The notes under the pieces were generated by a model that saw only the letters and a program-made list of their open reading frames with translations, was not told the origin of the DNA and did not search any database. Source: Erysipelotrichaceae bacterium (GTDB lineage: Bacteria > Bacillota_I > Bacilli_A > Erysipelotrichales > Coprobacillaceae). Taken from it: 35,520 bases of DNA. Below are positions 1 to 35,520 of the stretch, piece by piece; position 1 is the first letter of the stretch; each line of letters begins with the position of its first letter. Location of the stretch: the NCBI GenBank assembly GCA_017633115.1, contig JAGBPZ010000051.1, forward strand, positions 1-35,520, read 5' to 3'. Both the position numbers and the translations under genes were made by a program.

Positions 1-7
1 AAACACT

Positions 8-793
8 ATGTCAACAGTATTAATTACCGGTGCATCCAACGGAATTGGTGAAGCATGTGCCCGTTTACTTGCTAAAAAAGGTTATGATTTAATCTTAACC
101 GCACGTAATACTTATAAAATGGAAACAATCAGACAGGCAATCCTTGAAGACTATGATGTTCACTTCGATATTATCAAATGTGATTTAGCTGTCTTAGATT
201 CAGCTCAGGAACTTTATAACGAAGTCAATAGAAGACATTTAGATGTTGACATCCTTATTAATAATGCTGGGTTTGGTGATCAGGGAGCTTTCCTGGAGAG
301 TGACTGGCAGAAACAAAAAGAAATGGTCCTGTTGAATGTCATGTCACTGATTCAACTGTCTTATTTATTTGGTAATCAGATGAAAGACAAAGGACAGGGA
401 CGCATTCTTAATGTGGCATCAATTGCAGCATTCTGTTCTGGTCCATATATGTCAATTTATTATGCCACTAAAGCATTTGTCTTATCCTTTAGTGATGCCT
501 TATCACGTGAACTTGAAGGCACTGGCATTACCGTCACTTGCCTGTGTCCAGGACCAACGGCTACGGGCTTTATGGAACGAGCCAATCTGGGCGATTCACC
601 GATGTTTAGCTTCTTTAAACCTGCTCATGCCACTGATGTTGCTAAGTTAGGTTTAAAAGCTATGTTTAAAGGCAAGACCCTCGTGATCCATAGTGTAGGC
701 GGTCATCTTTTAAATCTTGCCGTTCGTGTAGCTCCACGAGTTGTTGTTGAAAAATGCATGGTATATGTCAATGGCAAAAGAACGATTGACTAA
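8..793 (+). CDS. SDR-family short-chain dehydrogenase/reductase
   Basis: This is a cytoplasmic NAD(P)-dependent oxidoreductase of the classical short-chain dehydrogenase family; its substrate cannot be read from sequence. The 261-residue protein starts with the cofactor-binding glycine motif TGASNGIG (residues 7-14), has NNAG near residue 87 and the catalytic YxxxK pair as YYATK near residue 152, with the catalytic serine a little before it in the NVASIAAF segment. The overall look is like the DltE/YqjQ type of SDR. The ATG lies only 7 bases from the window edge, so its ribosome binding site and promoter cannot be judged. The 3' end overlaps the next gene by about 29 bases in another frame, which suggests co-transcription. 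Confidence 0.9.
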   Translation: MSTVLITGASNGIGEACARLLAKKGYDLILTARNTYKMETIRQAILEDYDVHFDIIKCDLAVLDSAQELYNEVNRRHLDVDILINNAGFGDQGAFLESDWQKQKEMVLLNVMSLIQLSYLFGNQMKDKGQGRILNVASIAAFCSGPYMSIYYATKAFVLSFSDALSRELEGTGITVTCLCPGPTATGFMERANLGDSPMFSFFKPAHATDVAKLGLKAMFKGKTLVIHSVGGHLLNLAVRVAPRVVVEKCMVYVNGKRTID

Positions 794-1280
794 CGAACAC
801 CTTAATCATCCTTTTGCCCCACTTATTGATGAAAATTGTACAGTTTTAATTCTTGGCAGTTTTCCCTCTCGTCAGTCACGAGCTGTTGATTTCTATTATG
901 GACATCCACAGAATCGTTTTTGGAAAATTATGTCTGCTTTGATTGATGAAGAGATACCAGATGATGTGAATGTTAAAAGGGAGCTTCTACTTAAACATCA
1001 TATCGCTCTATGGGACATCATTCATGAATGTACGATTACGGGCAGTTCTGATAGCTCAATTAAAGATGTTGTGCCCAATGATATCAAAGCCTTGATCGAT
1101 CATTCGTCAATCAGACATATCTATTGTAATGGGCAGACATCGGGTAAACTCTACAAGCGTTATGCCTTGAAAAAGACCGGTATTGAGGCAACTATATTAC
1201 CTTCAAGTTCGCCTGCCAATGCCCGTTTTTCTCTTGCTCGTTTGATTGAAGAATGGGGCCAGATGATTGATTTGTCGTAA
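765..1280 (+). CDS. DNA-deoxyinosine glycosylase (uracil-DNA glycosylase superfamily)
   Basis: This is a small base-excision-repair enzyme predicted to remove hypoxanthine (deaminated adenine) and possibly uracil from DNA. Seen: the N-terminal motif GSFPS followed by YYGHPQNRFW, typical of the hypoxanthine-DNA glycosylase branch of the UDG superfamily, and the C-terminal SPANA segment in the position of the superfamily's second active-site loop. Using the ATG at 765 gives 171 residues. The frame stays open to a TTG at 741, and ATG 771 is also possible; no strong ribosome binding site separates them. The start lies inside the preceding SDR gene, so expression is probably translationally coupled. 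The stop at 1280 is followed by an independent promoter for the next gene. Confidence 0.85.
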   Translation: MSMAKERLTNEHLNHPFAPLIDENCTVLILGSFPSRQSRAVDFYYGHPQNRFWKIMSALIDEEIPDDVNVKRELLLKHHIALWDIIHECTITGSSDSSIKDVVPNDIKALIDHSSIRHIYCNGQTSGKLYKRYALKKTGIEATILPSSSPANARFSLARLIEEWGQMIDLS

Positions 1281-1303
1281 ACGATTTTGTCTTCGATAAT
1301 TGT

Positions 1304-1332
1304 TTGACAAGCCACAGATGATAGTCTATGAT
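1304..1332 (+). promoter_or_regulatory. Sigma-A promoter for the small multidrug export-family gene
   Basis: TTGACA at 1304-1309 and TATGAT at 1327-1332 are separated by exactly 17 bases, about 30 bases upstream of the ATG at 1362. This is a near-consensus vegetative promoter. Confidence 0.8.
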
Positions 1333-1361
1333 GGAGACACTTAAGTGAAAGGAGTGGCCCT

Positions 1362-1856
1362 ATGGAATCTTTGGCAGCATGGTTCGCAAATACACTAGGA
1401 CAATATATATCAGCCAATGCGGTTGTTTTTATCGTTTCCTTATGTCCGATTCTTGAATGTCGTGGTGGGTTGATCGTTGCATCGCTATTGCAGGTACCTA
1501 TTCCTACGGCAGTATTACTTTGTATTGTCGGTAATGCGTTACCAGTCCCATTTATTCTTCTGTTTATCAGACATATTTTTAAATGGTTAAAGAAGTTTGA
1601 CTGGTCTAGACCATGGATTGAAAAGCTGGAAGCTCATGCCATGAATCGCAGCAGTCGTCTCGATAAAGGTGAATTCATTGGTTTACTATTGTTCGTTGGT
1701 ATTCCTCTACCTGGAACAGGTGCCTGGACTGGCTCACTTATAGCTGCATTACTGGAAATGGATATTAAAAAAGCAACACTGGCAGCCTTTTTAGGCATTT
1801 TGCTGGCAACAGTTATTGTTGGAAGTTTGTCATATGGTCTGCTTGGAGTGTTGTAA
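1362..1856 (+). CDS. COG2426 / small multidrug export-family membrane protein
   Basis: This is an integral membrane protein of 164 residues matching the small multidrug export family (PF06695, COG2426). Despite the name, its transport activity is poorly established. Seen: several hydrophobic helices, the conserved segment CPILECRGGLIVAS near residues 28-41, and GIPLPGTGAWTGSLIAALL near residues 108-126, a hallmark of this family. The start is supported by GAAAGGAG just upstream and a dedicated promoter. A single-gene transcript is likely, because the Mn-riboswitch promoter of the next gene begins right at its stop codon. Family assignment is firm; function is not. Confidence 0.85.
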   Translation: MESLAAWFANTLGQYISANAVVFIVSLCPILECRGGLIVASLLQVPIPTAVLLCIVGNALPVPFILLFIRHIFKWLKKFDWSRPWIEKLEAHAMNRSSRLDKGEFIGLLLFVGIPLPGTGAWTGSLIAALLEMDIKKATLAAFLGILLATVIVGSLSYGLLGVL

Positions 1857-1859
1857 CTG

Positions 1860-1888
1860 TTGAAAAGTTAAAAAAAATCACTTAAAAT
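1860..1888 (+). promoter_or_regulatory. Promoter of the manganese riboswitch-ATPase transcript
   Basis: TTGAAA at 1860-1865 and TAAAAT at 1883-1888 are 17 bases apart. The predicted transcription start near 1895 is just at the 5' edge of the riboswitch aptamer. Confidence 0.7.
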
Positions 1889-1892
1889 GAGG

Positions 1893-1990
1893 TTGTTGAA
1901 GGGGAGTAGCCCGTAAAAAAATAGATCGTCAACACGTGATTATTCACCGGTCTATTTTATCATGTCCATGTTAGGCGAGACCTTTGATAG
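1893..1990 (+). ncRNA. yybP-ykoY (manganese) riboswitch
   Basis: The two conserved blocks of the yybP-ykoY aptamer are present: GAAGGGGAGTAGCC at 1898-1911 and TTAGGCGAGACCTTTG at 1971-1986. AAGG of the first block can pair with CCTT of the second to close P1. Between them AAATAGATCG (1918-1927) pairs with CGGTCTATTT (1948-1957) as the variable peripheral stem. Known: this class binds Mn2+ and switches on Mn2+ exporters. It sits between a promoter and the ribosome binding site of the P-type ATPase. No separate U-rich terminator is obvious between 1990 and the ATG at 2032, so control may act on translation initiation; that is inference. Confidence 0.88.
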
Positions 1991-2031
1991 AAAGCGAATC
2001 TTTACTTTTTTATCAAGGGAGGAAAGCGTAC

Positions 2032-4608
2032 ATGTATCAAAAAAGTATAGAAGAAGTGACTCGTTTATTGAATACTGACCGTCGTGTCGGTTTAACGTCA
2101 CAAGAAGCAAAAAAGAGACTTAAAGAAGATGGCTATAATGAATTAATGAAGCCTAAGAAAGAGTCTCTTTTAATGCGCTTTATTAACCAGTTTAAAGACT
2201 TGATGATCATCATTCTGATTATTGCAGCCGCTGTTTCAGTCATCGTTGAACCTGATGACTGGATCGATTCATTAATTATCGTAGTGGTTGTTTTACTGAA
2301 CGCCATTCTTGGTGTTGTCATGGAAAATCAGGCTGAAAAGAGTTTGGAATCACTGGAAAAACTCAGTGCCCCACAATGTAAAGTTGTTCGTGATGGACAG
2401 ACCTTAGTCATTCCATCTAAAGAATTAGTTAAAGGCGATGTCATCCTGTTAGAAGCAGGGGATATGATTCCAAGTGACGCCCGAATTCATCATGCTCACA
2501 ACCTGCAGGTTGATGAAAGTGCCTTGACTGGTGAATCTGTACCAGTTGATAAAACTGTTGAACCTATTGATGGTGAAGTTGTCATCGGCGACCAGACTAA
2601 TATGGTCTTCTCATCAACAGTTGTTACTTATGGTCGTGGTCGTGCTGTCGTCACTGCAACCGGTATGGACAACGAAGTTGGTAAAATTGCTGGCATGCTG
2701 ATGAGTGAAAAGAAAGAATTAACACCATTACAGGTACAGTTGAATGAAATCGGTAAAGTTATTGGTTTCATCTGTATCTTCATCTGTGCGATTGTTTTCG
2801 TTTTAGAAATCATCACTGGTATCAGTGCTTTAAATGCTTTTAAAACAGCTGTTGCTTTAGCCGTTGCTGCAGTACCAGAAGGGTTGGCAGCTACTGTTAC
2901 AATCGTTCTGGCATTAAGCGTTACCCGTATGGTTGAACGTCATGCTATTATTCGTAAACTGCCTGCAGTTGAAACATTAGGTTGTACATCAATTGTTTGT
3001 AGTGATAAGACAGGTACTTTGACACAAAACAAAATGACAGTTGTTAAGACTTATCTTTACAAACAGGATGTTAAAGATATCGACGATGCTGATGAAACGA
3101 CTCAGGAAATGCTTGACTTATTTACTCTTTGTAGTGATGCCACAAATGTCGATGGCCAGGCTGTAGGTGATCCTACTGAAGTTGCATTAGTTGATGCATC
3201 AAGTAAATTTGGTCATCTTAAAGCTGACTTAATGGCAGCCCGTCCAAGAAAAGGTGAATTAGCCTTTGACTCAGACCGTAAGATGATGACTGTTATCGTT
3301 GCTGAAGGTGATCATTTCTTATCAATCACTAAAGGTGGTCCTGATGTCATCCTGCAGCGTTGTCACGATGTTGATGAAGCATTGGCTATGAAAGCTAATG
3401 ATGCTATGGCTGAAGGTGCTTTGCGTGTCCTTGCCGTAGCCACTAAACGTTATGAAACTAAACCTGAAGTACTTGAAAGTGACAGCGTTGAAAATGATAT
3501 GGACTTTGTTGGGTTCGTTGGTATGATCGACCCTGCAAGACCAGAAGCAAAAGTAGCGATTCAAACTGCTAAAGGTGCCGGTGTCCGTACCATCATGATC
3601 ACTGGTGACCACAAAGTGACAGCTGCCGCTATCGCTAGAGAATTAGGTATCTTGAATGAAGGTCAGCAAGTTATTTCTGGTAGTGAATTATCACAGCTTT
3701 CTCAGGAAGAACTTGAAGCTAATATTGAAAACTACAGTGTTTATGCCCGCGTTGCACCTGAACATAAAGTCCAGATCGTCAAAGCATGGCAGTCTAAGAA
3801 TAAAGTCGTCGCTATGACGGGTGATGGTGTCAATGATGCACCTGCACTTAAAGCAGCCGATATCGGTTGTGCAATGGGTATCACTGGTACTGATGTTTCT
3901 AAAAATGCTGCTACAATGATTCTGACAGATGATAACTTTGCCACAATCATCGCTGCTATCGAACAGGGCCGTGGTATCTTTGACAATATTCGTAAAGATG
4001 TCCATTACCTGTTATCAAGTAACGTTGGTGAAGTTTTAACAATCTTCGTTGCTTCAATTATTTCTGTCATCAATCCTGCACTTGGATTTGGCGTGCCTTT
4101 AATGCCAGTTCATTTATTGTGGGTCAACCTGATTACTGATACCTTACCAGCATTTGCCTTAGGTCTTGAACCAGTTGAAAAAGACGTTATGACAAGACAG
4201 CCACGACCTAAAGAAGCAAGCTTCTTCTCTGGTGGTTTATTAACGACAATCATCTGGCAAGGTGTTATGGTTGGTGTACTAACATTAATCTCATATGCTC
4301 TTGGTCAGCGAGTCAACCATCTCTATGGTATGACAATGGCTTTCATCACATTATCAGGATGTCAGCTGGCTCATAGCTTCAATGTCAAGAGTCATTATTC
4401 AGTCTTTAATAAACAGGTCTTCAACAATAAATATTTATGGGGCAGTGCTTTGATCGGTATCGCTTTACAGGTATTGATTATCACAACACCATTATCAGTT
4501 ATCTTTAAACTTCAGGTATTGGATCCAATCCATTTTGCTGAATGTATTTTACTGGCTTTGTCAGTCATCCCTATTGTTGAAGTAACAAAGTTATTTAAAA
4601 AGAGATAA
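2032..4608 (+). CDS. Cation P-type ATPase (Ca2+/Mn2+ type, P2A-like)
   Basis: This is a membrane pump that exports a divalent cation at the cost of ATP. The start at ATG 2032 follows GGGAGG and gives 858 residues; a TTG 48 bases upstream is in frame but lies on the riboswitch edge. Domains in order: N-terminal cation ATPase domain (MYQKSIEEVTRLL), two membrane helices, actuator domain with LTGES, helix M4 with PEGL (E283), phosphorylation motif DKTGTLT (D325), nucleotide-binding domain, hinge TGDGVNDAPALK, helix M6 with NLITDTLPA, and a C-terminal group of helices. Homology alone would call it calcium-transporting. The upstream Mn2+ riboswitch argues that Mn2+ is a physiological substrate, as known for YoaB of Lactococcus. 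Codon use looks like that of a well-expressed gene. Confidence 0.93.
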   Translation: MYQKSIEEVTRLLNTDRRVGLTSQEAKKRLKEDGYNELMKPKKESLLMRFINQFKDLMIIILIIAAAVSVIVEPDDWIDSLIIVVVVLLNAILGVVMENQAEKSLESLEKLSAPQCKVVRDGQTLVIPSKELVKGDVILLEAGDMIPSDARIHHAHNLQVDESALTGESVPVDKTVEPIDGEVVIGDQTNMVFSSTVVTYGRGRAVVTATGMDNEVGKIAGMLMSEKKELTPLQVQLNEIGKVIGFICIFICAIVFVLEIITGISALNAFKTAVALAVAAVPEGLAATVTIVLALSVTRMVERHAIIRKLPAVETLGCTSIVCSDKTGTLTQNKMTVVKTYLYKQDVKDIDDADETTQEMLDLFTLCSDATNVDGQAVGDPTEVALVDASSKFGHLKADLMAARPRKGELAFDSDRKMMTVIVAEGDHFLSITKGGPDVILQRCHDVDEALAMKANDAMAEGALRVLAVATKRYETKPEVLESDSVENDMDFVGFVGMIDPARPEAKVAIQTAKGAGVRTIMITGDHKVTAAAIARELGILNEGQQVISGSELSQLSQEELEANIENYSVYARVAPEHKVQIVKAWQSKNKVVAMTGDGVNDAPALKAADIGCAMGITGTDVSKNAATMILTDDNFATIIAAIEQGRGIFDNIRKDVHYLLSSNVGEVLTIFVASIISVINPALGFGVPLMPVHLLWVNLITDTLPAFALGLEPVEKDVMTRQPRPKEASFFSGGLLTTIIWQGVMVGVLTLISYALGQRVNHLYGMTMAFITLSGCQLAHSFNVKSHYSVFNKQVFNNKYLWGSALIGIALQVLIITTPLSVIFKLQVLDPIHFAECILLALSVIPIVEVTKLFKKR

Positions 4609-4633
4609 TTTAATCAATTGAGTATTTGAAAAG

Positions 4634-4674
4634 AACCGGTGTGACTACTATTTGGTAATCATACCGGTTTTCTT
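4634..4674 (+). terminator. Intrinsic terminator after the P-type ATPase
   Basis: AACCGGTGTGA (4634-4644) pairs with TCATACCGGTT (4659-4669) with one G-U pair, followed by TTTCTT. It isolates the ATPase from the importer operon downstream. Confidence 0.85.
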
Positions 4675-4808
4675 ATGCATAAATTCATAAATAAGCTGTG
4701 GCTTTCATTTTTCGTTTTAAACTTCAAAAGCACTTATCTCTCAATGTGCCAGGCAGAAACCAAATTGAATGATAAATATTTTTCTTTTTGGCATGATAGG
4801 TCGTCAAA

Positions 4809-4841
4809 TTGACTTTTAATATTGAATCTTATAAGATTTAA
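4809..4841 (+). promoter_or_regulatory. Promoter and palindromic operator of the importer-asr operon
   Basis: TTGACT (4809-4814) and TAAGAT (4832-4837) have a 17-base spacer. The perfect 14-base palindrome AATCTTATAAGATT at 4825-4838 lies on the -10 box and extends to a 20-base near-palindrome at 4822-4841. This is the expected position for a repressor. It differs from the GTTAG-N6-CTAAC sites near 16.85 kb, so a different regulator is likely; which one cannot be told. The rest of 4675-4808 shows only AT-rich sequence and a weak TGCCA/TGGCA repeat. Confidence 0.65.
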
Positions 4842-4895
4842 TTAAGGATAAAAAAGTTTGTTTTTAAGAGATGAAGCACAAACAGGAGGACTGAC

Positions 4896-5762
4896 ATGAA
4901 AAAAATGAGAGTCTCATTTGTGCTCTTACTATGTTTTTTTTGCGTGCTCTCTGGATGTACACATCAATCATCTACAAATAATAAAATCAAGAAGGTTGTT
5001 GCGGCTTCACGTTCTATTGCCGACATGTGGCTGTTAGCCGGTGGTGAACTTGCAGGGACAACAGATGATGCGATGGATTTAGAGGGCATTACGAATGAAA
5101 CGAAAATGATTGGCACAAATACAAAGTTAAATTTGGAAACGATCGCTGCTTTGGAGCCAGATTTGGTACTGCTTTCGGGGGCAATACCAACACATAAAAC
5201 AGTTGCATCGACACTTTCTGATATGGGCATGACCTGTGAGGCCATAAATGTGAATAATTTTGATGATTATGCTCTTAAGATGAAAGAATTCACTGAGATG
5301 ACAGGCAGGGATGATCTCTATCAATCAGCTGTCACAGATGTGAAGACACGTATTGATGCCACCTTGCAAAAAGAACTGGACACTAAAGCAAAGACATATC
5401 TGACCATTCGTATCTCATCCTCAAAAACAAGCGCAATGACGGATGAGTTTTTTGTTTGTCAGATGTTGAATGATTTTTCATTGACCAATGCATCGGTCTC
5501 ACACAATTCACATGCGTCCTTGGGACTAGAAGCAGTGCTGGATTTAGACCCAGACTACATTTTCATTGTGACACAGGGTGATGAGACAAAATCGCAGCAG
5601 CTTTATAAAAATGCTTATGCCAGTCAAAAAGCATGGCAGGGATTAAAAGCTGTTAAAAACAATCATGTCCAAATTTTGCCAAAAGATATGTTTGAATATA
5701 AACCTAATGCGAAATGGGACAAAGCTTATGACTATTTATACCAAATCCTTAAAAACGAATAA
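4896..5762 (+). CDS. FecB/BtuF-type substrate-binding lipoprotein of an ABC importer
   Basis: This is the extracellular, membrane-anchored binding protein of an iron-chelate/heme/cobalamin-type ABC importer. It has 288 residues, with a lipoprotein signal peptide ending in the lipobox LSGC (Cys21), then a helical-backbone (class III) periplasmic-binding fold: the segment KVVAASRSIADMWLLAGG, a first lobe with LNLETIAALEPDLVLLSG, and a second lobe with LDLDPDYIFIVTQGD, all typical of PF01497. The start is fixed by AGGAGG. It leads an operon with a permease and an ATPase, and the same transcript probably continues into asrABC. The ligand is not visible; iron complexes, heme or another tetrapyrrole are the reasonable options. 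Confidence 0.88.
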   Translation: MKKMRVSFVLLLCFFCVLSGCTHQSSTNNKIKKVVAASRSIADMWLLAGGELAGTTDDAMDLEGITNETKMIGTNTKLNLETIAALEPDLVLLSGAIPTHKTVASTLSDMGMTCEAINVNNFDDYALKMKEFTEMTGRDDLYQSAVTDVKTRIDATLQKELDTKAKTYLTIRISSSKTSAMTDEFFVCQMLNDFSLTNASVSHNSHASLGLEAVLDLDPDYIFIVTQGDETKSQQLYKNAYASQKAWQGLKAVKNNHVQILPKDMFEYKPNAKWDKAYDYLYQILKNE

Positions 5763-6735
5763 AATCTATATTTTAGGCGTCGTATTACTGCTTGCAGGCA
5801 TGGCTTTATCCCTGTTTGCCTCCAATCAGTCGGTGAGTAGTGCGCAACTGGTGCATGCCTTGCTTCATCCTCATGCATCTGGGAGTGCACATCTCATCTT
5901 CTATTCATTACGTCTGCCTCGAGCCTTAGGTGCTTTGCTTTGTGGGAGTGCTTTAAGTACAGCGGGGTTATTGTTACAGCGTACTCTGCACAATGACTTG
6001 GCCTCTCCAGGTATTTTAGGCATCAATGCGGGGGCAGGACTGTTTGCCCTGATTGCGACATTAATGTGGCCAGGCATGATTGTATTTAAAGGACTAATGG
6101 CATTTTTGGGTGCAATCGTGGCAATCCTTTTAGTACTGTTACTCTCACATAGAATCAGTGCCTCTAAAAGCAGTATCATCCTGTTGGGTGTGGCGGTGTC
6201 TTCTCTGATGACGGCTTTGACAAACGTTATTATCACATTAATACCAGAATCCATTGTGGATAAAACTGTCTATAGCCTTGGTGGGTTCCATATCGTTGTG
6301 GGGGAACAGGTATTATTTGCCGCAGTGACCATTATTCCGGTCTTTCTGCTTTGTCTTTATATGAGCAGGGGGATTGAGCTCTTATCATTGGGTGATGAAA
6401 CGGCCTATGGATTAGGGCTTGACCCGGAGAAAATGAGACTTATCACACTGATATGTGCAGCTTTGCTTTCTGGCGCCGCTGTGAGTATCTGTGGCTTGTT
6501 GGGATTTGTCGGTTTGATCATACCTAATGCCATCAGAATGATGGGCTTTAAAGATGTGAAATCCCAGCTCTTATTGAGCGGTCTTTATGGCAGTGCTTGC
6601 CTGGTGATTTGCGATGGCTTGATTCGTATGATCTTTTATCCATATGAATTACCAGTAGGCTTATTGTTGTCGATGTTTGGGGCACCATTCTTTATCTATC
6701 TGCTTTATCGCAGACGCAGGAAGGGTGGTGGCTAA
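5728..6735 (+). CDS. FecCD-family ABC transporter permease
   Basis: This is the transmembrane subunit of the iron-chelate/B12-type importer. From ATG 5728 it has 335 residues with about ten hydrophobic helices. Family signatures are RLPRALGALLCGSALSTAG near residues 61-79, NDLASPGILGINAGAG near 86-101, and CGLLGFVGLIIPNAIRMM near 255-272, the segment that contacts the ATPase. The frame is open further upstream to 5665, but the family's usual N-terminus favours 5728, which overlaps the binding-protein gene by 35 bases, so the two are likely translationally coupled. The ATPase gene begins one base after its stop. Confidence 0.88.
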   Translation: MTIYTKSLKTNKIYILGVVLLLAGMALSLFASNQSVSSAQLVHALLHPHASGSAHLIFYSLRLPRALGALLCGSALSTAGLLLQRTLHNDLASPGILGINAGAGLFALIATLMWPGMIVFKGLMAFLGAIVAILLVLLLSHRISASKSSIILLGVAVSSLMTALTNVIITLIPESIVDKTVYSLGGFHIVVGEQVLFAAVTIIPVFLLCLYMSRGIELLSLGDETAYGLGLDPEKMRLITLICAALLSGAAVSICGLLGFVGLIIPNAIRMMGFKDVKSQLLLSGLYGSACLVICDGLIRMIFYPYELPVGLLLSMFGAPFFIYLLYRRRRKGGG

Positions 6736-6736
6736 A

Positions 6737-7504
6737 ATGCTTACACTTAAAAATGTGACCATTGCTTATGATGGACAAACAATTTTAAAGGATATTTCGG
6801 CTTCATTTGATCAAGGCAGTCTAATCATTATTGTTGGACGCAATGGTGCGGGCAAGTCAACCTTACTTAAAGCAATGACAGGCTTTGTCGATAGTGAGGG
6901 AGAGATACTTTTAAATAATATGCCAATCCACCAATTATCACACCAGGAGCGTGCCATGACACTAGGCTATTTACCACAAATTGTCAAAGCACCGGAAATG
7001 AGTGTAGGGACTCTGGTTGCCCATGGCCGTTTTAGTCGCCTGGGCTTTTCAAAAAAGCTCTCTGCAGCTGACCGTCAGAAAATTGATGAGGCATTGCGAT
7101 TGACGGAGATGACAGATTACCGTCAGCGTTCTTTGCCAACGCTATCAGGTGGTGAACTGAAAAAAGCCTATTGTGCGATGTTGATGGCACAAGATCCTGA
7201 TATCATGCTTCTTGATGAACCGACAGCTTTTCTTGATGTAACGGCTACATTAAGTCTTATGTCATTACTTAAAAAACTTGTTGAACGTGGTAAATGTATC
7301 ATCATGACCTGTCATGATTTGCCACAGGCTTTCAGTTATGCAGATCGTATCATACTGCTTCATGACCGTACATTAACGGCAGATGAAGCACCAGATGTGC
7401 TCGTCAACAATCAAAAGTTATTAAAAGAAGCAACGGGTGTCACACTTAAACATATTGATGACCCAGATGCTTATTATCATTATATTCTTACAGACCATAA
7501 CTAG
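6737..7504 (+). CDS. FecE/BtuD-type ABC transporter ATP-binding protein
   Basis: This is the cytoplasmic ATPase that powers the importer. From ATG 6737 it has 255 residues. Seen: Walker A GRNGAGKST near residue 35, Q-loop in YLPQ, the ABC signature LSGGE near residue 135, Walker B DIMLLDEPT near residue 155 and the switch histidine in MTCHD. An in-frame start exists at 6677 but would lie deep in the permease gene; ATG 6737 has GGAAGGGTGGTGG in front and matches the usual N-terminus (LTLKNVTIAY). Only 17 bases separate its stop from asrA, with no terminator between, so importer and sulfite reductase appear to be one operon. Confidence 0.9.
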   Translation: MLTLKNVTIAYDGQTILKDISASFDQGSLIIIVGRNGAGKSTLLKAMTGFVDSEGEILLNNMPIHQLSHQERAMTLGYLPQIVKAPEMSVGTLVAHGRFSRLGFSKKLSAADRQKIDEALRLTEMTDYRQRSLPTLSGGELKKAYCAMLMAQDPDIMLLDEPTAFLDVTATLSLMSLLKKLVERGKCIIMTCHDLPQAFSYADRIILLHDRTLTADEAPDVLVNNQKLLKEATGVTLKHIDDPDAYYHYILTDHN

Positions 7505-7521
7505 AATGGAGGGATACAATT

Positions 7522-8532
7522 ATGGGGTTCGTTATACCAAGAGCAGCGTTTAACCAAATCATAGAAACGCTTGCCCGCCGTTATCGATTGTATGCGCCTG
7601 TCCGCAAAAAAGGTGCAGGGAGATTCCTGGATACCGATGTCATCATGTATGATGAGGTAACAACGGCTGATGAGATTGTCTTTGATGCAAAATCTGATTA
7701 TGCCTTCAAAGAAGCTCTGACACCATTGTCAGAAGTGTTGTTCTATTTCACCGAAGCAACAACGCAGGAAGCTTCTTTTGACAATCGACCACTACTTATC
7801 TTTGCCCGCTCATGTGACATGCATGCATTAAAACGTTTGGACCAGATTTTCTTAGAAAATGGTCCTGAAGATGTGTTCTATCAGCGTCGTCGTGAACTCG
7901 TCAATTTTGTCCTAATGGGATGCGCAAACTCATTTGACAACTGTTTCTGTGTCTCCATGGGTACAAATATTGCTCCAGATGATTATTTGTTCTCTGTGGA
8001 TCTCACAGCAGAAGGCGTTGCCTGCAATGTTCAAGACGAAGCGGTAGCTGCTTTGTTTAAGGCATATGGTGAAGAGACAGCTGATGTTGTTCCAGCTCAT
8101 GTTACCGAAAACAAAGTCAAGGTGAATCTGCCAGAGCAAGTACCATTTAGTGTGCGTACTGATCCTTTGTGGGATGAGTACACCGTGCGTTGTATCAATT
8201 GTGGACGTTGTAATTTTGTATGTCCAACATGCAGCTGCTGGAGTATGCAAGACATCATCTATACCGATAATGGCAATGTCGGAGAACGACGCCGTGTCGG
8301 CGCGTCATGTATGGTTGACGGCTTTACAGATGTAGCTGGTGGCGGTTCTTACCGCAAAAAGAATGGCGAACGCATGCGTTATAAAGTATTGCATAAAATC
8401 TATGACCATCGTCAGCGCTTTGGCATCAACATGTGTGTGGGTTGTGGCCGCTGTGATGACGTGTGTCCAGAATACATCTCATATTCAAATATCATCAATA
8501 AAGTGTATGATGCGTCAAAGGAGGGTGAATAG
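7522..8532 (+). CDS. asrA: Anaerobic sulfite reductase subunit A
   Basis: AsrA is the electron-transferring iron-sulfur subunit of the dissimilatory-type AsrABC sulfite reductase, which reduces sulfite to sulfide with NADH in anaerobes. The protein has 336 residues, the family's normal size. Seen: two C-terminal [4Fe-4S] motifs, CINCGRCNFVCPTCSCW near residue 222 and CVGCGRCDDVCPEYISY near residue 307, and a central segment with RSCDMHALKRLDQIF. The start has GGAGGG eight bases upstream. asrB follows after 2 bases. The unusual feature is upstream: the FecBCD-type importer runs straight into this gene. Confidence 0.95.
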   Translation: MGFVIPRAAFNQIIETLARRYRLYAPVRKKGAGRFLDTDVIMYDEVTTADEIVFDAKSDYAFKEALTPLSEVLFYFTEATTQEASFDNRPLLIFARSCDMHALKRLDQIFLENGPEDVFYQRRRELVNFVLMGCANSFDNCFCVSMGTNIAPDDYLFSVDLTAEGVACNVQDEAVAALFKAYGEETADVVPAHVTENKVKVNLPEQVPFSVRTDPLWDEYTVRCINCGRCNFVCPTCSCWSMQDIIYTDNGNVGERRRVGASCMVDGFTDVAGGGSYRKKNGERMRYKVLHKIYDHRQRFGINMCVGCGRCDDVCPEYISYSNIINKVYDASKEGE

Positions 8533-8534
8533 CG

Positions 8535-9323
8535 ATGAGTAATGCTTATATTCCTTTTCCATCCACAATTCTTGATGTGATTAAACATACAGCTCAGGAA
8601 TACACTTTTAGAATGTCTTATACCGGTGATGTCCTTCCGGGTCAATTCTTCGAAGTGTCCATTCCTAAGTATGGTGAAGCACCTATTTCTGTCAGTGGTA
8701 TTGGTGATGGCTATATTGACTTGACGATTCGTAAAGTTGGCCGTGTAACAAACGAAGTATTTGAACACTACGTTGGCCAAAAAATGTTGATCAGAGGTCC
8801 TTATGGTAATGGCTTTGACACAGGATTATATTTAGGCGAAGAAACTGTTGTTGTTGCTGGGGGAACTGGTGTCTCACCAGTGCGTGGCGTCATTGATGCT
8901 TTAAGCAAAGGCGAAAGCAGAGATAATAAATATGTTATTGTAGGTTTCAAATCACCTGATGATATGTTGTTCAAAGATGATATCAAACAATGGGATGATA
9001 CACTTAACTTAACATTAACTGTTGACAGAGCAACTGAAGGTTATGAAGGCAATGTTGGGCTTGTTACTCAATATATTCAGGATTTACCATTGAGCGATCC
9101 AAAAACTGCTAAAGCTGTCGTTGTTGGCCCACCAGCAATGATGCATTTCACAATTATCGAACTAAAGAAAAAAGGCTTTGTAGACGAAAACATTACGGTC
9201 TCTTATGAGCGTAAAATGTGCTGTGGCTTAGGTAAATGTGGCCACTGTCGTATTGGTGATCAGTACATTTGTCTTGATGGACCTGTCTTCCAGTATGATA
9301 AAGCCAAAGAATTATTAGATTAG
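8535..9323 (+). CDS. asrB: Anaerobic sulfite reductase subunit B
   Basis: AsrB is the flavin- and NADH-binding subunit, built like ferredoxin-NADP reductase/PyrK, which passes electrons from NADH through AsrA to AsrC. The protein has 262 residues. Seen: an N-terminal flavin-binding barrel (LPGQFFEVSIPKYGEAPIS), a nucleotide-binding half beginning VVVAGGTGVSPVRG, and a C-terminal iron-sulfur motif MCCGLGKCGHCRIG plus YIC. It sits between asrA and asrC with 2- and 10-base gaps and a strong GGAGGG site, so the three subunits are made together. Confidence 0.95.
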   Translation: MSNAYIPFPSTILDVIKHTAQEYTFRMSYTGDVLPGQFFEVSIPKYGEAPISVSGIGDGYIDLTIRKVGRVTNEVFEHYVGQKMLIRGPYGNGFDTGLYLGEETVVVAGGTGVSPVRGVIDALSKGESRDNKYVIVGFKSPDDMLFKDDIKQWDDTLNLTLTVDRATEGYEGNVGLVTQYIQDLPLSDPKTAKAVVVGPPAMMHFTIIELKKKGFVDENITVSYERKMCCGLGKCGHCRIGDQYICLDGPVFQYDKAKELLD

Positions 9324-9333
9324 GAGGGTGACT

Positions 9334-10314
9334 ATGGGACATTTAGATATTAACGTTGGCAAACTTAAAAAGAATGCTTTCCGCTATTCAAAAGTTCGTG
9401 GAGAAACCGCATCCCGTGTCAGAATTCCTGGTGGTGTGATTGACGCAGCTTCACTGGAAAAGGTTGTGGAGATTGCTGAAAAATATGGTAATGGAGTAAT
9501 TAATCTGACCAATCGTCAGGGTATTGAAATTCCTGGTATTGATTTAGAAGATATGGATAAAGTCAATCTGGAATTACAACCAGTCATTGAAGCTTTAAAT
9601 ATCAACCAGACACAAGAAAATGGTGGTTATCCTGCATCCGGTACAAGAAACATCATTGCTTGTCCTGGAGCAAGACTGTGTCCGTTTGGTTGTTATGATA
9701 CAACGGCCTTTGCGCAGAAGGTTGATAAGGAAATCTTCCCTAATGATCGTCATGTTAAAGTTGCCTTTACCGGTTGTTCAAATGACTGTGCGAAAGTACG
9801 TATGGCCGACTATGGTATCATCGGTATGACTGAGCCACAGTATGATCCTGACCGTTGTGTTTCTTGTGGTCAATGTGTTGACTTCTGTCGTCGTCGTTCG
9901 GTAGGCGCACTCACACTGGTCAATGGCAAGGTCGTTAGAGATACACAAAAATGTATTGGCTGCGGTGTCTGCGTTGTTTATTGTCCAACCCGTGCATGGA
10001 CAAGAAGTGAGGAACATTATTTCCGTATCGTTCTTTTAGGACGTACTGGTAAACGTAATCCTCGCTTAGCTGAAGACTTTATCAAGTGGGCAGATGAAGA
10101 AAGCACACTCAAGATCATTAAAAATGGTTATGCCTATATTGAAGAATATATCGATCCAAATGCGGTCGAACATAAAGAACATATCGGTTACATCGTTGAT
10201 AGAACTGGATTTGAAAAGTTCAAGGAATACATTCTGAAGGATGTTCAATTATCACCTAAAGCAGAAGTGGCACAAAACATTTACTGGGGTGGTAAACACT
10301 ACGATTCATTCTAA
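9334..10314 (+). CDS. asrC: Anaerobic sulfite reductase subunit C (siroheme subunit)
   Basis: AsrC is the catalytic subunit that binds siroheme and [4Fe-4S] and reduces sulfite by six electrons. From ATG 9334, placed just after TAGGAGGG, it has 326 residues. Seen: a nitrite/sulfite reductase half-domain (NRQGIEIPG), the siroheme/cluster cysteines as CPGARLC and CSNDC, and then two ferredoxin-like motifs, CVSCGQCVDFC and CIGCGVCVVYC. A GTG six bases upstream is in frame but overlaps the ribosome binding site. A strong terminator follows. Its need for siroheme gives meaning to the chelatase gene encoded convergently at 10496-11137. Confidence 0.95.
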   Translation: MGHLDINVGKLKKNAFRYSKVRGETASRVRIPGGVIDAASLEKVVEIAEKYGNGVINLTNRQGIEIPGIDLEDMDKVNLELQPVIEALNINQTQENGGYPASGTRNIIACPGARLCPFGCYDTTAFAQKVDKEIFPNDRHVKVAFTGCSNDCAKVRMADYGIIGMTEPQYDPDRCVSCGQCVDFCRRRSVGALTLVNGKVVRDTQKCIGCGVCVVYCPTRAWTRSEEHYFRIVLLGRTGKRNPRLAEDFIKWADEESTLKIIKNGYAYIEEYIDPNAVEHKEHIGYIVDRTGFEKFKEYILKDVQLSPKAEVAQNIYWGGKHYDSF

Positions 10315-10337
10315 AAACATGTGAAGTCTAAACTCAA

Positions 10338-10410
10338 CCCTATAAACGAGGCAATGGCAAAGAATGATTTGACTTTGTTACAACTGACCTCGTTTATAGG
10401 GTCTTTTTTC
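10338..10410 (+). terminator. Terminator of the importer-asrABC operon
   Basis: CCCTATAAACGAGG (10338-10351) is perfectly complementary to CCTCGTTTATAGGG (10388-10401), followed by TCTTTTTTC. The 36-base loop is unusually long and contains a smaller CAAAG/CTTTG hairpin. Confidence 0.8.
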
Positions 10411-10419
10411 TTCTGCAAC

Positions 10420-10470
10420 AAAAAAACACCATTAATAGGAAAACAGGTTTCTCATTTAATGGTGTTTTAA
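10420..10470 (-). terminator. Terminator of the CbiK-like gene
   Basis: AAAACACCATTAA (10423-10435) pairs with TTAATGGTGTTTT (10456-10468). On the minus strand the stem is followed by a U run (complement of the A tract at 10419-10426). It stands back to back with the asrC terminator. Confidence 0.8.
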
Positions 10471-10495
10471 TAAACTGAATTTTTTAATGAAATTC

Positions 10496-11137
10496 TCAAC
10501 AGAAGCTTTTTAGATAATAGCGACGGAAGATCTCATAGTCACAGAGGCCTTTTGGCTGATACTGATAATCACAAAGAGGATCGATTTGTGCCAACATTTT
10601 TGGGATATCTTTTTTCATATGGTGTCCATAAGTGAAAAACAAAGGAATGATGATGACATGTTGAGGCGTCTTTTCTTTTAAATGTTTAATAGTATTTTCA
10701 AGTGATGCCTGATTGTGTAATGCCATTAAACAGCCATCTGCACATTTTGTCTTTAGCTCTTCAAGTAATTGTTCATAGGCACTCATATCACGGGTGCCAT
10801 GAGCTAAAACCACGATGGTATCATTGGTCTGTACTTTAAAACATTGAATCAGCAAGTCGCTAAAGTGAGGCAATGAAGTCACACTGGCACAGTGATGGAC
10901 ATGAACAAATGATTCATCAATCAGCTTGCGTGCTTGTGAAAGGGTGATGCCATCAGTAAAAAACAAAGGATGGACATCGAGTTCACTGACTTGTTCGGAC
11001 TTCATCAAAGCAAGTACTTGTGGTAATTGTTTGAAATCAGATTTGTATAATGGTGTTGAGATCACCGTACTTAGCTCGTCATACAAAGTATCGATCATAG
11101 GATGAGCATGATAATAAAGAAATAATGTTGCTTTCAT
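10496..11137 (-). CDS. cbiK: CbiK-like sirohydrochlorin chelatase (short form)
   Basis: This protein is predicted to insert Co2+ or Fe2+ into sirohydrochlorin. It has 213 residues, against roughly 260 for typical CbiK. Seen: the second-half motif VVLAHGT (H113), VHPLFFTDG near residues 55-63, and IIPLFFTYGHHMKKD (H172/H173), which line up with the metal-site histidines of CbiK. The N-terminal SFGTSY-type motif is replaced by YYHAHP. ATG 11137 has GGAGAG upstream. The convergent asrABC operon encodes a siroheme enzyme, so acting as the siroheme ferrochelatase is the attractive reading; a cobalamin role cannot be excluded, and no other tetrapyrrole gene is in the window. Confidence 0.75.
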   Translation of the reverse strand: MKATLFLYYHAHPMIDTLYDELSTVISTPLYKSDFKQLPQVLALMKSEQVSELDVHPLFFTDGITLSQARKLIDESFVHVHHCASVTSLPHFSDLLIQCFKVQTNDTIVVLAHGTRDMSAYEQLLEELKTKCADGCLMALHNQASLENTIKHLKEKTPQHVIIIPLFFTYGHHMKKDIPKMLAQIDPLCDYQYQPKGLCDYEIFRRYYLKSFC

Positions 11138-11166
11138 AATAACTCTCCGCTTTCTTGTTCCTGTAT

Positions 11167-11175
11167 ATTATAACA
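11167..11175 (-). promoter_or_regulatory. Extended -10 promoter of the CbiK-like gene
   Basis: On the minus strand TGTTATAAT fits an extended -10 element, about 30 bases upstream of the start codon. No good -35 hexamer is visible at the proper distance. Confidence 0.45.
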
Positions 11176-11295
11176 TGTTTGACAAGTATGGAGCAGTGTC
11201 CAATTTTCTGTTCCAAGAAATCGTGAAAAAACAAGCATCTATAAAGTATGGTAAGACAAACTATGATATAATAATCAAGTAGGAGGAATACTTAA

Positions 11296-11832
11296 ATGAT
11301 TTATGATTATTCAGTAAAGGATCAAAACGGCCAGATGGTCAGTTTAGATGCTTACAAAGGACGCGTTTTAATTGTTGTTAATACTGCAACTCAGTGTGGT
11401 TTCACACCTCAGTACCCAGGTTTACAGGCTTTATATGCAAAATATCATGATCAAGGTCTTGATATCCTAGATTTCCCATGTGACCAGTTTGGTCATCAGG
11501 CTCCTGGCAGTGATGAAGACATTCATTCTTTCTGCACAGGTCGTTTCGGTGTCACATTCCCACAGTTCTCTAAGATTGATGTTAATGGCGAACAGGCAGA
11601 TCCATTATTTGTCTATCTTGAAGGTCAAAAAGGTTTTGCTGGCTTCACTGGCGAAAAAGCCGCTTTCATGGAAGACTTCATTGCGAAGAAACATCCTGAT
11701 TACAAAGAAACAGGCGACATCAAATGGAATTTCACAAAATTCTTAGTCAACCGTGATGGTGAAGTTGTGGCTCGTTATGAATCAACAGTTGAACCTGAAG
11801 CAATGGAAGACGATATTAAAGCATTATTATAA
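11296..11832 (+). CDS. Glutathione peroxidase-family thiol peroxidase
   Basis: This enzyme reduces hydroperoxides in the cytoplasm. The protein has 178 residues. Seen: the peroxidatic cysteine in NTATQCGFTPQY near residue 36, the second family motif DFPCDQFGHQAPG near residues 57-69, and WNFTKFLV near residue 143, so the catalytic Cys, Gln, Trp and Asn are all present. It is a cysteine form, not a selenocysteine one. Known: bacterial members often use thioredoxin rather than glutathione, which is likely here but not shown. The start follows AGGAGG. It is flanked by a divergent CbiK-like gene and by its own terminator, so it is a single-gene unit. Confidence 0.92.
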   Translation: MIYDYSVKDQNGQMVSLDAYKGRVLIVVNTATQCGFTPQYPGLQALYAKYHDQGLDILDFPCDQFGHQAPGSDEDIHSFCTGRFGVTFPQFSKIDVNGEQADPLFVYLEGQKGFAGFTGEKAAFMEDFIAKKHPDYKETGDIKWNFTKFLVNRDGEVVARYESTVEPEAMEDDIKALL

Positions 11833-11854
11833 GCTACTATTAATCTCGACGAAT

Positions 11855-11882
11855 CCCACCAGAAATGGTGGGTTTTTCTTTT
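11855..11882 (+). terminator. Terminator after the peroxidase gene
   Basis: CCCACCA (11855-11861), loop GAAA, TGGTGGG (11866-11872), then TTTTTCTTTTT. A compact stem with a GNRA loop. Confidence 0.92.
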
Positions 11883-11927
11883 TGGTTGAGGAAATCTTGC
11901 GTTTGTTTCCTTGAGTTTTCCAAGCCT

Positions 11928-11956
11928 TTGACATAAAATAAGACCGTTATCATAAG
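11928..11956 (+). promoter_or_regulatory. Probable promoter of the LTA-synthase-like gene
   Basis: TTGACA at 11928-11933 is followed after 17 bases by CATAAG (11951-11956), a weak -10. It is the only promoter-like signal between the peroxidase terminator and the ATG at 11973. Confidence 0.5.
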
Positions 11957-11972
11957 TAAAGGACAAAAAATC

Positions 11973-13907
11973 ATGGTAAATGAACAAAGTTGGCTTTTTA
12001 AGCCATCAATCAATTCTATACGAGGTATTAAAGGTCTGATTATTGGACTGCTTGTATTCTCTATATGCATGATGACCAATCAGGCCATGACAGGTGTGAT
12101 TTGTGGTGCCATCATCATTCTCAGCAGTTTTTTGACCATCAAAGTCAGCAAGAAAAGAGTCTATGAGATTTTCCATGTCCTTTATTTAATTGCCATGGCA
12201 ATAACTATCTGTCTTTGCAGTCAATATTTTCTTGAGGTCAATGACGTTTTCAATATTGGTGCGTTTGGTATTTTAATGAATGTGGTTGTCATCAGTATGG
12301 TTTTCTTTGTTTTCTATGTCATTTCCAATCGTTTCCAAATATCACTTCTGTTGACATCGTTATCGACTCTGTCTCTATGTATCGTCAATTACTTTATCTA
12401 TATATTTAGAGGTAATGAACTGATGCCCCTTGATTTTTTATCCGTGGGCACAGCAATGAATGTGATTGATGGTTATAAGCTGTCAATGACACCGAAAATG
12501 GCCTATGGTTTAGCCATCTGTACGACAGTTTATATTGTAGGACAACTATTGACACCTGAGACCAAACAAAGACAATCCCATCGTTTGTCTTCACTTTGTG
12601 TGCTGATTGCGTTATTTGTTGCCTGGATGATTGGTGGCTCACAGCTGACGATGCGTACCTGGCAAAACATGGGGACGAAGCAAAATGGTTATCTGATGAA
12701 TTTCACCTTAATGCTTAAAAGTGAAATGATGACCGGACGACCAGGAGGTTATTCACTTAGGAAAGTCAAAGAGCTTGAAAAACAGTATCCTGCAGTTGCA
12801 GCGTCTGATGAAGAGCTTCCGGATGTTATTGCGATTATGAATGAATCCTTTGCCGATCTTAATGTTTTAGGAGACTTGCATACTGATACTGAAGTCATGC
12901 CTTTTTTCCATTCGTTAAAGAAAAATACCATCAAAGGTTATGCCTTGGCTTCAGTTTTTGGTGGTGGCACAGCCAATTCAGAATTTGAATTTTTGACTGG
13001 TCACTCGGTCGCGAATTTACCAATGGGGGCCACTGCTTATCAGCTCTATGTCAATCATCAGACACATTCCATTGCCAATGATTTAAAACATTATGGTTAT
13101 ACCTGTACCGCTACGCATCCTTATATTGCGAGTGGCTGGTCACGCAACAAAGTCTATCCATTATTAGGGTTTGATGACTATACTTTTATCAGTGATTATC
13201 CTCGTAAAGATCTCGTCAGAGGATTTGTGAGTGACTGGGAAATGTACAACTATATGATCAAGCGTTATGAACAAAAAGGAGATCAAAGACTATTTTCTTT
13301 TGGCGTTACGATTCAGAACCATGGTGGTTATACTTATCAGGGTACAAATTTTACCCCTAGTGTTGCTTTAAAAGGTTATACAAAAGACTATCCTGATGTT
13401 GAACAATATCTTGGTTTGATGAGGGAAAGTGATGATGCCTTTTCGTATTTGATCAATTATTTCAAACAAGTTGATCATAAAGTCATTGTCGTCATGTTCG
13501 GTGATCATCAGCCTCGCCTTGATTCGGACTTTTATCAAGAACTCCATGGACATGATTTCAGTGGTCCTGATGAAGAGCTGCAATATCTGGTGCCATTTGT
13601 TGTTTGGGCGAATTATGATATTGAAGAAAAAGAAGTTGAACTGACAAGTATCAACTATCTGTCCAACTATATTTATGAAGCCATGGGAGTTGAAAAGCCT
13701 TCCTATAACAAGTTCTTAACGGATTTGTCAAAGGCGATTCCATCGATGAATGCCTATAGTTATTATTCGAAGTCGCAGGACAGTTTTGTGAGCTTTGAAG
13801 AAGCTCAGGATGAAGAGCGTAAATGGCTCATCAAATACAAAATCCTGCAATATAACGGCCTGTTTGATGACAAACATCGCAGCAAAATAATTTTTCCTAT
13901 TCCCTAA
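11973..13907 (+). CDS. LTA synthase family membrane sulfatase-fold protein
   Basis: This is predicted to be a membrane phosphoglycerol transferase of the LtaS/MdoB type, acting on the outer face in glycerophosphate polymer or related envelope synthesis. The protein has 644 residues. The first roughly 220 are mostly membrane helices; the rest is an alkaline-phosphatase-like domain with the metal-binding start DVIAIMNESFADL near residue 285, GGGTANSEFEFLTG near residues 328-341 carrying the catalytic threonine region, and the late metal motif VMFGDHQPR near residue 508. The start has AAAGGAC upstream. It is a single-gene unit. Whether it is the main LTA synthase or a paralogue (primase- or LtaP-like) cannot be decided here. 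Confidence 0.87.
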   Translation: MVNEQSWLFKPSINSIRGIKGLIIGLLVFSICMMTNQAMTGVICGAIIILSSFLTIKVSKKRVYEIFHVLYLIAMAITICLCSQYFLEVNDVFNIGAFGILMNVVVISMVFFVFYVISNRFQISLLLTSLSTLSLCIVNYFIYIFRGNELMPLDFLSVGTAMNVIDGYKLSMTPKMAYGLAICTTVYIVGQLLTPETKQRQSHRLSSLCVLIALFVAWMIGGSQLTMRTWQNMGTKQNGYLMNFTLMLKSEMMTGRPGGYSLRKVKELEKQYPAVAASDEELPDVIAIMNESFADLNVLGDLHTDTEVMPFFHSLKKNTIKGYALASVFGGGTANSEFEFLTGHSVANLPMGATAYQLYVNHQTHSIANDLKHYGYTCTATHPYIASGWSRNKVYPLLGFDDYTFISDYPRKDLVRGFVSDWEMYNYMIKRYEQKGDQRLFSFGVTIQNHGGYTYQGTNFTPSVALKGYTKDYPDVEQYLGLMRESDDAFSYLINYFKQVDHKVIVVMFGDHQPRLDSDFYQELHGHDFSGPDEELQYLVPFVVWANYDIEEKEVELTSINYLSNYIYEAMGVEKPSYNKFLTDLSKAIPSMNAYSYYSKSQDSFVSFEEAQDEERKWLIKYKILQYNGLFDDKHRSKIIFPIP

Positions 13908-13943
13908 AGAGAGTTGTTTTCAAAAAGAGACAACTCTCTTTTC
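13906..13943 (+). terminator. Terminator after the LTA-synthase-like gene
   Basis: AAAGAGAGTTGT (13906-13917) pairs with ACAACTCTCTTT (13930-13941), followed by a short T run. The stem begins inside the stop codon. Confidence 0.85.
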
Positions 13944-13985
13944 ATTATCGATTCTTTTCCTTTATAATAGTAATAGGTGATGGCA

Positions 13986-15074
13986 ATGAATACAGATTTA
14001 TATATGATCTATGGGACCAATTATCAGCAGATGGCCAGAGATATATTAGAAGCAGCACATATCGCTGATGAAATCAAGGATCCTCATGCACGTATTGCAC
14101 TCAAACCTAATCTTGTTTTGGATGCTCATCCAGACTTAGGGGCAACAACGCATCCAGAATTATTGGCAGGGACCATTGATTATCTTCGTGATCACGGCTT
14201 TAATAATATCGTAATCATGGAATCATCGTGGGTTGGCTGTAAAACTGGTGCCGCTTATAAGAAAGCAGGCTATCAGAAGCTTTGTCATGACTATGATGTC
14301 CCATTTATCGATCTGCAGAAAGATACCTGGAAAGAGTATGATGCTAAAGGCGTCACAATCAAAGTCTGTGATCAAGCCATGAAGGTTGATTATATGATTA
14401 ATTTCCCAGTGCTCAAAGGTCATTGTCAGACTTACATCACTTGTGCTCTGAAAAATAATAAGGGACTGATTCCTAATGTGGAAAAAAGACGTTTCCACAC
14501 GATGGGACTTCATAAGCCAATTGCTCATCTCAATACGGTTGTTCCAATCAATTTCATTATGGTTGACAATATTTGTGGTGACCTCGATTTTGAAGAGGGT
14601 GGCAATCCCGTTATGATGAATCGTGTCATTGGTGGTTTTGATCCCGTACTGATTGATGCGTTTGTCTGTGAAACAATGGGGTATGATGTTGATGATGTAC
14701 CTTATATCCGTATCGCCGAAAAATTAGGTGTCGGCTGTGCTGACATCACTCAGGCAAATATCGTTGAATTAAATGAACCAGTGGTCGTACCAACGGACCA
14801 TCAACCTTATCAGGTTCGTCATTTAGCCCGTTATGTTCAGCCAATTGATGCCTGCAGTGCCTGTTATGGGTCATTGATTCATGCTCTTCATCGCATGAAT
14901 GATCAGGGAATGCTCAGACATCATCGTGAGAGTATTGCGATTGGACAGGGCTATCGTCAGAAAACCGGTAAGATTGGTGTTGGTAATTGTACCCATCGCT
15001 TTGAGCTATGTATTCATGGATGTCCACCAAAGGCATCTGAAATATTGGAATTTTTAGAAAAGAATTGGGAGTAG
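13986..15074 (+). CDS. DUF362 domain protein, cysteine-rich C-terminus
   Basis: This protein belongs to the DUF362 family, often found with iron-sulfur or redox proteins; its activity is unknown. Starting at ATG 13986, which has AGGTGAT five bases upstream, gives 362 residues; earlier in-frame starts at 13977 and 13980 overlap that site. Seen: KPNLVLDAHPDLGATTHPELL near residues 34-54, VDYMINFPVLKGHC near residue 134, and CALKNNKGLIPN near residue 153, all typical of DUF362. C290, C293, C335, C342 and C346 form a CxxC...C-x6-C-x3-C set that could bind a metal or Fe-S cluster. A TATAAT at 13963-13968 is the likely -10. The zinc-ribbon gene follows after 3 bases, so the two probably work together. 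Confidence 0.82.
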   Translation: MNTDLYMIYGTNYQQMARDILEAAHIADEIKDPHARIALKPNLVLDAHPDLGATTHPELLAGTIDYLRDHGFNNIVIMESSWVGCKTGAAYKKAGYQKLCHDYDVPFIDLQKDTWKEYDAKGVTIKVCDQAMKVDYMINFPVLKGHCQTYITCALKNNKGLIPNVEKRRFHTMGLHKPIAHLNTVVPINFIMVDNICGDLDFEEGGNPVMMNRVIGGFDPVLIDAFVCETMGYDVDDVPYIRIAEKLGVGCADITQANIVELNEPVVVPTDHQPYQVRHLARYVQPIDACSACYGSLIHALHRMNDQGMLRHHRESIAIGQGYRQKTGKIGVGNCTHRFELCIHGCPPKASEILEFLEKNWE

Positions 15075-15077
15075 CTT

Positions 15078-16094
15078 ATGACTAAAATATTAGAAGGATG
15101 CTGGGATTGCGAGTATTGTGGGACCAAGCTGATTAGAGGCGGTCTGCGCAACTGTCCTGGATGTGGTCATCCACGAGATAAAAACGTTAAATTCTATTTA
15201 GGCGAAGCGCGACATTATGTCGAACACCCTGAAGATATCGATCCAAATCCGGATTGGATTTGTTCTTTCTGTGATGCCTTGAATCCAAATGATGCGGCTT
15301 ACTGTGAGGGGTGTGGTGCTTCAAAAGAAGACAGTGAACGTAATTACTTTGAACAAAGACGTTTAGAAGAAGAACAAAATAAGCCAAAAGAAGAACCAAG
15401 ACCTCAGGGCTCACCAATCCGCTTCCTCTTGATGCTTGGAATCGTAGCGGCGATTTTCTTTGCCTTTGTCTCAAGAGCGATACCTAGGACAAAAACAATT
15501 ACGATTACCGACAAGCAATGGACCCGTACTGAGGAAATCGAAGTCTACAAAGCTGTTGAAGAAAGTAGCTGGAGTTTGCCAGCAGAAGCTTATAATGTCA
15601 AGACAAGATCAGAAGTTTACGCTTATGAAAATGTTCTGTCTCATTATGTCACTCGCTATCGTACCGTTGCTCATCAGGTCCTTGATGGCTATGATACCTA
15701 TACGACATATGAAGATATGGGTAATGGTTATTTCAGAGAAGTTGAACATAGCACACCTCGTTATCGCACTGAATATGTGACGGAAGAATATCAGGAACCA
15801 GTCTATATTAGAATGCCTATCTATCGTGACAAGTATTACTACACCCTTGAAAAATGGATCGTTGATCGAACCTTGACCACGTCAGGTGATGGCGATGAAG
15901 AACCACATTTCAAGAAAGTTAAACTTGGCGAAGGTGAACGAATAGGTACACAGATTGAAGAATATACAATCATTGTCAATCGAAAAACGTACTCAACATC
16001 GTTTGACATCTGGCAGGAAGCTGAGGTAGGACGTAAATATAAAGTAACGATTTCTGATTATAAAATCACGAAAATGGAAGCTGTTAAAAAATAA
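15078..16094 (+). CDS. Double zinc-ribbon membrane protein of unknown function
   Basis: I do not recognise a function. The 338-residue protein has two N-terminal zinc-finger-like modules: C8, C11, C14, C26 and C29 in the first, and CSFC...CEGC near residues 57-76 in the second. A charged linker and one membrane helix (FLLMLGIVAAIFFAF, near residues 115-129) follow, then a roughly 200-residue C-terminal part rich in Tyr, Arg, Glu and Thr with repeated RYRT segments. With zinc fingers inside, the C-terminal part would face outward. It is co-transcribed with the DUF362 gene (3-base gap, GGGAGTAG site). It is likely a sensor or scaffold, but that is a guess. Confidence 0.8.
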   Translation: MTKILEGCWDCEYCGTKLIRGGLRNCPGCGHPRDKNVKFYLGEARHYVEHPEDIDPNPDWICSFCDALNPNDAAYCEGCGASKEDSERNYFEQRRLEEEQNKPKEEPRPQGSPIRFLLMLGIVAAIFFAFVSRAIPRTKTITITDKQWTRTEEIEVYKAVEESSWSLPAEAYNVKTRSEVYAYENVLSHYVTRYRTVAHQVLDGYDTYTTYEDMGNGYFREVEHSTPRYRTEYVTEEYQEPVYIRMPIYRDKYYYTLEKWIVDRTLTTSGDGDEEPHFKKVKLGEGERIGTQIEEYTIIVNRKTYSTSFDIWQEAEVGRKYKVTISDYKITKMEAVKK

Positions 16095-16100
16095 TAGGAT

Positions 16101-16130
16101 GCAGATGGCAATTGGTCATCTGCTTTTTTT
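16101..16130 (+). terminator. Terminator of the DUF362-zinc ribbon operon
   Basis: GCAGATG (16101-16107) pairs with CATCTGC (16117-16123), followed by seven T residues. From here to 16280 I see no gene or clear signal. Confidence 0.9.
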
Positions 16131-16283
16131 ATAAACACAACTAAAAAAGAACCTCGATGTTTCTTGTTCATTGCGGTCGGTCAACTGCAAAAATAATAAA
16201 CAAAGAGATTCAATCAATGTCATTGACGAGCATATCACATACAAAATGTCAATATAAATATCTTGTGGATGACGGCTTAAGAT

Positions 16284-16328
16284 GAAAAAAACTGACACCT
16301 ATGACGTCAATATCAAAAGTGTCAGTTT
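16284..16328 (-). terminator. Terminator of the DtxR-family regulator gene
   Basis: AAACTGACAC (16289-16298) pairs with GTGTCAGTTT (16319-16328); read on the minus strand the stem ends in a run of U residues (complement of 16285-16290). Confidence 0.85.
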
Positions 16329-16357
16329 AATTGTTTTTGGTTATTGTAATGAAATGA

Positions 16358-16726
16358 TTATTTCTTCATTAATGGATCAAAATACTGTTTTAAAGCATCG
16401 AATGTTTCGGGAGAAATATAATGTTCAACACGGCAGGCATCTTCAGTTGCGATTGATTGATCAACACCTATATATTCAAAGATGGCAGTTAGCTCTTCGT
16501 GTCTTTCATAAATCATTTCTGCGATGTGGCGGCCAGTGTCCGTTAATGTGATATAACCATTATCGTCTATATCAACAAGTCTTTTCTCTTTAAGACGTTT
16601 CATTTGCTGAGAAACGGTTGGTTTAGAAAAATTCATTTTATGAACAATATCGATACTTCTAACATGCGCTAAAGTTTGTTCAAGTACGTGGATTGTTTCT
16701 AAATACATTTCTACTGATTCGCTCAT
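16358..16726 (-). CDS. DtxR/MntR-family metal-dependent repressor (iron-type ligands)
   Basis: This is a metal-activated transcriptional repressor of 122 residues: an N-terminal winged helix (VSQQMKRLKEKRLV near residues 38-51) and a dimerisation/metal domain, with no SH3-like FeoA domain. By alignment from memory, the primary metal ligands are M7, C98, E101 and H102 (segments VEMYLE and ACRVEH). These match DtxR/IdeR (Met10, Cys102, Glu105, His106) rather than MntR (Asp8, Glu99, Glu102, His103), which suggests Fe2+ sensing in a MntR-sized protein. The start has AAGGAG upstream. Two paired palindromes stand about 110-150 bases upstream of its start, on the promoter reading the other way to DUF4418, and are its probable operators. 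Confidence 0.88.
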   Translation of the reverse strand: MSESVEMYLETIHVLEQTLAHVRSIDIVHKMNFSKPTVSQQMKRLKEKRLVDIDDNGYITLTDTGRHIAEMIYERHEELTAIFEYIGVDQSIATEDACRVEHYISPETFDALKQYFDPLMKK

Positions 16727-16757
16727 ATTATTTGCTCCTTGCCTAGATTACTATTTC

Positions 16758-16787
16758 ATTATACAACAAAACTATGATTAGTGACAA
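16758..16787 (-). promoter_or_regulatory. Promoter of the DtxR-family gene
   Basis: On the minus strand TTGTCA (16782-16787) and TATAAT (16758-16763) are 18 bases apart, about 32 bases from the start codon. Confidence 0.65.
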
Positions 16788-16821
16788 ATGAGATGCTATA
16801 AAAGAAATTTTATAATATGTA

Positions 16822-16878
16822 TTGACAAATACAAATAGTTAGTTTAAACTAACATTGTATAAGTTAGGAATAACTAAC
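16822..16878 (+). promoter_or_regulatory. DUF4418 promoter with two DtxR-type operators
   Basis: TTGACA (16822-16827) and TAAACT (16845-16850) are 17 bases apart. The perfect palindrome GTTAGTTTAAACTAAC (16838-16853) covers the -10, and a second copy, GTTAGGAATAACTAAC (16863-16878), covers the start of the transcript. Both are GTTAG-N6-CTAAC, with centres 25 bases apart. The neighbouring DtxR-family gene makes it the likely binder. Confidence 0.7.
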
Positions 16879-16895
16879 CAATAGATGGACATTAG

Positions 16896-16986
16896 AGCAG
16901 ACCACCTCATCTTATATGTCACACACACCGATCATTTCTTTAATTAACGAACCCTTTAATACTTTGCGCTACTGAGGAGGTCTGCT
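16896..16986 (+). other. Leader RNA hairpin upstream of DUF4418
   Basis: AGCAGACCACCTCA (16896-16909) can pair with TGAGGAGGTCTGCT (16973-16986), 14 positions with one mismatch, enclosing about 63 bases. A T7 run follows at about 17000. The fold is long for a terminator and matches no riboswitch class that I recognise. The untranslated leader is about 215 bases. Confidence 0.45.
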
Positions 16987-17071
16987 GTGGTGTTCATCTT
17001 TTTTTGCGCAATCAACTTGAGTTCAGACTCATAATGTGATACCGTTTTTAGGTAGGAAGGAAGTTTTGGGT

Positions 17072-17518
17072 ATGAAGAAATCTGCATTCAGCGTGATTGA
17101 CCTGATACTATTTGCTTTAAGTATCGCATTTTGTGCCTCTTTATTGTCAGTTGCGCGTCCATGTGGCATCCATAATGATGGGACATTTGGGAAGTGTTAC
17201 GAAGTGTCCCATGTAGTTCTGGCACTTGGTGGTGTTTTATTCTGCCAGTCATTTTTTGTTCTGTTGTCAAGTACACATGGTGGTAAAGAAATCGGTGCCA
17301 TGTCAATGTTGCCGCTGGCAATTGTCGTCGCCTTAACACCGGATTATATTTTACAATTGTGTCCTGATTTTCAGATGCGCTGTCAGGTAATCATGCAGCC
17401 AGTGGTTTTGGCAGTTGGTGGTGCGATTGCACTCTTTGCCTTTTTCGATGCATGTCTTCATCGTCATCGTCGTCGCAAAGAAGAAAAAGAAGCTAAAATA
17501 AATGAACAAAACCTCTAG
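17072..17518 (+). CDS. DUF4418 family membrane protein
   Basis: This is a small integral membrane protein with about four hydrophobic helices and conserved cysteines (ARPCGIHNDGTFGKCYEVSH near residues 29-48, and CPDFQMRC near residues 104-111), the layout of the DUF4418 family, whose function is unknown. ATG 17072 with GGAAGGAAG upstream gives 148 residues; an in-frame GTG at 17036 is less likely. The C-terminal tail is basic and His-rich (LHRHRRRKEE). The promoter is covered by two DtxR-type operators, so expression is likely repressed when iron is plentiful. The stop codon lies inside the terminator shared with the convergent operon. Confidence 0.8.
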   Translation: MKKSAFSVIDLILFALSIAFCASLLSVARPCGIHNDGTFGKCYEVSHVVLALGGVLFCQSFFVLLSSTHGGKEIGAMSMLPLAIVVALTPDYILQLCPDFQMRCQVIMQPVVLAVGGAIALFAFFDACLHRHRRRKEEKEAKINEQNL

Positions 17519-17555
17519 TCATACAATCATCGTATGATTAGAGGTTTGTTTTTTT
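17509..17555. terminator. Bidirectional terminator shared by DUF4418 and the Gx gene
   Basis: The 16 bases from 17509 pair with the 16 bases at 17532-17547 with one G-U wobble, loop of 7. A T run follows on the plus strand and an A run precedes it for the minus strand. Both genes' stop codons (17516-17518 and 17538-17540) lie within the stem. Confidence 0.88.
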
Positions 17556-18038
17556 ATGATTTAAGCGGTTGATAATGACCTGGGCACTAAGGCCGGTCAA
17601 CAATCCAGCAATTGTTCCCGAAAAGATTAATACCGGCAGATAAGCCATCATCGCAGGGGAAGAAAAGATAATGATTGCCATGATAATCTGGCCAATATTG
17701 TGGAAAATTGCACTAATGACACTTGCTACCCAGATTTGATCAGATGTAAGTGCGGGTTTGATACAAAGTAGAGACAGGAAACAAAGCATACCTCCAGCAA
17801 AGGAAAAGAAGAAAGTCATCAACTGTCCAGAAAAGACACTGCCTAAAAAGATTCGGCAGACGAGAATCAGAAATGCATCCTGAGGTGTCAAAACAAAGAA
17901 TGCATAAACAGTAATGATGTTGGCTAATCCAAGTTTGACTCCGGGAACGGGTACGATTGGTGGCAGTTGTGCTTCAAAGACAAACATAACCAGGGCAATC
18001 GCAAGCAGGAGGGCATCAGTTGTCAATCGTTTTACCAA
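17538..18038 (-). CDS. Gx transporter / Hpre_diP_synt_I family membrane protein (EetB-like)
   Basis: This membrane protein of 166 residues looks like the ECF-substrate-component-like family annotated as Gx transporter or heptaprenyl diphosphate synthase component I (PF07456). Seen: about five hydrophobic helices, LTTDALLLAIALVMFVFEAQLPP at the N-terminus broken by PIVPVPGVKLGLANIITVY, the typical family segment. It starts with TTG at 18038, supported by GGGGGAGGAG upstream. It is the last gene of an operon with ApbE and a NusG-II protein, with a 16-base gap. Known: in Listeria-type electron-transfer loci a membrane protein of this kind (EetB) accompanies EetA and ApbE; I recall this, and it was not checked. 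Confidence 0.8.
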   Translation of the reverse strand: MVKRLTTDALLLAIALVMFVFEAQLPPIVPVPGVKLGLANIITVYAFFVLTPQDAFLILVCRIFLGSVFSGQLMTFFFSFAGGMLCFLSLLCIKPALTSDQIWVASVISAIFHNIGQIIMAIIIFSSPAMMAYLPVLIFSGTIAGLLTGLSAQVIINRLNHKKTNL

Positions 18039-18054
18039 ATTATCTCCTCCCCCG

Positions 18055-18426
18055 TTATTGTGTCAGCGCATCTGTTTGCGATGCATCTGAGAGCTGGATG
18101 ATCAAACCATGAGGCATGCAAACAATAGGCGTAGCCTGATCAGACAGCCAGCCTTGCTGCATACATATATGATCACGACAATCAGCATCAATGACACAAA
18201 TACGTCCTGGTTCAACCGAAATGGTATTATAACCACTCTCGCATTTGATGGTGAAGGTATAGGCTCGTGTGACTTTTGACAAATCAATCGTTTCAATCAC
18301 TTTACCATCCTGAATAATTTGGACATTTTGACTTTTCAAACGTGATGATGAGATTGTGAAGGTCAAAATACCAGATATCATGATGATTGCCGTGATGATA
18401 ATCAGCCAGGTTCTAGTCTTGAACAT
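18055..18426 (-). CDS. NusG domain II-containing membrane protein (EetA-like)
   Basis: This 123-residue protein has an N-terminal membrane anchor (residues 7-26) and an extracytoplasmic NusG-domain-II fold. Seen: the family cysteine pattern CVIDADCRDHIC...GWLS...VCMPHGL near residues 77-106. Start ATG 18426 follows GGAGGTC and overlaps the apbE stop by 14 bases, so the two are translationally coupled; an earlier in-frame ATG at 18474 lies further inside apbE. This domain usually sits beside Gx-type proteins and ApbE, as here. It may help present or receive covalent flavin or electrons at the outer face, which is inference. Confidence 0.82.
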   Translation of the reverse strand: MFKTRTWLIIITAIIMISGILTFTISSSRLKSQNVQIIQDGKVIETIDLSKVTRAYTFTIKCESGYNTISVEPGRICVIDADCRDHICMQQGWLSDQATPIVCMPHGLIIQLSDASQTDALTQ

Positions 18427-19423
18427 CGGAAATGACCTCCAGTGTATAAGCTGGATCAAGTATCTTAATGACATGACTGAAGTCAGGAGTTACATAAATT
18501 TTGTGGTCATTGGTCATGATGATCATATCAAAATCATGATGTGACTGATAGTATGCAATGGCTTTATCCTTGCCTTTGACAAATAATGCGGTTGACAGGG
18601 CATCACAGCGTAAACCATTATCGCCAATAATTGTCACTGACGATACGCCATTCTCAACAGGATAACCTGTATGAGGGTCGATAATATGACAATAGATATG
18701 ACCATTCTCTTCAAAATAGCGTTCATAGCCACCAGAAGTGATGACAGCGAGATCATTGATAGTGATCGTTGCAGCCGCTTCACCTGTTTCTGGAGCTTTG
18801 ACACCTATGGTCCATTGGCTGCCATCAGTCTTATGACCAAGGGTATGCACATTACCACCAAAGTCGACAATGGCTGATTTGATATGGTGAGCTTTGAGTT
18901 CATCAATGATCAGCTGGGTCGTATAACCTTTGGTCACACTGCCTAAGTCAATTGCCATATCTTTCTTAAGTGTGACTTGCTGGTTGGCTAATTTGACGGC
19001 GCGATAATCAACGTGTTGTAACAGGTTTTTAATTTCTTTAGAAGAAGGGACACGATACTTTTTTGTCGTAAAGCCCCAGGCTTTAACAACAGGATAAATC
19101 GACAGATCCAAAGCACCATCTGTGTCCTGACATAATGGTAATGCCTGAGAAAGAATATTCCAGGTATGATCAGTAACCTGTGCCTGATGATGGTGATTGA
19201 GCTGATAAATTTCACTGTCGGAATTGGTGACAGATACTGTCGCATCAATCTCTTCAACCTTTTCTTTAATTTCCTGAAGAAGGTCATCTGAGCCACCATA
19301 AATACGAATCGACATATAGGTATTCATAGCTGTAAAGGATAGAGTATGTTCTTCCAATGTGGCACTTTGACAACCAGTCAAGAGTGTTAGACAAAGTAAA
19401 AATGACATCATTTTTTTGATCAT
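18413..19423 (-). CDS. apbE: FAD:protein FMN transferase (ApbE) lipoprotein
   Basis: ApbE splits FAD and attaches FMN covalently to a Ser/Thr of target flavoproteins, outside the membrane in Gram-positives. The protein has 336 residues with a lipobox LTGC (Cys18). Seen: FTAMNTYMSI near residue 30, DLSIYPVVKAWGF, AIDLGSVTKGYTTQLI near residue 154, VDFGGNVHTLG, HIIDPHTGYPV near residue 235 and the Mg-binding DALSTALFV near residue 260. AAGGAAG precedes the start. It follows the ADP-ribosylglycohydrolase gene by 15 bases and leads into NusG-II and Gx genes. No obvious FMN-acceptor protein lies in the window, so its target must be elsewhere. Confidence 0.93.
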   Translation of the reverse strand: MIKKMMSFLLCLTLLTGCQSATLEEHTLSFTAMNTYMSIRIYGGSDDLLQEIKEKVEEIDATVSVTNSDSEIYQLNHHHQAQVTDHTWNILSQALPLCQDTDGALDLSIYPVVKAWGFTTKKYRVPSSKEIKNLLQHVDYRAVKLANQQVTLKKDMAIDLGSVTKGYTTQLIIDELKAHHIKSAIVDFGGNVHTLGHKTDGSQWTIGVKAPETGEAAATITINDLAVITSGGYERYFEENGHIYCHIIDPHTGYPVENGVSSVTIIGDNGLRCDALSTALFVKGKDKAIAYYQSHHDFDMIIMTNDHKIYVTPDFSHVIKILDPAYTLEVISDVQD

Positions 19424-19438
19424 GAGAGAAGCTTCCTT

Positions 19439-20413
19439 TTATTGTGACACTGACTGATCAAAAGCTGTACAAAGATCATTGATCCATTCGTGGCGGGCAA
19501 TCACGTTTCGCCATTCTTCAGGAATGGCTTCAAGGCCATAATATGTACCGGCAAGACCACCGGCAATCGCAGCAACTGTATCTGTATCATCACCGAGATT
19601 GACCGCCATTAAAACACAGTCCTTATAATTATCAGTCATCATGAAGCAGTAAATAGCGGCTTCTAAGCTATGGACAACATAACCGCTTGAATGAATGGCA
19701 CTGAGATCCTGAGATGTAAATGTACATTGATCAACGAGTTTTGCATAAGTATCAACTTCTTGTTTGATACCTTCGGAAAAGTCATAAGTACTATAAATAT
19801 AGAGGGCATCATCAATCGCCTGAGTGACAATGGCTTCCTTATGTTTTAATTCATCATGTCTTCTAATCAGGTCCTGAAGAATACGGCAATAGATACCACA
19901 GGCAACCTGTGAACGGGGATGACGGTGTGTTAATCCGGAGATTTTATGAATGATTTCATAACCTTCGATATCATCATCCTTTAAATCATGATCATTGGCA
20001 AGTAAATATAAAGCTACTGGAGCAATACGCATCAATGAGCCATTACCATTGCTGCGTTCATTAGTACTGCCACTATAAAGAGCAGGGGTATGATTAAGAT
20101 AGCGATAAAATGCCTCAGATGTTGCAATTCCAATATCGAAGACTTCTTGATGCGGAGAATAATCATGATCACGATACCATCGCACAAAACAATTCATCAT
20201 ATCATCATAATCAAGACCATGAGTTAAGCTGTCCAGTGTCGCTAAGGTTAAACTGGAATCATCTGACCAGGTTCCGCGAGGTTGATCATGGGTTCCATAT
20301 TCACGCATATCAGTTACAGGGTCAAGACTAAGTGTCTGACGGGACATAAATTCAACTGGTACACCTAAGGCATCGGCAACAACGACACCCATGATTGTAT
20401 CTATAGATTTCAT
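19439..20413 (-). CDS. ADP-ribosylglycohydrolase family protein
   Basis: This hydrolase of the DraG/ARH family has 324 residues and is predicted to remove ADP-ribose from proteins or cleave related ADP-ribosides in the cytoplasm. Seen: IMGVVVADALGVPVEF near residues 7-22, the metal-binding WSDDSS near residue 49, NGNGSLMRIAP near residue 122, THRHPRS near residue 162, and the second metal motif GDDTDTVAAIAGGLAG near residues 277-292. The start follows TTAGGAGTGAT. It is the first gene of the operon leading to apbE, an unexpected partner for flavinylation genes. Its upstream region is shared with the divergent sugar operon. Confidence 0.9.
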   Translation of the reverse strand: MKSIDTIMGVVVADALGVPVEFMSRQTLSLDPVTDMREYGTHDQPRGTWSDDSSLTLATLDSLTHGLDYDDMMNCFVRWYRDHDYSPHQEVFDIGIATSEAFYRYLNHTPALYSGSTNERSNGNGSLMRIAPVALYLLANDHDLKDDDIEGYEIIHKISGLTHRHPRSQVACGIYCRILQDLIRRHDELKHKEAIVTQAIDDALYIYSTYDFSEGIKQEVDTYAKLVDQCTFTSQDLSAIHSSGYVVHSLEAAIYCFMMTDNYKDCVLMAVNLGDDTDTVAAIAGGLAGTYYGLEAIPEEWRNVIARHEWINDLCTAFDQSVSQ

Positions 20414-20491
20414 ATATTTATCACTCCTAACTTAGTCTATTTTATCATGTCTTGATTATGTTTTAGATAAAAATACAACTTTTTTTATGAC

Positions 20492-20513
20492 ACATGTCAA
20501 CCGTTTGACATGT
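20492..20513. promoter_or_regulatory. Inverted repeat operator candidate upstream of the sugar operon
   Basis: ACATGTCAA (20492-20500), four bases, then TTGACATGT (20505-20513), a perfect 9+9 inverted repeat. A further TTTGACA at 20525-20531 is a direct repeat of 20504-20510, 21 bases away. The repeat carries TTGACA on both strands, so it could also supply -35 elements, including one for the divergent ADP-ribosylglycohydrolase gene. Confidence 0.5.
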
Positions 20514-20530
20514 TTTTCCGTGCATTTGAC

Positions 20531-20583
20531 AGAAATCGCTTTCATTAAAGAAAATTCTATTGTATGATATATGTATATCATAC
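20531..20583 (+). promoter_or_regulatory. cre-like site, promoter and palindromic operator of the sugar operon
   Basis: AGAAATCGCTTTCA (20531-20544) matches the CcpA catabolite response consensus at all but the first base. TTTCAT (20540-20545) and TATGAT (20563-20568) are a 17-base-spaced promoter. A perfect inverted repeat at 20562-20583 (arms GTATGATATA and TATATCATAC, centre TG) covers the -10 and start site, as expected for a local sugar-responsive repressor, whose gene is not in the window. Confidence 0.65.
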
Positions 20584-20617
20584 GCTTAACATATCTAAAA
20601 AAGGAAGGTAAGACACA

Positions 20618-21595
20618 ATGGAAAATAATAAATTTGATGTTGTTGCATTGGGTGAATTATTGATCGACTTTACTCAGGGCGGCATCTCAGAACAGGGCAA
20701 CCCTATGTTCGAAGCAAATCCTGGTGGCGCACCATGTAACGTATTGTCAATGTTGACACGTTATGGCAAAAAGGTAGCGTTCATCGGTAAAGTAGGTCAT
20801 GATGGTTTCGGTAAACAGTTATCTGACGCAATCAAAGAACAGGGCATCTCAACTCAGGGCTTAAAATATGATGATGAAGTTCATACAACTTTAGCATTAG
20901 TACACAAACTGCCTAACGGCGACCGTGATTTCTCATTCTATCGTAAACCTGGTGCAGATATGAATCTGCGTGCTGATGAAGTTGATGAAGAATTAATCAA
21001 AAATTCAAAAATCTTCCACTTCGGCACTTTATCATTAACTGATGAACCAGTTATCAGTGCTACTAAAAAAGCTGTTCAGATTGCTAAAGACAATGGCTTA
21101 ATCGTTACTTTCGACCCTAACTTAAGAGAACCTTTATGGGATGACTTAGCTGATGCAAAAGCTGCGTTTGACTGGGGTATGAAACAGGCTGACGTTCTTA
21201 AAATTTCTGATAATGAAATCGTTTGGTTCACTGGTAAAGATGATTACGATGAAGGTATTAATGTGTTAAAGACTAACTATCCAAATCTGAAACTCATCTG
21301 CTTATCACTAGGCCCAGATGGTTCAACTGCTTACTATAAAGATTTAAAGGTTTGTCAGGATGCCTTCCTTCAGGAAGAAACAATCGAAACAACAGGCGCA
21401 GGCGATACTTTCTGTGCAACAATTATTAATTATGTATTGGAAGTTGGCTTAGATGATTTCGACGAAGCATCATTAAAAGAATTATTAGTTATGGGTAACG
21501 CAGCCGCTTCACTTGTAACAACTAAAAAAGGTGCTTTAAGAGTTATGCCACAGGTTGATGATATCAAAGCGTTCATTCAGAAAAGATTAGGATAA
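20618..21595 (+). CDS. Fructokinase (PfkB family)
   Basis: This cytoplasmic kinase phosphorylates free fructose to fructose-6-phosphate. The protein has 325 residues. Seen: the N-terminal GELLIDF, sugar-binding NPGGAPCNV near residues 33-41, KVGHDGFG, and the PfkB signature ETTGAGDTFCA near residues 256-266 with the catalytic aspartate. The start has AAGGAAGG upstream. It is first in the operon; the next gene, amylosucrase-like, would release free fructose from sucrose, so the pair makes chemical sense. Confidence 0.92.
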   Translation: MENNKFDVVALGELLIDFTQGGISEQGNPMFEANPGGAPCNVLSMLTRYGKKVAFIGKVGHDGFGKQLSDAIKEQGISTQGLKYDDEVHTTLALVHKLPNGDRDFSFYRKPGADMNLRADEVDEELIKNSKIFHFGTLSLTDEPVISATKKAVQIAKDNGLIVTFDPNLREPLWDDLADAKAAFDWGMKQADVLKISDNEIVWFTGKDDYDEGINVLKTNYPNLKLICLSLGPDGSTAYYKDLKVCQDAFLQEETIETTGAGDTFCATIINYVLEVGLDDFDEASLKELLVMGNAAASLVTTKKGALRVMPQVDDIKAFIQKRLG

Positions 21596-21616
21596 TACAA
21601 CTGAAGGAGAGAAGCG

Positions 21617-23554
21617 ATGTTTAGAAAAGAATGGGATGAAGTATTTAAAAGTCGTCTTGCAAAGCATTACGATGAAATGAAATGGCTTTATTCAGAACTC
21701 TACAACAATAATAGTGAAGCATTTGATTACTTCTGCGACATGCTTTATGAATATCATGAAGCAAGACCACCACTATTAAAGGAATGGGACGAAGCAAGAG
21801 AAGCAGTACCTGATTGGTATCGTGGCAACGAAATGCTTGGTACATTAATGTACACAAATTGCTTCGCTGGCACTTTAAATGGTGTTCGTGAAAAATTAGA
21901 TTATATTAAAGAACAAGGTATTAACTACTTACACTTAATGCCATTACTTGAAAGTCCTGCAGGACGTAGTGATGGTGGTTATGCCGTTTCTAACTTCCGT
22001 AAAGTTCAGCCTGAACTTGGTACAATCGAAGACTTAGCTGCATTATCAGATGAATGCCACAGCAAAGGTATCTCTGTATGTCTTGACTTCGTTATGAACC
22101 ATACAAGTGAAGATCATGAATGGGCAAAACGTGCAAAAGCTGGTGAAAAAGAATATCAGGATCGTTACTTCTTCTTCGATAACTGGACAATTCCAAATGA
22201 ATTCGAAAAGACTGTTCCTCAGGTATTCCCAACAACTGCACCTGGTAACTTTACATGGTGTGAAGAAGCTGGCAAAGTTGTTATGACTCAGTTCTACCCA
22301 TATCAGTGGGACTTAAATTATTCAAATCCTACCGTTTTCAATGATATGACTGCTGACATGTTATATCTCTGCAACCACGGTATCGATATTATCAGACTTG
22401 ATGCTACACCTTACATCTGGAAGACATTAGGCACTGACTGCCGTAACCTGCCTCAAGTTCACACATTATGCCGTATCTTACATATGGCTACTGAAGTTGT
22501 CTGCCCAGGCACATTATTATTAGGTGAAGTCGTCATGGAACCTTCTAAGGTCGTACCATACTTTGGCACTGTTGACAAACCTGAATGCCACTTATTGTAT
22601 AACGTTACAACAATGGCAACTACATGGAATACAGTTGCAACAAAGGATGTCACTTTATTGAAACATCAGTTAGAATCAGTTTTCGCATTACCTAAGGTTT
22701 ACACATTCTTGAACTACCTCAGATGTCATGACGATATAGGTTGGGGTCTCGATTATGACTTCTTGAAACAGTTCGGTATCGATGAAGTTGCTCATAAGAA
22801 ATATTTGAACGACTATCTGACAGGCAAACGTTGGGAATCTAATGCAAGAGGCGAACTCTACAATGATGATCCTCGATTAGGTGATGCCAGATTAACAGGC
22901 ACAACAGCGTCATTGTGTGGTATTGAAGCTGCAGTTTATGAAAAGAATGATTATAAACTGAAGCTTGCACAAGATTTGGATGTCATGTTACATGCATTCT
23001 TATTCACTTTAAGCGGTATTCCAGTTCTTTACAGTGGTGATGAAATTGGTCAATTGAATGACTACACTTATCATGATGATCCATTTAAAGCTGATGACAG
23101 CCGCTATCTGCACCGTGGCAACTTAAACTGGGATCATGTCGCAATGAGAAACGACATGTCAACTCGCCAGGGTCAGCTCTATCATCGTATCATGGACCTG
23201 CTTGCAGTTCGTAAAGACTACAGCGTCTTTGAAAGTGATGCTGATACTTGGTTAGTAGAAACTTATAATAACCACGTTATTGGTGAAGGTCGTTATTTCC
23301 AGGGCCAGAAATTAATCGCATTATTCAACTTCTCAAATGAACCACAGACTGCATGGATCAACGAACCTGAAGATTATATTGATCTTATTACAGGTGAACC
23401 TGCAGAAGCTAAGAATGTCGAATTAGAAGGACATGGTTTCAGATGGTTCTATCATAGCTTTAAGCCAATCGTTGAACGTTCAAAGGTTGCTCCAGTTGTA
23501 AAATCTAAATCTGGCAAGAAGAAAAAGAACAAACGTTCAAAGAAAGGCCATTAA
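21617..23554 (+). CDS. Amylosucrase-like GH13 (subfamily 4-type) enzyme
   Basis: This is predicted to split sucrose and transfer glucose to an alpha-1,4-glucan, releasing fructose; hydrolysis or phosphorolysis are alternatives. It has 645 residues and no signal peptide, so it is cytoplasmic. It resembles Neisseria amylosucrase throughout: a helical N-domain (1-75), YLHLMPLLESPAGRSDGGYAV, QWDLNYSNP, nucleophile D262 (IIRLDAT), acid/base E304 (LLGEVV), D372 (CHDDIGW), and late DDSRYLHR. D119 and R496 match the Asp-Arg pair that closes the -1 subsite in amylosucrase, which favours unphosphorylated glucosyl. The tail (about 625-645) is very lysine-rich, unusual for the family. It lies 21 bases after fructokinase and 138 before a PTS gene. 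Confidence 0.87.
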   Translation: MFRKEWDEVFKSRLAKHYDEMKWLYSELYNNNSEAFDYFCDMLYEYHEARPPLLKEWDEAREAVPDWYRGNEMLGTLMYTNCFAGTLNGVREKLDYIKEQGINYLHLMPLLESPAGRSDGGYAVSNFRKVQPELGTIEDLAALSDECHSKGISVCLDFVMNHTSEDHEWAKRAKAGEKEYQDRYFFFDNWTIPNEFEKTVPQVFPTTAPGNFTWCEEAGKVVMTQFYPYQWDLNYSNPTVFNDMTADMLYLCNHGIDIIRLDATPYIWKTLGTDCRNLPQVHTLCRILHMATEVVCPGTLLLGEVVMEPSKVVPYFGTVDKPECHLLYNVTTMATTWNTVATKDVTLLKHQLESVFALPKVYTFLNYLRCHDDIGWGLDYDFLKQFGIDEVAHKKYLNDYLTGKRWESNARGELYNDDPRLGDARLTGTTASLCGIEAAVYEKNDYKLKLAQDLDVMLHAFLFTLSGIPVLYSGDEIGQLNDYTYHDDPFKADDSRYLHRGNLNWDHVAMRNDMSTRQGQLYHRIMDLLAVRKDYSVFESDADTWLVETYNNHVIGEGRYFQGQKLIALFNFSNEPQTAWINEPEDYIDLITGEPAEAKNVELEGHGFRWFYHSFKPIVERSKVAPVVKSKSGKKKKNKRSKKGH

Positions 23555-23692
23555 TTCAGGTTATTGGTAATTCTTCGGTTTTGACTGCAAATATTGAAAA
23601 TAGAGCGAATTTGTTTAACAATCCGTAAGAATTATTATAAAATAACAATATCAATGTAATTGAAAAGTTAGGAAAGGGGAAAGAAAAATCTT

Positions 23693-25573
23693 ATGGCACT
23701 CGATTACAGAAAATGTGCGGAAGAAATCTATAGCCATTTAGGTGGTAAAGATAATATCGCTTCTGCAGCTCATTGTGCTACTCGTCTGAGACTCGCTATC
23801 GTCGATATCAATAAAGTAGACACAAAGGCACTTGAAAATGTTGAAGGCGTTAAAGGCGTATTCAGCTCAAACGGTCAGTTACAATGTATCATCGGTACAG
23901 GTACTGTCAACAAAGTTTACGACGAATTCTTAGCAGTTACTGGTTTAACAGCTGCATCTAAGGATGACGTCAAAGCAGCAGCTGCTGCATCTCAGCCATT
24001 ACCAATGCGTATGGTTAAATCTATTGGTGACGTATTCGTCCCAATCCTTCCAGCTATCGTTGCTGCTGGTTTAATGATGGGTCTTGTTGAAGCATTAGGT
24101 AAAATTCCTGGCTTCGGTCAAGCATTCGCAGCATCTGACTGGTATGGTTTCTTAGACATGGTATCAGCTACAGCATTCGCATACTTACCAGTATTAGTTG
24201 CAGTATCTGCTACACGTGTATTTGGTGGTAACATCTTCTTAGGCGCTACTGTTGGTTTAGCAATGATCAACTCTGCTTTAACTAATGGTTGGGCTGCTGC
24301 TGATGGTTATGAAAAATGGTATCTTTTAGGTAAAGGTATCAACATCGGTGGTTACTACTTAGGTCAAATCAACAGACTTGGTTATCAAGGTCACGTAATT
24401 CCTGTAATTATCGCAATCTGGTTAATGGCTAAGATTGAAAAGAAATTACACGAAGTTACTCCTGAAGTCTTAGACTTATTCATCGTACCATTATGTACAG
24501 TATTAGCTACTTGCTTAATTACTTTCATGGTCATTGGTCCTATCTTCTCTACTGCTGAAAACTATGTATTAGCAGGCGCTAGAGTATTAGTTCAGTCATT
24601 CTTTGGTATCGGTGCTGGTATCATGGGTGCATTATATCCTATCACAGTCGTTATGGGCTTACACCACATGTACACAGTTATCGAAGCTGGTTTCTTAGCA
24701 GACCCTAACATTGGTTTAAACATCTGGATGCCAGTTGCTTCTTCTGCAAACTTCGCACAGTTCGGTGCTTGTTTAGCAGTTGGTTTAAAAACTAAATCTT
24801 CAAGAGTTAAATCTGTAGCTATCCCATCTGCATTATCTGCAGCATTAGGTATCACTGAACCTGCAATCTTCGGTGTTAACTTCCGTTTCATGAAACCATT
24901 CATCTTCGGTATGGTTGGTGGCGCAGCTGGTTCATTATTCGGTGCTTGGACTGGTTTAGGTGCAGTTGCTTATGGTGTTACTGGTATTCCTGGTTACTTA
25001 ACAATCAACAACCTTGGTCTTTACACTGTTATGCTTGCTATCGCTGGTGGTGTTGCATTCGCATTAACTACTGTTCTTTATAAAGAAGATCCTGATTTAG
25101 CAGACAAAAAAGTAGTTGAAGAACCTGCAGTTGCTCCTGACGTAGTAGCTATGAGCACTGAAACTGGTGAAGTTTTACAGTGTACTCCAGGTACAATCGT
25201 TGCAGCTAAAGACATTCCTGATCCAGTATTCGCTTCTGAAGCAATGGGTCCTTCAGTAGGTATTCAGCCTACAGCTGGTGTTGTTTATGCTCCATTCGAT
25301 GGTGAAGTTGTTATGAAATTCCCAACTAACCATGCAGTTGGTTTAAAGAGTGCTGATGGTATCGAATTATTGATCCACGTTGGTGTTGATACAGTTAATA
25401 TGAACGGTGAAGGTTTCACTCCTAACTGTGATTCTGGCGACAAGATCGCTAAAGGCGACGTATTATTAGAATTCGATCGTGGTGCTATCGCAAATGCTGG
25501 TTATTCTGATACAGTAGTCGTTGTCATTACAAACGGTGCTGATTATACTGCAGTTAAAAAAGCAGCTGAATAA
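23693..25573 (+). CDS. Sucrose-type PTS permease, EIIBCA fusion
   Basis: This protein imports a sugar, most likely sucrose, with phosphorylation. It has 626 residues in the order EIIB (1-85, phosphocysteine C28 in AAHCATRLRL), EIIC (about 105-460, with many helices and the conserved ALGITEPAIFGVN), and a fused EIIA at the C-terminus (SVGIQPTAGVVYAPFDGEV, NHAVGL, and the phosphohistidine in LLIHVGVDTV). The EIIC is nearest in look to ScrA/beta-glucoside-type porters; sugar specificity is inferred. AAAGGGGAAAG precedes the start. No ScrB (GH32) hydrolase is present in the window. Codon use is strongly biased, pointing to high expression. Confidence 0.9.
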   Translation: MALDYRKCAEEIYSHLGGKDNIASAAHCATRLRLAIVDINKVDTKALENVEGVKGVFSSNGQLQCIIGTGTVNKVYDEFLAVTGLTAASKDDVKAAAAASQPLPMRMVKSIGDVFVPILPAIVAAGLMMGLVEALGKIPGFGQAFAASDWYGFLDMVSATAFAYLPVLVAVSATRVFGGNIFLGATVGLAMINSALTNGWAAADGYEKWYLLGKGINIGGYYLGQINRLGYQGHVIPVIIAIWLMAKIEKKLHEVTPEVLDLFIVPLCTVLATCLITFMVIGPIFSTAENYVLAGARVLVQSFFGIGAGIMGALYPITVVMGLHHMYTVIEAGFLADPNIGLNIWMPVASSANFAQFGACLAVGLKTKSSRVKSVAIPSALSAALGITEPAIFGVNFRFMKPFIFGMVGGAAGSLFGAWTGLGAVAYGVTGIPGYLTINNLGLYTVMLAIAGGVAFALTTVLYKEDPDLADKKVVEEPAVAPDVVAMSTETGEVLQCTPGTIVAAKDIPDPVFASEAMGPSVGIQPTAGVVYAPFDGEVVMKFPTNHAVGLKSADGIELLIHVGVDTVNMNGEGFTPNCDSGDKIAKGDVLLEFDRGAIANAGYSDTVVVVITNGADYTAVKKAAE

Positions 25574-25588
25574 TTTATAAACATCTTA

Positions 25589-25617
25589 TTCGGGTGCCCT
25601 TTGGCACCCGAATTTCT
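25589..25617 (+). terminator. Terminator or attenuator between the PTS gene and the HPr-like gene
   Basis: TTCGGGTGCC (25589-25598), loop CTTT, GGCACCCGAA (25603-25612), then TTTCTGATTT. The stem is strong and the U tract imperfect, so partial readthrough into the HPr-like gene is plausible; no separate promoter is seen between. Confidence 0.7.
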
Positions 25618-25637
25618 GATTTCACAAGGAGAAAATT

Positions 25638-25895
25638 ATGGTAGAATTCCAGTATACAATTACTGATGAAGCTGGTATTCATGCTCGTCCAGCAGGCAAA
25701 ATTGTTGCCGCAGTAAAAGGCTTCGAAAGCCATGTCACATGCTGGTCTGAAGATGAAGCCTATGATGTTAAAAAGCTTTTGAGCTTCATGGGATCAGAAT
25801 TAGAATATGGTGAAGTTGTTACAATTCGTACTGAAGGTCCAGACGAAATTGAAGCAGCTGAAGCCGCAAAAAAAGCATTTGAGGAAAATCTCTAA
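25638..25895 (+). CDS. HPr-family phosphocarrier protein lacking the Ser46 site
   Basis: This small cytoplasmic phosphocarrier has 85 residues. The phosphohistidine motif is intact as AGIHARPAG (H15), so transfer of phosphate from Enzyme I to an EIIA is possible. At the position of Ser46, the HPr-kinase target in Bacillota, the ungapped alignment to Bacillus HPr gives Lys46 (segment DVKKLLSFMG); a serine occurs three residues later (S49). This is likely a paralogue dedicated to the neighbouring PTS rather than the housekeeping HPr, which would normally lie beside ptsI. AAGGAG precedes the start. Confidence 0.85.
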   Translation: MVEFQYTITDEAGIHARPAGKIVAAVKGFESHVTCWSEDEAYDVKKLLSFMGSELEYGEVVTIRTEGPDEIEAAEAAKKAFEENL

Positions 25896-25904
25896 TCATA
25901 TTGT

Positions 25905-25928
25905 CCCACCTTTAAAGGTGGGCTTTTT
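25905..25928 (+). terminator. Terminator after the HPr-like gene
   Basis: CCCACCTTT (25905-25913) and AAAGGTGGG (25914-25922) form a palindromic stem, followed by CTTTTT. Confidence 0.9.
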
Positions 25929-25954
25929 ATAACCAAAAACACCAAGCAATAAGA

Positions 25955-25983
25955 TTGAAATAGAATCATTATTTGCTTATAAT
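25955..25983 (+). promoter_or_regulatory. Promoter of the rubredoxin-like gene
   Basis: TTGAAA (25955-25960) and TATAAT (25978-25983) are exactly 17 bases apart, about 46 bases before the start codon. Confidence 0.8.
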
Positions 25984-26029
25984 ATTAATAGTAATTGTTA
26001 CTAGTAAAAGTATGAAGGAGGAAAACAAT

Positions 26030-26149
26030 ATGGCATGGGTATGCAAAGTTTGTGGTTATGTTGAAGAAGAATATGACGACGAATTACCAGAAGATTACGT
26101 ATGTCCAGTTTGCGGCGTTGGCGCTGATGAAATGGAAAAACAGGATTAA
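26030..26149 (+). CDS. Rubredoxin-like small protein (39 residues)
   Basis: This very short gene encodes 39 residues with two CxxC knuckles, VCKVCGY (C5, C8) and VCPVCGV (C25, C28), the iron site of rubredoxin. The 16-residue gap between knuckles and the short length resemble the rubredoxin domain found at the end of rubrerythrins rather than a typical rubredoxin of about 52 residues. It begins with AAGGAGG five to ten bases upstream, has its own near-consensus promoter, and ends before a terminator, so it is a real single-gene unit. An electron-carrier role to peroxide- or oxygen-reducing enzymes is likely. Confidence 0.85.
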   Translation: MAWVCKVCGYVEEEYDDELPEDYVCPVCGVGADEMEKQD

Positions 26150-26199
26150 TTCTTGATCATACATTGAAGCACTTCTGATGCTTCTCAATAGTCTTATAA

Positions 26200-26236
26200 A
26201 AAACGCGGTGATTGATAAGATCATCGTGTTTTCTTT
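26200..26236 (+). terminator. Terminator after the rubredoxin-like gene
   Basis: AAACGCGGTGAT (from about 26201) pairs with ATCATCGTGTTT (26220-26231) using two G-U pairs, then TTCTTT. A second small hairpin, GAAGCA/TGCTTC, lies at 26166-26184. Confidence 0.75.
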
Positions 26237-26250
26237 AATATTTATAGTGT

Positions 26251-26278
26251 TTGCAAGCTCGTTAAAACGTGCTATAGT
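26251..26278 (+). promoter_or_regulatory. Promoter of the acidic lipoprotein gene
   Basis: TTGCAA (26251-26256) and TATAGT (26273-26278) are 16 bases apart, about 24 bases before the ATG. Confidence 0.6.
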
Positions 26279-26301
26279 ATAAATCCTAAGGAGGAGTCGT
26301 C

Positions 26302-26892
26302 ATGAAAAAGTTATTTATTGTCATTCTGGCAATTATGCTTTGTGGCTGCCGCAGCCATACAAAAAAGGACTTTAGAACTGAAGATGCCAGTCAAATCGAC
26401 ACATCAGAAACGATGTCAGAAGAAATTGATGAAGATGAAGAAGACGATGAAGATGAAGCAGATGAGGAAGTCATATCAGCGGATCTTAGCAGTTATCAAG
26501 GCACTTATTATCAAGACGAGATTGCTTACGTCAATGAAGATGATTACGCAAAGGAATCAGACTATCACTTCCCTGGCCTCAAATATGTGATCAAGGATAA
26601 ATCCTTTACTTTTGAAACTGACCTAATCTATGACGAAGTCAGCTATGTGGAACAGGAAATCACTAAGGAAGATCGTGACATTGTCATGTTTGCGACAAAG
26701 AAATATGAGGTTTATTCAGAAGGTGAAGCCATTGGTGTGACCATTCTGATTGATGATCATAATCTTTATATCGCCAATGATGCGAAGTTTCATGAAGGCT
26801 ATACCTATGTAGCTAAAATGATGACAGAAAAAGAACGTGATGAGCGTCAAAAAGCTCAGGAAGAGGCTGAAGAAGCTGAAAGTGAGAGCTAG
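26302..26892 (+). CDS. Acidic lipoprotein of unknown function
   Basis: I do not recognise a family. The 196-residue protein has a lipoprotein signal peptide with lipobox MLCGC (Cys16, or Cys14 with less fit), then a strongly acidic stretch rich in Glu and Asp (about residues 38-57), and then a region with regular alternation suggesting beta strands (SSYQGTYYQDEIAYVNEDDY and on, to about 175). It ends in a charged helix (KERDERQKAQEEAEEAES). It should sit on the outer membrane face. AAGGAGG precedes the start. It is its own transcription unit between the rubredoxin-like gene and the arginine T-box. Confidence 0.75.
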   Translation: MKKLFIVILAIMLCGCRSHTKKDFRTEDASQIDTSETMSEEIDEDEEDDEDEADEEVISADLSSYQGTYYQDEIAYVNEDDYAKESDYHFPGLKYVIKDKSFTFETDLIYDEVSYVEQEITKEDRDIVMFATKKYEVYSEGEAIGVTILIDDHNLYIANDAKFHEGYTYVAKMMTEKERDERQKAQEEAEEAESES

Positions 26893-26915
26893 TTTTCTAT
26901 TTAAACAAAAAAAAT

Positions 26916-26944
26916 TTGACAAAAAACCTTCATAGGGCTATGAT
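26916..26944 (+). promoter_or_regulatory. Promoter of the arginine operon
   Basis: TTGACA (26916-26921) and TATGAT (26939-26944) with a 17-base spacer; transcription should start near 26951. Confidence 0.85.
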
Positions 26945-26950
26945 GTTACC

Positions 26951-27189
26951 ATATTCAAAATAAAAGCGTTGAACGAGAATAGTAACTTATAATTGTCTTT
27001 AGCGAGGCAGCACAGAGTGAAAGGCTGCTAGATGGATGTAAGCGAATCGCACTCGGGAGTGTCTGTTGGAAATAAAAGTATAACGGAACGTGAATCTGCG
27101 TTAATGATGAGGTGACCTGTTTAATACAGGTAACTAGAGTGGTACCGCGTTATTATGGCGTCTCTGGATCATCCAGGGACGCTTTTTTT
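26951..27189 (+). ncRNA. T-box riboswitch, arginine specifier (CGC)
   Basis: This leader senses uncharged tRNA-Arg. Seen: the specifier-loop strand AGTA near 26980, an upper stem CTTATA pairing with TGTAAG (about 27037-27042), then GAAT followed by CGC (27048-27050) and A, the normal specifier layout, with CGAG/CTCG closing below. Stem III is ACCTGT/ACAGGT near 27114-27130. The T-box sequence is AGAGTGGTACCGCG (27136-27149), close to the consensus, with TGGT to pair with the tRNA acceptor end. The terminator GCGTCTCTGG/CCAGGGACGC spans 27158-27182 and ends in seven T residues. Readthrough on arginine limitation would express argGHCJB. The stretch 26893-27234 contains no gene. Confidence 0.93.
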
Positions 27190-27234
27190 ATAGATACAAG
27201 ACGCACTCATGTTAGAAAACGAGGAGGAACAAAC

Positions 27235-28455
27235 ATGAAAAAAACTTACAAGAAAGTCGTATTAGCTTATAGTGGTGGTTTAGACACCTCTGTTATTATT
27301 GCCTGGTTAAAGGAAAACTATGGTTGTGAAGTCATTGCCTGTGCCGCTAACGTTGGTCAGGGTGATGATGAATTAGAAGGCTTAGAACAGAAGGCAATCA
27401 ATACCGGTGCTTCAAAATATTACGAAATGGATTGTCGTCATGATTTTGTCTATGACTTTATTTTCCCTGCAATTAAAGCTAATGCTTTATACGAAGGTAA
27501 ATATATGTTAGGTACATCTCTGGCAAGACCTATTATCGCGAAAAGATTAGTTGACATTGCTCTTGAAGAAGGTGCAGATGCCATCTGTCATGGTTGTACA
27601 GGTAAAGGTAATGACCAGGTAAGATTTGAATTGACAATCAAAGCTTTTGCGCCAAAAATGGATATCATCGCTCCATGGAGAACATGGGAATTGAAGTCAA
27701 GAGATGATGAAATTGACTATGCAGAAGCAAGAAATATTCCATTAAAGATCAACAGAGAAACAAACTATTCAAAAGATAAAAACTTATGGCATTTATCTCA
27801 TGAAGGTTTAGATCTTGAAAATCCTGCTAATGAACCTAAATATGCAGAAATCTTAGAGATGGGCGTAACTCCTGAAGCTGCACCAGATCAGCCAACATAT
27901 GTGACAATCACCTTTGAAAAAGGTATTCCAGTTGCCCTTGATGGTGAAAAAATGGATGGCGTTGCTTTAATTGAAAAATTAAATGAAATCGGTGGTGCTA
28001 ATGGTATTGGTATCAGCGATATGGTTGAAAACAGACTCGTTGGTATGAAATCAAGAGGTGTTTATGAAACTCCAGGAGGTACAATTCTTTATACAGCTCA
28101 TCAGAACTTAGAAGAAATCACACTTGATAAATATACTCAGCACTTTAAACAGAAAGTTGCTTTAGAACTTGCCGATCTCATCTATAATGGTCAGTGGTAT
28201 ACACCTTTAAGAGAAGCATTACTGGCTTTCGTTGATAAGACTCAGGAAAGTGTTAACGGCGATGTTAAATTAAAACTTTATAAAGGTAATATCTTTGGTG
28301 CTGGTATGACTTCACCTACAACTCTTTACAGTGAACAGACAGCATCATTTGGTGAAGACGAAGACTTCAACCAGAACGATTCAGCAGGCTTCATCAGCTT
28401 ATTTGGTCTGCCAATCAAGGTTAAAGCATTATTAGATGCAGAAAGAAATAAATAA
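27235..28455 (+). CDS. argG: Argininosuccinate synthase
   Basis: ArgG joins citrulline and aspartate with ATP to make argininosuccinate, the seventh step of arginine synthesis. From ATG 27235, just after GAGGAGG, it has 406 residues, the usual length. Seen: the N-terminal PP-loop [13 protein letters not shown] near residues 7-19, [33 protein letters not shown] near residues 116-130 and APWRTWE. The frame is open upstream to 27112 but that stretch is T-box RNA. It is the first gene of the T-box-controlled operon; argH follows after 33 bases. Confidence 0.97.
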
Positions 28456-28488
28456 GCATAACTAATATGATATAAGGAGGACGCTCAC

Positions 28489-29871
28489 ATGGTATTATGG
28501 GCAGGCAGATTTTCAAAAGATGTTGATGAAGATGTCAATGCATTCAATTCATCAATTTCATTTGATTGTCGTATGTATCAACAGGATATTCAAGGGTCAA
28601 TGGCTCATGCAAAAATGCTTTGTCAGCAAGGCATTATTGATGAACAGGCATTAAAGGAAATTCTCACTGGATTAACGGACATCTTAAATGAAATCAATGA
28701 TGGTACGCTATTATTCGATCCTAATGCAGAAGACATCCACATGTTTGTTGAATCAGAACTAACAAAACGTTATCCTGTCTCAGGAAAAAAATTACATACT
28801 GGCCGTTCTCGTAATGATCAGGTAGCCCTCGATTTAAGATTGTATGTACGTGATGAAATCAAGGAAGTCAAAGTCTTACTGAAGAATCTAATTGACGTTC
28901 TGACTTCTTTGGCATCAGCTCATACGGAAACAATTATGCCTGGCTATACCCATTTACAGCGTGCCCAGCCAATCACATTTGCACATCATTTGATGGCTTA
29001 TGCAGAAATGTTTTTAAGAGATATCGACAGATTGTGTGATGTTGAAAAACGTGCCAACGTGTCACCACTTGGCTGTGGTGCTTTAGCGACTACAACTTAT
29101 CCATTAGATCGTTTCATGGTTGCTGATACGCTGGGTATGTCGGATATTATGTATAATTCACTTGATGGTGTCAGTGATCGTGACTATGCGATTGAATTTG
29201 CCAATGCTTTAGCACTTATTATGGTGCACTTATCACGTTTCTCTGAAGAAATCATTTTGTGGTGTTCATGGGAATTCAAATTTATAGATCTTGATGATGC
29301 CTACGCAACGGGTTCATCAATTATGCCACAAAAGAAAAATCCTGATATCGCAGAATTAGTCAGAGGTAAAAGTGCCCGTGTCATCAATCATGTCAGTGGC
29401 TTATTGACAATGATGAAAGGCTTACCTCTTGCCTACAACAAAGATATGCAGGAAGATAAGGAACAATTATTTGATGCCCTTGATCAGGTTAAATTGTGTC
29501 TGCCAGTCTTTACTGACATGATCAAAACCATGACAGTGCATAAAGATAAAATGCGTGATGCAGCTGCAAGAGGCTTCATCAACGCAACAGATTGTGCTGA
29601 CTATCTGACAAAGAAAGGTGTCCCATTCAGAGATGCTTATAAAATCACCGGTCAGCTGGTCGCAAAATGTATTGAAGATCAATTGACATTAGAAACATTG
29701 CCACTCGATGTATATAAAAGCTACAGTGACATCTTTGATGAGGATGTTTATACTGCCATCGCTTTAGAAACTTGTCTCAAGAATCGTGCCGTTATTGGTG
29801 GGCCATCACCAGCGGTTGAAAAAGACAATATTATGCGTATCCAAAAGAAGGTTGGTGACTATTTTGATTAA
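28489..29871 (+). CDS. argH: Argininosuccinate lyase
   Basis: ArgH splits argininosuccinate into arginine and fumarate, the last step. The protein has 460 residues, normal for the family. Seen: N-terminal LWAGRFSKDVDE, HTGRSRNDQVALDLRLY near residues 103-119, TIMPGYTHLQRAQPITFAHH near residues 146-165 with the catalytic His, and the mobile signature loop GSSIMPQKKNPD near residues 274-285 with the catalytic serine. AAGGAGG precedes the start. The end overlaps the argC start by about 8 bases. Confidence 0.97.
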   Translation: MVLWAGRFSKDVDEDVNAFNSSISFDCRMYQQDIQGSMAHAKMLCQQGIIDEQALKEILTGLTDILNEINDGTLLFDPNAEDIHMFVESELTKRYPVSGKKLHTGRSRNDQVALDLRLYVRDEIKEVKVLLKNLIDVLTSLASAHTETIMPGYTHLQRAQPITFAHHLMAYAEMFLRDIDRLCDVEKRANVSPLGCGALATTTYPLDRFMVADTLGMSDIMYNSLDGVSDRDYAIEFANALALIMVHLSRFSEEIILWCSWEFKFIDLDDAYATGSSIMPQKKNPDIAELVRGKSARVINHVSGLLTMMKGLPLAYNKDMQEDKEQLFDALDQVKLCLPVFTDMIKTMTVHKDKMRDAAARGFINATDCADYLTKKGVPFRDAYKITGQLVAKCIEDQLTLETLPLDVYKSYSDIFDEDVYTAIALETCLKNRAVIGGPSPAVEKDNIMRIQKKVGDYFD

Positions 29872-30898
29872 AGCAGGAATTATTGGTGCCAGTGGTTATG
29901 CTGGTTGTGAAGTCTTAAGAATTTTATTAATGCATCCAGATGTAGACGTTGTTGCTGTTTCAGCACGCAGCTACCTGGGCAAAAAAGTCTCAGATTTATA
30001 TCCATCATTTTATCAACGTACTGATTTAGTCTATGTTGAAGATCAGGAAGTCATTGACAAAGCTGATGTTATCTTTGCTTCATTACCAAATGGTTTATCT
30101 GAAAAATATGCGAAGCAAACAGAAGCCTTGGGCAAGAAGATCATTGATTTAGGTGCCGATTTCCGTCTTGACAGTGAAGAAGTCTATCATCAGTGGTATG
30201 GCTTCAATTACAATGAAAAAGCCCTCCATGAACGTCAGGTTTATGGGTTGCCAGAAGTCAATCGTGACAAGATCAAAGATGCAACAATTATCGGTAATCC
30301 AGGTTGTTATGTCACATCTGTTTTACTTGGCCTTTATCCTTTAATGAAAGCTAAAGCTAATGCTTCACAAAAAATCATTGCCAACAGTGCGTCAGGTGTC
30401 ACGGGTGCTGGTAAAGGCTTGAGTGATGATACGCATTTCCCTAAAACAAACGAATCTTATCATCCATATAAAGTTGGCGCTCATCGCCATACACCAGAAA
30501 TTGAACAGGAACTTTCAAAAATGAATGGTCAGGATGTCAGAGTGACATTCGTACCACATCTTTTACCTGTCAACCGTGGCATCGTTTCAACAATTTATGT
30601 TGACTTAAAGCCTGAATTTACCCTTGAAGATGTTTATTCAATTTATGAAGATGCTTATAAGGATGAATACTTTGTTCATGTCTTACCACTAGGCAAGGTA
30701 GCTGATTTAAAATTCATTCAGTATACAAACCATTGTCATATTTCATTACATATGGATGAACGTGATCATACCCTTATTATCGTCTCAACTATAGATAATA
30801 TGGTTAAAGGTGCAGCTGGTCAGGCTGTTCAGAATATGAATATCATGTTTGGACTCGATGAAAAAGCTGGTCTGACACTTGTAGGACCATCATTCTAG
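29864..30898 (+). CDS. argC: N-acetyl-gamma-glutamyl-phosphate reductase
   Basis: ArgC reduces N-acetylglutamyl phosphate to the semialdehyde with NADPH, the third step of ornithine synthesis. Starting at TTG 29864 gives MIKAGIIGASGYAG, the normal N-terminus, and 344 residues, the normal length; GTG 29855 is an alternative, and the frame is open further up inside argH. Seen: the nucleotide-binding GASGYAG, the catalytic cysteine in NPGCYVTSVLLG near residue 146, and HRHTPEIEQ near residue 205. The overlap with argH suggests translational coupling. argJ follows after 11 bases. Confidence 0.95.
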   Translation: MIKAGIIGASGYAGCEVLRILLMHPDVDVVAVSARSYLGKKVSDLYPSFYQRTDLVYVEDQEVIDKADVIFASLPNGLSEKYAKQTEALGKKIIDLGADFRLDSEEVYHQWYGFNYNEKALHERQVYGLPEVNRDKIKDATIIGNPGCYVTSVLLGLYPLMKAKANASQKIIANSASGVTGAGKGLSDDTHFPKTNESYHPYKVGAHRHTPEIEQELSKMNGQDVRVTFVPHLLPVNRGIVSTIYVDLKPEFTLEDVYSIYEDAYKDEYFVHVLPLGKVADLKFIQYTNHCHISLHMDERDHTLIIVSTIDNMVKGAAGQAVQNMNIMFGLDEKAGLTLVGPSF

Positions 30899-30909
30899 GA
30901 GGATCACCA

Positions 30910-32124
30910 ATGAAAAATATTAAAGGTGGCATCTGTGCCCCTCAAGGTTTCAAGGCAAATGGCATCGTTGCGCATATCAGAGGCAATAAAGATGTCAAAG
31001 ACTTATCACTGATTGTCAGTGATGTACCTTGCAGTGCAGCAGCTACTTATACCACAAATAAAGTCAAAGGTGCGCCTTTGACAGTCACAAAACAACATTT
31101 AGAAGATGGTCAGGCAAAAGCCATCATTTGTAATTCGGGTAATGCCAATACCTGCAACAGTAATGGTATTGAACTTGCGAATCAGGTCTGTGATCTGGTT
31201 GCTGACGCATTATCAATTGATGCCAACGATGTCATTGTTGCTTCAACAGGCGTTATTGGTCAGCCAATGTCTTTAGAACCATTTGCTTCTCACATGGATG
31301 AACTGGTAGCAGGCTTGAATGTGAATGGTTCAATGGATGCTGAATTAGGTATTATGACAACTGATACCAAGCCAAAAGAATTCGCAGTTGAATTTGAACT
31401 CGATGGTAAAGTTTGTCATTTAGGTGCGATTGCGAAAGGCAGTGGTATGATTCATCCAAACATGGCAACAATGCTGGCATTTGTCACAAGTGATGTAGCC
31501 ATCAGCAGTGCTATGCTTGATGAAATGGTCCATGAAGTTGTTCCTGATACATTCAATATGGTCAGTGTTGATGGTGATACATCTACTAACGATATGCTTG
31601 TTGTATTAGCGAATGGTCTTGCAGGTAATGCGGTGATTACGACAAAGGATGATAACTATGCCCTTATGAAAGAGGCGTTATTTGATATCTGTGTGCAGTT
31701 ATCACAAGGTATTGCCAAAGATGGTGAAGGGGCTACAAAACTGTTGACTTGTCATACCGTAGGTGCCAGTACCAAAGAAATCGCTAAAAAGGTTGCCAAG
31801 AGCGTTATCACAAGCTCGCTCTTCAAAGCCGCAATGTTTGGTAAAGATGCCAACTGGGGTCGTATCCTATGTGCCATCGGTTATACTGATGCGGAATTTG
31901 ATATCAACCGTGTTGAAGTTGATTTAAGCTCACGTGTTGGCAAATTTAAAGTCTGTGTTAATGGTATGGGCGTTGAATTCAGTGAAGACTTTGCTTTAGA
32001 AGTATTAACAGAAGATGAAATCCTGATTGATGTCGATTTACATAGTGGTGACTATGAAGCAACAGCTTGGGGTTGTGATTTAACCTATGACTATGTTAAA
32101 ATCAACGGAGATTATAGAACATAG
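30910..32124 (+). CDS. argJ: Bifunctional ornithine acetyltransferase / N-acetylglutamate synthase
   Basis: ArgJ recycles the acetyl group from N-acetylornithine to glutamate and may also use acetyl-CoA. The protein has 404 residues. Seen: APQGFKANGIVAHIR at the start, SGNANTCNSNG near residues 77-87, and the self-cleavage motif KGSGMIHPNMATMLAF near residues 176-191, where the chain is cut before the Thr of ATML, the future nucleophile. It ends with a conserved GCDLTYDYVKING. Whether it is bifunctional or only the transferase cannot be judged; no argA is in the window. AGGAGG precedes the start. Confidence 0.96.
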   Translation: MKNIKGGICAPQGFKANGIVAHIRGNKDVKDLSLIVSDVPCSAAATYTTNKVKGAPLTVTKQHLEDGQAKAIICNSGNANTCNSNGIELANQVCDLVADALSIDANDVIVASTGVIGQPMSLEPFASHMDELVAGLNVNGSMDAELGIMTTDTKPKEFAVEFELDGKVCHLGAIAKGSGMIHPNMATMLAFVTSDVAISSAMLDEMVHEVVPDTFNMVSVDGDTSTNDMLVVLANGLAGNAVITTKDDNYALMKEALFDICVQLSQGIAKDGEGATKLLTCHTVGASTKEIAKKVAKSVITSSLFKAAMFGKDANWGRILCAIGYTDAEFDINRVEVDLSSRVGKFKVCVNGMGVEFSEDFALEVLTEDEILIDVDLHSGDYEATAWGCDLTYDYVKINGDYRT

Positions 32125-32137
32125 GAGTTAACTATTT

Positions 32138-32998
32138 ATGGATAATAAAGATGTTTATAAAGCGCATATATTAGCTAAAGCTGTGCCTCATATGCAGCGT
32201 TACCGTGATAAGGTCGTTGTCATTAAATATGGTGGTAATGCGATGGTCAACGAAAAACTCATGAACAACGTCATCGAAGATGTTTGTCTGATGAATATCG
32301 TTGGCATCAGAGTTGTTCTTGTACATGGTGGTGGACCAGAAATCTCAAAAACATTGAAAAAGATGAATATTGAGTCAAAATTCATCAATGGTCTGCGCTA
32401 TACAGACAGTGAAACAATTGGAATCGTACAGGAAGTTCTTGCTGGCAAAGTTAATAAGGAACTTGTCAAACTGATTATCAAACGTGGTGAAAAATCAATT
32501 GGCTTATGTGGCATTGACAACAAACTGCTTAAAGCTGAAAAAGTTGAAAGTGATGTCGATTTAGGCTTTGTCGGTCGAATCACTGAAGTCAATTCAGAAA
32601 TCCTATCTGAATTATTGGATAAGAATTATATTCCGGTCGTTGCTTCAATTGCGATGGATGATGAAGGGCAGAGCTATAATGTCAATGCTGATTTAGCAGC
32701 TGCAGCTGTGGCAGCTAGTCTTAAGGCTGAAAACTTATTGATCGTCAGTGATATTCCAGGCTTATTACGTGATGTCAATGATGAAGACTCTTTAATTTCT
32801 GAAGTCTCTCTTTCAGATGTTGAGAAATTAAAAGAGGAAGGCATTATCGCCGGTGGTATGATTCCTAAAGTCGATTCCATCATTGAAGTTATTAATGATG
32901 GTGTTAAACAGGCAGTCATCGTTGATGGCAGAGTGCCTCATTCAATGTTGGTGGAATTATTTACGAATTCCGGTGCTGGTACATTATTTAGACAATAA
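32138..32998 (+). CDS. argB: Acetylglutamate kinase
   Basis: ArgB phosphorylates N-acetylglutamate, the second step. The protein has 286 residues. Seen: VVIKYGGNAM near residues 27-36, VLVHGGGPEIS near residues 60-70, and IVSDIPGLLRD plus IAGGMIPKVDS near the C-terminus, all typical of the amino-acid kinase fold. It retains an N-terminal helix before the kinase core (about residues 1-22), which in some relatives goes with arginine feedback; that remains inference. It is the last gene of the operon; argD and argF are absent from the window. Confidence 0.97.
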   Translation: MDNKDVYKAHILAKAVPHMQRYRDKVVVIKYGGNAMVNEKLMNNVIEDVCLMNIVGIRVVLVHGGGPEISKTLKKMNIESKFINGLRYTDSETIGIVQEVLAGKVNKELVKLIIKRGEKSIGLCGIDNKLLKAEKVESDVDLGFVGRITEVNSEILSELLDKNYIPVVASIAMDDEGQSYNVNADLAAAAVAASLKAENLLIVSDIPGLLRDVNDEDSLISEVSLSDVEKLKEEGIIAGGMIPKVDSIIEVINDGVKQAVIVDGRVPHSMLVELFTNSGAGTLFRQ

Positions 32999-33000
32999 TC

Positions 33001-33025
33001 AAAAAGTCACTCAGGTGACTTTTTT
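33001..33025 (+). terminator. Terminator of the arginine operon
   Basis: AAGTCAC (33004-33010), loop TCAG, GTGACTT (33015-33021), then a T run; short but U-rich. Confidence 0.85.
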
Positions 33026-33092
33026 GATTGGTTTGAAAAAGTAGAGTTGATAATATCTTTGTGGTAAGATAAAAGGCAAGAGGATGATAGTT

Positions 33093-33815
33093 ATGAAGAG
33101 AATATACTCTATTGTGTTATGTGTTCTTATGGCTCTTGCACTTTTTGGCTGCGGCCATAAAGAACCAGAAATCAAAGGCGTGATTGCCATCGATCCGGGA
33201 CATCAGGGAAAGCTCAATCTTGAACAGGAACCAATTGGTCCAGGGGCTAAAGAGACAAAAGCAAAAGTGACTGCTGGCGCCACTGGTGTATCAAGTGGTT
33301 CAACTGAAGCAGAACTTGTTTTGGCAATTGGTTTAAAACTGCAAAAGGCACTCGAGGAGGCTGGCTATGAAGTCGTGATGACTCGTACCTCTCAAGATGT
33401 TGATTTATCAAACAAAGATCGTGCTGAGATTGCCAATGAGGCTGAAGCTGATGCATTTATTCGCTTGCATCTCAACAGTGTTAACGATCAAAGCGTTCGT
33501 GGTGCTTTAACAGTAGCCCCATCAAAAAAGAATCCTTATCTAGATGAAGATACCATTACGGAATCAAGATCACTATCTAAAATAATTCTCAAAGAATTTT
33601 GCAAGGAAACAAAACTACGTAATCGTGGTGTCACATATTCGGATACGATGTCGGGCATCAATTGGTGTGAAGTACCAGTCTGTATTATTGAAATGGGCTT
33701 CCTCTCCAATCCTGATGAAGATAAACTACTTAATAAGGAAGACTTCCAGGATCAATGTGTAGTAGGCATGGTTAAAGGTATTGATCGCTATATGGCGAGT
33801 AAGGAGAACGATTAA
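33093..33815 (+). CDS. N-acetylmuramoyl-L-alanine amidase (Amidase_3) lipoprotein
   Basis: This cell-wall hydrolase cleaves the bond between muramic acid and the stem peptide, tethered to the outer membrane face. ATG 33093 with AGAGGATGA upstream gives 240 residues; an in-frame ATG lies at 33084. Seen: lipobox LFGC (Cys20), the zinc ligands in DPGHQG, STEAELV and RLHLNS, and the catalytic glutamate in IIEMGFLSNPDE. An insertion between the first two ligands (about residues 45-72) is longer than in compact members. The next gene begins at its stop codon, so it forms an operon with the alkyltransferase and DJ-1 genes. Confidence 0.92.
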   Translation: MKRIYSIVLCVLMALALFGCGHKEPEIKGVIAIDPGHQGKLNLEQEPIGPGAKETKAKVTAGATGVSSGSTEAELVLAIGLKLQKALEEAGYEVVMTRTSQDVDLSNKDRAEIANEAEADAFIRLHLNSVNDQSVRGALTVAPSKKNPYLDEDTITESRSLSKIILKEFCKETKLRNRGVTYSDTMSGINWCEVPVCIIEMGFLSNPDEDKLLNKEDFQDQCVVGMVKGIDRYMASKEND

Positions 33816-34273
33816 TGTATGTATTTGCCTATCGTACAAGACAGTTAGGAATGATTTATATTGGTGAAACAGATGGTTTTATCGATTATGTGAATTTTTT
33901 TCCATTAACTGATCGTATTGAAAAAGAAACAACGCTTATTAAAAAGTGCTTCCAAGAATTAACAGAGTATCTTGAAGGCCAGCGCCAAACGTTTGATTTG
34001 CCAATCAGGCAGGAAGGAACGCCGTTTCAAGAAAATGTTTGGAAAGCTGTTATGCAGATTCCTTATGGTAAGACTGCTTCCTATCAGGATGTTGCGAAAA
34101 TGGCAGGTAGACCACTTGCCTATAGAGCAGCTGGCAATGCGATCAACAAAAATAAGATTTGCCTGATTATCCCTTGCCATCGTGTGATTAAGCAGGATGG
34201 GTCACTGGGTGGATATAATGGTCATGAAGACCGTAAATTGTATTTATTAGAACATGAAGGAGGAAAAATTTGA
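33815..34273 (+). CDS. Methylated-DNA-[protein]-cysteine S-methyltransferase
   Basis: This suicide DNA-repair protein takes the alkyl group from O6-alkylguanine onto its own cysteine. The protein has 152 residues. Seen: the winged-helix DNA-binding part QIPYGKTASYQDVAKMAG near residues 84-101 and the active site IPCHRVI near residues 122-128, then GYNGHEDRKLYLLEHEG. The start overlaps the amidase stop by 1 base and its stop overlaps the next start by 1 base, so the three genes are tightly coupled. It is an Ogt-type single-domain form. Confidence 0.95.
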   Translation: MYVFAYRTRQLGMIYIGETDGFIDYVNFFPLTDRIEKETTLIKKCFQELTEYLEGQRQTFDLPIRQEGTPFQENVWKAVMQIPYGKTASYQDVAKMAGRPLAYRAAGNAINKNKICLIIPCHRVIKQDGSLGGYNGHEDRKLYLLEHEGGKI

Positions 34274-34830
34274 TGAGTCGTGTAGGGATTTTATTAGCAG
34301 ATGGATTTGAAGAAGTTGAAGGTTTAGCAGTTGTTGATGTTTTAAGACGTGCGGGCATCAGCATTGATATGGTATCAGTTACAGGTCAGCTTGATTTAAA
34401 AACATCAAGACAGATTGGTGTTAAAGCTGATAAACTTTTTGAAGATATGGATCAATATGAAATGATCGTTTTACCTGGTGGACTTCCAGGTGCTGCTACA
34501 TTAAGAGATGATCCAAAAGTCATTGATTTATTAAAACGTTATGATGAGCAAGGTAAATATATTGCAGCTATTTGTGCTGGACCAATGGCTCTAGGTGTTT
34601 CAGGTGTTGCCAAAGGTAGAAAAGTCACTTCTTATCCAGATGACACTACAAAATCTTACTTAAAAGAAGCAGATTATCAGGAAGATATGGTTGTTGTTGA
34701 TGGTCGTGTAATCACTAGTCGTGGGCCTGCTACAGCATGGGCATTTGCTTATCAGCTAGTAGATTTATTAGGTGGTAATTCTAATCAATTAAAAGAAGCT
34801 ATGCTTTACAATCGTTACATGGAAAAATAA
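34273..34830 (+). CDS. DJ-1/PfpI family protein
   Basis: This belongs to the DJ-1/PfpI superfamily, close to the YajL/DJ-1 branch by its opening GILLADGFEEVEGLAVVDVLRRAG. The protein has 185 residues from ATG 34273. Seen: the conserved glutamate in FEEVE near residue 14 and the nucleophilic cysteine in AAICAGPMAL near residue 104. Known roles include protein-damage control, glyoxalase activity and chaperone function; which applies is not shown. It is translated from AAGGAGG just inside the previous gene, and is the last gene before the IS element. Confidence 0.92.
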   Translation: MSRVGILLADGFEEVEGLAVVDVLRRAGISIDMVSVTGQLDLKTSRQIGVKADKLFEDMDQYEMIVLPGGLPGAATLRDDPKVIDLLKRYDEQGKYIAAICAGPMALGVSGVAKGRKVTSYPDDTTKSYLKEADYQEDMVVVDGRVITSRGPATAWAFAYQLVDLLGGNSNQLKEAMLYNRYMEK

Positions 34831-34860
34831 TAAACGTACAGTGGTCAGAAATGATATGTA

Positions 34861-34891
34861 CCCCCTTTACTGGACACTCCAGTAAAGGGGG
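34861..34891. terminator. Strong hairpin at the IS left end
   Basis: CCCCCTTTACTGGA (34861-34874), loop CAC, TCCAGTAAAGGGGG (34878-34891): a 14-base perfect stem with a short T-rich tail. It may stop outside transcription from entering the transposase genes and also terminates the amidase-DJ-1 operon. Confidence 0.75.
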
Positions 34892-34899
34892 TTATTTGT

Positions 34900-35465
34900 A
34901 TGCACTATAGTTATGAATTCAAATTAATGTGTGTCGAAATGTATCGAAAGGGACAGTATCCAGAAACACCAGACGGCATAAATCAATACAGTTTTCAAGA
35001 TCAAATTAGAAGCTGGGCCAGAATCGAGAAAGCATGTGGGCCTGAGGCTCTTAAGCATAAAAATCAGAATAAAGTTTGGACACCGGAGGAAAAATTGAAC
35101 TTGTAGCCCAAATCATGGTAGGTAAATCAATTAAGGAAGTTTCGTGTGCCGCAGGTATAAACAGTGGTCAGCTCTATTCATGGGTTCAAAAATATAAGAC
35201 ACATGGTTATAATGGTCTTATAGATAAGAAAAAAGGAAGAAAATCTTCGAAGGAACAAACCATGAAAAAGAAAGTCGAACCAAAGCCTCTAACTGAATCG
35301 GAACGTGAAGAACTGGTCCGTCTGAGAGCTGAAATTGCCTATATTAAAGCGGAAAATGAAATCATAAAAAAAGAAATCGCCTTGAGAGAAGAAAAGGAAG
35401 GTGCGCGCCTCAAGGCGAAAAAGCAGCTGTCATCAAAGAACTCCGTGAAAAAGGACATGCACTGA
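34900..35465 (+). pseudogene. IS3-family transposase OrfA, split by a -1 frameshift
   Basis: Two overlapping reading frames together make one OrfA. The first (34900-35106) gives the start MHYSYEFKLMCVEMYRKG and ends in TPEEKLNL-stop. The second continues from about 35090 as IELVAQIMVGKSIKEVSCAAG, an HTH, followed by a coiled-coil segment (ELVRLRAEIAYIKAENEIIKKE, shortened here to its first residues ELVRLRAEIAYIKAENEI). The join lies at the run GGAAAAATTG (35087-35096): one missing A, or a -1 slip, restores TPEEKIELVAQ. Such a break within the HTH region is not the usual IS3 programmed site, so decay is more likely. Confidence 0.7.
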
Positions 35466-35520
35466 AACATCTTCTCAAAGCCATGGGAATTGCCAGAAAC
35501 CTATGTCATATTCATAAGTG
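35417..35520 (+). CDS. IS3-family transposase OrfB, N-terminal fragment
   Basis: The frame one base back from OrfA is open to the window end and reads EKAAVIKELREKGHALKH, then LLKAMGIARN, similar to the N-terminus of IS3-family OrfB. It is reached from OrfA by a -1 slip at GAAAAAG (35417-35423), close to the programmed A-AAA-AAG site of this family. The DDE catalytic domain lies beyond the window. Confidence 0.65.

Follow-up and report, generated by a model that had tools for sequence, protein, structure and literature searches.

The operon described here probably belongs to a pathway in which sucrose enters through the phosphotransferase system (PTS), is freed of its phosphate inside the cell and is then cleaved by an amylosucrase-like enzyme of family GH13_4. 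This proposed pathway joins two routes that are, by themselves, incompatible. EIIBCA and HPr would import sucrose as sucrose-6-phosphate (S6P), and the phosphate would be stripped off intracellularly by a dedicated phosphatase of the Cof-type HAD group, whose gene adjoins EIIBCA in most relatives. GH13_4 would then cleave free sucrose, passing the glucosyl unit to alpha-1,4-glucan or glycogen (or to water, giving glucose) and releasing fructose, which the fructokinase would phosphorylate. In the organism from which the DNA comes, the HAD enzyme may be replaced by another of the numerous Cof-type phosphatases encoded there, or S6P may be shared with a GH32 S6P hydrolase encoded elsewhere. A preliminary description had left three options: unphosphorylated sucrose in the cytoplasm, an enzyme evolved to accept S6P, or a PTS for a different sugar. 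The first is now the best supported, by way of a PTS-linked phosphatase that the description had not seen, while the other two are weighed below.

Results and Discussion

The operon and its genes

The window, that is, the whole stretch of 35,520 nucleotides analyzed, carries the following features. The four reading frames that had been listed for frk, GH13, EIIBCA and HPr are all intact at the expected positions.

20495..20510, + strand: palindrome TGTCAACCGTTTGACA, candidate operator for a LacI-type sucrose regulator, upstream of frk
20618..21595, + strand: frk, fructokinase-like sugar kinase of the PfkB family (PF00294, E 1e-49; GGAPCN and TTGAGD motifs)
21617..23554, + strand: GH13_4 amylosucrase-like enzyme, 645 aa (top solved relatives are amylosucrases)
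23555..23692: intergenic gap of 138 bp, occupied in close relatives by the HAD phosphatase gene
23693..25573, + strand: sucrose-type PTS EIIBCA (TIGR01996, PF00367, PF02378, PF00358)
25638..25895, + strand: HPr phosphocarrier (PF00381, E 4e-21; TIGR01003 above cut-off)

For frk, the fructokinase model PRK09434 is the top NCBIfam match, with a score under its cut-off. The sucrose IIBC model TIGR01996 likewise ranks first for EIIBCA, with 497 bits, short of its cut-off of 559. The EII domains are ordered B-C-A and keep their phosphorylation sites (C28 in EIIB, H562 in EIIA), and HPr has the phosphorylation motif GIHARPA. Among the relatives' PTS loci with good coverage, 27 of 39 include an HPr gene. 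Several Lachnospiraceae-type loci (L078, L080, L083, L100, L114 and others) encode their own HPr together with Enzyme I, a complete private PTS chain.

The palindrome at 20495-20510 is an exact match to TGTCAANCGNTTGACA, of which exact copies occur in distant species: upstream of HAD-EIIBCA in L189 (8059-8074), and twice in L127 (1119-1134 and 1229-1244), both times upstream of GH13_4. It is a candidate ScrR/LacI operator. The palindrome is rare in relatives, so a shared operator is a tentative suggestion. Further downstream, a T-box leader (RF00230, 134 bits; 26960-27168) lies directly upstream of an argininosuccinate synthase-like gene.

The GH13_4 enzyme

The assignment of the GH13 enzyme as amylosucrase-like was borne out. 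Among solved structures, its 18 best-matching chains all come from amylosucrases or sucrose hydrolases, led by 7esh (E 4e-142), and the Neisseria polysaccharea amylosucrase NpAS (E 8e-135) shares 41% identity with it over 559 aligned residues. The catalytic residues D262, E304 and D372 correspond to NpAS D286, E328 and D393. The D119-R496 pair noted earlier is also kept, aligning with NpAS D144 and R509. The preliminary description had taken this pair, which closes the -1 site around unmodified glucose in amylosucrase, as an argument for an unphosphorylated substrate, and this argument does not hold. In an alignment, the trehalose-6-phosphate hydrolase (TreC) encoded in this genome shows D and R in the two corresponding columns. 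The TreC substrate bears a 6-phosphate, so the pair cannot discriminate between the two kinds of substrate, and we rejected it as a test.

More can be learned from the relatives. In the GH13_4 tree, proteins linked to ABC transporters and proteins linked to the PTS are interspersed and form no separate clades, so that the idea of a distinct PTS-specific clade was rejected. The catalytic and -1 subsite positions that we examined are identical in 41 PTS-linked enzymes with HAD, 4 PTS-linked enzymes without it and 9 ABC-linked enzymes. ABC uptake yields free sucrose, so the simplest assumption is that free sucrose is the substrate of every one of these GH13_4 enzymes. Genes for the close Bacillota relatives of the window's enzyme (59-78% identity) are found with PTS genes, with ABC transporter genes or linked to neither. 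As far as the sequence tells, the main activity may be either polymerization or hydrolysis. The predicted structure, with a mean pLDDT of 65 and a poor active site, was not relied on.

In Kandleria, Sharpea and relatives (L098, L074, L037, L038, L039), the GH13_4 proteins end in long, repetitive, Lys/Ala-rich tails resembling histone H1. The tail of the window's enzyme is short and lysine-rich (KKKKNKRSKKGH, 23489-23554). Genome G019 (L047, 5438-7406) has a second copy of GH13_4, diverged and with its match interrupted by in-frame stops, which is followed by a diverged HPr; the flanks of this copy match the window's genes at 33084-34830. Near relatives of the enzyme are also found in rumen assemblies labeled Synergistes or Spirochaetales (L115, L117, L120, L137, L140), some with HAD and PTS, which points either to transfer or to mislabeled bins.

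A phosphatase gene linked to the sucrose PTS

Relatives that have this operon encode a Cof-type HAD protein next to EIIBCA, in a gene of about 273 codons that mostly lies between GH13_4 and EIIBCA; in L035-L045 and L098 it occupies the very position of the window's gap. The relatives' proteins have the PF08282 domain along with the motifs DxD, T, K and GDxxND. One copy, with every HAD motif intact, shares 64-81% identity with eight others. The predicted fold is that of a Cof-type HAD phosphatase, and the best solved relatives are Cof proteins from structural genomics and BT4131, not the plant or cyanobacterial sucrose-phosphatase. Substrate specificity cannot be read from such a sequence.

Gene content was counted in the 68 GH13_4 loci whose downstream sequence extends for 4 kb or more. 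Both EIIBCA and HAD are present in 36, EIIBCA alone in 3, HAD alone in 2 and neither in 27. Thus, HAD accompanies 36/39 PTS-linked GH13_4 genes versus 2/29 of those without EII (Fisher p 2e-13, a value that ignores relatedness), and in the same count it is found at none of 13 ABC-linked loci. One ABC-linked locus reached from the HAD side, L242, has a diverged HAD (45% identity). HAD orthologs, scoring at least 499 bits (the next best match has 270), are present in 11 of 148 related genomes, and all 11 have the operon of GH13_4 and PTS EIIBCA. None was found in G131, which has GH13_4 and no linked PTS. In G153 and G154, GH13_4 stands alone and HAD lies directly before EIIBCA elsewhere in the genome, and 7 genomes without this EIIBCA have no HAD. 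With all sets pooled, HAD is present in 58 of 65 GH13_4-PTS loci and missing from 7, the window included. The gene tracks the sucrose PTS, not GH13_4 as such.

The cleaving enzyme also matters, as illustrated by 397 Lachnospiraceae genomes sampled regardless of this system, from which the sucrose-type EIIBCA loci were collected. HAD occurs in 19/23 of the sucrose-PTS loci with GH13_4 versus 1/48 of those with GH32, a contrast whose Fisher p is inflated by relatedness. The sole GH32 locus with HAD, L236, lies on a contig that ends within the first part of a GH13_4 gene. On the EII tree, the cleaving enzyme was swapped 5 times independently, each time with HAD present or absent as expected (sign test p 0.06, the lowest value attainable with 5 swaps). 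A role for HAD as a general partner of the sucrose PTS was rejected, given the GH32 loci without it. With HAD as the query, the same genomes yielded 28 loci in several gene orders, most of them with EIIBCA and/or GH13_4; L239, L240, L242 and L245 have no EII nearby.

The genome of the window's organism

The source assembly is a 2.0 Mb draft, 96% complete. In both the GH13_4 and the EII tree, the genomes in the set that lie closest to it belong to Kandleria vitulina, Sharpea porci and other members of the same family. Three-frame translation of the 138-bp gap gave no recognizable HAD motif, and no HAD ortholog was found in the assembly, where the best match is an ordinary Cof paralog at 32% identity. 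Within the limits of an assembly that is 96% complete, we rejected relocation of the gene to another place in the genome. Because the window branches inside the clade of loci carrying PTS and HAD in both trees, the gene has most likely been lost in this lineage. A substitute phosphatase, or a division of labor with GH32, must therefore be assumed here, and 27 stretches of the genome match Cof phosphatases.

The absence of an S6P hydrolase from the operon, as described previously, was confirmed: the linked ScrB of a classical scr operon is missing, and the window has no GH32 gene. The genome search that had been suggested for GH32 and glycogen genes found both. There are three GH32 genes, all on other contigs. 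The one on contig C40 scores above the scrB_fam cut-off (430 vs 356 bits) and has the signature HGLK; in the remaining two, the Trp of the invertase type is found. A His-x-x-Lys signature has been reported for sucrose-6-phosphate hydrolase (PMC7833758), and the C40 enzyme is probably of this type. The preliminary description had counted against its account a sucrose-induced scrB elsewhere in the genome combined with a GH13 enzyme inactive on both sucrose and S6P; one half of this, a GH32 of the S6P-hydrolase type elsewhere, is what C40 appears to provide. No PTS genes adjoin it. In three other genomes with the operon (G115, G124, G135), no match to the scrB family was found at all. A GH32 gene of the window's genome (L057, 343-5439) adjoins a PfkB kinase and what we take, by resemblance alone, to be dehydratase-like and aldolase-like genes, an unusual setting for an invertase.

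GlgA, GlgB and GlgP are encoded in all 12 genomes tested. In the window's genome, GlgB and GlgP lie together on contig C22 and GlgA on other contigs. In G145 (L042, 1606-9180), glgC-glgD-glgA continue directly into frk-GH13_4-HAD-EIIBCA, where glgC and glgD are named by sequence resemblance. This gene order would tie the sucrose operon to glycogen synthesis. A point against the phosphatase route is that the phosphate bond added by the PTS would be wasted, and ScrB would retain it. If the glucosyl unit passes through glycogen and is released by GlgP as glucose-1-phosphate, the total cost would be 1 PEP and 1 ATP per sucrose, equal to that of the ScrB route.

Alternative explanations

It is conceivable that PTS-linked GH13_4 enzymes act directly on S6P, as S6P hydrolases or 6-phosphoglucosyl transferases, with a secondary role for HAD. 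The PTS loci without HAD (the window, L078, L112/L297, L279, L280 and L309) would fit such an activity, and the D-R pair is compatible with a 6-phosphate, as TreC demonstrates. We nevertheless regard it as quite unlikely, and the corresponding option of the preliminary description is disfavored for the family as a whole: the active-site residues equal those of ABC-linked enzymes that meet free sucrose only, both kinds are interspersed in the tree, and direct action explains neither the linkage of HAD to these loci nor its absence alongside GH32. A narrower version, to which we assign only a slight probability, is that the window's enzyme and a few other HAD-less PTS-linked ones gained S6P cleavage, as S6P hydrolases or makers of a 6-phosphoglucan, and made the phosphatase dispensable. 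The preliminary option of a different PTS sugar found little support. That EIIBCA transports another disaccharide and is linked to GH13_4 incidentally would agree with its score under the TIGR01996 cut-off, yet the best model is the sucrose one, and the sampled Lachnospiraceae EII loci have GH32 as a neighbor in 48/80 and either GH32 or GH13_4, both sucrose enzymes, in 71/80. Moreover, frk, and in some loci GH32, co-occur with EII. We consider this explanation very improbable.

A more serious alternative, still rather doubtful, applies to the window's organism alone and leaves room for the phosphatase route in relatives. The C40 GH32 may hydrolyze S6P in trans and GH13_4 may use sucrose from another source, for example fructo-oligosaccharides, so that the operon would be a relic. 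The scrB_fam score and HGLK signature of C40, the invertase-type character of the other two GH32 enzymes and the loss of HAD from this genome are consistent with this explanation. However, no PTS adjoins the C40 gene, and relatives lacking any GH32 are left unexplained. Furthermore, GH13_4 is not decaying: its identity to the Kandleria protein is 78%, compared with 74% for frk and 72% for EII. Being no less conserved than its neighbors, it seems to be still under selection.

Comparison with known systems

No report of the PTS-HAD-GH13_4 arrangement was found in the open-access literature, of which our coverage is incomplete. If the phosphatase pathway is correct, it would be a second bacterial route for PTS sucrose, present in many rumen and gut Bacillota, and would predict an S6P phosphatase function for a HAD subfamily so far named by superfamily only. 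In rumen bacteria, Sharpea and Kandleria among them, dietary sucrose would then feed straight into storage glycogen, and annotation based on ScrB would overlook the use of this sugar by species like G115 and G124.

The maltose 6'-phosphate phosphatase (MapP) pathway was reportedly described by Mokhtari in 2013. In Enterococcus faecalis, MapP joins the PTS to an enzyme that needs the free sugar (PMC3737437). The logic is alike: a disaccharide enters through the PTS in phosphorylated form, and a phosphatase whose gene adjoins that of EII frees it for the next enzyme. The differences are that the sugar here would be sucrose instead of maltose, the phosphatase belongs to another family, and the next enzyme is GH13_4, not maltose phosphorylase or MalQ. 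The phosphatase gene linked to EII is absent from the window and present in the 58 of 65 loci counted above.

The amylosucrases (GH13_4, from Neisseria polysaccharea and others) resemble the window's predicted enzyme in their catalytic and -1 site residues, at the 41% identity given above. In contrast to them, it sits in a PTS operon, and several of its Bacillota relatives have basic C-terminal tails. At the ams locus of Faecalibacterium prausnitzii, an ABC-linked amylosucrase gene adjoins fructokinase, and E. coli lysates carrying the enzyme degrade sucrose (PMC8894670); uptake there is by an ABC transporter, hence there is no phosphate to remove. With the classical scrA-scrB-scrK system, the operon shares a sucrose-type EIIBCA and a fructokinase. 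It differs from that system in having GH13_4 in place of the GH32 enzyme ScrB and, in most relatives, the additional HAD gene.
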